From contig NZ_JAAIXY010000036.1 in NCBI RefSeq assembly GCF_010894455.1, positions 1-64,000 on the forward strand: a DNA stretch of 64,000 bases, in the 5' to 3' direction. The DNA is from Myxococcus eversor. GTDB lineage: Bacteria; Myxococcota; Myxococcia; Myxococcales; Myxococcaceae. Made by a program: the position numbers and the translations under genes. The notes beneath the pieces were generated by a model that saw nothing but the letters and a program-made list of their open reading frames with translations, was not told the origin of the DNA and searched no databases. The first letter of the stretch is position 1. The number at the start of each line of letters is the position of its first letter. Of this stretch, positions 1 through 64,000 are shown piece after piece.

Positions 1-221
1 TCCGCCACCCGCGAGGAACTCCCCGCCGACGCCGTCCAGACCGAGTGGTCGACGGGCGAAGCCGCCACCGCACAGCCCGAATGGGCGACAACGGAAGCGC
101 TCGCTCCCGAAGCCGCGCAGGCTGAGTGGTCCTCCTCCCCGGAGAGCGCGGCCATCGCGCAGCCGGAATGGTCCGCCACCACCGAGGAGCTCCCCGCCGA
201 CGCCGTCCAGGCCGAGTGGTC
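1..221 (+). repeat. Internal 171-bp-period repeat encoding Glu-Trp motifs
   Basis: Bases 1-50 and 172-221 are nearly identical, with four differences in 50 bases. Both encode SAT-x-EELPADAVQ-x-EWS. Shorter degenerate copies of the xEWS unit continue to about base 480. This looks like in-frame duplication within a low-complexity region, so length variation between strains is expected. Confidence 0.8.
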
Positions 222-1347
222 CTCCACGACCGAGCAGCCCGCCACTCCCGAGTGGGGCGCGCCCGCTCCGCAGGCCGAGTCTGCCTGGAACACGGCCGAG
301 GCCGCGCCCGTCGAGCTGCAACCCGAGTGGGTATCCGCGGAACCCGAGCCCACCGCCGAGTGGTCCGAGCAGCAGCCCGCCCCCCAGACCGAGTGGAGCG
401 CGTCATCCGACTCCGCCACGGCCACCTGGGACAGCGAGCCCACGGAGACCCCGCCCCAGCAGTCCGAGTGGAGCGAAGCCCCCGTCGACGTGGAGCCCAT
501 GGTCGAGGCCGAGCCCGTCCAGGCCGAGGACGTGTCCTGGTCCGAGGAGTCCCCCGCCCCGCCGAGCGCCCCCTGGCAGGCCCAGGACAGTCAGCCGTTC
601 GGCGCCCCGGTGACCGACTTCTCCACCGCCGAGCCCGAGTTCGATACGTCGCTCGCGCCGCTCGAGACGGAGGAAGTGCCCGCCGAGCTCGAGCAGGAAC
701 AGGAGCTGGCCGAAATCGAGCTGGTGGAAGAGGCCGTCGAGCCTCCGGAGGTCAATCCTCTACTCGCCGCCACCGCCATGGCCGCCGCCGTGATGAGCGC
801 CGCGCTCAGGCTCCCCGATCCAGCGGCCCGCCCGAGTTCCCACGCGGCCACCGCGCTCCCCTCCGCGCGCGCCCCGCTGGCAACGCCCCCCGTGGCCGAG
901 CGCCCGCAGTCGCTCGCCGCCTCACGGGAGCCGCTCTTCGCGGTCGTCCCTCCGATGCACACCGACTCCATCACCTCGTTCATCGAGGGTGAGCATCGCG
1001 TCATCATCCACACCGTCGAAGGCCAGGTGAAGCGCGGCACCATCCGCGACGCGGACCTGCTCGACGAGGTCATCTCCCTGGAACAGCAGAGCGGCTACGC
1101 GCCGGAGCAGATTCCCGGCAAGCGTGTGAAGGCCATCTTCTTCATGCTCGCCGCCGGCGCACGTCAGCCGCAGGCCGAGGGCCAGAAGATTCGCGTCACC
1201 TTCAACGACGGACGCCAGGTCGCTGGCTTCTCGCAGGACTTCAAGGGCACGACGCCCGGCTTCTTCGTCGTCCCCGCGGACCAGCGCACCAACACCGCCC
1301 GCATCTTCATCTACCGCTCCAGCGTGCAGGCCGTCGCCGAAGGCTGA
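1..1347 (+). CDS. Glu-Trp repeat protein with conserved C-terminal domain (5' end outside window)
   Basis: Open from the first base with no start, so the N-terminus lies outside the window; at least 448 residues are present. Residues 1-160 or so are low complexity, acidic and rich in Ala/Pro/Ser, with about ten Glu-Trp dipeptides in contexts such as AEWSS and PEWSA. An acidic stretch (about 210-245) and an Ala/Pro linker follow. The last 120 residues look folded, starting near HRVIIHTVEGQVKRGTI and ending IFIYRSSVQAVAEG. That tail resembles a domain I associate with DUF6982 in myxobacterial regulatory and TPR proteins; this is recall, not a search. A repeat-rich spacer holding a C-terminal interaction domain is an inference. 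Function unknown. A strong hairpin follows the stop. Confidence 0.75.
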   Translation, partial: SATREELPADAVQTEWSTGEAATAQPEWATTEALAPEAAQAEWSSSPESAAIAQPEWSATTEELPADAVQAEWSSTTEQPATPEWGAPAPQAESAWNTAEAAPVELQPEWVSAEPEPTAEWSEQQPAPQTEWSASSDSATATWDSEPTETPPQQSEWSEAPVDVEPMVEAEPVQAEDVSWSEESPAPPSAPWQAQDSQPFGAPVTDFSTAEPEFDTSLAPLETEEVPAELEQEQELAEIELVEEAVEPPEVNPLLAATAMAAAVMSAALRLPDPAARPSSHAATALPSARAPLATPPVAERPQSLAASREPLFAVVPPMHTDSITSFIEGEHRVIIHTVEGQVKRGTIRDADLLDEVISLEQQSGYAPEQIPGKRVKAIFFMLAAGARQPQAEGQKIRVTFNDGRQVAGFSQDFKGTTPGFFVVPADQRTNTARIFIYRSSVQAVAEG

Positions 1348-1370
1348 GCGACCCAAGGGCACGCGGCACA

Positions 1371-1418
1371 CCCTGAAACGACAGAGGGGCTCCCACATCA
1401 CCGTGGGAGCCCCTCTTT
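1371..1418. terminator. Intrinsic terminator between convergent genes
   Basis: A perfect 14-bp stem (1383-1396 with 1403-1416, arms AGAGGGGCTCCCAC and its complement) closes a 6-base loop between two convergent genes. Read on the plus strand it is followed by TTTCA. Read on the minus strand it is followed by GTCGTTTCAGGG, a tail that recurs at other hairpins in the window. It probably ends both the repeat-protein gene and the yceI-like gene. Confidence 0.8.
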
Positions 1419-1446
1419 CATTCAGCGTCGATGACCGAAGCGACGA

Positions 1447-2067
1447 CTACTTCTTCGCCGGGGCCGGAGCCGCGGCGTCGGCCTTCTTCGTCAGGGACAG
1501 GTCCAGGTTGACGGTGACTTCCTCACCGACCGCCACGCCGCCCGTCTCCAGCGCCTGGTTGTACGAGAGGCCGAAGTCCTTGCGGTTCAGCTTCGTCGTG
1601 GCCGACACGCCCGTGCGGATGTTGCCCCAGGGGTCCTTGGCCTCCTTCGCCGGGCCCGTGACGTCCAGGACCACGGGCTTGGTGACGCCGTGCATGGTCA
1701 GGTTGCCGGTGACCTTCAGCTTGCCCTCGCCCGCCGCCTCTACCTTCGTCGACTTGAAGGTGATGGTCGGGTACTTGGCCGTGTCGAAGAAGTCCGGCGC
1801 CTTCAGGTGCTCGTCACGCTTGGCGACGCCCGTGTTGATGGTCGTCGCGTCGATGGTCGCGTCGACGGTGGACTTGGTGACGTCCTTGTCGTCCAGGTTG
1901 ATGGTGCCCTTCACGTTGCTGAAGGCGCCCTTCACGTTCGTCACCATCATGTGCTTCACGGAGAAATCGGCGCCGGAGTGGGCCGAGTCAATATCCCACG
2001 TGGAAGCCATCGCGAGGGACGGCAGGGCCACCAGCAGGGCAATCGCGCTCTTCAGGGTCGTCTTCAT
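1447..2067 (-). CDS. YceI family periplasmic lipid-binding-type protein
   Basis: 206 residues. The N-terminus MKTTLKSAIALLVALPSLAMA is a clear Sec signal peptide. The mature protein opens STWDIDSAHSGADFSVKHM, the typical YceI start (Trp-x-Ile-Asp then Ser-x-x-x-Phe-x-x-x-His), and ends in a short Ala/Pro/Lys tail. YceI proteins are periplasmic lipocalin-like barrels that bind isoprenoid lipids; the exact ligand and role are usually unknown. A GAGGAG ribosome-binding site about nine bases upstream supports the start. It lies 29 bases downstream of the dioxygenase gene on the same strand, so the two may be co-transcribed. Confidence 0.9.
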   Translation of the reverse strand: MKTTLKSAIALLVALPSLAMASTWDIDSAHSGADFSVKHMMVTNVKGAFSNVKGTINLDDKDVTKSTVDATIDATTINTGVAKRDEHLKAPDFFDTAKYPTITFKSTKVEAAGEGKLKVTGNLTMHGVTKPVVLDVTGPAKEAKDPWGNIRTGVSATTKLNRKDFGLSYNQALETGGVAVGEEVTVNLDLSLTKKADAAAPAPAKK

Positions 2068-2096
2068 AGGGGTGTGCTCCTCGATGAACTACGGGT

Positions 2097-2966
2097 TCAG
2101 GCGCGCAGCGCGAAGCTGCGCATGGACAAGGTTCCGTGATGGAAGCCCTCGAAAACTGAAGTGAGACGGTCTTCGGGGAGGGCGGCTCCGAGGACGAAGT
2201 ACAGCGGCAACAAATGCTCGGCTCTCGGATGCGCGAGCTGCGCATTCGGTGCATCCAACCATGACTGGAGGCCCACGAAATCCCGCGCCTCCAGCTTCCG
2301 CGCCACCCAGGTGTCGAAGGCCCGCGCCCACGGCTCCGGGGACGCATCCTTTTCATGAAAATTCACGCGGCGCAGGTTGTGGACGATGCCACCACTTCCC
2401 ATCAACAGCACGCCTTCCGCGCGCAAGGGACGCAACGCCTCGCCCATCTTCGCCACGTCCGCCGCGCTCGCGCCCAGCGGCATCGACACCTGCACCACCG
2501 GCAACGTTGCCTGTGGAAACGTATGAAGCAGCGGTACCCACGCACCGTGGTCGAGGCCGCGCTCGGTATCCGCGACGGCCTTCAGCCCCGCCGCGCCCAG
2601 CTTGGCCACCACGTCGGAGGCCACGTCCGGCGCGCCTGGCGCCGCGTACCGCAGCCGGTACATCGCTTCAGGAAAGCCGTAGAAGTCGTAGACGAGCGGA
2701 GGCTTCGCGCTCGCGGTGACGCGCACCTCGCCGGGCGTCTCCCAGTGCGCGGACACCACCACCAGGGCCTTCACCGTCGCCGCGCTCTCGCCAAAGGTCT
2801 TCAGCGCGCGCGGATATGCGTCCGCGTCCAGCGCCACCATGGGCGAGCCGTGTGACACGAAGAGCGCCGGAGCCCGCCCGCCCTTCGTGCCAGCATTCAG
2901 GACGCCCGCCACGCCGGCCGCCGCCGCGCCCTGCAAGACCTCCCGCCTGTCCAGTCCGTCTCCCAT
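2097..2966 (-). CDS. LigB/DODA-type extradiol ring-cleavage dioxygenase with twin-arginine-like N-terminus
   Basis: 289 residues of the class III extradiol dioxygenase family (LigB, plant DODA and bacterial YgiD type). Metal-site histidines appear in the family contexts: FVSHGSP (His39), VSAHWE (His74), GSGGIVHN (His196), with HPRAEH (His246, His251) near the end. In this family they bind one Zn or Fe ion. The protein starts MGDGLDRREVLQG followed by an Ala/Gly-rich stretch, resembling a Tat-type signal and unusual for the cytoplasmic YgiD. Substrate unknown; catechol-like compounds are likely. It lies upstream of the YceI-like gene in the same orientation and is divergent from the sigma-54 activator. 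Confidence 0.85.
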   Translation of the reverse strand: MGDGLDRREVLQGAAAAGVAGVLNAGTKGGRAPALFVSHGSPMVALDADAYPRALKTFGESAATVKALVVVSAHWETPGEVRVTASAKPPLVYDFYGFPEAMYRLRYAAPGAPDVASDVVAKLGAAGLKAVADTERGLDHGAWVPLLHTFPQATLPVVQVSMPLGASAADVAKMGEALRPLRAEGVLLMGSGGIVHNLRRVNFHEKDASPEPWARAFDTWVARKLEARDFVGLQSWLDAPNAQLAHPRAEHLLPLYFVLGAALPEDRLTSVFEGFHHGTLSMRSFALRA

Positions 2967-3109
2967 GATGGGCGCCTTCTACTGCAACCCCAGGACCAGG
3001 GCTCAGCTCATTCCAACCCATTGAAATGACGAACTTCCAACATCCTGACGTGCACGGGGCCTCTCAAAACGATAGAGAGAGACATCACTTTGGAAGGGAG
3101 CAGGACACC

Positions 3110-4750
3110 GTGCCGGGGCCATTCGACGGGTTGGAATTGGGGGAGCTGCTGTCCTTCGAGCCGGGGGGCGGACTCATCCACTTCGCGGGGCAGCGGGTGC
3201 TGCTCATGGACCCGGTGGCGCTGGGGCTGTTGCGCAAGGAGCTGGTGAGTCTGATGGGGGTGACAGCCGCGCGCGGCATCTTCACGCGGCTGGGCTACGC
3301 GCACGGCTGGCGCACGGCGGAGGCGATGAAGGGCGCGGTGCCGTGGAAGGATGAGTCGCTGTGGCGTCGCGCGGGCGGACGGCTTCACACGCTGCAGGGC
3401 CAGGTGCGGGTGGAGCGCGTGGAGCGCAAGCCCGAGGAGGGCCCGGAGCCCTTCGCCGAGGCGCAGTGGCGCGACTCGTATGAGGCCGAGCAGCACCTGC
3501 TGCATCTGGGCCGCGCGGACCATCCGGTGTGCTGGAGCCTCACCGGCTTCGCGTCCGGCTACATGAGCTACGTCAACGGGCGGGAAATCTACTGCACGGA
3601 GATGCGCTGCGTGGGCCAGGGGGACGCGGCGTGCCACATCGTCGGCCGTCCCTCCGAGGAGTGGAGCACCGAGTGCAAGGAGGTGCTGCGCTTCTACGAG
3701 ACGCAGTGCATGGAGGGCGTGCTCGGCCAGGTGACGGACGCGCTCAAGCAGGCGGAGCGCAAGCTGCGCGCGAAGCGACAGTCGCTGGCGCGCGTGGGCG
3801 TGACGGAGGACCCCGCGGGCATGGTGGCGCGCGCGGAGGCCATGCTGCGCGTCATCAACCTGGGGCGCCGCGCGGCGAAGGTCGACTCCACGGTGCTCGT
3901 CACCGGCGAGAGCGGCGTGGGCAAGGAGCGCATCGCCCGCCTCATCCACGACGAGTCCACGCGCGCGCACAAGGCCTTCATCGCCGTCAACTGCGCGGCC
4001 GTCACGGAGAGCCTGCTGGAGAGCGAGCTGTTCGGCCACGCGCGCGGCGCCTTCACCGGCGCGACGCACGACAGGCCCGGACTCTTCGAGGCCGCGCACG
4101 GCGGCACCCTCTTCCTCGACGAAGTCGGCGAGGTGCCGGCCTCCATGCAGGCGAAGCTCCTGCGCGCGCTCCAGGAGAAGGAGGTCCGGCGCGTGGGCGA
4201 GAACACCAGCCGCAAGGTGGACGTGCGCGTGGTGGCCGCCACCAACCGCGAGTTGAGCGAGGAGGTGCGCGCGGGCCGCTTCCGCCAGGACCTCTACTAC
4301 CGCCTGCGCGTCATCGAGCTGCGCATCCCCCCGCTGCGAGAGCGCCGCGAGGACATCCTCCCCCTGGCCCGGCTGCTGCTCGCCGAGGCCGCGGAGCGCC
4401 TGGGTCGCAAGGTGTCCGGCCTCGCGCCCGACGCGGCGGACCAGCTCCTGCGCTACGACTGGCCGGGCAACGTGCGCGAGCTGGGCAACGCACTGGAGCG
4501 CGCGGTGGCCCTGTGCGAGGGCAGCCGCGTGGAGCGGGATGACCTGCCCGAGGAGGTCCGCGCCGCGCCGCCCAGCCTCGTCCCCTCCGGCAACCCGCGC
4601 CGGCTGGAGGACATGGAGAAGGACTACATCCTCGCGGTGCTGGCGCAGAACTCGGGCAACCGCGCGCGCACCGCCGAGCAGCTCGACATCGGCGTGGCCA
4701 CGCTCTACCGGAAGCTGAAGCAGTACGGCCACCCGGAGGCGGCCCACTGA
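3110..4750 (+). CDS. Sigma-54-dependent activator with XylR-N/V4R-type sensor domain
   Basis: About 546 residues in three parts. The N-terminal part (about 1-200) has XylR_N and V4R character with conserved Cys/His residues (GREIYCTEMRC, DAACHIVGR), a fold that senses small aromatic or hydrophobic ligands. The central AAA+ domain has Walker A GESGVGKE, the sigma-54 contact motif GAFTGA and a DEVGEV Walker B. A Fis-type helix-turn-helix closes the protein (ARTAEQLDIGVATLYRKLK). I chose the GTG at 3110 because GGAAGGGAGCAGG lies just upstream and because relatives begin near this point; an in-frame ATG at 3026 would add 28 featureless residues. Its target genes are not evident nearby. The stop is 15 bases from the end of the convergent rhomboid-like gene. 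Confidence 0.9.
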   Translation: MPGPFDGLELGELLSFEPGGGLIHFAGQRVLLMDPVALGLLRKELVSLMGVTAARGIFTRLGYAHGWRTAEAMKGAVPWKDESLWRRAGGRLHTLQGQVRVERVERKPEEGPEPFAEAQWRDSYEAEQHLLHLGRADHPVCWSLTGFASGYMSYVNGREIYCTEMRCVGQGDAACHIVGRPSEEWSTECKEVLRFYETQCMEGVLGQVTDALKQAERKLRAKRQSLARVGVTEDPAGMVARAEAMLRVINLGRRAAKVDSTVLVTGESGVGKERIARLIHDESTRAHKAFIAVNCAAVTESLLESELFGHARGAFTGATHDRPGLFEAAHGGTLFLDEVGEVPASMQAKLLRALQEKEVRRVGENTSRKVDVRVVAATNRELSEEVRAGRFRQDLYYRLRVIELRIPPLRERREDILPLARLLLAEAAERLGRKVSGLAPDAADQLLRYDWPGNVRELGNALERAVALCEGSRVERDDLPEEVRAAPPSLVPSGNPRRLEDMEKDYILAVLAQNSGNRARTAEQLDIGVATLYRKLKQYGHPEAAH

Positions 4751-4765
4751 AGTCGTGCTCCCGCC

Positions 4766-5506
4766 TCAGTTGAGGAACTGATCTCGGTCCGGCCGGTCCT
4801 TGTTCTTGGGCACCACGTTCAGGTGCTTGGACCTGCCCCTCAGCTGACGCTGCAAGCGCCAGTGCTGCAGGTGCAGCATCAACCGCTTGGGGCTGGCGCC
4901 GCGCACGTAGGCGAACACCAGCACCATCGCGATGACGTGCGGCAACTGGCTGGCCAGGCCCGCGGTGAGGATGCGCAGCACCACGAAGCCCGCGCCAATG
5001 CCGGCGAACGCGTTGCCCGACAGGGGGATGCCCCAGAAGTTCGTCTGCCCGCGCCCCATCGAAAGGCCGTAGGCGACCCAGAGCACCGTGCCCATCACCC
5101 AGCCGCCCTGGTAACCCATGGGCAGCGGCATGAAGAGGCCCACCACGCCGAGCACGAAGCCCGCGAGCGCCGTGCACCCCACCGCCACCATGAGCAGCCG
5201 CTTCGAGCCCCAGGAACTCTCCAGCGAGCCGCCGATGCTCCACAACAGCAGCGCTCCGAAGAGGATGCTGATGGGCTCGCTCTCGATGAAGGCGTAGGTG
5301 AAGGGCTGCCAGAGAAAGAAGTTGCCGAAGACGGTGTTGGGCGACAGCAGCAGCAACACGCTGTTGGCCGCGCCCTGGTAGCGCAGCAGCAGGTACAGGA
5401 CGGACCCCGCGACCAGCCCCACAGCCAGCTTGGACGACATGGACTCCAGACCGGGCAGGCCCCAGCCTCCGCCACCTCTGCCGCCGAAGCTGCGCGTCGG
5501 TCGCAT
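4766..5506 (-). CDS. Rhomboid-like integral membrane protein lacking the GxSG motif
   Basis: 246 residues with about six hydrophobic segments. The stretch around LWQPFTYAFIE and the Gly-rich helices resemble the rhomboid/derlin fold. The catalytic Gly-x-Ser-Gly of rhomboid proteases is not present: the corresponding region reads MGYQGGWVMG. It is therefore probably a non-protease member of the superfamily. A cytoplasmic basic tail follows the last helix (residues about 205-246). GGAGG six bases before the ATG supports the start. It is followed by the convergent sigma-54 activator. A role in membrane protein binding or quality control is inference only. Confidence 0.65.
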   Translation of the reverse strand: MRPTRSFGGRGGGGWGLPGLESMSSKLAVGLVAGSVLYLLLRYQGAANSVLLLLSPNTVFGNFFLWQPFTYAFIESEPISILFGALLLWSIGGSLESSWGSKRLLMVAVGCTALAGFVLGVVGLFMPLPMGYQGGWVMGTVLWVAYGLSMGRGQTNFWGIPLSGNAFAGIGAGFVVLRILTAGLASQLPHVIAMVLVFAYVRGASPKRLMLHLQHWRLQRQLRGRSKHLNVVPKNKDRPDRDQFLN

Positions 5507-5570
5507 TCAATCCTCCACTACGGGCTCAACAGCCGACCAAAGGTGGTGGAACCCCCGCCGCTTCGCAACC

Positions 5571-5614
5571 CCAAACGACGAAGGGCGCCCCACCCGGTCC
5601 CGGGAGAGCGCCCT
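5571..5614 (-). terminator. Hairpin with GTCGTTT tail
   Basis: On the minus strand, AGGGCGC (5614-5608) pairs with GCGCCCT (5588-5582) around a GC-rich core, then TCGTCGTTTGG follows. It sits 35 bases after the stop of the small gene at 5649-5852 and before the rhomboid-like gene, so it likely separates their transcripts. The tail matches that of three other hairpins in the window. Confidence 0.55.
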
Positions 5615-5648
5615 CGAACATCGACTCCGCGCGTTGCTGGCCGACGAA

Positions 5649-5852
5649 TCAGGCGGCCTTCGCGCGGTAGAAAATCGTGATGGTCAGACAGTGGAACTCC
5701 TTGTCCGAGGACTGGGTCACCACCTTGTCCACCACGTCGACGTTGTTCAAATTCTCCTTGAGCCACTTGGTGATGTTCTCACCCATGTTCTCGCGATCAC
5801 GCGCGAGCGTGGTGGAGAACACCTTGACTCCCGTGAAGCTCGTAACGCCCAT
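5649..5852 (-). CDS. Small conserved-looking protein, function unknown
   Basis: 67 residues, MGVTSFTGVKVFSTT to IFYRAKAA. The composition is balanced with many charged residues and no membrane segment, unlike the Arg/Ala-rich frames that arise by chance in this DNA. The pattern of a basic helix (MGENITKWLKENLN) followed by alternating strands (VDVVDKVVTQSS, CLTITIFYR) suggests a small alpha/beta fold. GAGGGTCGGA precedes the ATG. It is a single-gene unit ended by its own hairpin. I do not recognise the family with certainty. Confidence 0.7.
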   Translation of the reverse strand: MGVTSFTGVKVFSTTLARDRENMGENITKWLKENLNNVDVVDKVVTQSSDKEFHCLTITIFYRAKAA

Positions 5853-6070
5853 TCCGACCCTCGTCTCAAATCTTAAGCTGAGATTCTGGACGTTTACCCC
5901 GAGACGATTCCGCTATCAAGAAACGGGCCCGATTTACCGGCCTCGGGCGAATCCGGGCCACCCAGGCCCGGCCCCACGTCCAGGGGCACATCTCCCACAG
6001 TTGCGCAGCCGACATCCGCGCTCCGCGGGCCAGGAGCCTCGCGCGTCCACTGACGCGAGGCCCAGGAAGT

Positions 6071-6319
6071 TCACCGCCCGGCGGCGGCCCTGCGGCTCTG
6101 ACAGGACACCTCGTCCTTGCAGGCCGGTCCAATGCCTTCCGGGTGGGCGGTGAGCGGCGTCTTGTCGCTCTCCTCCACGCCGCACACCACGCACTTGCGC
6201 TTGCGGTTGCGACGCTCCGCGCGGCGCTGCTCGGCGATGGCCTTGGCCCGCTCGCGGGCCGTCTTCGCGTCCACCTCGTTGCTCATCTCGCGTCCCGGTT
6301 GGAAGTCGTGTGCAGGCAT
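6071..6319 (-). CDS. Small basic protein with Cys-x-x-Cys motif, coupled to thiolase
   Basis: Up to 82 residues. The core is a charged helix (ARERAKAIAEQRRAERR) followed by KCVVCGVEESDK, HPEGIGPACKDEVSC, giving four cysteines and a histidine that could bind zinc. The first ATG overlaps the thiolase stop (TGATG), which favours translational coupling. The more family-like start MSNEVDAKT lies 11 codons later (6286) after GGGACG. The gene is probably real because the Cys/His spacing is ordered and the frame differs from random GC-rich frames. Function unknown; a metal-binding or nucleic-acid-binding accessory protein is possible. Confidence 0.65.
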   Translation of the reverse strand: MPAHDFQPGREMSNEVDAKTARERAKAIAEQRRAERRNRKRKCVVCGVEESDKTPLTAHPEGIGPACKDEVSCQSRRAAAGR

Positions 6320-7515
6320 CAGAGCGCCTCGACCAGCACCGCGATGCCCTGGCCGCCGCCGATGCAGGCGGAGCCGATACCATAGCGTCCACCGCGCCGC
6401 TTGAGCTCATAGACGAGCGTGGTGGTGATGCGCGCGCCGGAAGCGCCCAGGGGGTGACCCACGGCGATGGCGCCGCCGTTGACGTTGGTCTGCTCGCGCG
6501 GCAGGCCCAGCTCCTTCTCCACCGCCAGGTACTGCGGCGCGAAGGCCTCGTTCACCTCGAACAGGTCCACGTCGGCGAGCTTCGCCTGCGCGCGCTCCAG
6601 CAACTGGCGGATGGCGGGCGCGGGGCCGATGCCCATGATTTTCGGGTCGCACCCGGACACGCCCCAGTTCACCAGCCGGGCGATGGGCTTCAGGCCGTGC
6701 TTCTCCACGAAGCTCCGCGTGGCCATCACCATGCTGCCCGCGCCGTCGCAGATGCCGCTGGCGGCGCCCGCATGCACCACGCCGTCCTTCTTGAAGACCT
6801 TGGGCAGCTTGCGCAGCCCCTCCACCGTCGTCTCTGGACGGTTGTGCTCGTCCTTGGCGAAGACGGTGTCGCCCTTCTTGCCCTTGAGCGTGACGGGCGC
6901 GATTTCGTCCTGGAAGCGGCCCGCCTCCTGGGCCGCGGCGAAGCGCTTCTGGGTGAGCACCGCGTACTCGTCCACCTGCTCCTGCGTGAGCGAGTAGTCC
7001 ATCGCGAGCTGCTCGGCCGTCATGGCCATGGGCTGGCCGGTGTAGCTGTCCGTCAGCGCCGTCCAGAGCATGTCCTCCAGGTTGCCCTTGCCCAGGGGCA
7101 GGCCCCAGCGCGCGCCCCGGATGACGTGGGGCGCCTGGCTCATGGACTCGGTGCCGCCGGCGAGCACGCAGCTCGCCTGCTCGGTGAGCATCAGCTCCGC
7201 GGCGGTGGTGAAGGCCTGGAAGCCAGAGCCACACAGCCGGTTGACGCCCAGGGCGGGCACGGAGATGGGGACGCCCGTGCGCAGGCCCACGTGGCGGGGC
7301 AGGTAGATGGCATCCGCGCTCGTCTGCACCACGTTGCCGTACACGACGTGCTGCACCAGCTCCGGGGACACCTTCGCCTGGGCGAAGGCGGCCTTCGCCG
7401 ATTCCACGGCGAGGTCGGTGGCGCTGAGGTCCTTCAGGCTGCCGCCGTAGGTGCCGAACGGGGTGCGCTTGCCGGAAAGAAAGAAGATTTCCTCGGTCTT
7501 GGACACGCTCTTCAT
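6319..7515 (-). CDS. Thiolase (acetyl-CoA C-acyltransferase / acetyltransferase)
   Basis: 398 residues, normal thiolase length. The nucleophile is Cys95 in NRLCGSGFQA, the NEAFAP motif is at about 322-327, His354 lies in GHPLGASG and the second catalytic Cys384 lies in CIGGGQG. It catalyses thiolytic cleavage or condensation of acyl-CoA with acetyl-CoA. Whether it acts in beta-oxidation or in acetoacetyl-CoA formation cannot be decided from the motifs; no hydratase/dehydrogenase partner lies next to it. The downstream small Cys-rich gene starts inside its stop codon. Confidence 0.93.
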   Translation of the reverse strand: MKSVSKTEEIFFLSGKRTPFGTYGGSLKDLSATDLAVESAKAAFAQAKVSPELVQHVVYGNVVQTSADAIYLPRHVGLRTGVPISVPALGVNRLCGSGFQAFTTAAELMLTEQASCVLAGGTESMSQAPHVIRGARWGLPLGKGNLEDMLWTALTDSYTGQPMAMTAEQLAMDYSLTQEQVDEYAVLTQKRFAAAQEAGRFQDEIAPVTLKGKKGDTVFAKDEHNRPETTVEGLRKLPKVFKKDGVVHAGAASGICDGAGSMVMATRSFVEKHGLKPIARLVNWGVSGCDPKIMGIGPAPAIRQLLERAQAKLADVDLFEVNEAFAPQYLAVEKELGLPREQTNVNGGAIAVGHPLGASGARITTTLVYELKRRGGRYGIGSACIGGGQGIAVLVEAL

Positions 7516-7580
7516 GGTGCTCGTCTACCTACTCTCAAGGGGCGCGCGGTGCACGCGCGCAGTGACGGGGTGGCGGGGAT

Positions 7581-8228
7581 TCAGGACGCGCGCCGCCCCA
7601 GGAAGGCGCTGGCGACGATGGCAAGCGCCATCACCGTCCACAACAGCCCTTGCAGGTTCTGCCGGCGTATCTCCTTCCGGCCGAGCCCGCGATACCAGGA
7701 ACGCCCGGCCTCCACCCGACCTTCCCAGGAGAAGTCCCCGGCCGGGGTGACGCCTTCCATGCGGCGCAGGTGGGCGCGCAGCAGGCGTTCGGGCGAAGCG
7801 TCCGCCAGTGAACCGCTGCGGTACACCCCGGGGACGTCCAGGGCGGGGCGGCGATAACCGGCGGTGATGACGAAGCCTTCCGGCGTCAGGGGGGTGAGGA
7901 AGTAGAGCCGGGGCTCGCCGTCCGCCGCCTGGTAGATGGTGGCGAAGACGCGCTCGACGGGGTGGGCCCAGTCGTAGGAGAGCGTGGCGCGCTGGAGGCG
8001 CGGCTTCTCCTCGTGACTGCCGAGCGCCACGAAACCCAACCCCTGGAGTTCGATGGCCAGTTGGGCCAGTTCCAGGGGGATGTCCATCTGGTCCGCCGGG
8101 GCCTCCGGCTCGACTCGGACGCTGTGGGGGAACAGGAAGAGGATGGCGCGCCAGAAGTTGAGCGCCAGGAGGACGATGGCGAGCACGAGGCCAGCGACGA
8201 CGATGCCCAGCTCGGCGAGAACGTTCAT
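7581..8228 (-). CDS. Membrane-anchored protein of unknown function
   Basis: 215 residues from the chosen ATG (MNVLAELGIVVAGLVLAIVLL). There is one N-terminal transmembrane helix (about 5-30), a soluble alpha/beta domain of about 150 residues with RVFATIYQAADGEPRLYFLTP in its middle, and a C-terminal transmembrane helix (LLWTVMALAIVASAFLG). I preferred this start to one 14 codons upstream because the upstream residues are not hydrophobic. It lies between the isomerase and thiolase genes on the same strand. No enzyme motif is visible. Confidence 0.7.
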   Translation of the reverse strand: MNVLAELGIVVAGLVLAIVLLALNFWRAILFLFPHSVRVEPEAPADQMDIPLELAQLAIELQGLGFVALGSHEEKPRLQRATLSYDWAHPVERVFATIYQAADGEPRLYFLTPLTPEGFVITAGYRRPALDVPGVYRSGSLADASPERLLRAHLRRMEGVTPAGDFSWEGRVEAGRSWYRGLGRKEIRRQNLQGLLWTVMALAIVASAFLGRRAS

Positions 8229-8315
8229 GCGGTGAGCACCTGGGAACGTGGCGGGCGACCGGCGGCCCATCCACCCGGGGCACCCTAGCGGAAACCGGCG
8301 CTCCCAGGGCCCCCT

Positions 8316-8972
8316 TCAGCGCCGGGATGCGGTGGCCGGCAAGTCCCTCCACCGGGCCAGGTCCACGGAGGCCAACGGGTCCTCGCCCCGGAGGAAGCGC
8401 TCCAGGTGGCCCAGTGAGTCCACGCCGAAGAACAGCTCCCCGTCCGCGAAGACGGTGGGCACGCCGAACGCGCCCGCGGCGATGGCCTCTTCCGTGTTGC
8501 GGCGCAGGCGGTCCTTGATGTCCTGCCGTTGGGCCGCGGCGAGCAGCGCGGGCGCATCCAGCCCGGCGGCCTGGATGGCCACGGTCACCTGCTCGGGCGT
8601 CTCGGCGCCCTTCCCGCCTCCCCAGACCTCCGCGTAGAGGGCGGACACCAGCCGGCTCCGCGCCTCCAGGTCGTCCACGGCGGCCGTCACGCGCAGGGGG
8701 AGCAGCGGGACGAAGGGGTGCGCGGGGGGAGGACCGAAGGGCACGCCCAGCTCATGGGCGATGCGGAAGGTGTGCTTGAAGATGTAGCCACGCTTCGCGG
8801 GGACCTCGGCGGGGCCGATGTTTCCGGTGGCGTTGAGCACGCCCGCGAGCAACACCGGCACGGGCTCCACCACGCGGCCATGGCGGGCGGCGAGCGCGGG
8901 CATGCGCGTCCACGCGAGATAGGCGTAGGGGGAGAGGTAGTCGAAACAGAAGCGCAGGGGAGCAAGGGCCAT
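8316..8972 (-). CDS. 2-hydroxychromene-2-carboxylate isomerase-like DsbA-fold protein
   Basis: 218 residues. The N-terminus LRFCFDYLSPYAYLAWTRM matches the family pattern of Phe-Asp-x-x-Ser-Pro-Tyr-Ala-Tyr, where the Ser binds glutathione in HCCA isomerases. The C-terminal signature GAFGVPTVFADGELFFGVD is typical of the DsbA/kappa-GST fold. HCCA isomerase acts in naphthalene breakdown, but many bacterial members have unrelated or unknown substrates, and no ring-degradation pathway is seen here. The start ATG at 8972 gives the family length; longer frames upstream are Arg-rich and not credible. Confidence 0.85.
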   Translation of the reverse strand: MALAPLRFCFDYLSPYAYLAWTRMPALAARHGRVVEPVPVLLAGVLNATGNIGPAEVPAKRGYIFKHTFRIAHELGVPFGPPPAHPFVPLLPLRVTAAVDDLEARSRLVSALYAEVWGGGKGAETPEQVTVAIQAAGLDAPALLAAAQRQDIKDRLRRNTEEAIAAGAFGVPTVFADGELFFGVDSLGHLERFLRGEDPLASVDLARWRDLPATASRR

Positions 8973-9114
8973 GGGTGGAACTCTAGCGCCCTCAAGCGCC
9001 GCGTTCGCGGGGGAGCCTCGCGGACGACGCGCCCCCTGGAAAGCCACCGGGTCTCCGCATACCGCGCTCCGGTGGAACGGCTCCACGTGCGCCGCTCGAC
9101 ACAGAGGACCTCTC

Positions 9115-12100
9115 TCAGGCGCTCTGCAGGGACTCCGCGCTGCGCTGAAGCGCGCCCCGCAGCGACGTCGCCTGCGCCAGGAGATTCGACGCACGCGCCT
9201 CGGTGAAGGCCGCCTCCGCCGCCCCCAGCTCCACGACGGCCGCGTCGGCCGAGGACGACCGCTCCGCGAGCGCCAGATGCACCAGTCCCGCCTGCAGCAC
9301 GTTGCCCGTCAGCTCCGCCAGCGCGAGCGCGCGACGAAGGTGCACGAGCCCCGCTTCGCCCGGCAGCAGCGCGGCCAGCGCACGACGCGCCAGCACCTCA
9401 TCCCAGGGATTCGCCAGCACCGGGTCCACCGCGCGCGTGAGCGCCAGTTGCGCCGCCTCGTGCGCGGCCTCCAGGTGCCCCTGCTCCCGCTCGAAGCGAG
9501 ACTGGTACACGCACAGCAGCGTCTCCATCCGGATGCCGCCCTCGCGCGCCGCCGCCAGGGCCCGGGGCAGCGATTCCCGCGCCGCCTCCGCGTCCTCGAA
9601 CAACACGTCCCGGCACGCCTGATACGTCTGCACGTGGCACTGCAGCCACCGGTCCTCCGGGAGCACCCGCGCCAGCGCCTCCGCGCGCGCCACCACGGCG
9701 GCCACATGCTCGTGCTCGCCGCGCTCCAGGTAGTAGGGCGGCGTGAAGATGGCCAGGTTGCGCTCCATCAGCCGAGGGTTGCCCAACCTGCGCACCAGGT
9801 CCGTCTTCTCGGTGAAGGCCGGGACGAAGGCCGCGCCGTCCCCCGTGAACGCCGCGCGAGTCACCACCGAGAACAGGTGGAACGCGCGCACGTCGGTGAA
9901 GCCGTGGGCCTCCGCCACCGCATAGCCGTCCCGCGTCGCCTGCGCATCCAACGGCTCGCCGCGCAGCGCCAGGTTCATGTTCATCATGTAGCCGCCCATG
10001 CCCAACGCCCAGGCCAGGCGTCGCGGCAGTCGGCCCATCACCTCGCGCATCCCGCGCAGCCGGGAGAGCTGCTCGAACTGCGCCTCCACCACGCCCGCCG
10101 AGCGGCCCGTGTACGCGCTGAGCACCGCCGGAGCCAGCAGCGCGCCCGCCCGGAACGGCGACACCTCTGGCTGCTCCTCCCGCACGCGCTCCAGCAACAC
10201 GTCCAGGTCCTTCGTGCGCCCCACAATCGCCAGCGCCATGGCCTGGAGGATGCGCAGCTCCGCCTGCTTCCAGAAGATGTCCTCGGGCGACGACTGCGCA
10301 TCCGCCGCGCGCTCGCGGAACAGCTCCCGCAGCCGCGCGGGCCTCTCCTCCTCCGGCGCCGCGCACGCCGCGTCCAGTTGCGCCAGCGCGAGCCTGCGGC
10401 CCTCGGCCAGGTCCACGGTGGCCGCCCAGTGTGCGAAGAGCTTTTCCGCGAAGGCCAGCGAGCTGGGTGGGTCGCTCGCGTAGCCCACCTCCACCAGCGT
10501 CACCCAGATGCGCAAGAGCAGCCTGTCGCGGCCAGGGAAGTCCGGCGCGGCCTCCAGCAGCGTCGACGCCTCCTTCAAGAGCAGCGTCGCCTCCAGCAGC
10601 GCCTGCGCCTCCATGGCCGCGCGGCCCGCGTCCAGCAACGGGCCAATGGCCAGCTCCGGCTCCGACGAGCGCAGGTAGTGCCAGCCCACCGTGCGCGACA
10701 GGTCCGGCCGCTGGTAGTAGAGCGTCTGGAGCGCCAGCGCCACGCGCCCATGCGCCGCCCGCCGCTCATCGTCCTGCGTGCTGTCGTAGATGGCCTGGTG
10801 CACGGTGTCGTGCGTGAAGACGTACCGGCCCTCCTCCTCCTGGAGGAACTGCCGCTCGACGATGCCGTCCAGCACGGCGAACAGCTCCGACTCCGGCAGC
10901 TCCGCCAGCGCCCGCACCATGGGCAGCTCCAGGCTTCGCCCCGCCGGAGCCAGCCTGCGCAGGAGCGACACCTGCTCCACCGGCGCGGACGACAGGCGCT
11001 CGAGCACCGCCGCATGGATGCTCACGGGCAAGGCCCGCGTGTCCAATCCCTCCTCCGCCGTCCACCGGCCGCCCACGCGCGTCAGCGCGCCCTCCTCCAC
11101 CAGCGCGCGCAGACACTCGGTGGCGAAGAAGGCATTGCCGCCCGTCGTCGCATGAAGGCGCGCGACGAAGCCCTCGGGGACCTCCAGGCCCGGCAGCGCC
11201 AGTCCCACCAGCGTGCCCACGTGCTCGGCGGCCAGCGGCTCCAGGTCCATGCGCCAGGTGAGCTTCTCGTCCACCGTCTGGAACGCGAGGCTCAGCCGGC
11301 TCAGCTCACCCGAACGGAACGTGCCCACCACCATGCCGCGCGTGCCCTGCAGCGCGCGAATCAGCACGTTGAGCACCTCCAGCGAGGCGGTGTCCGCCCA
11401 GTGGAGGTCCTCGAAGCACAGCACGAACGTCATCCGCTTGCCGAGCGACTGGACCCACTCCGCCAGCGCCCCGAAGAACCCCAGCTTCTCCTCGCCGGGA
11501 ACCTGCGCCACGCCCTCGGACTCCGCCGACAGCGAGGGCAGCAGCCGCGACAGCCGCGGGGACAGCCGCTCCATCACCTCCGTGGGCGTGTGCGGCATCA
11601 GCGCGCGCAGCGCCTGCGCAATCGGAGTCAGTGGCGCCTGTCCCTCCGCCCGGCACTGCCCACGGCCAAAGGGCAGCTCCGCGAGCTTCGCCTGCAGCTC
11701 GAACTCCTGGAGCAGCCGCGTCTTGCCCACGCCGGCGGGAGCACCCAGGAGCACCGCGCGAGACTGGCCCCAGTCCGCCTCGGCCAGCCCGTTCATCAGC
11801 GCCTCCAGCTCCGCCGCGCGCCCGACGACCTCCGGCACGTGCAGGTAGCTGGAGCGCGCCGACAGCGGCTCCTCTGGCATCGGCTCCCCACTGGCGTGGC
11901 AGAGCGCCTCCATCAGCTCGCTCGCGTCCTGGAAGCGCTCGCGCGGGTCCTTGGCGAGCAGCAGCAGGATGATCTCCTCCAACTGGGGGTCCACCGGCCC
12001 CAGCGTGGAGGGTCGGGGCGGCGGACGCGTCAGGTGGTCCGCCAGCAGCGCCGCCGGCGTGTTGCGTTTGAAGGGCAGCCGGCGCGTCACCAGGTAGTAC

Positions 12101-12822
12101 GCCATGACACCCAGCGAGTAGAGGTCCGCGCGCCCGTCGATGCTCGCGCCGCGCTGCCACTCGGGGGCCAGGTACTCCAGCGTGCCCTTGAGCTTGCCGG
12201 GGCTCGGGGTGCCCAACTGATGCATCACCCCGAAGTCCATCAGCTTCACTGCGCCGGAGCTGGTGATGCGAACGTTGCTCGCCTTGATGTCGCAGTGCAC
12301 ATACAGGCGCGAGTGGATGAACGCGAGCACCTGCGCCATCTGCAGCAGCACGCGATACAGCGTGCGCGTGTCCAGCGGCGCCTCCCGAGCCAGCGTGCTC
12401 AGGTCCTGACCGTCCACCACCTCCATCGTGATGAAGCGGTTGCCGGCCTCCGTCATGCCCCAGTCGAACACCTTCAGCGTGCCCGGGTGCTGGAGCTTCT
12501 TCATCGCGAAGAACTCGTGCCGGAACATCAGCACCAGCTCCTCCGTCTTCCCCGCCGTCAGCCCCGCGGGGACCTGCATCTCCTTGAGCGCCACACGCCG
12601 CTTCTCGTGCAGGTCCTCCGCCAGCCAGATGCGGCCCATGCCGCCCTCGCCCAGCAGGCCCTCCACCCGGTAGCGCCCCGTCACCACCATCCCCACTTCC
12701 AGCGAGCGGCGCACTCCAGCGGCGTCACCGGGCAGGGTGACGGGCGTGCGGATGCGGTCCCCCCATGAACTCGGAGGACGGCTGCGCTCATCTAGAACGG
12801 TTGTCTTCTCTTCGTCGCTCAC
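9115..12822 (-). CDS. Ser/Thr protein kinase fused to AAA/NTPase and TPR-like region
   Basis: 1235 residues. The kinase domain (about 50-310) has GEGGMG (59-64), Lys80 in VALKEM, catalytic Asp178 in HCDIKASN, DFG at 196-198 and APEW at 219-222. The HRD arginine is Cys (non-RD kinase). A P-loop domain follows (VVGRAAELEALMNGL, Walker A GAPAGVGKT at about 360-368, LCFEDLHWAD Walker B). The remaining 700 residues are Ala/Leu-rich helices typical of TPR-like arrays. The layout matches PknK/MalT-like STAND kinases common in myxobacteria, which act as signal-responsive regulators. GTG 12822 is the preferred start; ATG 12690 has a better ribosome-binding site (GGAAG) but would trim residues before the kinase domain. 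Confidence 0.9.
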   Translation of the reverse strand: MSDEEKTTVLDERSRPPSSWGDRIRTPVTLPGDAAGVRRSLEVGMVVTGRYRVEGLLGEGGMGRIWLAEDLHEKRRVALKEMQVPAGLTAGKTEELVLMFRHEFFAMKKLQHPGTLKVFDWGMTEAGNRFITMEVVDGQDLSTLAREAPLDTRTLYRVLLQMAQVLAFIHSRLYVHCDIKASNVRITSSGAVKLMDFGVMHQLGTPSPGKLKGTLEYLAPEWQRGASIDGRADLYSLGVMAYYLVTRRLPFKRNTPAALLADHLTRPPPRPSTLGPVDPQLEEIILLLLAKDPRERFQDASELMEALCHASGEPMPEEPLSARSSYLHVPEVVGRAAELEALMNGLAEADWGQSRAVLLGAPAGVGKTRLLQEFELQAKLAELPFGRGQCRAEGQAPLTPIAQALRALMPHTPTEVMERLSPRLSRLLPSLSAESEGVAQVPGEEKLGFFGALAEWVQSLGKRMTFVLCFEDLHWADTASLEVLNVLIRALQGTRGMVVGTFRSGELSRLSLAFQTVDEKLTWRMDLEPLAAEHVGTLVGLALPGLEVPEGFVARLHATTGGNAFFATECLRALVEEGALTRVGGRWTAEEGLDTRALPVSIHAAVLERLSSAPVEQVSLLRRLAPAGRSLELPMVRALAELPESELFAVLDGIVERQFLQEEEGRYVFTHDTVHQAIYDSTQDDERRAAHGRVALALQTLYYQRPDLSRTVGWHYLRSSEPELAIGPLLDAGRAAMEAQALLEATLLLKEASTLLEAAPDFPGRDRLLLRIWVTLVEVGYASDPPSSLAFAEKLFAHWAATVDLAEGRRLALAQLDAACAAPEEERPARLRELFRERAADAQSSPEDIFWKQAELRILQAMALAIVGRTKDLDVLLERVREEQPEVSPFRAGALLAPAVLSAYTGRSAGVVEAQFEQLSRLRGMREVMGRLPRRLAWALGMGGYMMNMNLALRGEPLDAQATRDGYAVAEAHGFTDVRAFHLFSVVTRAAFTGDGAAFVPAFTEKTDLVRRLGNPRLMERNLAIFTPPYYLERGEHEHVAAVVARAEALARVLPEDRWLQCHVQTYQACRDVLFEDAEAARESLPRALAAAREGGIRMETLLCVYQSRFEREQGHLEAAHEAAQLALTRAVDPVLANPWDEVLARRALAALLPGEAGLVHLRRALALAELTGNVLQAGLVHLALAERSSSADAAVVELGAAEAAFTEARASNLLAQATSLRGALQRSAESLQSA

Positions 12823-13221
12823 GAAGGTGGGACCAGAAGGTCGGCAGAATCCAGAAGTCGATGGAATATCACGTTTCCATGTATCGGACACACTCCGTTG
12901 GAAGGGAGGGAACCCCAGGTCTCGTCGGGCAGGCGACACCCACACGACGCGCGGGCATGAAGCATGGTGGGCACTCATCCAATCCCCACCCCATGCGGGA
13001 CACCCTCTCACGGCGTGCGCGCGTGAAGCGGGGTGAGGCATGCACGCCCGAGCAGGTTGCCCCGACGCGCCGCTCCAGGCGCTCGGAGAGGCGGCTCCTC
13101 TCCTGTACCTCGGTCTAGGGGTGGGGGCGGACCCCTTGCTACGGCGGGCGTCGAGCGGGGATGCTCCAGGGTGAGGCCGCATCCCGTCGGGCTTCACCTT
13201 CACCGGAGGCGCCCGAGCATC
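12823..13221. other. 399-bp gap between divergent kinase and response regulator genes
   Basis: No credible coding frame and no hairpin of note. It must hold the promoters for both divergent genes. The part next to the kinase (about 12855-12905) is less GC-rich than the surroundings. I could not identify a convincing -35/-10 pair or a sigma-54 GG-N10-GC site on either strand. Confidence 0.5.
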
Positions 13222-13638
13222 GTGAAGCCCAAGGTCCTCATCGTCGAAAACTCCTGGACGATGCGCGAGACACTCCGCCTCCTGCTGTCCGGGGACTTCG
13301 ACTGCACCGTGGCGGCGAACGGCGAGGCGGGGCTGGCCCAGGCCCTGAGCCAGCCGCCGGATCTGCTCCTCTCGGACGTGAACATGGAGGGCATGGACGG
13401 CTACGAGCTGTGCCGTCGCTGCCGCCAGGAGCCCACGCTCCAGCACATCCCCGTCGTCTTCGTCAGTGGCTACGCGCCCCGCTCGGACAGCGACCCGAGC
13501 CTGCCCGTGCCCGACGCGTATCTCGTCAAGCCCGTGAAGCCGCCCCAGCTCATCGCCGAAATCCACGCCCTGCTCCAGCGCGGAAGCAGCCCCCCTCCCC
13601 CGGCGGCGCCCTCCCCGCGGCCCACCAACAAGGCCTGA
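13222..13638 (+). CDS. Stand-alone response regulator receiver protein
   Basis: 138 residues, receiver domain only plus a Pro/Ala-rich tail. The phospho-acceptor is Asp52 in LLLSDVNMEG, the switch residue Ser83 is in VFVSGYAP and Lys103 is in YLVKPVK. The usual Asp-Asp pair of the acidic pocket reads Glu9-Asn10 (VLIVENSW), which may change Mg binding. The GTG start at 13222 is preceded by GGAGG. A CheY-like output through protein contact is likely; the partner kinase is not adjacent. It is convergent with the urate operon. Confidence 0.88.
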   Translation: MKPKVLIVENSWTMRETLRLLLSGDFDCTVAANGEAGLAQALSQPPDLLLSDVNMEGMDGYELCRRCRQEPTLQHIPVVFVSGYAPRSDSDPSLPVPDAYLVKPVKPPQLIAEIHALLQRGSSPPPPAAPSPRPTNKA

Positions 13639-13648
13639 GGCCCGGGGT

Positions 13649-13993
13649 TCAGCTCCCCCGGTACGTCGAGTAGCCGAAGGGGCTGAGCAGCAGGGGCACG
13701 TGGTAGTGCTCGTCGGGCGCGGCCAGCTCGAACACCACCGACACCGACGGGTAGAAGCCCTTCACGCCGAGCCCCCGGAAGTACGTCCCGGTGTCGAAGG
13801 ACATCCGGTACACGCCGGGCTCGACGCGAGCGCCGGCCGGCAGGAAGTCGCGCACGCGGCCATCGTCGTTGGTGACGCCGCGAGCCAGCTCCTTCCACTC
13901 GCCCGCGGCCACCTGGACCTCCAATGCAATGGGAACACCGGAGGCCGGACGGCCGCGGTTCGTATCGAGAACGTGGGTGGAAAGAGTGCTCAT
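13649..13993 (-). CDS. uraH: 5-hydroxyisourate hydrolase (transthyretin-like)
   Basis: 114 residues, the normal length. The N-terminal STHVLDTNRGRPASGV and the C-terminal signature ending STYRGS are diagnostic for HIU hydrolase, as opposed to true transthyretin. It hydrolyses 5-hydroxyisourate to OHCU, the second step of urate degradation. The ATG overlaps the uraD stop codon (ATGA), so the two are translationally coupled. It is the last gene of a five-gene operon running from 18349 to 13649. Confidence 0.95.
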   Translation of the reverse strand: MSTLSTHVLDTNRGRPASGVPIALEVQVAAGEWKELARGVTNDDGRVRDFLPAGARVEPGVYRMSFDTGTYFRGLGVKGFYPSVSVVFELAAPDEHYHVPLLLSPFGYSTYRGS

Positions 13994-14499
13994 GACGCCA
14001 GCAGCTTCTCCAATCGGATGCGGGTGATTTTCGCCTGCTCGCCAGCGGCGATGCGCAGCTCGTCGTCCGGTGCGTTGCCCAGGCGCGCGCGCAGCAGCCC
14101 CAACATCTCATCCGCGCTCTTGCCCGTGGCGCAGACGAGGAAGATGAAGCCGAAGCGCTCCTCGTAGGCCTTGTTGCCGTCGGCCAGACCCTGGAGCACC
14201 GCCTCGGCGGCGCCGCTCACCCCGCCCTGCTCCTGCGAGGACCAGGTGGCGGTGGACGCGAACTTCGCGCGCAGCGCGTCCACGCCGCCGATGCGCGGGT
14301 GGTGCTTGAAGGCCTCGTGCCAGTCATCCGGCCCCGTCTGCTCCCAGAGCCACCCGGCCTCCGCCAACACGTGCTCCACGTCCCGGTAGGGCCGCGCGCG
14401 CACCATGGCCTCCACCCAGCGCGCGGAGCCACAGCAGCGCAAGAGCTCCTCCTTGGCCGCCTCGGGAGCCAGCGTGTTGAGCCGAGTCAGCGCGCTCAT
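13990..14499 (-). CDS. uraD: OHCU decarboxylase
   Basis: 169 residues. Family motifs include FKHHPRIGG, the active-site His region of OHCU decarboxylase, and WSSQEQGGV. A further one is FGFIFLVCATGKSADEML. It decarboxylates 2-oxo-4-hydroxy-4-carboxy-5-ureidoimidazoline to S-allantoin. The ATG overlaps the allantoicase stop (ATGA) and its own stop overlaps uraH. The start at MSALTRLN gives the normal length; longer frames upstream run back into the allantoicase gene. Confidence 0.95.
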   Translation of the reverse strand: MSALTRLNTLAPEAAKEELLRCCGSARWVEAMVRARPYRDVEHVLAEAGWLWEQTGPDDWHEAFKHHPRIGGVDALRAKFASTATWSSQEQGGVSGAAEAVLQGLADGNKAYEERFGFIFLVCATGKSADEMLGLLRARLGNAPDDELRIAAGEQAKITRIRLEKLLAS

Positions 14500-15518
14500 G
14501 CCGGCCGCCCGTGGACGCGCAACCGGCTGACACCACCGTCGGGGAAGATTTTCAGCCGCACGTGGGTGAAGGGGCCCTTCGCCTTCAGCTCGGACTCGAA
14601 GTAGTGGCGATGGTCCGCCTGGAGCTTCGTGCGCGGCAAGAGCTCCGTCCACGCGAGGTCATGCGCGTTGGCGAAGTCCACCACCGGCTCACGCAGGGAG
14701 ATTCCCTCCAGGGACGCGCTCTCCGGGAAGTTGCCCTTGTAGTGCGCGGTGTCCACCTCCACGCGCTCCACGGAGCCGGGGACGGCCAGCTTCACCACAA
14801 TCCAGTCGAAGCCCGGCAGCAGGCGCTTGCGGCGCGTCTCCCATCCCTCGCCCATGTTGGCGGCACGGCCCGGGAGGATGAGGTTGTCCTTCGGGCCGAA
14901 GAAGGCGTCGTTGCACGCGGACACCGTGCCGCCATTCTCCGCCGCCGCCAGGTCCACCGAGCCATTCGCATGCGTCAGCCGCGACAGGTCCGGCCTCACC
15001 TCGCCGTGGACGCGGAAGCGCGCCACGCCACCGTCCGGGTAGATGTTGAGGCGCAGGTGCGTCCAGCGCTGCTCACTGAGGATGGGGAAGAGGTTGCGCG
15101 AACCGCCCTGCAGCCGCAGCTGCGGGAGGATGCGCGTCCACTTCGCGTCCACCAGCGACTCGGCGGAGGGCGAGCCTTCTACCTCCAGCGCGTCCACCGA
15201 GGCGTACTCGGGGAAGTTGCCCACGAAGTGGTTGGTGTCGACATCCACGCCGCGCAACACGCCGGGCAGCCCGAGCTGGAGGATGCACCAGTCGTGACCG
15301 GGAACGCGCTTGCGGCGCGACTCCCAGCCGTCCATCCACTTGCCCTGCTCGGTGTACTTGTCGGGGATGAAGACGCCTCGGCCGGGCTTGAGCAGGTTCT
15401 CCTTGCCGGCGAAGAACTCGTCACTGGCCAGCAGGGCCTTGCCGCCGACCTTCTCCGCGGCCAGGTCGATGAGCTCGGTGAAGCCGACGCGCAGCTTCCC
15501 CTCTTCCGGTGCATGCAT
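14496..15518 (-). CDS. alc: Allantoicase
   Basis: 340 residues made of two homologous jelly-roll-like halves, each with a DEFFAGKENLL / DAFFGPKDNLI motif, a GWE(S/T)RRKR motif, a VD(T)N/AH-(F/Y)-x-GNFPE motif and a WTHLRLNIYPDGG or FTHVRLKIFPDGG motif. The duplication is characteristic of allantoicase. It hydrolyses allantoate to ureidoglycolate and urea. It lies 21 bases downstream of allantoinase and overlaps uraD. No ureidoglycolate lyase is in the operon, so the pathway stops at this product within the window. Confidence 0.95.
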   Translation of the reverse strand: MHAPEEGKLRVGFTELIDLAAEKVGGKALLASDEFFAGKENLLKPGRGVFIPDKYTEQGKWMDGWESRRKRVPGHDWCILQLGLPGVLRGVDVDTNHFVGNFPEYASVDALEVEGSPSAESLVDAKWTRILPQLRLQGGSRNLFPILSEQRWTHLRLNIYPDGGVARFRVHGEVRPDLSRLTHANGSVDLAAAENGGTVSACNDAFFGPKDNLILPGRAANMGEGWETRRKRLLPGFDWIVVKLAVPGSVERVEVDTAHYKGNFPESASLEGISLREPVVDFANAHDLAWTELLPRTKLQADHRHYFESELKAKGPFTHVRLKIFPDGGVSRLRVHGRPA

Positions 15519-15539
15519 GGTGTGTAATCTCCAAAGGCT

Positions 15540-16907
15540 TCAAACGGCGATGCGCGCCGAGGACGGGCGGCGCACCCAGGTTCCACTCGGACGCGGGAAG
15601 GGCTGCCCGCGCTCGTAGATTTTCGTCCCGCGAAGGAACGTCGTCTCCACCACGCCCGAGAGCGTGCGGCCCGCGTACGGCGTCAGCGGGTGACGGTGCT
15701 GGAGCCGCTTGGGCTCCACGGTGAATGTGGCCTCGGGGTCGAACACCACCAGGTCCGCGTCAGCGCCGGGTGACAGCGTCCCCTTGGTGCCGTGCAGTCC
15801 CACCAGCCGAGCCGGGGCTTCACACATCCAGCGGACCAGCGTCTCCAGACCGTGGCCACGCCTGGCCGCCTCGGTCCACACGGCAGACAGGCTGAGCTGG
15901 AGCGACGCGATGCCGCCCCACGCCGCGCCGAAGTCACCGCGCTCCAGGAGCTTCAGCGCCGGCGTGCAGGGCGAGTGGTCCGACACGACCAACTCGATGT
16001 CGCCCCGCGCCAGCCCGGCCCAGAGCCGCTCGCGATTCTCAGCCTCGCGGATGGGGGGCGCGCACTTGAAGTGGGTGGCCCCATCCTCGATTTCCTCGGC
16101 GGTGAAGCTGAGGTAGTGCGGACACGTCTCCACCGAGACATCCAGTCCCTCCCGGCGCGCGTCTGCCAGCAACGGCAGCGCATCCGCCGACGACAGATGG
16201 ACGATGTGGACCCGGCAGCGGTGCTGACGCGCCAGCTCCATCATCATCCGGATGGCGTCCTGCTCCCAGCGGCGAGGCCGGGACTCCAGATAGGCGCGGT
16301 ACGTGCGCGGGCCGCCCGCGTCCGCGGCCTCCAGCGGAGACTCCAGCTCCGCGTGGACAATGAGCGGAATGCCCCGCCGCGCGAGAATCGGCATCGCCAC
16401 GTCGAGCACCGCGCGGTCCGCCGGGGGAAACTCGTCCACGCCCGAGGGGCACAAGAAGCACTTGAAGCCCGCGACACCCGCGTCGATGAGCGCTTCCAAC
16501 TCGTCCGCGTTGCCCGGAATCACCCCGCCCCAGAAGCCGTGGTCCACCTGACTGGACTCGCTGGCGGCGCTCGCCTTGAGCTTCAGCGCCTCCAACGTGG
16601 TGGTGGGCGGCAGCGAGTTGAGCGGCATGTCCACGACGGTGGTGATGCCGCCGGCCGCCGCCGCGCGCGTGGCCGTCTCGAAGCCCTCCCACTCCGTGCG
16701 GCCGGGCTCGTTGATGTGCGCGTGGCAGTCCACCACGCCAGGCATCACCACGTGGTTGCCCACGTCCGTCACCGTCAGGGCCCCGAGCGCCTCACTGGGC
16801 CCCGCCACCTTCACCACCCGCCCGTCCTTCACCACCACCACGGCCTCGCGCAAACCACCCGCCGCGAGGACGCGACGGCTGCGCAGCCCGAACTCACCAC
16901 TGCTCAT
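15540..16907 (-). CDS. allB: Allantoinase
   Basis: 455 residues of the cyclic amidohydrolase family. The metal-binding motif is VDCHAHINEPGRTEWEG, the carbamylated lysine lies in GFKCFLCPSG, further ligands lie in IVHAELE and IVHLSSA, and the catalytic Asp is in VVSDHSPC. It opens the allantoin ring to allantoate. I chose MSSGEFGLRS because its ATG overlaps the stop of the upstream flavoprotein gene (ATGA), a coupling pattern used throughout this operon. The family fit and gene context agree. Confidence 0.95.
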   Translation of the reverse strand: MSSGEFGLRSRRVLAAGGLREAVVVVKDGRVVKVAGPSEALGALTVTDVGNHVVMPGVVDCHAHINEPGRTEWEGFETATRAAAAGGITTVVDMPLNSLPPTTTLEALKLKASAASESSQVDHGFWGGVIPGNADELEALIDAGVAGFKCFLCPSGVDEFPPADRAVLDVAMPILARRGIPLIVHAELESPLEAADAGGPRTYRAYLESRPRRWEQDAIRMMMELARQHRCRVHIVHLSSADALPLLADARREGLDVSVETCPHYLSFTAEEIEDGATHFKCAPPIREAENRERLWAGLARGDIELVVSDHSPCTPALKLLERGDFGAAWGGIASLQLSLSAVWTEAARRGHGLETLVRWMCEAPARLVGLHGTKGTLSPGADADLVVFDPEATFTVEPKRLQHRHPLTPYAGRTLSGVVETTFLRGTKIYERGQPFPRPSGTWVRRPSSARIAV

Positions 16908-18349
16908 GGCTCGAATTCCTTCTCGTCGAAGCACTCCAGGGCGCTGAAGAATGCGTCCCGGTCATCCACGTAGAGCTGCCGCGTCACGCCCGCCGTCAGT
17001 CGAGGCAGGCTGTACTTCATGCCAGAGATGCTCGCGCCACCGAAGCCCAGCGAGAGCAGGCACCCGAAGGTGTAGTTGAAGATGGACGACAGATGCGGCG
17101 CGCGGCCCGGGTGCTTCTCCTGCAACTCGAAGCCGGGCCCCAGGTACGGATGGCGCAGCAGGTCCGTGTGCGACTGGCCCGAGGGCGGCGTGAAGCGGTC
17201 CTTCCAGAGTGCGATGTCCTGATGCAGGTTCGCCAGCTCTGGACGCAGCGAGAGGTCCGTCACCGTGCCGCTGCCGACGATGAGCTTGTCGAAGGTGTAG
17301 TGCCCCTGCGGCGTGGTGATGCGGACCCGTCCGTCCACGGCCTCGGCGCCCACCCACGGGCTCTCCGCGTGCAGGTGGAACTGCGGATACGCGCGTGCAC
17401 GGCGGTACGTGTCGGCGGGAGGCAACTGCCCCATCTCGAAGATGCGGTGGATGAAGCGCCACTTGTCCGCGTCCGGCAGGTCCGCGTGGTGCTTGAGGAA
17501 GCCGACGAACTCCGCCCAGCGGTACGGGTTGACGGTGGGCAGCGTCTTGCGCCGGTAGAAGAGACGCACCTCGCCCGCGCCGTGCTCCAGCGCGACGGAG
17601 GCGTTGTCGAACGCGGAGGCCCCCGCGCCGAGCACGCCGATGCTGCGCCCCCGCAGCGCCTCGAAGTCGATGTCCTCGCGCGTCTGCGCGTACAGCTCGC
17701 GAGGCAGCCCCGCCACCACCGCTGGGACTTCCCAGCGTCCCGAGCCGTCGATGCCCGTAGCGAGCACGATTTTGCGGGCGTGGAGGACCTCGCTCTGTCC
17801 CGTGCGCACGTCCTCCAGCGGCACCTGGAAGCAGTCGTCCTCCGCGCTCCAGGTCAGCGCGCCCGCGCGCGAGCGGCAGCGCACGGGGATGCCCAGCGTG
17901 CGCCGGTACCAGCCGAGGAAGTCCGCCCACAGCTCCTTGGGGATGCGCTCCAGGGACGTCCAGGCGGCCTCGCCATACTGGGCCTCGAACCAGGACTGGA
18001 AGCAGAGGTTGGGCAGGTTGTGGTCGGGGCCGGTGAGGTGCTTGGGCGTGCGCAGCGTGTGCATGCGCGCGAAGGTCTTCCAGGGCCCCGCGAGGTCCTG
18101 CTCTCCGTCATCGACGACGAGCAGGTTCGTCACCTTCTCGCGCATCAGCCCGAAGGCGGCGGTGAGGCCGCTCTGTCCTCCGCCGATGATGAGGACATCC
18201 AGCACGGGCTCGCCGGCGCGGGTGCGGCGGGGGAGCACCCAGGAGCGGCGGGGATACTCCAGCCGCTCGAGGTCCTTCCGGAGCGCCTCTTCCAGGGCGG
18301 TGAGGCCAGGGACGGGCGGCATCGCGGGGCTCGGGGGCGGGATGCGCAT
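16904..18349 (-). CDS. FAD/NAD(P)-dependent oxidoreductase, candidate urate hydroxylase
   Basis: 481 residues. Two dinucleotide-binding motifs are visible: LIIGGGQSGLTAAFGL near residue 55 (FAD) and IGVLGAGASAFDNA in the middle (NAD(P)H), with ATGIDGSG between. This is the flavin monooxygenase-like architecture. It is the first gene of an operon that otherwise lacks the urate-oxidising step, and its stop overlaps allB. HpyO-type flavoprotein urate hydroxylase, known from Xanthomonas, is the likely role; HpyO and the unrelated uricase and HpxO are alternative enzymes for the same step. Identity to HpyO was not computed. ATG 18349 has little ribosome-binding site; ATG 18322 is the alternative. 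Confidence 0.8.
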   Translation of the reverse strand: MRIPPPSPAMPPVPGLTALEEALRKDLERLEYPRRSWVLPRRTRAGEPVLDVLIIGGGQSGLTAAFGLMREKVTNLLVVDDGEQDLAGPWKTFARMHTLRTPKHLTGPDHNLPNLCFQSWFEAQYGEAAWTSLERIPKELWADFLGWYRRTLGIPVRCRSRAGALTWSAEDDCFQVPLEDVRTGQSEVLHARKIVLATGIDGSGRWEVPAVVAGLPRELYAQTREDIDFEALRGRSIGVLGAGASAFDNASVALEHGAGEVRLFYRRKTLPTVNPYRWAEFVGFLKHHADLPDADKWRFIHRIFEMGQLPPADTYRRARAYPQFHLHAESPWVGAEAVDGRVRITTPQGHYTFDKLIVGSGTVTDLSLRPELANLHQDIALWKDRFTPPSGQSHTDLLRHPYLGPGFELQEKHPGRAPHLSSIFNYTFGCLLSLGFGGASISGMKYSLPRLTAGVTRQLYVDDRDAFFSALECFDEKEFEP

Positions 18350-18354
18350 GCCCC

Positions 18355-18385
18355 ATCGTAACCGCGCGCTGTGTCGCCCGGTCAA
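18355..18385 (-). promoter_or_regulatory. Candidate promoter of the urate operon
   Basis: On the minus strand, TTGACC (18385-18380) and TACGAT (18360-18355) are separated by 19 bases. Only five bases lie between the -10 box and the ATG at 18349, so a transcript from here would start at or next to the start codon (leaderless), or translation would begin at the ATG 27 bases later. The 210-bp intergenic region also serves the divergent P5C dehydrogenase gene. Confidence 0.35.
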
Positions 18386-18559
18386 TGTGCCCCCCTCGCA
18401 CGGTATGAGCCTCCGGGCGGGGTGGTGGGAAATACCCGGCCAGGCTGGGGGTTGACAGCGGGTGTCCGGGTGCAGACGACGGCCTGCTTCCACGCTTCCC
18501 CGGTGGAGTCGGTTGGTTCATGCTCCCCGCCCTTTTCGCCCTGTCCCGAGGTCCACCGC

Positions 18560-20215
18560 GTGATCAACGCCATCCCCCGCGTCCCGGCTCCCCGAAACGA
18601 GCCCATCCTGCCCTACGCGCCCGGTGCTCCCGAGCGCCGCGAGCTCCAGGCCGCGCTCAAGCGCATGGCTGGTGAGCAGATCGACATCCCGCTCATCATC
18701 GGCGGCAAGCAGGTGCGCAGCGGCAAGACGGACACCGTCCGCATGCCGCACCGGCACTCGCACGTGCTGGCCACGCTGCACGAGGCGGACGCCAGCCATG
18801 TCGAGCAGGCCATCCAGGCCGCCCTGGCCGTGAAGGAGGACTGGGCGCGGACGCCGTTCGCCTCGCGCGCCGCCATCTTCCTGCGCGCCGCGGAGCTGCT
18901 CGCCACGCGCTACCGCCCGCTCATCAACGCGTCCACCATGCTGGGTCAGTCCAAGACGGCCCACCAGGCGGAAATCGACGCGGCGTGCGAGGCCATCGAC
19001 TTCCTGCGCTACAACGTCCACTTCGCCGAGCAGATCCTGGCCATCCAGCCGGAGTCCTCGCCGCAGACGTGGAACATGTTGGACTACCGCCCGCTGGACG
19101 GCTTCGTGTTCGCGGTGGCGCCGTTCAACTTCACGTCCATCGCGATGAACCTCTGCACCGCGCCGGCCATCATGGGCAACGTGGTGCTGTTCAAGCCGTC
19201 CTCCACGGCGGCGCTGAGCGCCTGGTACTTCATGGAGCTGCTCCGTGAGGCGGGCCTGCCCGACGGCGTCATCAACATGCTCAACGGCGACGGGCCCACC
19301 ATTGGCAACCCGACGCTGGCCAGCCCCCACCTGGGCGGCATCCACTTCACCGGCTCCACGCCGACGTTCAACTCCATGTGGAAGACGGTGGGAGAGAACA
19401 TCGGCCGGTACAAGCAGTACCCCCGGCTGGTGGGTGAGACGGGCGGCAAGGACTTCATCGTGGCGCACGCGTCGGCTGCGGACGACGTGGAGGCGCTCGC
19501 GGTGGCCATCGTCCGCGGCGGCTTCGAGTACCAGGGCCAGAAGTGTTCGGCGGCCAGCCGCGTCTACGTCCCCGAGTCCATGTGGCCCAAGCTGAAGTCC
19601 CGCCTCCAGGCGCTCATCGGTGACATCCGGATGGGCGACGTGACGGACTTCCGCAACTTCATGGGCGCGGTCATCGACGAGAAGTCCTTCAAGAAGGTCT
19701 CCTCGTACATCGACCTGGCGAAGCAGGACGGCGAGGCCAGCATCGTCGCGGGCGGAGAGGCGGACCGGAAGGAAGGCTGGTTCGTGAAGCCCACGCTGGT
19801 GCAGCTCACCAACCCGCGTCACCGCATCATGCGCGAGGAGGTCTTCGCGCCGCTGGTGGGCGTGTACGTGTATCCCGACGCGAAGTACGTGGAGACGCTG
19901 CGCGAGGTGGACCAGAGCGCGACGTACGCGCTGACGGGCGCCATCTTCGGCCGTGACAGGAAGGCCATCGACACGGCGATGAGCGAGCTGCGTCACGCGG
20001 CGGGAAACATCTACATCAACGACAAGCCCACGGGCGCGGTGGTGGGCCAGCAGCCCTTCGGCGGCTCGCGGGCGTCGGGCACCAACGACAAGGCGGGCTC
20101 GCTGCTCAACCTCATCCGGTGGACCAGCCCTCGCACGGTGAAGGAGACCTTTGTCTCGCCCGCGAAGGTGCCGTATCCGTTCATGGACAGCGACCCCCAC
20201 GATGGGGGTATCTAG
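18560..20215 (+). CDS. pruA: L-glutamate gamma-semialdehyde (P5C) dehydrogenase
   Basis: 551 residues of the aldehyde dehydrogenase superfamily, with the length and features of the P5CDH branch. The general base Glu is in LVGETGGKD, the nucleophile Cys in YQGQKCSAAS, and GQQPFGGSRASGTNDKAG near the end is a P5CDH signature. It oxidises glutamate semialdehyde to glutamate with NAD, the second step of proline catabolism. No proline dehydrogenase gene is adjacent, so the two functions are separate here. Start is GTG 18560 after CGAGG. The epimerase-like gene begins six bases after its stop. Confidence 0.93.
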   Translation: MINAIPRVPAPRNEPILPYAPGAPERRELQAALKRMAGEQIDIPLIIGGKQVRSGKTDTVRMPHRHSHVLATLHEADASHVEQAIQAALAVKEDWARTPFASRAAIFLRAAELLATRYRPLINASTMLGQSKTAHQAEIDAACEAIDFLRYNVHFAEQILAIQPESSPQTWNMLDYRPLDGFVFAVAPFNFTSIAMNLCTAPAIMGNVVLFKPSSTAALSAWYFMELLREAGLPDGVINMLNGDGPTIGNPTLASPHLGGIHFTGSTPTFNSMWKTVGENIGRYKQYPRLVGETGGKDFIVAHASAADDVEALAVAIVRGGFEYQGQKCSAASRVYVPESMWPKLKSRLQALIGDIRMGDVTDFRNFMGAVIDEKSFKKVSSYIDLAKQDGEASIVAGGEADRKEGWFVKPTLVQLTNPRHRIMREEVFAPLVGVYVYPDAKYVETLREVDQSATYALTGAIFGRDRKAIDTAMSELRHAAGNIYINDKPTGAVVGQQPFGGSRASGTNDKAGSLLNLIRWTSPRTVKETFVSPAKVPYPFMDSDPHDGGI

Positions 20216-20221
20216 GCTCGT

Positions 20222-21070
20222 ATGAGCCGAGCGTTCCCCGGTATCGCAGGGTTGGAGACGTACGCGTTGGTGGACGGTGGGTGCCGCGTGGAGGTGATTC
20301 CTTCACGCGGGGCCCTCGTCTCGAGGATGACGGTGGACGGCGACGAGGTGCTGTACCTCGACGAGGCCACCGTGGCGGACCCGGCGAAGAACGTGCGCGG
20401 TGGCATCCCCGTGCTGTTCCCCATCGCCGGGCCCCTTCCGGGTGACACGTACCCGGCGGACCGCAAGTCCTTCACGATGTCGCAGCACGGCTTCGCGCGG
20501 CGGCTGCCGTGGACCGTGCGCCAGGCGGAGGACTCGCTGCTGGTGGTGGGGCTGTCCTCCACCGAGGAGACGCTGCGCCAGTTCCCGTGGCAATTCGACG
20601 CGCAGCTCACCTTCTCGCTGGTGGGCACGCGGCTCACGTTGGACTTCGACGTGGAGAATCGCGACACGCGCCCCCTGCCCCTGCACCTGGGCTTCCATCC
20701 GTACTTCCGGGTGCCCGACGCGGCGAAGGCCGTGGCCACGGTGGAGACGGACGCGACGCACGCGTGGGACAACCGGAACAAGCGCGAGGTGCCCTTCACG
20801 GGGCTCGACCTGACGCAGGACGAGGTGGACTTGCACCTGAGAGACCACTCCGGCCCTGGGACGGTGCTGGGACGCGGACCGGGTCTGCGGCCGGTGCACC
20901 TGTCGTGGAGCCCGGAGTTCAAGGTGCTGGTGGTGTGGACCCTGCGCGGCAAGGACTTCGTCTGCGTGGAGCCGTGGACGGCCGCTGCTGGGGCGTTGGC
21001 TACTGGCGAGGGACTGCTGCATGTGGAGCCCGGTGAGCGGGCGTCACTCGCGTTCGACATCGAGGCGTGA
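20222..21070 (+). CDS. Aldose 1-epimerase-like (mutarotase fold) protein
   Basis: 282 residues of the galactose mutarotase-like fold. Family positions include GGIPVLFPIAGPLPG, SQHGFARRLPW with the conserved His, and LHLGFHPYF with the second catalytic His. A Glu near FVCVEPWTA matches the acid/base position. It probably interconverts anomers of a hexose or hexose-6-phosphate; the sugar is not known. It follows pruA by six bases and is likely co-transcribed, though no metabolic link is evident. Confidence 0.85.
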   Translation: MSRAFPGIAGLETYALVDGGCRVEVIPSRGALVSRMTVDGDEVLYLDEATVADPAKNVRGGIPVLFPIAGPLPGDTYPADRKSFTMSQHGFARRLPWTVRQAEDSLLVVGLSSTEETLRQFPWQFDAQLTFSLVGTRLTLDFDVENRDTRPLPLHLGFHPYFRVPDAAKAVATVETDATHAWDNRNKREVPFTGLDLTQDEVDLHLRDHSGPGTVLGRGPGLRPVHLSWSPEFKVLVVWTLRGKDFVCVEPWTAAAGALATGEGLLHVEPGERASLAFDIEA

Positions 21071-21091
21071 AGCAGGCCCGACGTTGAGTGC

Positions 21092-21937
21092 TCACGGACG
21101 TGGCGTCAGCCGGGAGGCGAACTCGCGCATGGCGGAGGCCACGGCCTCCGGGCGCTCCACCCAGGGGAAATGCGCCGCGCCCTCCACCGTCCTGTGGAGG
21201 ATGTGCGGCCCCTGGAAGGCGGGCTGCGACCACGGCGTCTGCTGGACGATGCGGTCCTCGGCGCCGCTGATGATGAGCGTGGGCAGGGAGCGCGGCCACC
21301 ACGTGTGGACGTACGTCTCATCGAAGGCGCGGTCGGACCAGTCGACGGCCGCGCGGTTGTAGGGCATCCGCCGCAGCAGCTCGCGTCCCGTGTCGAGGCC
21401 CTCTGCCGTGAAGTTCCACTCCGCTGATGCCACCGCGATGTCGCGGAGCCGCTCGTTCGTGCGCTCGGCGTCATAGCGCTGGCTCGCGGCGTCGACTTCG
21501 GGAAGGGGATGCCGTTGGGTCATCGCGAAGAACGGCGCACGCCAGCCCGCGTCGGGTGCCGTGCTCACGAGCACCATTCCCACGAGCAACGTCTCCAGTT
21601 CCGGCACGGACAGCAGATACATGCCTCCGGTGGAGTGTCCCAGGTAGACGCAGTTCGGGAGCGCGCGGGCGGCCTCGACGAGAACGCGGGGCCACACGTC
21701 GAAGGGGACCTCGGGGGAGCCCGGGGGCGAGACGTTCGACCCATCTCCCGGCAGGTCCACCATCCAGCACGTGCCGGGAACATCCAGGACGTCCGCGAGC
21801 CCGAGCAGGCTCTCCGAGCCAATCCCAGGCCCGCCGGGGAGCAGCAGCCAGTTGAAGGCGCCTGGGCGAGAGTTCCTCTGGCGAAGACGCACCCCCGACG
21901 GGGTGAAGAACTCTGTCGTGAAGGCCGCGTCGTGCAT
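21092..21937 (-). CDS. Alpha/beta hydrolase
   Basis: 281 residues. The oxyanion/early motif is LLLPGGPGIGSES, the nucleophile elbow is LGHSTGGMY, the acid is in IISGAEDRIV and the histidine is in VEGAAHFPWVE, giving a full Ser-Asp-His triad. No signal peptide. The substrate is unknown; proline iminopeptidase-like or esterase activities share this layout. It is convergent with the epimerase gene and in the same direction as the LysR gene upstream. Confidence 0.85.
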   Translation of the reverse strand: MHDAAFTTEFFTPSGVRLRQRNSRPGAFNWLLLPGGPGIGSESLLGLADVLDVPGTCWMVDLPGDGSNVSPPGSPEVPFDVWPRVLVEAARALPNCVYLGHSTGGMYLLSVPELETLLVGMVLVSTAPDAGWRAPFFAMTQRHPLPEVDAASQRYDAERTNERLRDIAVASAEWNFTAEGLDTGRELLRRMPYNRAAVDWSDRAFDETYVHTWWPRSLPTLIISGAEDRIVQQTPWSQPAFQGPHILHRTVEGAAHFPWVERPEAVASAMREFASRLTPRP

Positions 21938-21983
21938 GGACTGAACCTAGACCAACGCGCGGGAGTTCAGACACCCGGAAGCA

Positions 21984-22916
21984 CTATCTTCGCGAGGCGC
22001 CCATCAGTCCCTTCGCCAGGAACTGCAGCTCCGAGCGCAACCACTGACTGCGCGGCTCGCTGTCCTCGGAGCGATGCCAGTACAGGTGCAGCTCAAGCCG
22101 GGGCAGCGCGAGCGGCATGGGCAACAGGTGGTTGTCCAACTCCGCGTTGATCTCCTCCGCGCGGCGCCGGGGCATCGTCAGCATCAAGTCTGAACCAGAC
22201 ACGATGCGGCAGGCCGTCTCGTAGTGCCGGCAACGCACCGTCACCTCGCGCTGATATCCCAGACGACTGAGCACCAGGTCCTCCACCGCCAGCCCCGTGC
22301 GCCGCGACGATACCGTGACATGGCGCGCTCCCATGTACGCCGCCACGTCCAGCCGCCTGCGCTTACGACTCACCACACAGAACGCGTCATGAGTGAAGGC
22401 CGTGTGCCGCAGCTCCGCGCTGGTGGGTTGCTCCACGTCGATGGCCAGATCCAACCGTCCCGACGCGAGGTCCCGCTCCAGTCGCGTCCGCTCCAGTCGC
22501 ACGCTGCTGATGCGCGCCTCCGGACTTCGCTCCCGAAGCCGAGCCACGAGCCGAGGAACGATGGACGGCTCCAGCATGTCGCTCATCGCCAGCGTGAAGG
22601 TGCCCACATCCCGCACGGGCTCGAAACCGCGGGTGTGGTGCACGGCCTGCTGCAACAGGGCGAGCGCCTCGCGAATCTCCGGCGCCAGTCGTTCAGCCAG
22701 CGGCGTGGGCGCCACCCCGCGCCCCTCCCGGACGAACAGCGGGGCACCCAGTTGCTCTCGCAGACGGGTCAGCGCATGGCTCACCGCCGACTGACTGAGG
22801 AAAAGGACTTCGGCCGCGCGCGTCAGGTTGCGCTCCCGGTAGACGACGTCGAACACCCTGAAGAGGTTGAGGTCGGGAGCCCCGGGCCGCCGGGCAGAGT
22901 CATGAACCAGGCTCAT
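21984..22916 (-). CDS. LysR family transcriptional regulator
   Basis: 310 residues. The winged helix-turn-helix is at about 18-75 (LNLFRVFDVVYRERNLTRAA, LSQSAVSHALTRLREQLG), followed by a LysR substrate-binding domain of about 200 residues. It is divergent from the acyl-CoA dehydrogenase gene with 81 bases between the starts, the usual LysR arrangement for control of the neighbouring operon. The ATG overlaps a TCATG-N6-CATGA palindrome that could be its own operator. Confidence 0.92.
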   Translation of the reverse strand: MSLVHDSARRPGAPDLNLFRVFDVVYRERNLTRAAEVLFLSQSAVSHALTRLREQLGAPLFVREGRGVAPTPLAERLAPEIREALALLQQAVHHTRGFEPVRDVGTFTLAMSDMLEPSIVPRLVARLRERSPEARISSVRLERTRLERDLASGRLDLAIDVEQPTSAELRHTAFTHDAFCVVSRKRRRLDVAAYMGARHVTVSSRRTGLAVEDLVLSRLGYQREVTVRCRHYETACRIVSGSDLMLTMPRRRAEEINAELDNHLLPMPLALPRLELHLYWHRSEDSEPRSQWLRSELQFLAKGLMGASRR

Positions 22917-22928
22917 GACGACACATGA
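22900..22928. promoter_or_regulatory. Candidate LysR operator, TCATGA-type repeats
   Basis: Three CATGA-type elements are phased across the lysR start: TCATGA at 22900, TCATGA at 22913 and CATGA at 22924. The last two form a perfect TCATG-N6-CATGA palindrome (22913-22928). LysR proteins bind dyads around a T-N11-A core, and this one lies in the divergent promoter region. Part of it is coding, so chance is possible. Confidence 0.3.
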
Positions 22929-22997
22929 CCAACATTCAGTGGATTCAACAAGAGCCGGGTGCCAAGGATGGACGCCTCTCGTGGAGGAGGCATCACC

Positions 22998-24233
22998 GTG
23001 GACTTCGAGCCCAGCGCCAGAGCCAAGGACTACCTGGAGCGCGTGAAGCGGTTCATGCGCGAGCACATCGAGCCCTCCGAGGAGCGCTACTACCAGGAGG
23101 TCATGGAAGCCTCCCGAGGCGGCGACTGGAAGACGTGGCCGGTGTCCTCCGTCATGGAGGACCTCAAGGCCCGCGCCAAGGAGCAGGGGCTGTGGAACCT
23201 CTTCCTCCCGGACGAGAAGCTCGCCCCGGGCCTCTCCACGCTCGAATACGCGCCCATCGCCGAGGAGACCGGGCGCAGCCTGATGGCCCCCGAGGTCTTC
23301 AACTGCAACGCCCCCGACACCGGCAACATGGAGGTGCTGTGGAAGTACGGCACCCCCGCCCAGCAGGAGCGCTGGCTCAAGCCGCTGCTCGCGGGTGACA
23401 TCCGCTCGGTGTTCTGCATGACGGAGCCGGGCGTGGCCTCGTCGGACGCCACCAACATGGAGGCCACCGCCGTCGTCGAGGGCGACGAGGTCATCCTCAA
23501 CGGCACCAAGTGGTGGTCCACCGGCTTGGGACACCCCAAGGCCAAGGTCACCATCTTCATGGCGCGCACGCCCGACACCGGGGGCGACCGTCATCACCAG
23601 CACTCCATGGTGCTCGCGCCCCTGGACGCGCCGGGCATCACCATCAAGCGCATGCTGCCCGTCTTCGGCGAGTACGACGCGCCCCACGGCCACGGCGAGG
23701 TCCACTTCGACAACGTGCGAGTGCCCGTCTCCAACATCATCGGTGGCCCGGGCATGGGCTTCGAGATTGCCCAGGGCCGACTGGGCCCCGGCCGCATCCA
23801 CCACTGCATGCGCTGCGTGGGCGCGGCGGAGCGGGCGCTGGAGCTGATGATTGACCGGGGAATGAACCGCACGGCCTTCGGCAAGCCCATCATGAACCTG
23901 GGCGGCAACCGCGAGCGCGTGGCCGAGGCCCGCATCGCCATCGACCAGGCCCGCCTGCTCACGCTCTACGCGGCGTGGAAGATGGACCAGGTGGGCCCCA
24001 TCGGCGCGATGACCGAGATTTCCGCCATCAAGGTCGTCGCCCCGAGCATGCTCCAGCGCATCGTCGACGACGCCATCCAGCTTCACGGCGGCGCGGGCGT
24101 CTCCAACGACACGGCGCTCGCGGGCTTCTTCGGACAGGCGCGCACGCTGCGGCTCGCGGACGGCCCGGACGAGGTGCACAAGGGCGTCATCGCCCGCATC
24201 GAGCTGGCCAAGCGCGGCTTCTCCAGGAAGTGA
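22998..24233 (+). CDS. Acyl-CoA dehydrogenase, ACAD10/11-like
   Basis: 411 residues of the flavin acyl-CoA dehydrogenase family. Motifs include VFCMTEPGVASSDATN (FAD/substrate contact) and the GRIHHCMRCVG region. LHGGAGVSNDTALA is near the C-terminus. The sequence style (HHQHSMVLAPLDAPGI) matches the branch of mammalian ACAD10/11 and bacterial LvaC. The start is GTG 22998, directly after the ribosome-binding site GGAGGAGG. Its neighbour is a phosphotransferase, the same partner that is fused to this dehydrogenase in ACAD10/11. A role in breakdown of 4-hydroxyacyl-CoA is inferred from that pairing. Confidence 0.88.
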   Translation: MDFEPSARAKDYLERVKRFMREHIEPSEERYYQEVMEASRGGDWKTWPVSSVMEDLKARAKEQGLWNLFLPDEKLAPGLSTLEYAPIAEETGRSLMAPEVFNCNAPDTGNMEVLWKYGTPAQQERWLKPLLAGDIRSVFCMTEPGVASSDATNMEATAVVEGDEVILNGTKWWSTGLGHPKAKVTIFMARTPDTGGDRHHQHSMVLAPLDAPGITIKRMLPVFGEYDAPHGHGEVHFDNVRVPVSNIIGGPGMGFEIAQGRLGPGRIHHCMRCVGAAERALELMIDRGMNRTAFGKPIMNLGGNRERVAEARIAIDQARLLTLYAAWKMDQVGPIGAMTEISAIKVVAPSMLQRIVDDAIQLHGGAGVSNDTALAGFFGQARTLRLADGPDEVHKGVIARIELAKRGFSRK

Positions 24234-24239
24234 CCCACC

Positions 24240-25325
24240 ATGGCCACGAACGCCACGCCTTCCACTTCGCTCGACACGCCCGGCTCCATCCGAGCCGGTG
24301 AGGAGTTGAACGTCGCCGCCGTCGATGCCTGGCTCAAACACCAGATTTCGACGCTCGAGGGCTCACCCACGGTGACGCAGTTCTCGGGCGGCGCGTCCAA
24401 CTGGACCTACCGCCTCAAGTATCCGAACCGCGACCTCATCCTTCGCCGGCCGCCGTCCGGAACGAAGGCGAAGTCCGCGCACGACATGTCACGCGAGTAC
24501 CGCGTGCAGAAGGCCCTCAAGCCCGCCTACCCCTGGGTGCCGGAGATGGTGGGGCTGTGCCAGGACCCCGCCGTCATCGGCGCGGACTTCTACGTCATGG
24601 AGCGCATCGAGGGCATCATCCCGCGCGCCAACATGCCCCGGGGCATGAACCTCGGCCCCGCGGAGACTCGCAAGCTCTGCCTCAATGTCGTGGACCGGCT
24701 GCTGGAGCTGCATGCCGTGGACGCCCAGGCCGCGGGGCTGTCGTCGCTCGGCAAGGGAGCCGGCTACCCGAGGCGCCAGGTGGAAGGCTGGTCGGACCGC
24801 TATGAGAAGGCCCGGACGTGGAACGTGCCGAGCTTCAAGTACGTGCGCGCCTGGCTCAAGGACCACATCCCCGACGATGTCGCCACCTGCGTCATCCACA
24901 ATGACTGGCGCTTCGACAACGTGGTGTTGGACCCGGGTGACCCCACCCATGTCATCGGCGTGCTCGACTGGGAGATGGCCACGCTGGGCGACCCGCTGAT
25001 GGACCTGGGCAGCGCGCTGGCCTACTGGGTCCAGGCCGATGACGACTTCTTCATGCGAGCCACGCGGCGTCAGCCCACACACGTGCCCGGCATGCTGCGC
25101 CGCCAGGAGGTCGTCGACTACTACCTCCAGCGCTCCGGCCTGAAGCCCGCCAACTGGACCTTCTACGAGGTCTTCGGAATCTTCCGGCTGGCCGGCATCA
25201 TCCAGCAGATCTACTACCGCTATCACCACAAGCAGACGCGCAACCCGGCGTTCAAGAACTTCTGGTCGCTGGTGACGTACTTCGACTGGCGCTGCAGGCG
25301 CCTCATCCGGAAGGGCGGTCGCTGA
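24240..25325 (+). CDS. APH/ChoK-type phosphotransferase, candidate hydroxyacyl-CoA kinase
   Basis: 361 residues of the aminoglycoside phosphotransferase fold. The glycine-rich loop FSGGASNWTYRL, the catalytic loop VIHNDWRFDNVVLD (Asp and Asn) and the metal motif GVLDWEMATLGDP are intact. Members next to ACAD genes phosphorylate the 4-hydroxyl of hydroxyacyl-CoAs, known for LvaA in Pseudomonas and the N-terminal part of ACAD10/11, so that the dehydrogenase can eliminate phosphate. Here that function is inferred from context. It starts six bases after the dehydrogenase stop and ends overlapping the phosphatase gene (TGATG). Confidence 0.85.
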   Translation: MATNATPSTSLDTPGSIRAGEELNVAAVDAWLKHQISTLEGSPTVTQFSGGASNWTYRLKYPNRDLILRRPPSGTKAKSAHDMSREYRVQKALKPAYPWVPEMVGLCQDPAVIGADFYVMERIEGIIPRANMPRGMNLGPAETRKLCLNVVDRLLELHAVDAQAAGLSSLGKGAGYPRRQVEGWSDRYEKARTWNVPSFKYVRAWLKDHIPDDVATCVIHNDWRFDNVVLDPGDPTHVIGVLDWEMATLGDPLMDLGSALAYWVQADDDFFMRATRRQPTHVPGMLRRQEVVDYYLQRSGLKPANWTFYEVFGIFRLAGIIQQIYYRYHHKQTRNPAFKNFWSLVTYFDWRCRRLIRKGGR

Positions 25326-26017
25326 TGGGCGTGGTGTATCTCATCCGCCATGGACAGGCGTCCTTCGGCGCGCGGAACTATGACCAGCTCTCCGAGACGG
25401 GCTTCATCCAGGCCCGGGTGCTCGGCGAGGCGCTCAAGACGCGGTTGCCCACCCTGGACGCGGTCGTCGCCGGCACGCTCACGCGTCACCAGCAGACGGC
25501 GGAGACGTGCCTCACCGCGATGGGCACGAGCCTGCTGCCTGCTCGCACACCGGGCTTCAACGAGTTCGACCATGACGAGCTCGTGACCCGGCACACGCCG
25601 CGCTATGCGAATCACGCGGCCTTGGCGGAAGACCTGATGGGCGCGAAGGACCCGCGCCGTGCGTTCCAGGAGTTGTTCACCCAGGCCGTGGCGCGCTGGG
25701 TCGCCGGGAAACACGACGCGGAGTACACGGAGCCCTGGCCGGTGTTCCGGGAGCGCTGTGTGCGAGCGCTGGACGCGCTCATCCAAGGCCTGGGGCCGTC
25801 GAAGACGGCGCTGGTGTTCACTTCGGGCGGCCCTGTCACGGCCATCTGCCAGCACCTGCTCCAGATTCCAGACGAGCACGCGTTCCGGTTGAACTGGACG
25901 CTCGCCAACTGTGGCGTCACGAAGGTCATCTACAGTGACCGGGGCCGCTACATGTCCACGCTCAACGAGCACGCCCACTTCGAGGGCGCTCAGAGCGCTC
26001 TCATCACCTACCGCTGA
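25325..26017 (+). CDS. Histidine phosphatase superfamily protein
   Basis: 230 residues. The catalytic motif YLIRHGQASFG holds the nucleophilic His. The second conserved arginine follows a stretch where relatives have GTLTRHQQTAETC, and the last conserved region is SSGGPVTAICQ-like (VFTSGGPVTAIC), where the usual second His is not obvious. The ATG overlaps the phosphotransferase stop. In this operon it may remove phosphate from a hydroxyacyl intermediate, or act on an unrelated metabolite. Family assignment is firm, substrate unknown. Confidence 0.85.
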   Translation: MGVVYLIRHGQASFGARNYDQLSETGFIQARVLGEALKTRLPTLDAVVAGTLTRHQQTAETCLTAMGTSLLPARTPGFNEFDHDELVTRHTPRYANHAALAEDLMGAKDPRRAFQELFTQAVARWVAGKHDAEYTEPWPVFRERCVRALDALIQGLGPSKTALVFTSGGPVTAICQHLLQIPDEHAFRLNWTLANCGVTKVIYSDRGRYMSTLNEHAHFEGAQSALITYR

Positions 26018-26028
26018 GGAACACGGCC

Positions 26029-26775
26029 ATGCGCAAGAACATCCTGATTACCGGCGCGAGCTCCGGACTGGGTGAGGGCATGGCTCGTGAGTTCGCGGCG
26101 AGGGGGCGGAACCTCGCGCTGTGCGCCCGGCGCACGGACCGGCTGGAGTCGCTGCGTTCGGAGTTGCTGGCGAAGCATCCGGACCTGCACATCTTCGTGC
26201 GCGCGCTGGACGTGAATGAGCACGAGCAGGTGTTCGAGGTCTTCGAGGCGTTCGCCAAGGACCTCGGCAGCCTGGACCGCATCATCATCAACGCGGGCAT
26301 CGGCGTGGGGAAACGGATTGGCACCGGCAACTTCGCCACCAACGCGAAGACGGCGCAGACGAACTTCGTGGCCGCTGTGGCGCAGTGCGAGGCGGCCGTG
26401 GGCATCCTTCGCAAGCAGGGCCAGGGACACCTCGTCACCATTTCATCCATGAGCGCGATGCGGGGGTTGCCTCGCCATCTCACGGTGTACGCGGCGACGA
26501 AGGCGGGCCTCGCGACGCTGACGGAGGGCATCCGCGCGGAGCTGATGAACACGCCCATCAAGGTGTCGACGATTTACCCCGGCTACATCCACACGGAGCT
26601 GAACGCGGGGGCGAAGAACCTGCCGTTCGCCGTGGACTCGGCGACGGGCTCACGTGCGCTGGTGAAGGCGATTGAGCGCGAGCCGGTAAGCGCCTACGTC
26701 CCCGGCTGGCCGTGGACCGTGGTGGGGTTCTTCCTGCGCAACCTGCCGCTCAAGCTCGTCGCGCGGATCTCCTGA
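26029..26775 (+). CDS. Short-chain dehydrogenase/reductase
   Basis: 248 residues, classical SDR. The cofactor motif is ITGASSGLGEGMA, NAG is present as IIINAGIG, and the catalytic Ser and Tyr-x-x-x-Lys are in VTISSMSAM and VYAATKAGL. Basic residues after the second strand (CARRTDR) suggest NADP preference. A C-terminal hydrophobic helix (VVGFFLRNLPLKLVA) hints at membrane contact. It is the last gene of the LysR-divergent operon and may oxidise a hydroxyacyl or ketoacyl intermediate there. Confidence 0.9.
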   Translation: MRKNILITGASSGLGEGMAREFAARGRNLALCARRTDRLESLRSELLAKHPDLHIFVRALDVNEHEQVFEVFEAFAKDLGSLDRIIINAGIGVGKRIGTGNFATNAKTAQTNFVAAVAQCEAAVGILRKQGQGHLVTISSMSAMRGLPRHLTVYAATKAGLATLTEGIRAELMNTPIKVSTIYPGYIHTELNAGAKNLPFAVDSATGSRALVKAIEREPVSAYVPGWPWTVVGFFLRNLPLKLVARIS

Positions 26776-26925
26776 GCGGAGGCTTCAGGTCCGCATCTCG
26801 CAGGGAGGGGCATGCACGCCCCTCGGAAATCCCGTAGACGGCAAGCAACCACATGCGCCACCTGGCGCCCTGAATCACAGTCGTGGGTGGCCGCCGGGAG
26901 CGCTGTGCCCCTATCGTGGCCAGAC

Positions 26926-28224
26926 ATGTGGGATCGCCCGGATGAACAGCTCCGCTGGGACGTACTCGAAACCCACTTCGAAGAAGCCTGCTTCTTGTGG
27001 ACGCAGTGGGAAGGCAACCTGTCTTCCTCGCGCCATACGCTGGCGGACGTCGCGGGAGGCAATGAACTCCGACTGCGGGCGCACCTTCGGGCCCTCGTGC
27101 TCGGTGGCCCACGTGTAGCCGAGCGACTCCTGATTCCCGCGCTGGGAGAAGAGGACTCCGAGAAGCTTCGCGTCGCGAGCCACACGCTCCTCGCCATGGA
27201 CGGATACGCCGACCTCGTGATGCGGACGTTCCAGGAAGCACCGGATGAACTGCGCGGCGCCATGGCACGCGCCCTGTCGCTCAGCGAGCGCCCCGGGTTG
27301 TCGAAGCAGCTCCTGCCGCTGCTCGCGATGGATGACCCGGACTTGCAGGCCACGTTGCTCGAAGTGCTCTCCTTCCGGCGGGGACTTCCTCCCGAGCCCC
27401 TCCTCCGGCTGTGCCAGCACGAAGTGCCCAGGGTTCAAGCGGCTGCGCTCCGCGCGGCTTGTGCGGTGAACCTTCCGGAAGACCCGAGGCTCCTTCGAAA
27501 GGCACTCGGCTCGCCCAGCGCCGCTGTCCGCGCCGCGGGCCTGCGCTGGGGACTGGTCCGCAACAGCCGCGAGGCGTTCCTGGCGTGTCTCGATTGGAGC
27601 GACGCGAGGGACGAGGGTGGAGACCTCGCACGCCTGGCGATGTCGATGGGAGGCGAACCCGCGCATCTGACACGAATGCTGCGGTTGCTCGATGTCTCGA
27701 CGCTTCGCCGTGAGGCGCTGTGGGCCGTGGGCTTCAGCGGCAAGGTCGCGGCGGTGGAGGCCTGCCTCCCCTGGTTGAGGGACGCGAAACACGCGGGCGT
27801 CGCGGCCGAGTCCTTCTGCGCCATCACCGGGCTGGTCCTCACGGAGCATTTCCGCAAGGAGCGGGAGGAGCCGGACGAGGAGGAGGACGCCTCGGACAAA
27901 GAGCCCCGGGATGCCCACTTGGAGCTGCCACGCCCTGAAGCCATCGAGACCTGGTGGGCCGAGAAGCGTCCTCGATTCGGGAAGGATGCACGGTACCTCG
28001 CGGGACGCCCGTTCACGGCGGAAGCCCTGGTGGATTCCTTGAGCAGCGCCGTGACGCGACGACGTGCGCCCCTGGCGCTGGAGCTGGCCATCCGGACCCA
28101 GGGACGACACGCGGTGGAGGTGCTCGATTTCTCGCACCTCCAGACGCATCGATTGACGGAGCTTCGCTCCCTGGGAAGCCGGGCCCTCTGGACCGGTCCC
28201 TTCCTGACGCAGATGAGCCACTGA
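26926..28224 (+). CDS. TIGR02270-type helical repeat protein of effector loci
   Basis: 432 residues. The N-terminal block DVLETHFEEACFLWTQWE, then TLADVAGGNELRLRAHL, matches the TIGR02270 family, in which HEAT-like helical repeats follow. Short Ala/Leu-rich helix pairs (VPRVQAAALRAACAVN, AAVRAAGLRW) continue to about residue 300. An acidic linker (EEPDEEEDASDKEP) precedes the C-terminal part. Members occur in clusters with PAAR/VgrG-type secretion genes, where an adaptor role is suspected. The ATG 26926 is chosen for family fit; it lacks a strong ribosome-binding site. It leads the toxin operon. Confidence 0.75.
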   Translation: MWDRPDEQLRWDVLETHFEEACFLWTQWEGNLSSSRHTLADVAGGNELRLRAHLRALVLGGPRVAERLLIPALGEEDSEKLRVASHTLLAMDGYADLVMRTFQEAPDELRGAMARALSLSERPGLSKQLLPLLAMDDPDLQATLLEVLSFRRGLPPEPLLRLCQHEVPRVQAAALRAACAVNLPEDPRLLRKALGSPSAAVRAAGLRWGLVRNSREAFLACLDWSDARDEGGDLARLAMSMGGEPAHLTRMLRLLDVSTLRREALWAVGFSGKVAAVEACLPWLRDAKHAGVAAESFCAITGLVLTEHFRKEREEPDEEEDASDKEPRDAHLELPRPEAIETWWAEKRPRFGKDARYLAGRPFTAEALVDSLSSAVTRRRAPLALELAIRTQGRHAVEVLDFSHLQTHRLTELRSLGSRALWTGPFLTQMSH

Positions 28225-28240
28225 GCACACGAGGTGTCAC

Positions 28241-28705
28241 ATGGGTACGAGTGTCGGCGTCAACAAGCTCTCGGTCGTCCACAAGGACACGGGTGGAACC
28301 ACCATCGCGATGCCCGACGTCTGTAAGACCCCGAGCCCCGCGGGCCCCGTTCCCATCCCCTACCCCAACGTCGCGCAGTCCTCCGACACCGCGAAGGGAA
28401 GCAAGAGCGTCTCCGTGGAGGGCAATCCCATCTGCCTGAAGGACTCCAACTTCAGCACGAGCACCGGCGACGAGGCGGGCACGGCGGGCGGGGGAGTGGC
28501 CTCCAGCAAGACGAAGGGCAAGGCGGAGTTCGTCAACTACTCCTTCGACGTGAAGGTCGAAGGCAAGAACGTGGCGCGCGCACTCGACCTCATGCTCCAC
28601 AACGACAAGAACACCCCGCCCGTCCCTCTCATCCAGCCGCCCGTGGTCGCCATGGGCAAAAAGGAAGAGGCTCCGCCCTGCCTGTGCTGTGACGAGCCGG
28701 CGTAG
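28241..28705 (+). CDS. DUF4150 PAAR-like protein
   Basis: 154 residues. The sequence GTTIAMPDVCKTPSPAGPVPIPYPN with early Cys and repeated Pro-x-Pro turns is the PAAR-like DUF4150 pattern. It is followed by SVSVEGNPICLKDSNFSTSTGDEAGTAGG, where short beta hairpins expected for a spike tip occur. PAAR proteins cap the VgrG spike of type VI secretion or related contractile systems and carry effectors. The C-terminus CLCCDEPA has several cysteines that could hold a metal. No toxin domain is fused; the next gene encodes the toxin. It starts 16 bases after the TIGR02270-type gene. Confidence 0.8.
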   Translation: MGTSVGVNKLSVVHKDTGGTTIAMPDVCKTPSPAGPVPIPYPNVAQSSDTAKGSKSVSVEGNPICLKDSNFSTSTGDEAGTAGGGVASSKTKGKAEFVNYSFDVKVEGKNVARALDLMLHNDKNTPPVPLIQPPVVAMGKKEEAPPCLCCDEPA

Positions 28706-28741
28706 CCGCGAATGTCTCCACCGACGTGAGCCGAGGACCTC

Positions 28742-29671
28742 ATGGCTGAAAACAATCACCTGACGGACGAGGACACGGGTCTTCACAAGCCCATCGGGAA
28801 CGCCCTGGAGGGCGGGGCCTGCCTCTCAGGACACGAGTCGGACTACCACAAGAAGAACAGCTGCTCTTATCGCTATCAGGCCGTCGAGCATTCCCGTAGC
28901 AACAAGGGACGCGGTGACATCTACAAGGTTTCCGCCGACGGCCACGCGCGCATCGCTCAAGCCCATGGCGGGGGACCCATTCCGACCTCGCGATACCTCA
29001 CCCGGCGCGGCTCCAGTCCGGAGAACCCCTCCGGCCGATATCCCTGGGACGGTGACTATGGCGACCACCTCACCGTGCCACAGCCGGGCGATTGGGATAT
29101 CAATGGACCCACACGCGTGGGCGCCGTGGATGCCGCAGGGAAGCCGATTGGCCCGGGGATGAACTTCACCACCTCGTTCTGGCCCTATTGGAACAATGCC
29201 CACCACATGATTCCCAAGGGCACCCTGAACACGGCGATCGCGAATGCGGATACTGATCCGCGGATCGTGAATCTCATTCGAGCGGGACTTCTCAAGGCTC
29301 CCTACAACGTCAACCACTACGTCAACATGATCCTCCTGCCCATGGACACCGAGGTGGGCAAGATCCTCAACCTCCCAAGACATCTCTCACTGGATGATGG
29401 GTCGACCGCGTTTGACCAGAAACCCAAGTTCGACCACATTCCCTACAACCACAAGGTCGCGACCCGGCTCAAGGCCATCATGAGCGACTACAAAGAGAGA
29501 GCTGCGGAAATCAAAGGAGAAAATCAGGACTGCGACATCAAGAAGATGACTCCACTCTCCAAGAGGAAGCTCCACACGCTCTCCAATGATTGTTACAAGG
29601 CCATTACGGACTTTGGATCGAGCAACCCTGGAGAACCGCTTGTCGACTTGCCCGGGCTGAAACTCTCATGA
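28742..29671 (+). CDS. AHH-domain nuclease toxin
   Basis: 309 residues. The motif WNNAHHMIPKG (about residues 155-165) is the Ala-His-His core of the AHH family, a branch of the HNH/endonuclease VII superfamily used as toxin warheads. NVNHYVNMILLP and a Lys-rich tail follow. The N-terminal 150 residues hold no signal peptide and could bind the PAAR-like partner. Base composition is lower in GC than the flanking genes, especially 29400-29670, which fits an acquired module. It overlaps the next gene by four bases (ATGA), a usual toxin-immunity coupling. Confidence 0.85.
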   Translation: MAENNHLTDEDTGLHKPIGNALEGGACLSGHESDYHKKNSCSYRYQAVEHSRSNKGRGDIYKVSADGHARIAQAHGGGPIPTSRYLTRRGSSPENPSGRYPWDGDYGDHLTVPQPGDWDINGPTRVGAVDAAGKPIGPGMNFTTSFWPYWNNAHHMIPKGTLNTAIANADTDPRIVNLIRAGLLKAPYNVNHYVNMILLPMDTEVGKILNLPRHLSLDDGSTAFDQKPKFDHIPYNHKVATRLKAIMSDYKERAAEIKGENQDCDIKKMTPLSKRKLHTLSNDCYKAITDFGSSNPGEPLVDLPGLKLS

Positions 29672-30267
29672 ACTACTTCTCCTTGAATCTGGCTCCGCTG
29701 ACCGACCTGTCCTATTGCACGATGGGCGACCTGCCTGACAGCATTCGCGGCAAGAGCTATAAAATGTCGCGCGGGATTGCAATGGGCGCCGACTACCCCG
29801 CGAATACCGCGTGGCAAATGAGCGACGAGTACGGCGGCATCAAGCTGCCATCTCTCGTATGCAATACCGACAGCATCCTCGTGGTCGAGCGGAAGCTGAA
29901 GGACATCATCGAGGCCACCGGCGTCAGCATGGAATGCCTCCCCTTCGTGATGCTCAATCACAAGGGCAGAGAGGCAAGCCGCGACTATTTCATCGTCAAT
30001 CCACTGGGGAACCGCGACTGCCTCAATCTGGAAGCGAGTGAAATCGAGTGGGAGGGTGATGAAGTCGTCAAGCTTGAGAAAGCCGTCCTTGACCCGGAGA
30101 AGCTCCAGGACACCCCGGCCATCTTCCGGCTCAAGCATGAGCGCGAGCTGATCGTCATCAGCCATCAACTGGCGGACGCCCTGAAGGCCGTGAACCCCAC
30201 GAACATCTATCTCTTCAGCCTGCCCCAGGTGCCCACCACGAAGTCAGCGAGCGGTTCGAGCGCATGA
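29668..30267 (+). CDS. Immunity protein, Imm11 (DUF1629)-like
   Basis: 199 residues from ATG 29668, whose first base pairs overlap the toxin stop. The strand-rich region RDYFIVNPLGNRDCLNLEAS is the DUF1629/Imm11 hallmark, with a further ELIVISHQLADAL motif near the end, matching the usual close of that family. Codon use is less GC-biased than the neighbours, as in the toxin gene. It probably neutralises the AHH nuclease made by the upstream gene. Its own stop overlaps the second immunity gene. Confidence 0.75.
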   Translation: MNYFSLNLAPLTDLSYCTMGDLPDSIRGKSYKMSRGIAMGADYPANTAWQMSDEYGGIKLPSLVCNTDSILVVERKLKDIIEATGVSMECLPFVMLNHKGREASRDYFIVNPLGNRDCLNLEASEIEWEGDEVVKLEKAVLDPEKLQDTPAIFRLKHERELIVISHQLADALKAVNPTNIYLFSLPQVPTTKSASGSSA

Positions 30268-31049
30268 GCGTTCCCCTGTGGCTGGTGCGCAAGGACCTGG
30301 GCATCTCGCTGGGACAGGGGCTTCCCTTTGTCCTCGCGCGCGACGTGACGCCGCGACAGATGCTCTTCTTCTGCGGCTACTACAGGCGATTGGGAATCGT
30401 GGAGTTCTTCATGTCCGGCCAGGTCGTGGGGTTCGTCAACCACCTCTCACGAAGCGCTCATGCCTTCGTCTTCTACCTGGAAGGCCTTCCCGTCGAGAAC
30501 AAGGTCACCAGCCGCTGCGAGCCCTTCTTCGACGCCGTCGCTTGCGCCGATGTGAAGGCGGCTCAAGCCATTGCTCAAGCTTCGCGTGCGACCTGGAATC
30601 CCGACGAAGAGTATGAGGAAGACTTCCTCTACATGCGCTTGCTGATGGATGGCTTCGTCCTTGAGCGGGAACGCAGTCACCTGGACGCACTGTTGAAGCG
30701 TTACGAACAGGTACTCGCAGGTGGCGCGGATTTCCGCCTGGAGCTGTGCCGGGCCCTGCTCCACTCGGACCAGCAGATCTTCGATGAGGCCCTGGAGCGA
30801 TGGATTGGCGACCATCGCCGCGAGAACGAGAAGAAGCTCGAGCAGGAGCAGACCTCTCCGAACGACGTGGCCACTGTGTTCCACCTGTGGGTGGAGCTGT
30901 TGGCAGTGTTGCGGTTCGCGGAGCGGGCGAAGCTGAAGGTGGCCCGTGACTACCCATTCGCGCCCTCCCTGGCTCGCCGAGTGGAGTCGACCCCACTTCC
31001 CTCTCCCGATGCCTGGCGGCACATCCCCTCGTTCGTCGACCTTGGCTAG
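30264..31049 (+). CDS. Second immunity-type protein, Imm49-like
   Basis: 261 residues, all-helical with no membrane segment. The stretch LWVELLAVLRFAERAKLKV near residues 205-225 and the paired helices with ALLHSDQQIFDEALERWI resemble the Imm49 family, which is recalled rather than searched. ATG overlaps the Imm11-like stop by four bases, so three genes in a row (toxin and two immunity-type proteins) are translationally coupled. It could protect against the same toxin or against a related toxin lost from this locus. Confidence in the family is moderate. Confidence 0.6.
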   Translation: MSVPLWLVRKDLGISLGQGLPFVLARDVTPRQMLFFCGYYRRLGIVEFFMSGQVVGFVNHLSRSAHAFVFYLEGLPVENKVTSRCEPFFDAVACADVKAAQAIAQASRATWNPDEEYEEDFLYMRLLMDGFVLERERSHLDALLKRYEQVLAGGADFRLELCRALLHSDQQIFDEALERWIGDHRRENEKKLEQEQTSPNDVATVFHLWVELLAVLRFAERAKLKVARDYPFAPSLARRVESTPLPSPDAWRHIPSFVDLG

Positions 31050-31056
31050 AGACACC

Positions 31057-32169
31057 ATGCGACTGGCCGTGACGGGACTCGGGATGGTGACCTCGGTGGG
31101 CTATGGCCGCACCGGGAGCTGCTCGGCCATCCGCGCCGGGCTGACGCGCGCATGCGAGCTTCCAGGGCTCCTCGTGTCCAGTGGAGACGGCGACGTCACC
31201 CCGGCCCGAGGCCACCCGGTCTCCGGGTTCGCCGAGGGGTTCTTCCAGGCCGGAGCATGGGTGCGACTCGCCGCGGGAGCACTGGAGGACCTGCTCCATG
31301 AAGGGACCCCAACACCCATGGCTCCCGAGCGCTGGCGAGGAACCGCGCTGATGGCCCTGACGCCCATGCTGGACCCCGAGCGGTTCCGGTGGGCCATCCA
31401 CGAGAAGCCTGATGCGTTGGGCCAGTACTTCGTCAGGCCCCTCCAACAATTGATGACAAGCTCGCTCCCATTCGCACACACGGAAGCGCTTGCGTCAGGC
31501 CACTCCGGCTTCGCGGAAGGGCTCCAGCGCGCGGCGACGCTCCTGGGCTCCCACCGGGAGGTGGGTCGGGTGGTGCTCGCGGGAGCCGATTCGTATCTGG
31601 ATGGGCTCACCCTCCAATGGCTGGCCCGGCACCGCCGATTGAAGAGTGCCGAGGCCCCCACGGGGCTCCTGCCTGGGCAGGCCGGGGCCTGCCTCATGGT
31701 GGAAGCGGCGCACCCGCGCGACACAGGCGATGGCTGTCACATCGCCTCCGTCGTCGTGAAGTCGCCACCTGCCAGCGACGTCTCCAGCCTGGCGAAGCGC
31801 GGACGATTGCTAGCGGAGGCCATTCAAGAGGCCCTCGCCGCCGATGACACAGGGCTCCCGTTTCGGGGAGAGCTGGTGCTCGACCTCAATGGCGAGGAGT
31901 GGAAGGCGCACGTCTGGGGCAACGCCCAGGTCCTGCTCGGGCAGCAGCTCGACTTCGACGCAAGCAGCGTCCTGGCACCGAGCGAGTCGATTGGCGAGGT
32001 GGGAGCCGCCAATGGCGTCGTGGGGACAGGGCTGGCGATCCACGGATTGATGTCCCCGGACTCCACCCACGAGCGCGCCCTGGTCTGCGGGATTGCGGAT
32101 TCGGGGAAGGTCTCCGCCATCCTGGTCCGTGGACCGAAACGGGCCCCTCGCGGCATGAGTCGCTCGTAG
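31057..32169 (+). CDS. Ketosynthase-fold protein without catalytic residues
   Basis: 370 residues. The N-terminus RLAVTGLGMVTSVGYG is typical of beta-ketoacyl synthases, and LGSHREVGRVVLAGADSYLD and LPGQAGACLMVE fit the thiolase fold. The active-site Cys region reads ALASGHSGFAEGL where enzymes have ACASG, the first catalytic His motif is missing and the Lys/Gly-His-x-x-Gly-Ala motif reads SIGEVGAANG. All three catalytic residues are therefore absent. It starts seven bases after the immunity gene, so it belongs to the toxin operon; thiolase-like proteins occur in similar effector loci. A chaperone or adaptor role is inference. Confidence 0.8.
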   Translation: MRLAVTGLGMVTSVGYGRTGSCSAIRAGLTRACELPGLLVSSGDGDVTPARGHPVSGFAEGFFQAGAWVRLAAGALEDLLHEGTPTPMAPERWRGTALMALTPMLDPERFRWAIHEKPDALGQYFVRPLQQLMTSSLPFAHTEALASGHSGFAEGLQRAATLLGSHREVGRVVLAGADSYLDGLTLQWLARHRRLKSAEAPTGLLPGQAGACLMVEAAHPRDTGDGCHIASVVVKSPPASDVSSLAKRGRLLAEAIQEALAADDTGLPFRGELVLDLNGEEWKAHVWGNAQVLLGQQLDFDASSVLAPSESIGEVGAANGVVGTGLAIHGLMSPDSTHERALVCGIADSGKVSAILVRGPKRAPRGMSRS

Positions 32170-32182
32170 CGACGCAGCCGAC

Positions 32183-33067
32183 TCAACCCAGCCCCACCTG
32201 GGCATCTCTCACGTCGCCATCCTCGTTCTCCGCCCCGTATCGCAGGGACTCCCACGCGAGCATCACCTGCTTGCGCGCGGGCCCCCAGCGGTAGTCCCCG
32301 AAGACGCCCGTCTTCCGCAGCACGCGGTGGCAGGGAATCAGCAATGCCACGGAGTTGCCTCCCACCGCCGTGCCCACCGCGCGCACCGCCTTCGGCTTGC
32401 CGATGGCCCTCGCCAGGTCCTCGTACGTCGCCACCTCTCCCGGCGCCACGCGCAGCAGCGCCTGCCACACCTGCACCTGGAACGGCGTCCCCTTCACCAG
32501 CACCGACAACGGCGTGCGCTCACTCGGCGGCGCCTCGGGGAAGATGCGCTCCACCCAGGGCGCGGTCTCCTGCGCGGACTCCACGAACGTGGCCTTCGGC
32601 CACTGCGCCTTCAGCTCCGCCAGCGCCTCCGCTTCCAACTCCCCCGTGAGGAAGTGCAGCCCGCAGATGCCCCGCTCACACACGGCAATCAGGCACTCAC
32701 CGAAGGGCGTCACATGCACACCGTGGTGCACCGTGAGCCCCTCGCCCCCGAGCTTGAACTCTCCCGGTGTCATCGCCGTCAGCGTGACGAAGAGCTCGTG
32801 CAACCGCCCGCCTCCCGACAGGCCCACGGCGAACGACGTGTCGAGCACGCTTCGCCGCTCGGCCAGCAGTCGACGCGCCGAGCTGAGCGTGTGCACCTGG
32901 AGGAATCGCTTCGGGCTGATGCCCGCCCAGCGGGTGAAGAGACGCTGGAAGTGGAAGGGGCTCAGCCCCACGTGCGCCGCGACGTCGTCCAGGGACGGCT
33001 GCTCGCGCGCGTGCGCATCGAGATAGAGAATCGCCTGCTCGATTCGGGCGTAATCGCTGGTCGCCAT
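32183..33067 (-). CDS. AraC-type HTH fused to O6-alkylguanine-DNA methyltransferase (Ada-like)
   Basis: 294 residues. The N-terminal half has an AraC helix-turn-helix (LDDVAAHVGLSPFHFQRLFTRW), without the zinc-binding methylphosphotriester domain of E. coli Ada. The C-terminal half has the alkyl acceptor motif LIPCHRVL and VATYEDLA. It transfers methyl groups from O6-methylguanine to its own Cys and likely regulates alkylation-repair genes. ATG 33067 is chosen for the AGGAG six bases before it; an ATG ten codons upstream lacks one. It is convergent with the toxin operon. Confidence 0.9.
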   Translation of the reverse strand: MATSDYARIEQAILYLDAHAREQPSLDDVAAHVGLSPFHFQRLFTRWAGISPKRFLQVHTLSSARRLLAERRSVLDTSFAVGLSGGGRLHELFVTLTAMTPGEFKLGGEGLTVHHGVHVTPFGECLIAVCERGICGLHFLTGELEAEALAELKAQWPKATFVESAQETAPWVERIFPEAPPSERTPLSVLVKGTPFQVQVWQALLRVAPGEVATYEDLARAIGKPKAVRAVGTAVGGNSVALLIPCHRVLRKTGVFGDYRWGPARKQVMLAWESLRYGAENEDGDVRDAQVGLG

Positions 33068-33232
33068 TCCCGGCTCCTGACTCAAGGGTATGTCCACCCC
33101 TCGGTATGGCCCCGAGGTCCCGCCCCTTCAACCCGGTTCTTGCGCCCCTTCCCGGTGACGACAAGACCGCAAGGACCGGGTCGCTCGCCTGGAGACAGGC
33201 GCCTACGCTGACCCCACCTCCCCGGAGCCCCC

Positions 33233-33865
33233 ATGCGCCTCTACGACTACGCGCCTTCCGCCAACGGCTACAAGCTGCGCCTCCTGCTCTCCTGGCTCGA
33301 CCGGCCCTACGAGCTGGTCCCCGTGGACATCTTCGCGGGCGAGAGCCGGACGGAGGACTTCCTCCGCCACAAGAATCCCGATGGCCGCATCCCCGTGCTG
33401 GAACCCGAGCCGGGCCGCTTCCTCGCCGAATCCAACGCCATCCTCCTCTTCCTCGCCGAGGGCACCCCACTGCTTCCCCAGGATGCCTTCGAGCGCGCCC
33501 AGGTCCACCAGTGGCTCTTCTTCGAACAGAACGCCGTGGAGCCCAACATCGGCACCGCCCGCTTCTGGAAGCTCACCGGCCGCGCCCCTCGCCACCCGGA
33601 GACCTTCCTCCTGCGCATCGAAGCGGGCCGCAACGCCCTCAAGTCCCTGGAGCGCCACCTCCAGCACCACGCGTTCCTCGTGGGCGAGCGCCCCACCGTC
33701 GCCGACATCGGCCTGTACGCCTATGTCCACCTCGCTCCCGACGTGGGCCTGGACCTGGGTGACTTCCCCGCGGTGTCCGCCTGGCTCGCGCGCGTGAAGG
33801 CCCGTCCCGGCCACATCGGCGCGCTCGCGCCGTACACCGCGAACGCCCACGTGACGAACCCGTGA
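33233..33865 (+). CDS. Glutathione S-transferase family protein
   Basis: 210 residues. The thioredoxin-like half has YDYAPSANGYKLRLLLSWLD, where the Ser-Ala-Asn position corresponds to the catalytic Ser/Cys region, and the cis-proline motif NPDGRIPVLE. The helical C-terminal half includes FLVGERPTVADIGLYAYVH. Likely conjugates glutathione to an electrophile; the substrate is unknown. It is divergent from the Ada-like gene with 165 bases between them. Confidence 0.9.
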   Translation: MRLYDYAPSANGYKLRLLLSWLDRPYELVPVDIFAGESRTEDFLRHKNPDGRIPVLEPEPGRFLAESNAILLFLAEGTPLLPQDAFERAQVHQWLFFEQNAVEPNIGTARFWKLTGRAPRHPETFLLRIEAGRNALKSLERHLQHHAFLVGERPTVADIGLYAYVHLAPDVGLDLGDFPAVSAWLARVKARPGHIGALAPYTANAHVTNP

Positions 33866-33867
33866 GA

Positions 33868-33894
33868 GGGATTCCCGCGCCCTCGCGGAATCCC
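33868..33894 (+). terminator. Hairpin after the GST gene
   Basis: GGGATTCC-CGCG (33868-33879) pairs with CGCGGAATCCC (33884-33894) with one bulged base and a four-base loop. There is no U tract, so termination strength is doubtful. It begins three bases after the stop codon. Confidence 0.35.
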
Positions 33895-33958
33895 GTGACG
33901 CGGGGCCGCTGCGAGTGTCACAAGCCCCTCACGCCGCGCCCTGGCACCGCGGGTCAGC

Positions 33959-33987
33959 TTGACTCACGTGGGGCGAGCGTTTATCCC
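33959..33987 (+). promoter_or_regulatory. Candidate sigma-70-type promoter of the metX-like gene
   Basis: TTGACT (33959-33964) is followed after 17 bases by TATCCC (33982-33987). The transcript would begin at about 33994-33996, on or next to the ATG of the leader peptide, and would have about 230 untranslated or leader bases before the metX-like start. Confidence 0.45.
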
Positions 33988-33995
33988 TAGCGCCG

Positions 33996-34064
33996 ATGAC
34001 GTCCCTTCTCGCCATGCGTCGAATGTCGATGACAGGTGGGCTCCCGCCCGCCCGCGTCGGCTGA
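33996..34064 (+). CDS. Candidate methionine-rich leader peptide upstream of metX-like gene
   Basis: A 22-codon open frame starts ATG ACG TCC and stops with TGA at 34062. The peptide begins MTSLLAMRRMSMTGG, so methionine is encoded at positions 1, 7, 10 and 12. A second in-frame ATG is at 34014. There is no Shine-Dalgarno sequence, but the candidate promoter would place the transcription start at this ATG (leaderless translation). Codons 14-16 overlap segment A of the attenuator described next. Met-rich leader peptides would make sense before a methionine gene; the idea needs experiment. Confidence 0.5.
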   Translation: MTSLLAMRRMSMTGGLPPARVG

Positions 34065-34130
34065 CGTCCATCCGACCCTGGCGAGCCACCGAGCCCACCC
34101 ACCCCGCGAGGGTCGGTGGGCTTCGTCGTT
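34035..34130 (+). promoter_or_regulatory. Candidate attenuator with alternative hairpins
   Basis: Three short segments can pair in two ways. Segment A GGTGGGCTC (34035-34043) is a perfect complement of segment B GAGCCCACC (34091-34099). B can instead pair with segment C GGTGGGCTT (34115-34123), with four more pairs (34101-34104 with 34110-34113) extending the stem. The B:C hairpin is followed by CGTCGTTTCT, a tail shared with other terminator-like hairpins in this window. A:B pairing would block it. This is the layout of a transcription attenuator; the sensing step (leader ribosome or ligand) is unproven. Confidence 0.5.
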
Positions 34131-34223
34131 TCTGGCCCTCCTTCAGCGCCCTCGCGCACTCCCACAGGAGCGCAGCGAAACCGTTCCGCCCGAGCTGAAC
34201 CTGGTTCCCACCCGGACGCCCCC

Positions 34224-35576
34224 ATGCGCCCGCGACGCCACCCGCTTGCCCGGAGTCTCCCCTTGGCCTCCCTCACCTGCGCGCCCACGCCGCGCCTCTT
34301 CGAAGTGACACCGCCGGACCTGACGCTGGAAGCAGGTGCGCGCATCGCTCCCCACCTCGTGCGCGGCTGGTGGTGGGGCCCCGAGGACGACCTGCCGTGG
34401 CTCCACGCTCGCGCCCGGCTCCTCCCGGATGAAGAAGCCCGGGGCACCACGCCGCGCGTCGTCCGTCGCACCCTCGCCGAGCAACACCACGCCGTCGAGC
34501 GCACCCGCCGTCGAAGCGACACCCGCCCCTCCTCGCGCGTGCCCACCGTGCTGCTCGTGCACGCGCTCACCGGAGACATGCGCGCTGGAGGTGAAGGCGG
34601 CTGGTGGGAGCCCGTCATCGGCCCGGGGCGCGCGCTGGACCCGACTCGCGTGCGGCTCTTGTGCTTCAACAACCTCGGCTCCTGCTACGGCACCTCGGGC
34701 CCCGCCGATGAAGGATTTCCCCGTCGCACGGACGACACGCGCTTCGGGCCTCCGCCCACGCTCGCCAAGGGCGACCTCCGCCAGGATGAGCAGCACCTTC
34801 CCGCCACCGTCACCCCGTGGGACCAGGCTCGAAGCATCCTCCTCGCGCTCGACGCGTTGGGCATCCAGGAGGTGGACCTCGTCACCGGCGGCTCGCTGGG
34901 CGGAATGATTGTCCTCTGCCTCGCCGCGCTCGCTCCGGAGCGCTTCGCGCGCATGGCCCCCATCGCCACGGCCGAGGCCGCGTCGTCGTGGGTGGTGGGA
35001 CTCAACCACGTCGCACGGCAGGCACTGCTCCTCGACCCAGGCTTTCCCGAGGCACCGCATCGCGGACTCGAGCTCGCGCGACAGCTCGCGATGCTCACGT
35101 ACCGCGCCGAGCCTGGACTCGAAGCCAGTCAGCAGCGGCCGCCGACGTGGTCCTCCCGCGCGCTCTACCCCGTGCAGAGCTACCTGGAGCATCAGGGGCG
35201 CAAGCTGGAGGCCCGCTTCGATGCGCGCGCGTACCTCGTGCAGCTCGGAGCCATGGACCACCACGACCTCTCGCGCGCGCCTCATGGCGGACTGGAGCGA
35301 ATCCGCGCGAGCGCGCTGTGCGTGGGCATCGACAGGGATCAGCTCTTCTTCCCCGAGCACATGGCGGCCATTGCCCAGCGCCTGCGCACGCTCGGACGCC
35401 ATGCGGAGCACGCGGAGCTGTCCAGCCTGTACGGGCACGACGGCTTCCTCGTTGAGTGGGAGCCACTCGCGGCCCTGCTCACACGAGCCCTCGCGCTGCC
35501 CTCCGCTCTGGAGCCGGGAGGCCCCGCGCTTGCGTCTACCAGCGCCACCCGCCCCGCTTCCGCGCGGCCGGTGTGA
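34224..35576 (+). CDS. MetX-type homoserine O-acyltransferase family protein
   Basis: 450 residues of the alpha/beta hydrolase homoserine O-acetyltransferase family. The nucleophile elbow reads VTGGSLGGMIVL, the acid lies in VGIDRDQLFFPEHMA and the His in SLYGHDGFLVEW, all in MetX style; the early motif is VLLVHALTGD and GSCYGTSGP is typical. It likely acylates homoserine in methionine synthesis, although the active-site details were not modelled. No metY neighbour is seen. A candidate leader/attenuator precedes it. The last 25 residues (Ala/Pro-rich) are encoded by the first unit of a tandem repeat. ATG 34224 lacks a strong ribosome-binding site. Confidence 0.85.
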   Translation: MRPRRHPLARSLPLASLTCAPTPRLFEVTPPDLTLEAGARIAPHLVRGWWWGPEDDLPWLHARARLLPDEEARGTTPRVVRRTLAEQHHAVERTRRRSDTRPSSRVPTVLLVHALTGDMRAGGEGGWWEPVIGPGRALDPTRVRLLCFNNLGSCYGTSGPADEGFPRRTDDTRFGPPPTLAKGDLRQDEQHLPATVTPWDQARSILLALDALGIQEVDLVTGGSLGGMIVLCLAALAPERFARMAPIATAEAASSWVVGLNHVARQALLLDPGFPEAPHRGLELARQLAMLTYRAEPGLEASQQRPPTWSSRALYPVQSYLEHQGRKLEARFDARAYLVQLGAMDHHDLSRAPHGGLERIRASALCVGIDRDQLFFPEHMAAIAQRLRTLGRHAEHAELSSLYGHDGFLVEWEPLAALLTRALALPSALEPGGPALASTSATRPASARPV

Positions 35577-35800
35577 GGCAGGGATGCAGCCCATCTTGCT
35601 CGGCGCTGGAGCCCGGCGACCCTGCGCTCGCAGCCACCAGTGCCGCACGCACCATTTCCGCGAGGACGGTGTGACGATGGGCCTCAGCCCATCTCGCCAT
35701 GCTGCCCTCGGCGCTGGAGCCCCGAGGCTCCGCGCTCGCCTCCACCAGCGCCACCCGCCCAAGGACGGTGTGACGCCGGGACTCAGCCCACCTTGCGCTG
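35471..35800 (+). repeat. 98-99 bp degenerate tandem repeat at the metX-like 3' end
   Basis: Units share the phrase CGGTGTGA at 35569, 35667 and 35766, giving periods of 98 and 99 bases. Each copy continues with CAGCCCA-(C/T)-CT, GCGCTGGAGCC and CCACCAG-x-GCC. The first unit (about 35471-35568) codes for the end of the metX-like protein and the TGA in GTGTGA is its stop; the later copies are non-coding. The last partial unit runs into the 3' end of the channel-like gene. A duplication of the 3' end of the metX-like gene that has since diverged fits best. Confidence 0.7.
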
Positions 35801-36874
35801 CCCGGGCAGCGGCGGCGGGTCCTGGTGCGACCAGATGGGCGGCTCCGCCTCGCACGCGAAGGCGCGCAGACGCCGGTACTCCGGATACGACGCCTGGATG
35901 GCCAGGATGTCACCGGGGCGGATGACCTCCTCGCCCACCGGGTGCAACCGCTCATGACTGCCACGCAGGAGCGACAGCGCCAGCCCGCCGAACCTGTCCC
36001 GGATGTCGGAGATGGTCAGCCCGGGCAGCCCCTCGCGCGCCTCGAAGTTGGACACCACCATCAGGTGCTTGCCCAGGTGGAACGAGTGGATGATGCGCGG
36101 GTCCAAGGCCGCCAACGCCATGGCGGGCGCGGCGAGCGACGAGCTGGAGAGCGCCTCCGCCTTGAAGGTGTCGCGCACCTTGCCGCTCAGGTCCTCGTCG
36201 AACAGCCGGATGACGACGCGGATGTTCGGGTTCATCCTCCGCGCATCCAGCGCGATGTTGAGGTTGGCCAGGTCATCATCCGTCGCACAGACGATGGCGG
36301 ACGCCTCCTTCACGTTGGTGCGCGGCAGGCACAGCGGGCTGCGCGTGTCGTCGATCAGCAGCGGCACATTCTCGTCCCGCAGCGCGGAGACGAAGGCGGC
36401 GTCCTCGCGCTTCTCCACCACCACCACGTCCTTCTCCATCTCCCTCAGCTGCGCCACCACGCGGTAGCCCACCCGCCCCGCCCCGCACACCACGACGTGG
36501 CCCTTCATCGTCTCGGTGACCACTTCAATCCACTCCTTGTCGTTCTTGTGCCGGGCGAAGAAGAGGTACGCGAAGCGCACGACGCCGTCCGCCACCAGGG
36601 CGATTCCCACCGGGGGAATCACCACGTTCAGCAGCTCGATGAGCCAGTCGTGCACGTACGGCAGCGACGGCTGGCCATAGAGCAGGAAGTAGACGTGGTG
36701 CAGGGCCTCGCCGAACGAAATCGGGTCCCCGTCCGCTCCCCGGTAGCGCCAATGGAACATCATCGGCCCCACCACGAACAGCGCCACGGCCAGCACCATC
36801 GTCGTGCGGAAGCGGCGCAGCAGCGCGCGCAGATATCGGACGTTGGCCCGGAAGTGCCGGCGGGAACCCACCAT
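35783..36874 (-). CDS. TrkA-domain (RCK) potassium channel-like protein without TVGYG filter
   Basis: 363 residues. N-terminal hydrophobic segments (about 25-50 and 80-110) form a two-helix pore-like unit, followed by a TrkA-N Rossmann domain (GHVVVCGAGRVGYRVV, VVVEKRE) and a C-terminal TrkA-C region. The loop between the two helices reads YFLLYGQPSLPYVHDW and has no Thr-Val-Gly-Tyr-Gly. The family resemblance is to ligand-gated K channels of the Kch/MthK type, but ion selectivity cannot be assumed. The start ATG 36874 is 14 bases from the end of the TatC gene upstream, so they may be one transcript. Confidence 0.75.
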   Translation of the reverse strand: MVGSRRHFRANVRYLRALLRRFRTTMVLAVALFVVGPMMFHWRYRGADGDPISFGEALHHVYFLLYGQPSLPYVHDWLIELLNVVIPPVGIALVADGVVRFAYLFFARHKNDKEWIEVVTETMKGHVVVCGAGRVGYRVVAQLREMEKDVVVVEKREDAAFVSALRDENVPLLIDDTRSPLCLPRTNVKEASAIVCATDDDLANLNIALDARRMNPNIRVVIRLFDEDLSGKVRDTFKAEALSSSSLAAPAMALAALDPRIIHSFHLGKHLMVVSNFEAREGLPGLTISDIRDRFGGLALSLLRGSHERLHPVGEEVIRPGDILAIQASYPEYRRLRAFACEAEPPIWSHQDPPPLPGQRKVG

Positions 36875-36888
36875 GGTCGCTGACCCTA

Positions 36889-38094
36889 CTACGACACCGG
36901 GGTGATGCCCGTCTCGGCCGCGTTCCGGGCCCGACGCCGCTCCACCAGCCACACCAGCAGCACGCCCAGCTCGTAGCAGAGCAACATGGGCCCCGCCATC
37001 AGCGACAGGTTCACCACGTCCCCCGTCGGGGTGATGATGGCCGCCGCGATGAGGCACACCACGAAGGCGTGGCGCTGGTACTTGAACAGCCAACTCGACC
37101 GCACCACGCCCACCACGCCGAGCAGCGCCATCACCAGTGGCAGCTCGAAGATGATGCCGAAGGCCAGGATGAGCAGCAGCACCAGCGAGAGCTGCTCGTG
37201 CATCGTCAGCATGGGCCGCGTCCACCGCTCCGCCTCGTGCCGCGCCTCGCCCGCGGCCAGCTCCTTCTCCAGCTTCCACAGGCCGGACAGCTCCTCGGTG
37301 CGCGTGGGGGCCACGCCCGCCAGCAGGCTCGCCGCCTCGTCCATGGCCACCGACGCCGCCGCGTAGTCCTGCTTCGCGTAGGCCGTCACCGCCGCCACCT
37401 TCTTCTCCACCGCCTGCCGCAACACGCCGCGCGACTGGACACCAAAGCCGTCCGCCGCCGCGTCCACCAGCTTGCCCAGCCCGTCCAGCCGGGACTTCAG
37501 CTCCACGGACTGAGAGGGCGCCCGCGCGGGCTCCGGCGACTGGCCTTCACCATCCGCGCGCAGCGAGGCGCTCGTCTCCTTCGCCAGCGCCCCCGCCCGC
37601 TCCGCGTCGCCCACGCGCAAGAAGCGCAGGGCGTCATCCGCGCGCAGCCGGGCCGTGTCCAGCCGCTGCTCCAGCGCGAGCGTCTCCTCCTCGTTGAGGA
37701 GGAACTTGAACATGGAGGGCAGCACCGCGAAGTAGCAGAAGCACGCGCCCGCGATGAAGGCGAGCGAGCCGAAGATGACGAAGGGCGCCGCGTAGCGCCG
37801 CTCCTCCGGGAACAGGCCGGGCGAGACGAAGCCCCAGATCTGCCAGAGGATGACGGGCGTGGTGAGGAAGATGCCGCAGTACACGCCCACCTTCATCAGG
37901 ACGTTCAGCTCCTCGATGCCGGACGTGTAGATGAGGGCGCGGTTGCCCTCCGGGAGCGCGTCCAGCACCGGCCGCATCAGCACGCCGAAGATGGGCTTGG
38001 CGAACAGCAGCGACACCGTCCCCAGGATGAGGACGGCCAGGGTGCACTTGAAGAGTCGACCGCGGAGCTCCGACAGGTGCTCCATCAAGCTCAT
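36889..38094 (-). CDS. tatC: Tat translocase subunit TatC with large inserted loop
   Basis: 401 residues against about 250 in typical TatC. The start MSLMEHLSELRGRL is the classic TatC N-terminus, TM2 with VILWQIWGFVSPGLFPEERR and TM3 (104-124) are normal, and TM4 (302-327, FGIIFELPLVMALLG) and TM5-6 (IITPTGDVVN) follow. Between TM3 and TM4, the periplasmic loop, about 165 residues (131-296) are inserted; they are Ala/Glu-rich and coiled-coil-like with many heptads. The core is complete, so the protein should form the Tat receptor. It follows TatB by 39 bases. Confidence 0.95.
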   Translation of the reverse strand: MSLMEHLSELRGRLFKCTLAVLILGTVSLLFAKPIFGVLMRPVLDALPEGNRALIYTSGIEELNVLMKVGVYCGIFLTTPVILWQIWGFVSPGLFPEERRYAAPFVIFGSLAFIAGACFCYFAVLPSMFKFLLNEEETLALEQRLDTARLRADDALRFLRVGDAERAGALAKETSASLRADGEGQSPEPARAPSQSVELKSRLDGLGKLVDAAADGFGVQSRGVLRQAVEKKVAAVTAYAKQDYAAASVAMDEAASLLAGVAPTRTEELSGLWKLEKELAAGEARHEAERWTRPMLTMHEQLSLVLLLILAFGIIFELPLVMALLGVVGVVRSSWLFKYQRHAFVVCLIAAAIITPTGDVVNLSLMAGPMLLCYELGVLLVWLVERRRARNAAETGITPVS

Positions 38095-38133
38095 CCGCAG
38101 GTCGGAGTCAGCGGCAGTCTGGGAACTCAGGGG

Positions 38134-38691
38134 TCAGCTCCGTTTCGGCGCGTTACGCGCCACCGTTCCAGGCAGCGGCGCGAGTCGGGGCAGGCCATCC
38201 GCGCCCACACCCTCGGCGGCGGTGGATGACGAGGTGGAGGAAGGCGGCTCCGCGGGCGCTTCAGGCGCTGCGGGTTCGGGGAGCTCGGACGGAGCAGAGG
38301 CCACCGCGTCAGGCTCGGCGGAGGGCGCGGGCTCCGGCGCGTCCATGCCCAGCGGGGCGCGCGGGTGCTGGGCCTCCGGCGTGGGCTCGGTGGACTCGGA
38401 GACGGCGGCGGGGGGCAGCGCGTCCGAGGCGTCGGGCGGCAGGGCCTGGGGGGCGGGCGAGTTCGCGAAGGCCGTCCCCGGGCGCACCGGAGGGGTGGGC
38501 TCCCGGTTCAGCTCGTGGTCCATGGTGTAGAACTCACGCTCCACCACGTTGCGGACCTCGTCCGTCTGGCGACGGAACTCCCGCATGAACTTGCCGATGG
38601 CTCGCGCCAGCTCGGGCAACCGCTGCGGCCCGAGGATGAGCAGCGCGGCCACCGCGATGAGCACCATTTCGCCTGCGCCGATGTTGAACAT
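38134..38691 (-). CDS. tatB: Sec-independent translocase subunit TatB (TatA/B family)
   Basis: 185 residues. The N-terminus MFNIGAGEMVLIAVAALLILGPQRLPELARAIG shows one short transmembrane helix, the conserved Gly-Pro turn and an amphipathic helix, and then a long Pro/Ala/Glu-rich tail (residues 75-185) with low complexity. The length and MFNIG start favour TatB over TatA; the Glu in GAGEMVLI corresponds to a polar residue found in TatB-type helices. It forms the receptor for twin-arginine precursors with TatC, encoded downstream 39 bases later. The ATG is chosen because 36 more codons upstream are not conserved-looking. Confidence 0.9.
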   Translation of the reverse strand: MFNIGAGEMVLIAVAALLILGPQRLPELARAIGKFMREFRRQTDEVRNVVEREFYTMDHELNREPTPPVRPGTAFANSPAPQALPPDASDALPPAAVSESTEPTPEAQHPRAPLGMDAPEPAPSAEPDAVASAPSELPEPAAPEAPAEPPSSTSSSTAAEGVGADGLPRLAPLPGTVARNAPKRS

Positions 38692-38821
38692 GTCCTGACG
38701 GGCTCCCGAAGCAGCCCGGTTTATCGCGCCCCGGGCCCCCTGGCGCAACCGCTCGACACATCCTGACATCCGCCCGTCACCGCGGGCGGGGGGCAACCGG
38801 GCCCCCTGGCGGACCCATACA

Positions 38822-40105
38822 CTACTGGTGTGGGTGTGCCTGGGGCGACAGGGGGACGGCCAGGCCCTGACTGGCAGGCACCGCCAGCGCCCGGGCCTGC
38901 TCCTTGGAGCGGACCTGGCGCTCCACCACCCACAGCACCGGCGGCAGCAGCAGCGACAGGCCCATGGACACGGCGGCCACCCGCCCCATTCCCCCCAGCG
39001 TGCCGTCCGGCAGGTCCGTCAGGAGCTGCGCGCTCAGGAAGGCCCCCAGGGCGGAGGCCATGTGCTGGATGGCGGACTGCAACGACATGAAGCGCGCGCG
39101 CACCGGGTTGTCCGGCACGCGCGAAGTCAGCGTGTTGTAGGACACGTTGCGCACGCCCATGGCCGTCATGAACAACACGAAGAGCAGCGGAATCGGCAGC
39201 CAGTGCGGGTAGTGCACGAAGCCCACGTAGGTGGCGAACAGGAGCAGCACCGAGCCCGCCGTTCCCACTTTGAAGGCCCCGAGCCTGTCCACCAGCGGAC
39301 CCGACAGCCTCAAGGTGACGAAGCTCACGATGCCGCCGACGAAGTACGGCAGCCACAGCAATTCCCGGGGGTAGCCCAGGTTCTGCTGGAGGTAGGCGGA
39401 GATGTTGGGGATGAGGACGAAGCCCGCCATCATCACCACCGCCGTCATGAGGTACGACAGCTGCACCTCGCGGCGGCCCAGCAGCTCCAGCACGCCCACC
39501 GTGTGCACCGGACCGCGGCCGCCCATCAGGTGCGCTCGCACCGGCGGCAGGAAGAAGATGGCGCCCAGCGCCACCAGCAGGCCCAGGCCCGCCACCACGA
39601 AGAAGGGCAGCCGCCAGCCGCCGTGCTCGGCCAGCTTCAACGCCATGGGCACGCCCGCCACCGAGGCGACGGAGAAGGCCCCCATCACCGCGCCCAGCGC
39701 CCTGCCCCGCCGCTCCACCGGAATCAGGTCCGCGATGATGGACAGCGACAGCGACGTGGCGGGCCCACCGAAGATGCCCGCGACGACGCGCGCCAGGAGC
39801 AGCGTGGACAACCCCGTGGCGAGTCCTCCCGCCGCCGTGGCGATGACCAGGCCCAGCATGGACACCGCCAGCGCCTTGCGCCGGTCGAACCGGTCCAGGA
39901 AGTACCCACCCGCGAGCCCCGCCACGCTGGCCGCCGCGGTGTAGGCCCCGCCAATGGTGCCGATATGGGAGGAGGCGATGCCCAGGCCCTTCCCGAAGTC
40001 CGGGCCCAGCGGCATCACCATCACGAAGTCCAGGATGTTGACGAACTGGACCGCGCCAATCAGGAAGACCACCCAGCGCTCGGACACCTGTCGCTCTGTC
40101 GGCAT
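38822..40105 (-). CDS. MFS transporter
   Basis: 427 residues with twelve predicted helices. Between helices 2 and 3 lies GGYFLDRFDRRKAL, the MFS motif A (Gly-x-x-x-Asp-Arg-x-x-Arg-Arg), followed by RVVAGIFGGPA in helix 4. The second half has a similar loop (GPLVDRLGAFKV). The N-terminus VQFVNILDFVMVMPLGPDF is typical of the DHA1 drug/arabinose exporter branch. Export of a small metabolite or drug is likely; substrate unknown. Transcription is toward tatB, with 130 bases between them. Confidence 0.9.
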   Translation of the reverse strand: MPTERQVSERWVVFLIGAVQFVNILDFVMVMPLGPDFGKGLGIASSHIGTIGGAYTAAASVAGLAGGYFLDRFDRRKALAVSMLGLVIATAAGGLATGLSTLLLARVVAGIFGGPATSLSLSIIADLIPVERRGRALGAVMGAFSVASVAGVPMALKLAEHGGWRLPFFVVAGLGLLVALGAIFFLPPVRAHLMGGRGPVHTVGVLELLGRREVQLSYLMTAVVMMAGFVLIPNISAYLQQNLGYPRELLWLPYFVGGIVSFVTLRLSGPLVDRLGAFKVGTAGSVLLLFATYVGFVHYPHWLPIPLLFVLFMTAMGVRNVSYNTLTSRVPDNPVRARFMSLQSAIQHMASALGAFLSAQLLTDLPDGTLGGMGRVAAVSMGLSLLLPPVLWVVERQVRSKEQARALAVPASQGLAVPLSPQAHPHQ

Positions 40106-40148
40106 GCCGACCCTGTCCTAAGCCATTCGCGGGCGGCGCGCACGACAA

Positions 40149-42233
40149 CTACACGCGGAAGCGCCGCACTTCGCCCCGAAGGATTTCCGCCTGCCGCTGG
40201 AGGTTGTCGATGGCCTCCTCGAGCTGCTTGACGGAGCGTGTCTGGTGCTCGGACACGCCCTTGATGGTCTCCACGGCCTTGAGGACCTGCTCGCTGCCCT
40301 TGGTCTGCTCCTTCTGGGCGCGGTTCAGGTGGGTCACCATCTCGTTGATGCTCTCAATCGAGCGGGTGATCTGCTTGCTGCCGTGCGCCTGCTCCTGGCT
40401 GCTGCGCTGCACGTGGGCGGTGAGCGCCTTCATCTTCTCCGCGCTCTTCATGATCTGCTCGCCGCCCTTGGCCTGCTCGTTGGAGGCCTTGGAAATCTGC
40501 TGCACCGTCTCGCTGATGCGGTGAATCGAGGCGGTCACCTGCTTGCTGCCCCGCGCCTGCTCCACGGTGGCGCGGGCAATGGCCTTCACCATCTGCGTGG
40601 ACTTCTGGGTGCTGTCGTTGATTTTGCGCAGCGCCCCTTCCGCCTCTCGACCCAGTTGCACGCCCTCGTCCACGTTGCGCGCGCCCTGGTTCATCACCAC
40701 CACGGCGTTGCGGCTCTCCTCCTGGATGCTGCGGATGAGCTCCGCGATTTCCTTGGTGGACGCGCCGGTGCGCTCGGCCAGGTCTTTGATCTCCTCGGCC
40801 ACGACGGCGAAGCCCTTGCCGTGGTCTCCGGCCTGCGCGGCGATGATGGCGGCGTTGAGGGCGAGCAGGTTGGTCTGCTCGGCCACGTCGTCGATGACGT
40901 TGAGGATGTTGCCAATCTCGGAGATGCGCCGGCCCAGGCTGTCGATGACGTCCGCCGTCGCGCGGCTGGTGTCCTTGATGCGGTCGATGCCGGTGAGCGT
41001 CTTGCGCAGCGCCTCCACGCCCGTCTGGGCGTCGTCGAAGACCTGCTCGGACAGGCGCGCCGTCTCCTTCGCGTTCGCCTCCACCTGACCGATGGCCGCA
41101 TCCATCTGGCTGATGGCCGAGGACGTCTCCTCCGTGGAGGCGGACAGCTCCTGGATGTTCTTGGCGACCTCCTTGATGGAGAAGGTCATCTCCTCAATCG
41201 CGCTGGTGGTCTCCTCCACGCTGGCGGCCATCGCGGTGACGTTCTCCGCCACCTCGTCGTTGGTGGCGGCCATCTCCATGATGGAGGAGCTGCTCTCCTC
41301 CGCGCTCTGGTAGAGGACCTCCACGTTCTCCGCGATTCCGCGCAGCGAGGCCATCATCTCCACCATGGAGGAGGACGTCTCCTCCACGCGGGCCTGGACG
41401 GTGCTGGCGCCGGACGACACGGTGGTGCCCGTGCGGTGGATCTGCTCGATGACGCCCGCGACGACGTCCGACACGCCGCGCACCCGGCCCAGCGTGTCGC
41501 GCCAGCTCTGGGCGATGCGGTTGAGCGCCTCCGCCAAGAGGCCCAGCTCGTCGCGCGAGCCCACGTCCACGCGGCCGGTGAGGTCCGCCTCCGCGAGCCT
41601 CCGCGCCATGGTCATCATCGCGTCCAGCGGGACGAGGATGAACGCGCGGGAGATGAAGAAGGCCACCACGAGGAACAGCGCCAGGCCGATGCCGAACGCC
41701 AGCAGCACGACGTGGCGCAGCGAGGTGACGACCTCGTCCAGGGACGAGAAGTTCACCGCCACCAGCACCTGACCCGGGCCCTCGCGAAGCACCACGGGGC
41801 GGACAATCGCCCGGTTGCCATTGTCGAAGATGACGCCATCCAGCGGCGCGCCAGGACTCCCCTCCAGCTTCTCCCGGAGGTTCTTCTGCAGCCACGTCTC
41901 CGCGCCAGGCGGGTGGACGGCCTGCATCCGGCCATCCGCGCCGAGCACGGCGATGAGCGCGAAGTCGTCGTCGCCGCCGTGCAGCGTCTCCAAGAGCGGC
42001 GGGAGCATGGAGACGGACTGGTTCGCCAGGTCGCGCGCGGCCTGGACCGCCCTGTCGTCGCCGTGCTTCGTCAGGCGCGTCTCCAGGAAGTCCTCCACCC
42101 GGGCGGGGACGACGAAGAAGAGCGTCCCCAGGATGAGGGCCAGCACCACGGCGAAGGAGCCGAGCAGGATGCTGCGCAGTCCGGGTTTCTTGAAGCGCGG
42201 AGCCAAGGCGGGGCACTGTAGGAATGGAAACAC
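40149..42233 (-). CDS. Methyl-accepting chemotaxis protein
   Basis: 694 residues. TM1 (about 22-44), a periplasmic sensing domain, TM2 (about 175-200) and a HAMP domain ([26 protein letters not shown]) precede the cytoplasmic signalling domain. The tip is [27 protein letters not shown], and the [16 protein letters not shown] segment is intact. After the tip come four 28-residue coiled-coil repeats (see separate entry). The C-terminus ends EVRRFRV, without the NWETF-like pentapeptide. It relays an unidentified periplasmic stimulus to CheA/CheW; no che genes are in the window. TTG 42206 is an alternative start. Confidence 0.9.
40233..40568 (-). repeat. Four tandem 84-bp units in the chemoreceptor gene
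   Basis: Residues 556-667 of the chemoreceptor consist of four units of exactly 28 residues with a common start of the form xxEQA(x)G(S/G)(K/E)Q(I/V) and ending in an Arg/Lys-Ala/Ser boundary. Unit openings are [30 protein letters not shown] and [10 protein letters not shown]. 28 residues equal four heptads, so the repeats keep coiled-coil register. They lie in the C-terminal half of the signalling hairpin. Confidence 0.75.
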
Positions 42234-42326
42234 CGACAGGGCAAGGACCGGCGTGGAGCCCTCGTCCGCCTCTCCGCCTGGCGGGAGCCTGACTTCCCCA
42301 CGTCAGGATGCGTAAGGTCATACCCG

Positions 42327-43355
42327 ATGAAGCCCACCCTGCTCTTGACCGACCCCCTCTTCCTCCAGCACGACCCGGGAGAGGGCCACCCCGAATCCCC
42401 CGAGCGCCTGCGGCGAATCCTCGGGGTGCTGGCGCGCGCGCCGGTGCGGGGCACGGTGATGGCGTCTCCCCGCTCGGCGACGGACGCGGAGCTGGCGGCG
42501 GTGCACACCCCGGAGCTGCTCGCGCGCCTGCGCGAACTCAGCGGGCAGCGGGCCCAGATTGACGCGGACACCCACGTCTCCGCGGACAGCGTGGACGCGG
42601 CGAGGCTGGCCGCGGGCGCCTCGGTGCAGGCCGTGGAGGCCGTCATGGCGGGACAGGCTCGCAACGCCTTCGCGCTGGTGCGTCCTCCCGGACACCATGC
42701 GGAGCCGGACCGCGCCATGGGCTTCTGCCTCCTCAACAACGCGGCCATCGCGGCGGAGGCGGGACGTCGGCTCGGCGCTGAGCGCGTCCTCGTCCTCGAC
42801 TGGGACGTGCACCACGGCAACGGCACCCAGGCTGCCTTCTGGGGGCGCCGCGACGTGATGTACCAGTCGGTGCACCAGTTCCCCTACTACCCGGGCACCG
42901 GCGCCACGCCCGAGGTGGGCCTGGGCGCGGGCGAGGGCTACACGGTGAACGTGGGCCTTCCGGGCGGCAACTCGGACGCGGACTACGGGATGCTCTTCGA
43001 GGAGCTGCTCCTGCCGGTGGCCGAGGCATACCGTCCCCAGTTGGTGCTGGTGTCCGCGGGCTTCGACCCGCATCAGCACGACCCCATCGGCGGCATGGAC
43101 GTCACGGAGCGGGGCTTCGCCGCGATGTGCTCCGCGATGCGCGCGCTCGCCGAGCGCGTCTGTGACGGCAAGCTGGTGCTGCTGCTCGAAGGGGGCTACT
43201 CGCTGGAGGGCCTGTCCCAGTCCGTGCATGCCTGCATCGAGGTGCTCGCCGGACGCTCCGACAGCTTCCCCACCGGCGACGTCCACACGGACGCGAAGGA
43301 GGCGCTGGCCGCGAGCCGGCGGGCGATGAAGCCTTACTGGAGCGCGGTGTCGTAG
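42327..43355 (+). CDS. Histone deacetylase family protein (acetylpolyamine amidohydrolase-like)
   Basis: 342 residues of the arginase/deacetylase fold. Conserved catalytic His pair in VRPPGHHAEPDRAMGFCLLNNA, the zinc-binding Asp and His in LDWDVHHGNGTQ, the third ligand in SAGFDPHQHDP and the EGGYSLEGL loop are all present. Bacterial members deacetylate polyamines, acetoin-related compounds or small acyl-amides; protein substrates are not excluded. Start ATG 42327. It is divergent from the chemoreceptor gene. Confidence 0.92.
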   Translation: MKPTLLLTDPLFLQHDPGEGHPESPERLRRILGVLARAPVRGTVMASPRSATDAELAAVHTPELLARLRELSGQRAQIDADTHVSADSVDAARLAAGASVQAVEAVMAGQARNAFALVRPPGHHAEPDRAMGFCLLNNAAIAAEAGRRLGAERVLVLDWDVHHGNGTQAAFWGRRDVMYQSVHQFPYYPGTGATPEVGLGAGEGYTVNVGLPGGNSDADYGMLFEELLLPVAEAYRPQLVLVSAGFDPHQHDPIGGMDVTERGFAAMCSAMRALAERVCDGKLVLLLEGGYSLEGLSQSVHACIEVLAGRSDSFPTGDVHTDAKEALAASRRAMKPYWSAVS

Positions 43356-43515
43356 TCCCGGCTCCCCCGAGGACATCCCTCCACGCCTTGGAGCATGCAG
43401 CCGCCGCTCCGTCAGTCATGCCAGGGAACATCCCGGCAGGCGCGTTTGCAGGAGAAGGACGGGGTCCCGAAGTTGGCTGGGAAGCGCATTCCAGATGCGT
43501 GGCCACGGAGGGGAG

Positions 43516-44571
43516 ATGCAGGCAACCGTCTTTCGAGGGAGCCAGCGGTTCGGGCTGGAAGAGGTGGAGAAGCCACGCGCGGGCGTCGGAGAAGCCATCG
43601 TCAGGGTCACCCTGACGACGATTTGTGGAACCGACCTGCACATCATCCGGGGTGAGTACCCGGTGAAGCCGGGCCTCACCATCGGCCACGAACTGGTGGG
43701 TGTCATCGACGAACTGGGCCCGGGCGTCGAGGGCTACCAGCCAGGGGACCGCGTCCTCGTGGGCGCAATCACGCCGTGCGGCCAGTGCCATGCATGCCTG
43801 TCGGGTCACCTGTCCCAATGCGGACACGGCTCGGGGTACGAGGCGATGGGAGGCTGGCGTCTGGGCAATACCCTGCCCGGCGCGCAGGCCGAGTACGTCA
43901 GGATTCCCTTCGCGCAGGCCAACCTCGCGCCGGTGCCCGCGGGGCTTTCGGACGAGCAGGTGCTGCTGCTGGCGGACATCGCCTCCACGGGATTCAGCGG
44001 CGCCGAGTCGGGCGGGGTGCGAATCGGCGACGCGGTGGTCGTCCTCGCCCAGGGGCCCATCGGGTTGTGCGCCTCTCTGGGGGCCCGGTTGATGGGCGCC
44101 GCGCTGGTCATCGGCGTCGATGGGGATGAGTCCCGGCTGGCCTTCGCCCGCAAGCTGGGCGTGGACGTGGTGCTCGACCATCGAAACCAGGACGTGGTGG
44201 CCGAAGTGAGGCGGTTGACCGGCGGCGGGGCTGACGTGGCCATCGAAGCCCTGGGGACCCCGCAGACATTCGAGACGGCCCTGCGCGCACTGCGTCCGGG
44301 CGGCACGCTCTCCAGCCTGGGCGTGTACTCCGGCAAGCTTCAACTGCCCTACGACGCCTTCGCCGCGGGGCTCGGAGACCACCGCATCGTCACCACGCTC
44401 TGCCCGGGAGGCAAGGAGCGCATGCGGCGGTTGATGGCCATCATCCAGGCGGGGCGGGTGGACCTCACGCCTCTGCTCACGCACCGCTTCGCGCTGAAGG
44501 ACATCCACGACGCGTACGAGCTCTTCGGCCAGCGCGCGGACGGCGTCATCAAGGTCGCCATCCGCCCGTGA
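43516..44571 (+). CDS. Zinc-dependent alcohol dehydrogenase (MDR family)
   Basis: 351 residues. The catalytic zinc ligands are Cys37, His58 and Glu59 (TICGTDLH, IGHELVG); structural zinc cysteines are 88, 91, 94 and 102 (CGQCHACLSG and QCGH). The Rossmann motif VVLAQGPIGLCASL holds the cofactor. The ATG at 43516 directly follows GGAGGGGAG, and the sequence ends VIKVAIRP as in many MDR enzymes. Oxidises a primary or secondary alcohol with NAD(P); the identity is unclear. It is followed, 32 bases away, by the convergent P-type ATPase gene. Confidence 0.93.
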   Translation: MQATVFRGSQRFGLEEVEKPRAGVGEAIVRVTLTTICGTDLHIIRGEYPVKPGLTIGHELVGVIDELGPGVEGYQPGDRVLVGAITPCGQCHACLSGHLSQCGHGSGYEAMGGWRLGNTLPGAQAEYVRIPFAQANLAPVPAGLSDEQVLLLADIASTGFSGAESGGVRIGDAVVVLAQGPIGLCASLGARLMGAALVIGVDGDESRLAFARKLGVDVVLDHRNQDVVAEVRRLTGGGADVAIEALGTPQTFETALRALRPGGTLSSLGVYSGKLQLPYDAFAAGLGDHRIVTTLCPGGKERMRRLMAIIQAGRVDLTPLLTHRFALKDIHDAYELFGQRADGVIKVAIRP

Positions 44572-44603
44572 GGGACAGGGCCCACCCAAGGAGCGCGAGG
44601 TCC

Positions 44604-46889
44604 TCAGGAGACCGCGTCGAAGAGCTCCTCCTCTTGAGCGAAGTGGAGTTGGAGGATGGCGCCCAAACCGTAGAGGAGCCCGCGCAACTCGCGCTGCTCC
44701 AGGGCATCCAGCCCCTGGTCGCCCAGTCCCTCCACGCGGCGATGATAGAGGCGGCCCAGGTGAGTGATTTCCCGGTGGGTGCGACTCATCGGGCCCAACG
44801 GGTCCTCGCCCCCCAGCAGTCGCGCCAGCGGGGGATAAAGCTCGGTGTCATCTCTGCGCTCATGAGGCAACAGCCGCTCTCGCAGCAGACCATCCAGTTC
44901 CAGCAGTTCGGACTTCTGTTGGGGAGCGCCCAGCGCGTCCAGCCGGTCCGCCAGCGATTGGACCCGCTCGAGCACGGGACGCAGCTCCACGTGTTCACGC
45001 CTCAGGTGCCCCACCTCTTGCTCCGACAGGCCGTGGCGCACGGCGGACAGGCCCTTGCCTCCCAAGGCCCGCAGGGCATTGAGAATGACGGCGACGTCGA
45101 TTCCCTCCTGAAGCAACGCTCCCGCGACCGGCCCCAGCATGCCGGCCGCCGCGAATCCCATGGCCACCAGGGACAAGCCCATCCCGACCACGACGCTCTG
45201 CAACGCGATGGAGCGAGCGCGGCGTGCCACGAGCATCGCCTCCACGAGACGGTCCAGCCTGTCCACCAGCAGCACCACGTCCGCGGCCTCGGCGGCCGCG
45301 CCCGAGCCGCGCGCCCCCATCGAAACGCCCACGTCCGCGGCCGCCAGCGCGGGCGCATCGTTGATGCCATCCCCCACCATGAGGGTGATGCCCGAGGCGC
45401 GTTCGGAAAGGACTGTCCGCACCTTCTCCTCGGGGCTCTGCTCACAGAACACGGCGTCCACGCCCAGCGCGGCGCCAATCGCCTCCGCCACCTCCGCTCT
45501 ATCTCCGGTCACCATGACGAAGCGCTTCACGCCGGCCCGTCTCAACAGGCGCAGCGCCCTCGGTGCCTCCAGGCGAATCTCGTCCGCCAGAAGCAGGGCG
45601 CCAGCCAGCCGCCCGTCCACGGAGACGAATACACCCGAAGTGCCCTCATCCCCCATGCGCCGCAGCACCGCACGCGCCCAGGGCGTGAGCACTTCCGAGC
45701 CCCCAGCCCAGGCGGGTGAGCCGAGCCTCAACAGATGCCCCTCCACCTCGCCGCGCATCCCCGCCCCGGGCTGCTCCTCCACCCCGGTGGGAAGGGTGAG
45801 GGACAGCCCCCGCTCACGCGCGGAGGTGACGATGGAACTGGCGACGACATGCTGGGACGCCTGCTCCAGCGAAGCGCTCAGCCGCAGCAGCTCCTCGGGG
45901 TCTTGGAGGCCATCGGTCTCGATGGCGGTGAGCCGCGCCTGTCCCGACGTCAGGGTGCCTGTCTTGTCGAACAGCAAGGTATGCGCCCGGGCAAGCGCCT
46001 CCAGGGCCGCGCCATCCTTGATGAGCACCCCGCGGCGGGCCGCGCGCGAGATTCCAGACACGATGGCCACCGGCGCGGCGATGATGAGGGGGCAGGGAGT
46101 CGCCACCACGAGCACGGCGAGCGCCCGCACCGGGTCGCCTGACAACAGCCACGCCGCGCCAGCCAGGGCCAGGGTGAGCGGGACGAAGAGCAGCGCATAG
46201 CGGTCGGCGATTCGAACGAAGGGCGCCTTGGAGGCCTGCGCGGACCGCACCAGGCGCACCACGCCCGCATAGGTACTGTCGTCGGCCGTGGAGAGGGCCC
46301 GTAATTCGAAGGGCGGCCCCGCGTTGAGGGGGCCGCTTCGCACCCGCTGCCCCGTGGGGTGCGAGACAGGGAGCGACTCGCCCGTGAGTGCTGACTCGTC
46401 CAGCACCGCCTCGGCGGAGACCACGAGGCCATCCACGGGGACCACCTCGCCTCCCTTGATGAGCAACAGGTCGCCGGGCCTCAGCGCCTCCACGGGTACC
46501 TGGACGAGCCCGCCCTCCGCATATCGGGTGGCGACCTTGGGAGCCCGTCCAAGCAGCGAGGACAGCTCGCGCTTCGCACGGGCGCGCGCGGAGTCCTCCA
46601 GGGCACCACCGCTCGCGTACATGAGGGCGATGATGACGCCCGCGAGGTACTGACCGAGCCCCAGGGCGCCCGCCATCGCGAGCAGGGCGACGATATCCAC
46701 CCCCATCGCGCCGCGGCGCAGGGACTGGATGATGGACGCCGCCACGACGAGCATCACGGGCGCGGTGCCCGCGGCCCAGGAGACGTCCGCGACGTGAGGG
46801 GCGCCAAGAAGCCAGGCAAGGCCTCCCACCACCAGTCCCGCCGCGGATACCGCCAGCAACCCCGCGCTCTTGAGCCAGGAGAACCGCAT
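44604..46889 (-). CDS. P1B-type metal ATPase with C-terminal hemerythrin-like domain
   Basis: 761 residues. Actuator motif LDESALTGES, phosphorylated Asp308 in LFDKTGTLTSG, hinge GDGINDAPAL and a transmembrane metal motif TPC (264-266, VVATPCPLIIAAPVA) define a P1B ATPase. No N-terminal HMA domain precedes the helices. The last 160 residues form a four-helix hemerythrin-like domain with ligands in LRREHVELRP, LLPHERRDDTELYP, RTHREITHL and LHFAQEEELF. The TPC motif plus hemerythrin tail is the combination reported for P1B-5 ATPases such as Nia (Ni/Fe). Metal is not provable from this. The start at ATG 46889 is weak; GTG 46901 and 46904 are alternatives. A decayed universal stress gene is divergent from it. 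Confidence 0.88.
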   Translation of the reverse strand: MRFSWLKSAGLLAVSAAGLVVGGLAWLLGAPHVADVSWAAGTAPVMLVVAASIIQSLRRGAMGVDIVALLAMAGALGLGQYLAGVIIALMYASGGALEDSARARAKRELSSLLGRAPKVATRYAEGGLVQVPVEALRPGDLLLIKGGEVVPVDGLVVSAEAVLDESALTGESLPVSHPTGQRVRSGPLNAGPPFELRALSTADDSTYAGVVRLVRSAQASKAPFVRIADRYALLFVPLTLALAGAAWLLSGDPVRALAVLVVATPCPLIIAAPVAIVSGISRAARRGVLIKDGAALEALARAHTLLFDKTGTLTSGQARLTAIETDGLQDPEELLRLSASLEQASQHVVASSIVTSARERGLSLTLPTGVEEQPGAGMRGEVEGHLLRLGSPAWAGGSEVLTPWARAVLRRMGDEGTSGVFVSVDGRLAGALLLADEIRLEAPRALRLLRRAGVKRFVMVTGDRAEVAEAIGAALGVDAVFCEQSPEEKVRTVLSERASGITLMVGDGINDAPALAAADVGVSMGARGSGAAAEAADVVLLVDRLDRLVEAMLVARRARSIALQSVVVGMGLSLVAMGFAAAGMLGPVAGALLQEGIDVAVILNALRALGGKGLSAVRHGLSEQEVGHLRREHVELRPVLERVQSLADRLDALGAPQQKSELLELDGLLRERLLPHERRDDTELYPPLARLLGGEDPLGPMSRTHREITHLGRLYHRRVEGLGDQGLDALEQRELRGLLYGLGAILQLHFAQEEELFDAVS

Positions 46890-47121
46890 GCGAAGCGTCA
46901 CCACTCGTCCGCGCCGTCCCTTCCCCCTCCACGAAACATAGTCCCCCCGAGGAGGTTGTCTCGGGGAGCCGCCCAATCTCCTTCAAGCCAGACCGGGCCC
47001 CCGCTGGAGCGAGTCCGTCCGTGCCGGGCAGGCGGACCGACGCACGCCGAGCGCCTCTCTCACCCATGGCATGGCGCCGACGACCGTCACTGGCCTCAAG
47101 GAGCTGTCGCAGGGAGGCCCC

Positions 47122-48097
47122 ATGGCCATTGCGTGCACCACGGACTGCTCGGATGCCTCGCGACGAGCCTGCGAGACAGCGGCCCTCCTCGCCTCGCGGA
47201 TGAACGCCTCGCTGTGTCTCGTCCACGTCCTGTCCAGCAACATGACGCGGACCCTCGGGCAGGGCATCTGGGATGCCGCGCGGGAGGCGCGGGGCTGGAG
47301 GCGTGGGCGCGCGGCCAGCGCCCCCTGCGCGTGATGCTGGGCGTGGACCGCTCACGGTCCTTCGAGGTCGCGCGCGACTGGGTGAGGGCCCTGGCGAAGG
47401 TCGGCCCCCTGGACGTGGTTGGCGGCCACATCTTCTGGGTTTCCTCCGACACCGAGCGGCGGGGGTTGAACCTGGTGCGGCCCTACGATTACAGGGACGT
47501 GTCCGCCGACCCGCGCGAGGCCTTGGAGCGAGAGGTGTCCGCGCTCCTGGAGCCATTGCGCTCGGAGAGTCTGACGGTACGCGTGCGGCTGGAACCAGGC
47601 GCGGGCCGAGCCACGGACACCCTGGTCGCCCTGGCCGCCGAGGAACAGGTCGATCTGCTGGTGGTCGGCGCTCGTCACCGCAAGCCACTCGCGCGACTGT
47701 GGAGTGTGTCGCATGACACCCGGCGGCTGGCGGCGATGTCGGTGGTGAGCGTGCCAGTGCCTTCGCGCTGACCCCACCCGGGGGTACGGTCCACCTGCTG
47801 CATGTCGAACCCGATGGAGCGACACCCCGGGAGCTCCAGGCGGCGCGGCGCCAGTTGGAGCTTCGCGTGCCCCGCGCGGAACAGGACGGAAAGCACAAGG
47901 TCGAACCGTCCGTGCTGACCGGGGATGACGTGGCGGAAGTCATCGCCCAGGCCGCCGAGCGGCATGACGTGGATCTGCTCTGCCTGGGGACGCATGGCCG
48001 TGGTGGCGTGGGTCGGCTGGTGCTCGGTTCGGTGGCGCGGCGGGTCATGGCGCGAAGTGCTCGACCCGCCGTGACGGTGCAAATGCCACGCGCGTAA
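47122..48097 (+). pseudogene. Decayed multi-domain universal stress protein gene
   Basis: Usp sequence is spread over three frames. Frame 1 (47122 on) begins with a good ribosome-binding site AGGGAGG and MAIACTTDCSDASRRACE; it ends at a TGA near 47334. Frame 3 continues with LRVMLGVDRSRSFEVARDW through VDLLVVGARHRKPLARLW to VVSVPVPSR and stops at 47771. Frame 2 (about 47762-48097) then gives ALTPPGGTVHLLHVEPDG and VDLLCLGTHGRGGVGRLVLGS, ending VTVQMPRA. Domain one lacks its second half and about 15-20 residues are lost before domain three. The intact parent was probably a three-Usp protein. Sequencing error could explain one shift but not the missing segments. Confidence 0.75.
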
Positions 48098-48193
48098 TCC
48101 GAAGGTGTCGACATGACGCTGCCCCCGGGTGCGATGCCTGGAAGCCCGCGCGTGGCTACCTCCTGACGGACCCGCCGTGCCCGGGAGGGCTTC

Positions 48194-50023
48194 ATGTCCG
48201 TCGAAGCGCCCCAGGCGTCGCGCGCGCCTCCTTGGTTCCGCGCGCGGCGTGGCGGATGGCGTCGGGTCCTCAAGTGGGGACTCGTGGTGGTGCTGGCCTT
48301 CGAAGCGCTGCTGAACCTGGCGCTCAATGTCGGCCTGGTGCCCACGCTGCTCGCCAGGGCCACGCCGAGGACGCAGGTGGACTGGCACAGCGGCTGGTGG
48401 CTGTGGCCTGGACCCGTGCACCTTCGAGGCTTCTTCGTGCGGCAGCGGGATGCGCGCGCGGCGTGGCGCATCGACGCGGAGCACGTGGACGCCGACACAT
48501 CCCTCTTCGCGCTCCTGTCCCGTCGGGTGCGCGCGGAGGGAGTTCGAGCCCGAGGTGTGAGCGTGCGGGCGGAGCGCATGCCCGCGTTGGAACAGTCGCC
48601 GGCCAGACACCCACGCGCGCACCCGTGGGACATCGAGCTGCGCGACGTCACGTTGGAAGACCTGCGCGAGCTGATGTTGAAGCCGGTGCGTTATGTGGGC
48701 CCGGGACAGGTGAAGGGCTCGGTGCGCGTGGTCGCGGGACAGCGGCTCACCGTGACGCTGGAGTCGCTCCGCCTCTCCGATGGAACACTGGAGTTGGAAG
48801 GGCGGGCGGTGGCGCGCGTGCGTGAGGTCTCCCACGAACTGGCCCTCGATGCCGTCCGGCCCGAGGGGGAGGAGAAGCGCCGGGTGGAGAAGTTCGACGG
48901 GCGGCTGGGCGTGAAGATGGAGGTGCTCGACCTCGCGTGGCTCGGGGCGCTGGTGTCCCGGGAGCACCCTGACTTGTTGGGTGAAGGCGCCGGTCAGCTC
49001 GACGCGGAGGTGTTCATTCGAGGAGGACAGCTGGCCGCGGGCAGTCGCGTGGATGCGAGCGGGGCTCCGCTGGAGCTGCGAGTGGGCCCCGCGCGTGTGC
49101 GTGCCCCCTGGAGTGTTCATGGCGAGGTGACGGAGGACGGGGACTCCGGGACGCGCGGCGTGCTGCGGGTGCGCTTCGCGCCCGTCCACGTGGAGGGCAA
49201 GGCCGGGCGTGTGCTGGAGGTTCCGGAGGTCTCTCTCACGCTGAATGCGAAGATGCATGACCCCGACACGGGGACGCAGGTGACGCACGAACTGCACGTG
49301 GCGCGGAGTCGGCCCGTGGACCTGCGGGTGCTCAACGCGTGGATGGGGAAGACCTTCCGCGTGGAGTCGGGTCACGCCACGCTGGAGGCGTCAGACAGCT
49401 CCGCCGGGCAGAAGACGCCGCGGCGGTTGCGACTGGACCTCCAGACGGACCTGGTGGAAGGGCGGTGGGCGGAGACCCTCGTGCTCGGCAAGGCGTCCGT
49501 CGAGGTCGACGCGCGGCGCCTGAGCTTGCATGGCAAGAGCCTGGGCCTGGATGGCTCGGCGCTTCATCTGAACCACGTCTCGGCGGATCCGCCACACACC
49601 ACGATTCGCGGATGGAGTGGGCGCTTCGACCTGCCCCATGCGCGGTTGACCATCGACCCCGCGGAGCTGGAGGCACACTTCTCCGCGCGCTTCTCCAACG
49701 CGGACCCGTTCGTCGCGATGCTCACGGCCGAGAAGAAGCTGCCCGGGTTCCTCTCGCCGTTGCTGGAGGCCAGGGACTTGAGCGTCACCGGGCAGGCGCG
49801 GATGAGCGACGCGGGATTACAGGTCCGCGAGCTGCATGCGAAGGCGGACGGGCTCGAGCTGGAGGGCCGCATGGAGACGGCACGAGGAACCACGCACGCG
49901 CTCATCTACGCGAAGGTGGGCGTCCTCAGTGGTGCCATCGAAGTCAAGCCCGGTGGCACCCACGTGCGGCTCAAGCACGCACGGCGCTGGTACGAGGAGC
50001 GCCTCTCGGCGCCAGCTCGCTGA
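48194..50023 (+). CDS. AsmA-like envelope protein
   Basis: 609 residues. A basic N-terminus and one transmembrane helix (about 26-48, LVVVLAFEALLNLALNVGL) anchor a long beta-strand-rich periplasmic part with alternating hydrophobic residues, as in AsmA/TamB/YdbH proteins that span the periplasm and move phospholipids. Characteristic phrases such as LRDVTLEDLR, ARDLSVTGQARM and EGRMETA recur. Family assignment is by overall style and is moderately sure. GGGAGGG precedes the ATG. It ends 43 bases from the convergent exporter gene. Confidence 0.7.
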   Translation: MSVEAPQASRAPPWFRARRGGWRRVLKWGLVVVLAFEALLNLALNVGLVPTLLARATPRTQVDWHSGWWLWPGPVHLRGFFVRQRDARAAWRIDAEHVDADTSLFALLSRRVRAEGVRARGVSVRAERMPALEQSPARHPRAHPWDIELRDVTLEDLRELMLKPVRYVGPGQVKGSVRVVAGQRLTVTLESLRLSDGTLELEGRAVARVREVSHELALDAVRPEGEEKRRVEKFDGRLGVKMEVLDLAWLGALVSREHPDLLGEGAGQLDAEVFIRGGQLAAGSRVDASGAPLELRVGPARVRAPWSVHGEVTEDGDSGTRGVLRVRFAPVHVEGKAGRVLEVPEVSLTLNAKMHDPDTGTQVTHELHVARSRPVDLRVLNAWMGKTFRVESGHATLEASDSSAGQKTPRRLRLDLQTDLVEGRWAETLVLGKASVEVDARRLSLHGKSLGLDGSALHLNHVSADPPHTTIRGWSGRFDLPHARLTIDPAELEAHFSARFSNADPFVAMLTAEKKLPGFLSPLLEARDLSVTGQARMSDAGLQVRELHAKADGLELEGRMETARGTTHALIYAKVGVLSGAIEVKPGGTHVRLKHARRWYEERLSAPAR

Positions 50024-50066
50024 GGCGCGCGAGGCAGGGCCTGACGCCCGCTCCGGCGGGACGCGG

Positions 50067-51371
50067 TCACTCGTTGCGGGACGGCTTCGCCAACTTCGCG
50101 CGCTGGGAGTCTTCCGTGCGCTCCCGGGTGCTCTCCCGGGCGTCATGCGACAGCCCGAGCATGAAGGCGAACAACAATCCCATCACGAGCTGCAACGCCA
50201 CGAGCAGCAGCTCGAACACACGCGCGTCGTCGCCCTGCCCCTGGACACCGAGCAGCGCCAGGATGGCCCTCGTGCCGACGAAGCCCGGCGCGAGCTGGAG
50301 CAGTCCGGGCATGATGAGCGTCGACGGGAGCCGCCCCGGCAGCCGGCTGTAGAGCTGTCCCGCCACGCCCAGGACGAAGGCGGAGATGAGCGGGCTGCCC
50401 TTGTCGCCGAGCACCCCCTTGGTGAGCTCCTGGACACCCCACGCCAGCAACACGGCGCCCACGATCCACGGCGTATCTCGGCGCCTCGCGGACATGCACA
50501 CCGTCAACGCCAGCCCACCCACGGCGATGATGACCACCACCACCGCATGCGGCAGCGCGTTCGCATGGGTCTGAAGCGGGAGCGGCCCGAACAAGCCCCA
50601 GAGCGTGCCCGCGGCGGCGATGCCCACGCCCAGCATGAGGAAGCGCAGCAGTCCATAGGTGAGCCGCGACAACCCCGCCTCCACCGACTCGCCCACCAGC
50701 TCCGCCGAGCCCAGCGTCACCACCATCGCCGGCACGAGCAGCGTGATGCCTCCGAAGAGGGCTCGCGCCGCATCGAACGACGGAAGGACGAAGGTCAGTC
50801 CGAAGGCGAGCAACGTCCCCAGGAACGCCGCGAGGAAGCTCTTCTGCAGGTCCACCCGTTCGGACTTGAGCGTGCCGAAGTGAATGCCTCCCGCGAGCAC
50901 CCCCACCGCGAGCGCCGCCACCAGCTCCCACCAGCCCCCACCGACGCGCGCGGCGACCGCGGCGCCATACACGCCATACGCGAGGTAGACGAGCCACTCG
51001 GGATGCAGCCGATGCGGCGCCATGATGCCGTCCAGCTCGGCGCGGGCCTCGGCCACCGTGCGCTTCCCCCGCGAAATCGACTCCGACAGCAGGAGCAGCG
51101 AGGCGGCGCGCGTCAGGTTCCAATGTGGATTGAAGGGCAGCCGGTGGAAGTCGACCCGGCGCGCCGCGCCCGAGCGCACCTCCGTCACCGCCAGCGTCTG
51201 GAGGGTGAACACGTCCACCTCCAACCCCCAGGCCCGGGCCGCCTTCCTCACGCGGTTCTCCACGCCAAAGGACGGCACGTACGACAGGTGCAGCGCCCTC
51301 GCCAGGTCGAGCAGCAGGGCCACTGTCGCGTCCTCGTCGAGCAGCGCCCCGGGCTCCGTTGCCTCGCTCAT
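50067..51371 (-). CDS. ThrE-family threonine/serine exporter-like protein
   Basis: 434 residues. The cytoplasmic N-terminal part (about 1-135) resembles DUF1212 (ALHLSYVPSFGVENRV, then SGAARRVDFHRLPFNPH), followed by about ten hydrophobic segments including FGGITLLVPAMVVTLGSAELV and the second half MPGLLQLAPGFVGTRAI. That two-domain layout is the ThrE exporter family, which exports threonine and serine; the homologues in many species are of unknown substrate. AGGAGG nine bases upstream supports ATG 51371. Convergent with the AsmA-like gene. Confidence 0.85.
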   Translation of the reverse strand: MSEATEPGALLDEDATVALLLDLARALHLSYVPSFGVENRVRKAARAWGLEVDVFTLQTLAVTEVRSGAARRVDFHRLPFNPHWNLTRAASLLLLSESISRGKRTVAEARAELDGIMAPHRLHPEWLVYLAYGVYGAAVAARVGGGWWELVAALAVGVLAGGIHFGTLKSERVDLQKSFLAAFLGTLLAFGLTFVLPSFDAARALFGGITLLVPAMVVTLGSAELVGESVEAGLSRLTYGLLRFLMLGVGIAAAGTLWGLFGPLPLQTHANALPHAVVVVIIAVGGLALTVCMSARRRDTPWIVGAVLLAWGVQELTKGVLGDKGSPLISAFVLGVAGQLYSRLPGRLPSTLIMPGLLQLAPGFVGTRAILALLGVQGQGDDARVFELLLVALQLVMGLLFAFMLGLSHDARESTRERTEDSQRAKLAKPSRNE

Positions 51372-51519
51372 GCGCGCCGCCCTCCTGGCGACCTGCCCTT
51401 CCGACGGAGTCCGTCTCCACGCGACGGACGCGGACCGCCCGAACCTGGAGGTGGGGACCCGTCGCGCGCGCGGAAACCAGCCCTCCGGGGCGACGCCGTG
51501 TTCCCCGCACCGAGCAGCG

Positions 51520-52944
51520 TCACCGCATCTCGGGCGCCTCGTCGGCGGTGTCCTCGTCGGCAGTCTGGTCCTTCTCCACCAGCGCGAAGCTGGCGCCGAT
51601 GATGAGGCTGAGCTGGAGGAAACGGATCTTCTGGCTCGCGGACAGCGGCTGGAGGCCCGCGCGCTCCACCGCGTCGGCGAGCCGCTCGGTGGTCTGCTGC
51701 CCGAAGGCCACGTTGCCGCCCAACGTGAAACGCGAGCGGCCCACGGTGAAGTGCAGGCCGGTGGCGACATGGTAGAGGTCCCAGCCCGACAGCAGCGCGT
51801 TCATGTTCGACGTCTCCGTCTCGCCGCTGAAGTCGGTGTGGGCGCTCAGGTACGCGCGCAGGCGGGAACCCAGCCGCTGCTCCACGCCCAGCGCCACGTT
51901 GACCAGCGGCGCGAGCGCGAAGTCGACGTCCGGGTCGATGACCTCCTGGGAGTCACGAGGGGAGAACGGGCTGGCATCGACCAGCGTGAAGGGCTTCACC
52001 CGGGCGAAGCCCTCCGCCGCGAGATACACGGAGGAGCTCCCCAGCGTCCCACCCACGCCGAGCGCCACCGCCCAGCTCGAGTGAAACCTCGCCTCCAGTC
52101 CATCCTGGAAGTCGAAGGCCGACGCGGGCAGCGACGACAGCCCGAAGCCCCGCTCCAGAATCGCTCGCTCGAAGTTCGACTCGCCCTCTCCCCACAGCGC
52201 CACGCTCGGAGTCGTCACCGTGAGGCCCGCGGACAGGTGCTCGCGCTGGTAGCTCACGCCCAGCTTCGCGAGCAGCCGCACGTGTCGCAGGTGGAAGTCC
52301 CGCCCCAGCGTGGACAGCAGCGCGCTGCCTCCGGAGCCCGAGCCCTGCGCGAGCACCTGGATGTTCGTCTCCTGGTCCCTCACCGCCGCGAAGGGACTCA
52401 CGCCCACGCCCACGTGCTTCCCCAAGGGGAAGGACCACGTCAGCCCCGCCCAGTACTCCCCCACGTCCTGGTCCAACCGCACGTCCGCCGCGAGCTGGTC
52501 CATCCCCGGCACCCCGCCCAGGTTCATCCCCGTGCCCTGCTCGTGAGACTCCAGCGAGGCGGTGAACCCCTGCCGCGTCAGCAGTGAATAGGCGAGCCGC
52601 GACTTGCCCAGGAAGCCCCAGCGCAACGAGCCCGCGATGAGCGACGGCAGCACATCGAGTCTCGACTCGGTGAGGCCCTGCCCGTTCCCCTGGCCGTTCT
52701 GCACGGTGACGCTCGTGGACTCGAACACGGTCCCCGTCAGCTCCAGCTCCGGCGTGCGCAGGAGCGCGAGCGCGCCCGGGTTGTAATAGACGGCGCTGAT
52801 GTCCCCTGGATTGGAGATGAACGCGCCGCCAAGCAGCCACGCACGGTTGCCGAACTGCCGCGTCCAGTAGTGCGCGTCCTGCGCCCGGGCCAGGGGCGAC
52901 ACCAGGAGCAGCAGCAACAGTCCCCACGGCCTGACTCCTGGCAT
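51520..52944 (-). CDS. Outer membrane beta-barrel protein, FadL/OmpP1-like
   Basis: 474 residues with a Sec signal peptide (MPGVRPWGLLLLLLVSPLARAQ). The mature start FGNRAWLLGGAFISNPGDISAVYYNPGAL matches the FadL hatch motif (NPA/G). The rest alternates hydrophobic and polar strands with a barrel-like ending (LSLIIGASFALVEK). FadL proteins import long-chain fatty acids and other hydrophobic compounds. A C-terminal acidic tail DQTADEDTADEAPEMR follows the barrel. It is divergent from the sulfatase gene with 202 bases between. Confidence 0.8.
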   Translation of the reverse strand: MPGVRPWGLLLLLLVSPLARAQDAHYWTRQFGNRAWLLGGAFISNPGDISAVYYNPGALALLRTPELELTGTVFESTSVTVQNGQGNGQGLTESRLDVLPSLIAGSLRWGFLGKSRLAYSLLTRQGFTASLESHEQGTGMNLGGVPGMDQLAADVRLDQDVGEYWAGLTWSFPLGKHVGVGVSPFAAVRDQETNIQVLAQGSGSGGSALLSTLGRDFHLRHVRLLAKLGVSYQREHLSAGLTVTTPSVALWGEGESNFERAILERGFGLSSLPASAFDFQDGLEARFHSSWAVALGVGGTLGSSSVYLAAEGFARVKPFTLVDASPFSPRDSQEVIDPDVDFALAPLVNVALGVEQRLGSRLRAYLSAHTDFSGETETSNMNALLSGWDLYHVATGLHFTVGRSRFTLGGNVAFGQQTTERLADAVERAGLQPLSASQKIRFLQLSLIIGASFALVEKDQTADEDTADEAPEMR

Positions 52945-53146
52945 CCATCCACCCGAGACTCGCGGAACGCCGCAAGGTGGCCACGGGCCATCCCCCACAC
53001 CATTGCCCCGTGAATGGAGCCCGGTGTCCGCCGCGCACGAAGTCGGACCGAGCCGCTGCACCGTCGGCCTGTCCACCCGTCCGCCCCGCCTTGTCCCCCG
53101 AGGGCGTCACGCTCACTCCTATTCCACATTCACGTCGGGGGACTCG

Positions 53147-54649
53147 ATGGCGACCCAGAAGAAGAAGGAAGCGAAGAAGCAACCCAACATCATCGTCATC
53201 TTCGGTGACGACATCGGCTACTGGAACGTCAGTGCCTACAACCTCGGGGTGATGGGCTATCGCACGCCGAACATCGACCGGCTGGCGAAGGAAGGCGCGC
53301 TGCTCACCGACTACTACGCGCAGCAGAGCTGCACGGCGGGGCGCGCGGCCTTCATCACCGGCCAGTGTCCGTTCCGCACCGGCCTCACCAAGGTCGGCAT
53401 GCCGGGCGCCAAGGTCGGCCTCCAGCCCGAGGACCCGACCATCGCGGACCTCCTCAAGGCCCAGGGCTACCGGACCGCGCAGTTCGGCAAGAACCACCTG
53501 GGAGACCGCGACGAGTACCTGCCCACCGTCCACGGCTTCGACGAGTTCTTCGGCAACCTCTACCACCTCAACGCGGAGGAGGAGCCCGAGAACCCGGACT
53601 ACCCCAAGGACCCGGCCTTCAGGAAGCGCTTCGGTCCGCGCGGCGTGCTGCGCTGCAAGTCGGACGGCAAGGGCGGACAGAAGGTGGAGGACACCGGCCC
53701 GCTGACGAAGAAGCGGATGGAGACGGTGGACGAGGAGTTCCTCTCCTCCGCCATGGACTATCTGGAGGACGCGAAGAAGTCCTCCCAGCCGTTCTTCATG
53801 TGGTTCAACACCACGCGCATGCACGTGCACACGCACCTGAAGCCGGAGTCGCGGGGCAAGACGGGGCTCGGCCTCTACCCGGACGGCATGGTGGAGCATG
53901 ACGGCATGGTCGGGGAGCTCCTCGACAAGCTCGACTCGCTGGGGCTGTCGGAGGACACCATCGTCGTCTACACCACGGACAACGGGGCGATGACGTGCAT
54001 GTGGCCCGACGGCGGCATGACGCCCTTCCGCGGCGAGAAGGACACCAACTGGGAGGGCGCATTCCGCGCGCCATGCGTCGTGCGCTGGCCCGGCGTGATT
54101 CAGCCCGGCACGCAAATCAACGAGCTGTTCTCGTCCGAGGACTGGCTGCCCACGTTCCTCGCGGCGGCGGGCGACCCGGACATCGTGGACAAGCTCAAGA
54201 GCGGCCACGAGGCCAACGACAAGACCTTCAAGGTCCACCTGGATGGCTACGACCAGACGGAGCTGTTGTCCAGCAAGGGGCCCTCGGCGCGCACGGAGTT
54301 CTTCTACTTCGGCGACGACGGGGAGCTGGTCGCCGTGCGCCACGGGCGCATGAAGCTCGTCTTCGCGGAACAGAACGCCAAGGGCATCGAGGCCTGGGGC
54401 GAGCCCTTCACCATCCGCCGCGCCCCGCTCGCGTTCGACCTGCGCGCCGACCCGCTGGAGCGCTCGCAGGACGCCGTCGGCTACCAGACCTGGCTCATCG
54501 ACCACGCCTTCTACTTCGTGCCGGCGCAGCAGGCCGTGGCCCGGTTCCTCTCGAGCTTCCGCGAGTTCCCGCCGCGCCAGCGTCCGTCGAGCTTCTCGGT
54601 GGACCAGGTGGTCGCCAAGCTGGAGAGCGCGCCCTCGGGCATGCACTGA
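53147..54649 (+). CDS. Sulfatase (type I, formylglycine-dependent)
   Basis: 500 residues. Metal site at the N-terminus (IVIFGDDIGY) and the modified cysteine in SCTAGRAAFITGQ: Cys62-Thr-Ala-Gly-Arg66 matches Cys-x-(Pro/Ala)-x-Arg, so formylglycine formation is expected. The other metal ligands are in VVYTTDNGA. It hydrolyses sulfate esters. There is no signal peptide and the N-terminus is basic (MATQKKKEAKKQ), so the enzyme would be cytoplasmic, which is less usual for sulfatases. GGGGA just upstream of ATG 53147. Substrate unknown; a sulfatase-modifying enzyme is not in the window. Confidence 0.93.
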   Translation: MATQKKKEAKKQPNIIVIFGDDIGYWNVSAYNLGVMGYRTPNIDRLAKEGALLTDYYAQQSCTAGRAAFITGQCPFRTGLTKVGMPGAKVGLQPEDPTIADLLKAQGYRTAQFGKNHLGDRDEYLPTVHGFDEFFGNLYHLNAEEEPENPDYPKDPAFRKRFGPRGVLRCKSDGKGGQKVEDTGPLTKKRMETVDEEFLSSAMDYLEDAKKSSQPFFMWFNTTRMHVHTHLKPESRGKTGLGLYPDGMVEHDGMVGELLDKLDSLGLSEDTIVVYTTDNGAMTCMWPDGGMTPFRGEKDTNWEGAFRAPCVVRWPGVIQPGTQINELFSSEDWLPTFLAAAGDPDIVDKLKSGHEANDKTFKVHLDGYDQTELLSSKGPSARTEFFYFGDDGELVAVRHGRMKLVFAEQNAKGIEAWGEPFTIRRAPLAFDLRADPLERSQDAVGYQTWLIDHAFYFVPAQQAVARFLSSFREFPPRQRPSSFSVDQVVAKLESAPSGMH

Positions 54650-54665
54650 GCGCCTGAGTGGGTGG

Positions 54666-54693
54666 GGCCCGCGTCCTTCCAGCGGCGCGGGCC
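54666..54693. terminator. GC hairpin between convergent genes
   Basis: GGCCCGCG (54666-54673) pairs perfectly with CGCGGGCC (54686-54693) around a 12-base loop, between the sulfatase stop and the response regulator stop. No U tract, so a weak or Rho-assisted terminator is possible. Confidence 0.4.
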
Positions 54694-54699
54694 TCCGCC

Positions 54700-55095
54700 T
54701 CACACGGGCTGGGGCTGCTTCTCCGCGTCGAGCACGTAGCGGGAGACAGCGCCGAGCAGCTGCTCCACGTCCACGGGCTTGCGCAGGTAGTCGTCCACGC
54801 CGAGCGCGGCGACCTCGCGAGCGCTCACGCCCTGCCCGGAGATGACCACCACGGGGATGGGCGCCAGCAAGGCGTCCTCGCGCTGTCTGTCGCGGAACTC
54901 CCAGCCGTTGACGTCCGGCATCATCAAGTCCAACAGAATCACGGAGGGACGTGCGCCCCCGCGCAGCAGCTCCAGCGCCTCACGCCCGCTGTGCGCCAGC
55001 AACACGCTGTGCCCCTCCAGCTCCAACACGTCCTTGAATGCCAGGAGGATGTCGGGGTCGTCGTCGATGGCGAGCACGCAGTTCGAGGGCGTCAT
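54700..55095 (-). CDS. Stand-alone response regulator receiver protein
   Basis: 131 residues, receiver only. Acidic pocket Asp11-Asp12-Asp13, phosphorylation site Asp56 in LLDLMMPDVNGWE, Lys106 in YLRKPVD. The helix-loop signature VVVISGQGVS contains the switch Ser. A diffusible CheY-like messenger; partner kinase unknown. It is convergent with the sulfatase gene and divergent from the SDR gene. Confidence 0.9.
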   Translation of the reverse strand: MTPSNCVLAIDDDPDILLAFKDVLELEGHSVLLAHSGREALELLRGGARPSVILLDLMMPDVNGWEFRDRQREDALLAPIPVVVISGQGVSAREVAALGVDDYLRKPVDVEQLLGAVSRYVLDAEKQPQPV

Positions 55096-55313
55096 GTGCG
55101 CGTCCCTCCTCGTGGAGACAAGGTGCGGACGAACAGGCCCTGTGCCATCGGCCGGCCGCCGAGCGAAGCACGCACGGAAGGGCCGGCGCGTGCATGCTCG
55201 TCAACACCCTGGCGCTCCGGACGCGGACGGACGGACGAGGCCCCGCATGGTTTTGTGTCCCAATTCCGCCGCCAACCGTGCGAGAAGCAGCGACGCAGCC
55301 AGGAGGAGACACC

Positions 55314-56075
55314 ATGGCGGAGATGAGCTACCGGACGGCGCTGGTGACGGGCGCCTCGAGCGGCCTGGGACGAGGGTTGGCGCTGTGGCTGGCCAAGCGC
55401 GGCCTGCGCGTCTTCGCCGCCGGGCGCAGGATGCCGCAGCTCCAGGCCCTCGCCGACGAGGCCCAGGCCGCGGGCGCGACGGTGGAGCCGCTGGAGCTGG
55501 ATGTCACGCGCACGGAGGCCCACCTGGAGCGCCTGCGCGAGCTCGACTCGGAGTGCGGTGGCCTGGACCTCGTCGTGGCCAACGCGGGCGTCGGCGGTGT
55601 GACGCATGGCAAGCGCCTGGAATGGGACAAGGTGCGGGCCATCATCGACACCAACGTCACCGGCGCCGCCGCCACGCTGACGGCCGTGCTGCCGCAAATG
55701 GTGGAGCGCCGCCGGGGACATGTGGTGGGCATCTCCAGCCTCGCGGCCCATCGGGGGTTGGCGGGACATGCGGCGTACTCGGCCTCGAAGGCGTTCCTCG
55801 CCACGTTCATGGAGAGCCTGCGCGTGGACCTGAGCAGCACCGGCGTGCGCGTCACCACCATCTACCCGGGCTTCGTGAAGAGCGAGATGACCGCGGACAA
55901 CCACTTCCCCATGCCCTTCCTGATGGAGACGGACGCGGCGGTGGAGCTGATGGGCACGGCCATCCTGCGCGGTGAGACGGAGCTGTCCTTCCCGTGGCAA
56001 CTCGCCCTGCCCTCGCGGCTGGCGAAGGTGCTGCCCAACCCTCTCTTCGACGCGGCCGCCCGCCGGCTGCGCTGA
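55314..56075 (+). CDS. Short-chain dehydrogenase/reductase
   Basis: 253 residues, classical SDR. TGASSGLGRGLA (cofactor), LVVANAGVG, catalytic Ser in GISSLAAHRG and AAYSASKAF with Tyr-x-x-x-Lys, and YPGFVKSEM after the active site. Strong AGGAGGAG ribosome-binding site upstream of ATG 55314. It resembles SDRs that reduce keto groups of fatty acids or sterols; no pathway context decides this. pyrF follows 21 bases later, so the two are probably co-transcribed. Confidence 0.9.
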   Translation: MAEMSYRTALVTGASSGLGRGLALWLAKRGLRVFAAGRRMPQLQALADEAQAAGATVEPLELDVTRTEAHLERLRELDSECGGLDLVVANAGVGGVTHGKRLEWDKVRAIIDTNVTGAAATLTAVLPQMVERRRGHVVGISSLAAHRGLAGHAAYSASKAFLATFMESLRVDLSSTGVRVTTIYPGFVKSEMTADNHFPMPFLMETDAAVELMGTAILRGETELSFPWQLALPSRLAKVLPNPLFDAAARRLR

Positions 56076-56096
56076 CCCCGCACAGGAGCTGGAACG

Positions 56097-56951
56097 GTGA
56101 CGACCCCTCCATCCTTCGCCCAGCGCTTCGCCCGGCTCGCCGACGAGCGCTCTCCGTTCTGCCTCGGCGTCGACCCGTCGAAGGATTTGCTCGCGCGCTG
56201 GGGACTGCCCGACACGGCGCAGGGCCTCTCGGACTTCTGTGAGCGCATCGCGGACGCGGCGGGTGACAGCGTCGCGGTGGTGAAACCGCAGAGCGCGTTC
56301 TTCGAACGCCACGGCCCCGCGGGACTCCAGACGCTCCAGGCGCTGATGAAGCGCTTCAAGGCGGCGGGCACGCTCGCGCTGCTCGACGTGAAGCGTGGGG
56401 ATATCGGCTCCACCATGGACGCCTACGCGGAGACCGTCTTCGGCGTGGGTAGCGCCTACGAAGCGGACGCGGCCACCTTCTCCGCGTACCTGGGCCTGGG
56501 CGCGCTGGTGAAGACGATTGAGCGGGCGCGGGCGTCGGGCGCCTGTGCCTTCCTCGTCGTGCGTTCCTCCAACCCGGAGGGCACGTCGCTCCAGACGTCC
56601 ACTGGCGGCGATGGACGTACCGTGGCGGAGGTCCTCGCGGACGGGCTGCGCGAGCTGAACGAGAAGGCGGGACCGGGTGTGCTGCCCGCGGGCGCGGTGA
56701 TGGGGGCCACCCTCCCCGCGTCGGACCGGGGCGTCGTGGAGCGGCTGGGCGGCGCGCTGATGCTGACGCCTGGAATCGGCGCGCAGGGCGCGGGCTTCGA
56801 CGACCTCAAGCGCCTGTTCGCCGGGCGCGAGGCGCAAATCATCCCCACCGCGACGCGCTCCGTGCTCGAAGCAGGGCCGGATGTGGCGTCACTCCGCGCG
56901 GCCATCCAGCGTCACGTGGAGCCCGCGCGCCGCTTCCGCACGGGCGCCTGA
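56097..56951 (+). CDS. pyrF: Orotidine 5'-phosphate decarboxylase
   Basis: 284 residues of the longer family 2 type. The catalytic core is LLDVKRGDIGSTM with Asp97, Lys99 and Asp102; FCLGVDPSKD, VKPQSAFFE and the phosphate-binding LTPGIGAQGAG region are present. It catalyses the last step of UMP synthesis. The start is GTG 56097 with AGGAG nine bases upstream; an ATG is absent. Followed by a hairpin and the convergent PBP gene. Confidence 0.94.
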   Translation: MTTPPSFAQRFARLADERSPFCLGVDPSKDLLARWGLPDTAQGLSDFCERIADAAGDSVAVVKPQSAFFERHGPAGLQTLQALMKRFKAAGTLALLDVKRGDIGSTMDAYAETVFGVGSAYEADAATFSAYLGLGALVKTIERARASGACAFLVVRSSNPEGTSLQTSTGGDGRTVAEVLADGLRELNEKAGPGVLPAGAVMGATLPASDRGVVERLGGALMLTPGIGAQGAGFDDLKRLFAGREAQIIPTATRSVLEAGPDVASLRAAIQRHVEPARRFRTGA

Positions 56952-56996
56952 AACGACTCGGGCCCCGCGTCCTCCCGAAGGAGGCGCACGGGGCCC
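56952..56996. terminator. Hairpin between pyrF and mrcA with GTCGTTTC tail
   Basis: GGGCCCCG (56960-56967) pairs with CGGGGCCC (56989-56996); an inner CCTCC/GGAGG pair closes a CGAA loop. On the minus strand it is followed by GAGTCGTTTCAGG. It lies between convergent genes and probably ends both transcripts. The tail is the same type as at 1371, 5571 and 34121. Confidence 0.6.
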
Positions 56997-57017
56997 GGAA
57001 GTCCACGTCGGTGAGCG

Positions 57018-59588
57018 CTACTGCGCGCCCATCATGAACTGGTCCACGTCGACCTGGTTCTTGTCGGGCACGGCGTCCTTCGGCTCGGTGCCCTTCTTGA
57101 AGAACATCAACTCCGAGCCCTTCGCGCCGGGGCTGGCAATCTTGCCCGTCTTCTTGTCGATGTGGAGCCGCACCAGGTCCATCGACTGCCACGGGTAGAA
57201 CTCCGACTGCGGCCGACCCTCCAGCGCGCGCTTCATGTAGTTGAGCCAGATGGGCAGCGCCGCGCGGCCACCCGTCTCGTACCGGCCGAGCGGATGCGGG
57301 TTCAAGTCGTAGCCCACCCACGCCACCGTCACGAGATCTCTCGTGTACGCCGCGAACCACGCATCAAAGGAGTCGTTCGTCGTGCCCGTCTTGCCGGCGG
57401 CGGGCTTGCCCAGGCGCGTGGCAGGCCCCCCCGTGCCCTGGAGCACCACGCCGCGCAACAGGTGCGTGAGGATGAAGCCGACCTCCGCGCTCATCACCTG
57501 CTCACCGGGCTCGAAGAGGCGCGCGTAGCCGGCGGCCACGCGGTCCTGCAGCGGCGCCCACGCGTCATCGAACGCGGTGTGGTCCTCCAGCGTGCGGCCG
57601 AAGCGGTCCTCCACCTTGCGCACGAAGTACGTGGGCTTCTTGCGGCCGTAGCGGTTGAACGTCGCGTAGGCGTTCGCCAGGTCCAGCGGGTACACGCACG
57701 AGGAGCCGAGCGCCGCGGAGAAGTCCATGTTCATGGGCGTGGTGATGCCCAGCTTCGTGCTCCACGCCGCCATGTTCTTCACGCCCACCGCGCCGAACGT
57801 CTTCACCGCGGGGATGTTCATCGAGTTGACGAGCGCGGTGCGCAAGAGCACGTCCCCCACGAACTCCTCGCTGTAGTTCGCCGGCTTCCACGACACCTTG
57901 TTGTCCGGGTCGTGCTCCACAATGGGCGAGTCGACGATGACGGTCGCCTCCGTCCAGTTCAGCTGCTCCAGCGCCGCCGAGTACACGAAGGGCTTGAACG
58001 AGCTGCCCGGCTGACGGCACGCCTGGAAGGCGCGGTTGAACTCGTTGTCGTCGAAGTCGTACCCGCCCACCATGGCCGTGAGGTACTGGCGGTGGGGGTC
58101 CACGGAGACGAGCGCGCTCTGCGCCTCGGGCGTCTGCTCCAGCCGGAAGAGCTTCACGCCCTCCTCGGGGATGTCCTCCGCCAACTTCTTGTCCCACTGC
58201 TCCTTGTCGTCCGTGAGGTCCTTCTTCGTCACGTGACGGACAACGACGAGGTCGCCCACGGCGATGGCCTTCTTCACCGACGAAATCATCATCGCCGGGT
58301 AGTAGCCCTCCGGGTTCACCTTGCGCGCCCAGCGCATGCCGAGCAGCGGCAGCCGCCCCGCATGCGGTCCCACCTGGACGTCCGCGCCCTTGCCGTCCGA
58401 GTCAATCTGCGTGACGGCGGCCACGTAGAGCCGGTTTTCGGCGAGCGCGTCCTTGCCCATGGACTTCTTCGCGCGGTCGATGAAGGTCTTCATCGCCTCC
58501 GGCGTGAGCTGCTGCACCGGCCCACGCCAGCCCTGGCGCTTGTCCACGGAGAGCAGCCCATCCATCACCGCGTCCTGCGCGGCGCGCTGGCGCTCGCTGT
58601 CCATGGTGGTGAAAATCTTGAGGCCGTCCTTGAGCAGCACGGGGTTGCCGTACCGGTCCACCACGTCCTTGCGCACCTGCTCCACGAAGTACGGGGCGAA
58701 CTCGTGGAAGACGTCCTCCACGGGGAACACGTTCACCACTTCCGCGTTGGCCGTGTCGTGCTCGGCCTGCGAAATCATCCCTTCCACCAGCATGCGGCGC
58801 AGCACGTAGGAGCGGCGCTTGCGGGCGGCCTCCGGACGCAGGAAGGGCGAGTAGCGGCTGGGCGCCTGCGGAAGGCCGGCGATGAGCGTCATCTCCCCGA
58901 GCGTCAAATCCCGCACGTCCTTGCGGTAGTAGTTCTCCGCCGCGCTCTGCACGCCGTAGCTGTGGTGCCCGAGGAAGACGTTGTTCAGGTAGAGGTAGAG
59001 AATCTCCTCCTTGGTGAGCGACTGCTCCAACCGCAGGGCGAGGATGGCCTCGCGAATCTTGCGGGTGAGCGTCTTCGCGGTGGCGGACTTGTAGCCCTCC
59101 GCGGAGATGAGCACCGCCTTCGCCGTCTGCTGCGTCAGGGTGGAACCACCCTGGATGCCGCCGGAGCGCAGGCCCAGCTTCGAGCCAATCGTCTTGAAGG
59201 CCGCGCGCGAGGTGCCCAGGATGTCCACGCCGAAGTGGTCGAAGAAGCTGGAGTCCTCGCTGGCGATGAACGCCTGCACCAGCCGCTTCGGAATCCGCTC
59301 GTAGGGCACCACCTTGCGCCGCTCGTTGTAGAACTCGCCCGCGAGCACCGCGTCGTCGGTGTAGACCTCGGTGACGATGGGCGGCCAGTACTCGTCCACC
59401 TTGGGGATGGCCGGCAGCCCGTTCGAGTACACGTAGTAGATGGCCACCAGGCCCACCGCGCCCGCCGTGGCACCCGTGAGGGCCAGCCACCCACCCAGCT
59501 TCAGCAGCACCTTCCACCAGCGCCCGGGGGGAACCCCCTTCAGCACCAGCTTCGAGCGGCTTCGGTCAGTCGTCTTGGAGTCGGACAT
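57018..59588 (-). CDS. mrcA: Penicillin-binding protein 1A (class A)
   Basis: 856 residues. A transmembrane helix at 28-55 anchors the protein. The glycosyltransferase (GT51) domain has IASEDSSFFDHFG with Glu111, and GGSTLTQQ. The transpeptidase has Ser529 in PGSSFKPF, SxN (Ser589 to Asn591, VNSMNIP) and KTGTT at 733-737. An inserted domain of about 180 residues sits between the two. It polymerises and cross-links peptidoglycan in the periplasm. It is 32 bases downstream of the pseudouridine synthase gene on the same strand. The C-terminus is short and unstructured. Confidence 0.95.
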   Translation of the reverse strand: MSDSKTTDRSRSKLVLKGVPPGRWWKVLLKLGGWLALTGATAGAVGLVAIYYVYSNGLPAIPKVDEYWPPIVTEVYTDDAVLAGEFYNERRKVVPYERIPKRLVQAFIASEDSSFFDHFGVDILGTSRAAFKTIGSKLGLRSGGIQGGSTLTQQTAKAVLISAEGYKSATAKTLTRKIREAILALRLEQSLTKEEILYLYLNNVFLGHHSYGVQSAAENYYRKDVRDLTLGEMTLIAGLPQAPSRYSPFLRPEAARKRRSYVLRRMLVEGMISQAEHDTANAEVVNVFPVEDVFHEFAPYFVEQVRKDVVDRYGNPVLLKDGLKIFTTMDSERQRAAQDAVMDGLLSVDKRQGWRGPVQQLTPEAMKTFIDRAKKSMGKDALAENRLYVAAVTQIDSDGKGADVQVGPHAGRLPLLGMRWARKVNPEGYYPAMMISSVKKAIAVGDLVVVRHVTKKDLTDDKEQWDKKLAEDIPEEGVKLFRLEQTPEAQSALVSVDPHRQYLTAMVGGYDFDDNEFNRAFQACRQPGSSFKPFVYSAALEQLNWTEATVIVDSPIVEHDPDNKVSWKPANYSEEFVGDVLLRTALVNSMNIPAVKTFGAVGVKNMAAWSTKLGITTPMNMDFSAALGSSCVYPLDLANAYATFNRYGRKKPTYFVRKVEDRFGRTLEDHTAFDDAWAPLQDRVAAGYARLFEPGEQVMSAEVGFILTHLLRGVVLQGTGGPATRLGKPAAGKTGTTNDSFDAWFAAYTRDLVTVAWVGYDLNPHPLGRYETGGRAALPIWLNYMKRALEGRPQSEFYPWQSMDLVRLHIDKKTGKIASPGAKGSELMFFKKGTEPKDAVPDKNQVDVDQFMMGAQ

Positions 59589-59620
59589 ACGTGTATCGGA
59601 ACCTCGCGGGCGTCACGGCC

Positions 59621-60577
59621 TCAGGGCAGCAATGCGGCCCGCTTGAGCACGTCTCGGAGCTCGGGGGGGATGGGGGCTTCCACGGCCACCTTCGCCCCGC
59701 CTTCAGGGTGTGGAAATTCGATGCGCTCGGCGTGCAGGAACAACCTCTTGAGCCCCCAGCGCGCCTGCACGTCGCGGTTGAAGGCGAAGTCACCGTATTT
59801 CTTGTCCCCGACCACCGGGTGGCCAATGGAGGCCAGGTGCCTTCTTATCTGATGGGTGCGCCCGGTCTCGATGGAGCAGGACAGGAGCGCCACCTCGCCC
59901 GACTGCTTGACGACCTTCCAGCGGGTGAGGGCCTCCTGCATGTTGACCCCGCGCCGGGCCTTGGATTCGGCCGTCTGCTGGTGCTCGGACAGGGGCAGGT
60001 CGATGACCCCGGACTCCTTGGGCATCTTCCCCTTCACCAGGGTGACGTAGCGCTTCTTGGAGAGCCCGTGGGTGAAGACCTCCGTGAAGTGCACCATCGC
60101 CGGGCGCCGTTTGGCGACCAGGATGACGCCGGAGGTCTCCCGGTCCAGGCGGTGGGCGGGTGACGCCGTGAAGTCGTTCCGGACGGCCTTGGGTCCCAGA
60201 TAGGCGCGCACATAGTCCACCAGCGTGCCGCCGGTGATGCCGCTTCCGGTATGGACGGCCATCCCGCTGGGCTTGTCCACGGCCATCAACCAGTCGTCCT
60301 CTCTCAGAATGACCAGCCGGCTGGGGTCCACCGGCGGGGGTGGACGGTCCACTTTCGGACGGTCCTCTCCCCTGAGCGTCTGCTCGTCTCCACGGATGGT
60401 GAGCACGTCTCCGTCCGCGAGCAACTGCTCGGGCTGGGCACGTTTCCCGTTCACCCGCACCTTCTTGGTGCGAATCATCTTGAACAGGTGACTCACGGGG
60501 ACAGTGGGGAGCCGTTTGCGCAGGAGCTTGTCCAGGCGCATCCCGGCGGTGTCGGTCTCGATTCGGTACTCGATCAT
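59621..60577 (-). CDS. RluA-family pseudouridine synthase
   Basis: 318 residues. An S4-like RNA-binding N-terminus (RLDKLLRKRLP, VRVNGKRA) and the catalytic motif PAHRLDRETSGVILVAK with the Asp are present; TGRTHQIRRHLASIGHPVVGD is the family close. It isomerises uridines in rRNA; which site (as in RluC or RluD) cannot be told. It is transcribed with mrcA downstream. The 44-base gap to the divergent pentapeptide gene holds both promoters, including TACGAAT upstream of the latter. Confidence 0.93.
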   Translation of the reverse strand: MIEYRIETDTAGMRLDKLLRKRLPTVPVSHLFKMIRTKKVRVNGKRAQPEQLLADGDVLTIRGDEQTLRGEDRPKVDRPPPPVDPSRLVILREDDWLMAVDKPSGMAVHTGSGITGGTLVDYVRAYLGPKAVRNDFTASPAHRLDRETSGVILVAKRRPAMVHFTEVFTHGLSKKRYVTLVKGKMPKESGVIDLPLSEHQQTAESKARRGVNMQEALTRWKVVKQSGEVALLSCSIETGRTHQIRRHLASIGHPVVGDKKYGDFAFNRDVQARWGLKRLFLHAERIEFPHPEGGAKVAVEAPIPPELRDVLKRAALLP

Positions 60578-60621
60578 TTGTGCTGGCGCGCGGACCAGAC
60601 CATACGAATAATCCCCGGTCC

Positions 60622-62088
60622 ATGCCGAAAGCCCTCAGTATCGAGAAGCTCCTCCAGAACGGGTCGGCCGAGTGGAACCGACTGCGCAAGGCCGGTCAGG
60701 TCCCGTCCGAGCACACTGGAGCCACCTTCACGCAACTTTTCTCCGCCAACGCGGACTTGTCGGGCCTCGGGCTCGTCGGCTCCGAGTGGGAGCGGTGCGA
60801 TCTGTCGAAAATCAACTTCCGGGACACGGACCTGTCGAACGCCTATTTCCACGGCGGGCGGCTCCAGGACTGTGACTTCCGGGGGGCCAACCTCGAAGGG
60901 GCCACCTTCGAGAAGCTGAAGCTGCTCCGCTGTGACTTCACGGGCGCCAAGGGTCTGGACGACGTGGAGATGGACGATGTGGACATGGACCGGGTGGTGG
61001 GTCTGGACGGAGAGGAAGCACCTCCTCCGCCTCCGCCTCCGGCCCAGGGCATCACCGCGTTCACCCGCGAACAGCGGGAGAAGGCGCTGGGCGTGCAGGC
61101 CGCGGCGCTCATGATGGGAGAGCCGTCCGAGGAGCTGCCGCCGTTCAAGCCGCAGGACCCGCCCGGCTCGCTCTTCTTCCGGGGCCTGAAGCGGATGGCG
61201 ATGCCGCCGTTGTGGGTGTTGGACGTGCCGGGCTTGAGGCCGCTGGTGCCGCAGCGGATGCCTCCGGGCAGCTCGCTGGAGACGCTCTACCGCGAGGCGG
61301 TGAAGACGCGGTTGGAGAACAAGAAGCCGTCTGCGGACCCCGGCGTGGTGGAGAAGGCGCAGAAGGCGCTGCGGATGGGTGCCAAGGACGCGGCCGTGTC
61401 GGCCATGTACCTGCGCGAAGTGGGTGTGTTGCCGCTGTTCCGCTTCTCCGCGGCGCAGGTGTTGAAGGCCGCGCTGCGGGAAGAAGTGGACGTGGATGAC
61501 CTGACGGGGTCCATCGACCCTCGGACGACGGGCGCGCTGTTGGAGTTGCGGCTGACGCACGAGGTGGTGGAGCACCTGCAGGAGGCTCGGCGGCGGCTGG
61601 CGGCGACGCAGCTGTACACGTCGCTGTTGGAGGCGGGCTTCAACCCGGACAACAACTGGGACGAGGCGCTGGAGTCGAGCGAGGCGGCGCTGGAGCTGGC
61701 GCACCTGGCCACGGGCGACAACCGCGACGCGCTGTTCGAGGGCTTCCAGGTCTTCTCGGCGCTGCCCGAGGAGGCGCGGTTGCGCCGGCTGGCGTACCTG
61801 GCGGAGTCGGTGTCCAACCTGGAGCTGGTCAGCCGGCTGCCGGAGGGGATGGAGCCGGCGTGGCTGCACGGGCCGGAGACGCGCGAGTGCCACGAGCGGG
61901 AGATGACCTACGTCCAGTCGCTGAAGGCGGAGGAGATTCCCACGAAGGTGGCGGCGCTGGCGAAGGCGGAGCTCGGCGTTCCCGAGGGTTCGGTGCCCGA
62001 GGAGAGCGACGGGGATTTGTTCATCCACCTGCGCTGTGACGTGTGTGGCAAGGAGAAGCTCATCGTTCAATCGCCCGACGCGGAGTGA
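60622..62088 (+). CDS. Pentapeptide repeat protein with long C-terminal extension
   Basis: 488 residues. Residues about 40-110 carry pentapeptide-like repeats (ADLSGLGL, CDLSKINFRDTDLSNAYFHG, CDFRGANLEGATFE), which fold as a right-handed beta helix. A poly-Pro linker (PPPPPPP) follows, then a helical domain of about 300 residues with repeated charged stretches. The end LRCDVCGKEKLIVQSPDAE has a Cys-x-x-Cys that may hold zinc. The function is unknown; pentapeptide proteins can inhibit gyrase or act as scaffolds. No signal peptide. Confidence 0.85.
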   Translation: MPKALSIEKLLQNGSAEWNRLRKAGQVPSEHTGATFTQLFSANADLSGLGLVGSEWERCDLSKINFRDTDLSNAYFHGGRLQDCDFRGANLEGATFEKLKLLRCDFTGAKGLDDVEMDDVDMDRVVGLDGEEAPPPPPPPAQGITAFTREQREKALGVQAAALMMGEPSEELPPFKPQDPPGSLFFRGLKRMAMPPLWVLDVPGLRPLVPQRMPPGSSLETLYREAVKTRLENKKPSADPGVVEKAQKALRMGAKDAAVSAMYLREVGVLPLFRFSAAQVLKAALREEVDVDDLTGSIDPRTTGALLELRLTHEVVEHLQEARRRLAATQLYTSLLEAGFNPDNNWDEALESSEAALELAHLATGDNRDALFEGFQVFSALPEEARLRRLAYLAESVSNLELVSRLPEGMEPAWLHGPETRECHEREMTYVQSLKAEEIPTKVAALAKAELGVPEGSVPEESDGDLFIHLRCDVCGKEKLIVQSPDAE

Positions 62089-62113
62089 CGGCGAGTTGAG
62101 TGGTGGGGCCCGC

Positions 62114-62150
62114 GGGGCCGCTGGAGTCCTCTTGGGGACTCGGCGGCCCC
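62114..62150 (+). terminator. Hairpin after the pentapeptide gene
   Basis: GGGGCCGC (62114-62121) pairs with GCGGCCCC (62143-62150); an inner GAGTCC/GGACTC pair brings the stem to about 14 bp with a bulge. GTGGTGTTTCTGG follows, resembling the tail at 34121. It lies 25 bases after the pentapeptide gene's stop. Confidence 0.45.
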
Positions 62151-62256
62151 GTGGTGTTTCTGGGGGACGCGCTGGCCTGTCTGGATGGGGAGCGGACGAG
62201 CGGAGCGTGTGCTCACGAGGCCCTGGGGATGACCAGGTTCCGACGGAGACACGGGC

Positions 62257-62616
62257 TTGTCTCCGAGCTGGTCTCGCGGGTGGCGTCGGGACTCGTCCAG
62301 TTCGGGAGGTCCGAGCATACGCAAGGAGCACTGGGTCGACCTGCTCGCGGATCAGCGCACAACGCTGGCGTGGATGCCTCGGTTCCAGGCGTATCTGCGT
62401 GAGTGCCAGCCGCCGACGTTGATTGTGTGGGGACCGCACGACGGGTACATGCCCGAGGAGTCGGCGCGGGCGTACTTGCCGGATGCGGAGCTCCATCTGC
62501 TCGACGCGGGGCACTGGGCTCTGGAGACGCACCTGGATGAAAACGCGTTCCTCATGCGGCGCTTCCTTCAGCGCGTGCATGCGTCACGGACAGAGGGCGC
62601 GGCCTACGTCACATGA
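62257..62616 (+). pseudogene. Remnant of an alpha/beta hydrolase (C-terminal part)
   Basis: In-frame sequence from about 62310 gives VDLLADQRTTLAWMPRFQAY, then PPTLIVWGPHDGYMPEESARAYL and LHLLDAGHWALETHLDE, the last third of an epoxide hydrolase/haloalkane dehalogenase-like protein, with the acid (PHDG) and His (GHWALE). The N-terminal two thirds, with the nucleophile, are missing and the codons before 62310 are not family-like. No real start codon is present (the frame opens with TTG). It is a truncated gene. Confidence 0.7.
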
Positions 62617-63271
62617 TGCGTCGGCGGGCTTCGAGGACTTGGAGTGCCCAGGTACGGGCCTCAGGGCCAGCCTGGGGGAAGTCGAAGCGACCTTCCTCGA
62701 TGAGCTGGACGAGGCGCTCGTCGCGCGCGACCAGGTGTGGAACCTTCCAGGGAAAGCTGAGCGCCGCTGAACCACGCTCCGCGTAGTCCTCGTGAGCAAC
62801 GAGCGCTTCCAGGTAGCTCGCGTACAGGTCGAAGAAGCGGTCCACGTTCGAGGCGAGCGGCATGACGACCGGCCCGTCGAGTTCGTAGGTGTCCACTTCA
62901 ACGACGGGCTGACATCCTCGCGCGTCCGCCAGGCCGGGAACCGTGGCGAAGTAATAGGCAAGGTTGGCTTCTCCACCGAAAACGCAGACCGTCAAGTCCA
63001 AGCGCTTCTGCCAACTCTCGCGCCACCACTGGTTCTTCTCGTCGAGCTGGTTCTCGTCGTCATTGACGCGGAGGAGATAGGCGTCATCCGCGAACCTCGC
63101 GCTGCCCGACCTCGAATAGAAGGCCGCCAACATCGGGTCCAGGGGATGCCCACCCACGCCCTCCCCTCCCCTGAGAGGACGCTGGGCGGGAGCGGTCAGG
63201 CGCATCTCCAGGGACTCCCGCTTGCAAACGGAAACCAATCGGTCGAACCCAGGCAGTATCGGCTGCTCCAT
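62609..63271 (-). CDS. SUKH/SMI1-like immunity protein, partner of adjacent toxin
   Basis: 220 residues, no signal peptide. The middle (LDLTVCVFGGEANLAYYFATVPG) and the end PVVMPLASNVDRFFDLYASYLEAL fit the SUKH superfamily of immunity proteins, in which strand-rich segments end in a Phe-rich helix. The assignment is by resemblance. It starts 14 bases after the toxin gene stop on the same strand, the usual order for toxin and immunity genes. Overlaps the hydrolase remnant by eight bases. Confidence 0.65.
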   Translation of the reverse strand: MEQPILPGFDRLVSVCKRESLEMRLTAPAQRPLRGGEGVGGHPLDPMLAAFYSRSGSARFADDAYLLRVNDDENQLDEKNQWWRESWQKRLDLTVCVFGGEANLAYYFATVPGLADARGCQPVVEVDTYELDGPVVMPLASNVDRFFDLYASYLEALVAHEDYAERGSAALSFPWKVPHLVARDERLVQLIEEGRFDFPQAGPEARTWALQVLEARRRIM

Positions 63272-63285
63272 CGTCGAACTCCTGC

Positions 63286-64000
63286 TCAGTTCACCTTCGG
63301 GAAACGCGACTTCAACGCCTCAAGCGCCGCCTGCTCGGCCCGCTCGATGAAAACCTGCTCGCCTCGTGGAACTTCGACACGGTGGTACCAGGACTCGAAA
63401 TGCGAGTCGATGATCCTCGTCGCGGCCTCGACTTCGTCACGCGTCGCGGTTCGCTGGGCGGTTCGGAACTTCGTCCAGAGGCGACTCACTCGCTCATGGA
63501 TGAAGTCTTGGACCACGGCGAGTCGGCTCGAAGCATTGATGTCCTCCTCCGGAAACAAGTGCGCATATTCCAGGGGACGTCGGTGGTGGACCGGATAGCG
63601 ATCTGAAAATGCGTCCATGGCGGGGGCCAAGTCCGGACGGGCTCTCTTGTAAGAGATTCGCGCGGCCTTCCGCAGTCCGTGCTTCTCCCCCAGTTCGAGC
63701 GGCATCGAGGCCAACTTCTCGATGCGAGCCATGAGCGCACGCAGCTCGCCCCGTTCACTGGTGGTGAGCGCTCGCTCCCCTTCGAGCTGAACCTTCGTCC
63801 ACAGTCGCTCGAAAGCGCGGCCCTCGCTCTGCGGCACCCGAGACAGCATGGTCCGCAACCAACCGCTCGCAGCCTCTTTGCCCTGACGCAGCGCCTTCCG
63901 AACGATGCAGCCACCGCGAACCGCGAGGAAGCCCGCGCCCTTGATCGCGACAGCGCCCACGTACCAGAGCGCCAGTTCCTGCACGCCTCGCTGAGCCAGC
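63286..64000 (-). CDS. Polymorphic toxin C-terminal region, HNH-like (5' end outside window)
   Basis: The frame is open to the window edge, so the start lies beyond base 64000; at least 238 residues are visible. A hydrophobic stretch LALWYVGAVAIKGAGFLAV is followed by a charged helical linker and a C-terminal domain with YPVHHRRPLEYAHLFPEED (His pair, Arg and Asp/Glu), resembling HNH/endonuclease VII-type toxin warheads. Myxobacterial SitA-type lipoprotein toxins end in comparable domains; I cannot test that because the lipobox would be outside. The SUKH-like gene follows after 14 bases. Codon use is slightly less GC-biased than in surrounding genes. Confidence 0.7.
   Translation of the reverse strand, partial: LAQRGVQELALWYVGAVAIKGAGFLAVRGGCIVRKALRQGKEAASGWLRTMLSRVPQSEGRAFERLWTKVQLEGERALTTSERGELRALMARIEKLASMPLELGEKHGLRKAARISYKRARPDLAPAMDAFSDRYPVHHRRPLEYAHLFPEEDINASSRLAVVQDFIHERVSRLWTKFRTAQRTATRDEVEAATRIIDSHFESWYHRVEVPRGEQVFIERAEQAALEALKSRFPKVN

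Follow-up and report, generated by a model that had tools for sequence, protein, structure and literature searches.

The window, by which we mean the whole 64,000-nucleotide stretch of Myxococcus eversor DNA analysed here, contains a metX-like gene and, upstream of it, a short methionine-rich frame with RNA segments that can pair in alternative ways (Table 1). The first-pass annotation had described a TTGACT-N17-TATCCC pair followed by an ATG and a 22-codon frame with Met at positions 1, 7, 10 and 12, and both were read directly from the DNA. The ATG lies 8 nt downstream of the -10-like box, and the frame carries three internal Met per 21 residues and no Cys codon. Given a Met frequency of 1.8%, a general figure that was not measured here, at least three Met in 21 residues would arise by chance with a p of about 0.006. 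A generic scan of the window leader for promoters and terminators returned none of either, so that the support for both is their conservation.

Table 1. Positions of the promoter-like pair, leader frame, pairing segments and metX-like gene in the window, and of the cysteine-codon leader in the same genome
Feature	Position	Strand	Remarks
Promoter-like pair TTGACT / TATCCC	33959..33987	+	TTGACT 33959-33964, 17-nt spacer, TATCCC 33982-33987
Leader frame MTSLLAMRRMSMTGGLPPARVG, then stop; 22 codons	33996..34064	+	ATG 33996-33998; Met at 1, 7, 10, 12
Segment A, GGTGGGCTC	34035..34043	+	A1 core GGTGGGC 34035-34041; partner A2 or B
Segment A2, GCCCGCC	34046..34052	+	partner A1 (hairpin of -13 kcal/mol), or 34080-34083, forming the outer helix of the inner hairpin
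Inner hairpin (2:3)	34046..34086	+	includes UGA; enclosed by A:B
Segment B, GAGCCCACC	34091..34099	+	antiterminator with A or terminator with C
Segment C, GGTGGGCTT, with CGTCG and weak U tract TTTCT	34115..34133	+	terminator 3' side
metX-like gene, homoserine O-acetyltransferase family	34263..35576	+	probable start TTG; GGAG 34252-34255
Cys leader MARLLTHACCCCHAPAVGACRPLA, then stop	G000:C51:56874-57025 (L129 501-652)	+	window's own genome

The product of the metX-like gene scored 231 bits against TIGR01392, below the 500-bit cut-off, which none of the 14 control genomes reached either. Its best solved relative is 2b61 (E 4e-37). MetA (PF04204) was not found in the window's genome, which holds one further full-length but weaker TIGR01392 match (142 bits). 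We therefore filed the gene as MetX-like on the basis of homology, gene order with metY and the absence of MetA from the genome. The start had earlier been placed at ATG 34224, an assignment that is probably wrong: the two relatives nearest to the window (L003, L004) have ACG and GCG at this codon. The TTG at 34263, behind GGAG, aligns with ATG in two others (L011, L012) and is, judging from these alignments, probably the start. A tandem repeat of a 98-base unit, with two copies that agree at 75%, overlaps the 3' end of the gene (35501-35694), and a third, degenerate copy was recognized by eye. Relatives of the MetX protein with 48-51% identity occur in MAGs titled Lacunisphaera, Verrucomicrobia and Gemmatimonadota (L204-L207), closer than expected for such distant groups.

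The perfect pairing of A with B and the alternative pairing of B with C are both present in the window as first described. A pairs with B at 9/9 positions, and C (GGTGGGCTT, 34115-34123) pairs with B as well, the outermost pair being a G-U; downstream of C come CGTCG and TTTCT (34124-34133). The two pairings share B and are thus mutually exclusive, and A lies inside the frame. Besides the gene start, the earlier reading is refined in two respects: A also pairs with the nearer A2, and the inner hairpin sits within A:B. Two overlapping perfect 8-bp stems appeared in 3/2000 dinucleotide shuffles of the leader (7-bp stems: 48/2000). The stretch from A to B folds as one long hairpin (-37.1 kcal/mol, z -4.9; 0/200 shuffles as good), and the terminator stretch forms a stable stem (z -2.7; 1/200 shuffles as good) with the tail TTTCT, in which the generic scan found no terminator. 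A further helix at the base of the terminator, UGGCG (34079-34083) with CGUCG (34124-34128), is part of the RNAalifold consensus, with pairing in 96.7% of cells, and is absent from the window's own minimum free energy (MFE) structure.

In order to follow the leader in relatives, we built a covariance model (R1) from 49 distinct leaders, to which the 54 leaders that were read collapse for alignment and folding. A protein search for metX matched 72 of 96 family genomes, five of them only weakly (G033, G035, G040, G041, G043), leaving 67. At 60 bits or more, R1 detected the leader in 57 of the 96 Myxococcaceae genomes, all within the 67 with strong metX; by the same threshold it is absent from 10 of the 67. 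Because R1 necessarily matches the sequences it was trained on, what this result adds independently is that no genome without strong metX reached 60 bits. The best score in such a genome was 53.6 bits (G049) and belongs to a Cys-type frame. Three of the 57 matches were not read, two because they lie on contigs other than that of metX (G023, G017) and one because it is a 107-base partial match (G027). The 54 leaders span six genus groups, which by record title include Myxococcus with Pyxidicoccus (the window's group), Corallococcus, Archangium and Citreicoccus. One of the related records bears the title M. xanthus strain AM003. A metY-metX pair with a Met leader is also found in BNCN01000001.1 (L191), a record titled Comamonas sp. 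KCTC 72670, whose title looks wrong.

metX follows the leader immediately in 23 of the 54 cases, all in the window's genus group, and metY intervenes in the other 31 (metY-metX). All 31 intervening genes carry the MetY motif, and the three MetY proteins tested were above the TIGR01326 cut-off. The leader is kept at metX in the 23 genomes without metY at this place. OAH/OAS-sulfhydrylase-like stretches of the window's genome lie at G000:C40:105768-107931 and on C10 at 305435-306586 and 378904-380034, two of them in tandem; none was above the TIGR01326 cut-off, and the R1 leader is absent there.

The promoter-like region differs between genera. TATCC stands at the -10 place in 27/54 leaders, which are the 27 from the window's genus, and the remaining 27 have TTGACA 33 nt upstream of the ATG together with a different -10-like box. 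Across the relatives TTGACW lies 31-33 nt upstream of the leader ATG; a distance of 37 in five rows is an artefact of overlapping TTGACTTGACT. As far as can be judged from sequence, the frame is probably translated without a leader sequence (leaderless), with the transcript start inferred only from the -10 and TTGACW spacing. Within the leader, the distance from ATG to A1 is 39, 42, 45 or 48 and that from A1 to the stop 17 or 20 in all 54 leaders, which means that length changes preserve the frame; the distance from the stop to C takes nine different values between 49 and 58. Every one of the 54 has 2-5 internal Met codons and a UGA stop. As the leaders are related by descent, these counts are not independent events.

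At the RNA level, GGTGGGC (A), GCCC (A2), GAGCCCA (B) and GGTGGGCT (C) are invariant in the 49 distinct leaders. Pairing is possible in 100% of alignment cells for B:C, 96.8% for A1:A2, 94.6% for A1:B and 87.1% for the outer helix of the inner hairpin. Segment A has a GGT codon in 54/54 leaders, though this codon is rare (117/1921 Gly codons of metX genes), and its U is paired with B in 49/49 and with A2 in 38/49. The base opening A2 (alignment column 66) is G in 49/49, though it is the third base of differing codons. Taken together, the fixed GGT, the pairing pattern of its U and the constant third-base G make both A1:A2 and A1:B look selected. Over the 49 leaders, z for the stretch from A to B averages -4.4 (8/4900 shuffles as good); the MFE structure of this stretch contains the 7-bp core of A1:B in 49/49, and the MFE structure of the segment between A1 and B is a hairpin at the place of the inner hairpin in the 49 distinct leaders.

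Compensatory changes in A, B and C had been suggested as a check, and here the outcome is divided: the pairings are conserved, but covariation is scarce and absent from the terminator. One antiterminator pair is changed on both sides in 12 sequences, a number reached in 3/500 column shuffles, and among the 49 distinct leaders the terminator structure has no pair altered on both sides. The core of the inner hairpin was left out of this count, since MAFFT does not align this hairpin correctly across genera. Covariation was abandoned as the main proof, the core being nearly invariant, and the case consequently rests on the coding signature, on the invariance of synonymous positions and on the codon swap described below.

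Could the stem be nothing more than a conserved terminator of the ordinary kind within a long 5' region, with the frame and A having no regulatory role? Similar stems after unrelated genes do score weakly with R1, and 9 of 40 further R1 stretches are without a leader (for example L139, L140 and L147). However, those stems have neither frame nor A, whereas at metX A1:B is kept in 49/49 including the rare codon, and we hold this explanation to be very improbable. The same low probability applies to a metabolite-binding riboswitch, for SAM or another ligand, with a frame that overlaps it by chance. In favour of a riboswitch, such elements commonly control metX and metY, and the RNA is highly conserved. 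Such an element would leave the frame-keeping length changes and the Met codons unexplained, and Rfam gave no match at the gathering score in the window and nine related loci. A permissive Rfam scan returned four matches, to microRNA, snoRNA and sRNA families, all far below the cut-offs, and they were rejected.

We then folded the leaders with ribosome-covered bases held unpaired and the RNA ending before C, using upstream footprints of 12-20 nt. With the ribosome stalled at the first internal Met, the probability of A1:B exceeded 0.5 in 49/49 distinct leaders for every footprint tried. At the last Met before A, A1:B formed in only 16-18 of the 49, this codon being past the switch point in most. 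In the window, with a 16-nt footprint, A1:B was 1.0 at Met7 and Met10, 0.56 at Ser11, 0.11 at Met12 and 0 thereafter. In this model, masking favours A:B, and hence antitermination, with the ribosome at Met7 or Met10, and the pairing is lost once the ribosome has passed. Stalling at the Met codons nearest A, with A itself masked, was a candidate that we dropped, as the masking runs favour earlier Met codons instead.

Two features of the folding speak against such a switch. With C added to the RNA, B:C is the prevailing equilibrium pairing even for a ribosome placed at the first Met (mean 0.87 over 49 leaders; in the window 0.95 at Met7 and 0.63 at Met10), and the full leader is more stable in the terminator form in 48/49. 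Antitermination must therefore be a matter of kinetic trapping, which was not simulated. In the absence of a ribosome, A1:B exceeded 0.5 in 39/49 leaders and A1:A2 in 9, and termination by default thus requires that A1:A2 forms first and refolds slowly. Rough estimates of the barrier for A1:A2 refolding range from 14 to 34 kcal/mol.

The masked folds also bear on a different use of the same parts, in which a nascent-peptide or stop-codon pause at Gly-UGA covers A2 and frees A from behind for pairing with B, the signal being a metabolite or the release rate and not Met-tRNA. The end of the peptide is indeed conserved (GG..P....G and stop), as is UGA in 54/54, but the A1 and A2 sequences by themselves also impose the GG and the P. 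A ribosome placed at the stop allowed A:B in 33, 32, 22, 3 and 0 of the 49 leaders for footprints of 12, 14, 16, 18 and 20 nt, respectively. Short footprints thus permit the pairing in 22-33 of 49 leaders and leave it in 3 and 0 at 18-20 nt, and the cysteine-codon sister leaders lose it at the stop in 27/28. We consider a pause of this kind quite unlikely. Antitermination models that act at the stop only, including release-factor methylation as a SAM sensor, are a minor alternative that is not excluded.

The most informative comparison came from weaker, full-length matches of R1 at other loci. The 40 further R1 stretches that we fetched comprise 28 Cys leaders, two Cys-Cys frames, one frame rich in Ile, Leu and Val and the nine without a leader mentioned above. 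The 28 sister leaders are laid out like the Met leaders and contain 2-5 Cys codons and 0-1 internal Met. A sulfate-binding-protein motif is found downstream in 25 of them (the protein family was tested for L129 only); the other three (L135, L154, L157) precede different uptake genes, BtuF/BtuC-like in L135, which are possibly sulfur-linked transporters. The window's own genome has such a leader (MARLLTHACCCCHAPAVGACRPLA; Table 1), followed by a gene for an unassigned 436-aa protein and a sulfate-binding-protein gene. A model built from the 28 Cys leaders (R2) detected matches of at least 77 bits in 40 of 147 class genomes, including 27/27 of the window's genus group; 12 of the 40 were not read. 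At E 0.001, R2 detected no Cys leader in the 16 genomes of the Corallococcus group, where its single match (G029) is that genome's Met leader. R2 also detects the window's Met leader (E 9e-5). When masked folding was applied to the sister leaders, A1:B formed in 24/28 with the ribosome at the first Cys and in 1/28 at the stop codon; the four failures at the first Cys are CC or CRC forms. The finding that the same switch carries swapped codons where the genes behind it belong to the corresponding pathway is the strongest argument for sensing through the codons.

The remaining R1 stretches are recorded here as separate observations. The two Cys-Cys frames stand before DUF4395 genes (PF14340) in two other genera (L144, G049:C65:4546-4702, - strand; L145, G103:C145:2026-2190, + strand) and are perhaps additional cysteine attenuators. 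The Ile/Leu/Val-rich frame SISLIGLILVVLRDGCGPPF (L146, G101:C14:30370-30512, - strand), for which no start was assigned, ends in a stop, has similar stems and is followed by a TPP-enzyme gene of the acetolactate-synthase type by Pfam domains.

The sister leaders also raise the question of whether the element at metX, while built in the same way, senses cysteine or general sulfur limitation and not methionine. By its codons the sister leader is a Cys sensor, and Cys codons occur in 47/54 of the metX/metYX leaders, often beside Met (MCRMSM, MCMCSM). Against this, 7/54 leaders, the window's included, have no Cys codon at all, whereas internal Met codons are present in all 54. We regard cysteine sensing at metX as unlikely.

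Our preferred reading, to which we assign a probability of roughly 0.7, is that the element is a ribosome-mediated transcription attenuator for methionine synthesis, with the leaderless start, stalling, termination, direction of control and default state all inferred. We consider it very likely that the element exists and is conserved. What we observed is the sequence, its conservation, the mutually exclusive pairings, the association with metX or metY-metX and the Cys-codon sister leader, while the response to methionine is an inference made without expression data. The claim of methionine attenuation of the metX-like gene is accordingly supported in its design, by a short frame and pairings that are both conserved in 54 leaders from six genus groups. 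Neither the transcript start nor the methionine response was tested, so this support does not extend to function, which lies beyond the present evidence.

Under methionine attenuation, transcription would begin at or beside the ATG, and a ribosome would enter the Met-rich leader on leaderless RNA. If charged Met-tRNA were short, the ribosome would wait at Met7 or Met10 with its front edge at or short of A; A would remain free to pair with B around the inner hairpin, C would be left without a partner, and metX would be transcribed. With plentiful methionine, the ribosome would proceed and cover A, B:C could form, and transcription would end. Without any ribosome, the first partner of A should be A2, which is nearer than B, and this would lead to termination by default.

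Attenuators of the trp/his type are ribosome-mediated and use a short frame with codons of the pathway product. The metX leader resembles them in its product-codon frame, its mutually exclusive antiterminator and terminator and the predicted antitermination upon stalling, but differs in its Met sensor codons, leaderless start and weak U tract, and in the place of the competing strand A2, which is within the frame and downstream of the antiterminator strand A. SAM riboswitches likewise control methionine genes in cis through RNA; in contrast to those in Rfam, the metX leader has no Rfam match. Otherwise, methionine control is known via repressors (MetJ, MetR, SahR) and SAM riboswitches. We infer that the element is of a known general kind, and that the sensor amino acid, the leaderless layout and the host group are new.

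Comparing these features to published systems, a ribosome-mediated attenuator is described for M. tuberculosis ilvB1 in the available part of PMC13236596. Closer to our Cys sister leaders are the polycysteine leaderless short ORFs of mycobacteria (Canestrari et al. 2020, as cited in the portions of PMC9031893 and PMC13236596 at hand). In common with these, the metX leader would have a leaderless short frame that senses a sulfur amino acid through its codons, whereas it has Met codons, a methionine-synthesis gene and an intrinsic terminator-like B:C stem. The mycobacterial cysteine genes are termed a case of translation attenuation in the accessible text of PMC13236596, and no conserved terminator hairpins are reported for them in the sections available of PMC1262725, an actinobacterial survey whose same sections report elements for Trp, Cys and Leu but no methionine element. 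For the met operon of Xanthomonas campestris, extracts of PMC6230763 compare a 190-nt 5'UTR with the SAM-I aptamer and describe it as working chiefly at the level of translation, possibly with a contribution from attenuation; the term "leader peptide" does not occur in the text of that article. As would hold for the metX leader, methionine feedback in this Gram-negative bacterium comes from the 5' region and not from the promoter. A methionine-codon leader attenuator was not found in searches of an open-access library; most subscription papers were outside the scope, so that priority is uncertain.

On balance, we find it reasonably probable that myxobacteria have one exchangeable attenuator chassis for sulfur amino acids, with leaderless leaders, a common A-B-C switch, Met codons before metYX and Cys codons before sulfate uptake genes. 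The Met form would then be the first ribosome attenuator that senses methionine-tRNA, in which the sensed amino acid also initiates the leader; homology or convergence of both leaders remains undetermined. A survey of methionine regulons in Proteobacteria included, in the part of PMC4239095 available, only two delta groups, neither of them Myxococcales, and a Met-codon leader would, if true, fill this gap. It would also imply that stalling at methionine, which is also the initiator amino acid, can act as a sensor. The Met leaders and their Cys counterparts represent a natural codon-swap experiment that is testable in Myxococcus xanthus.
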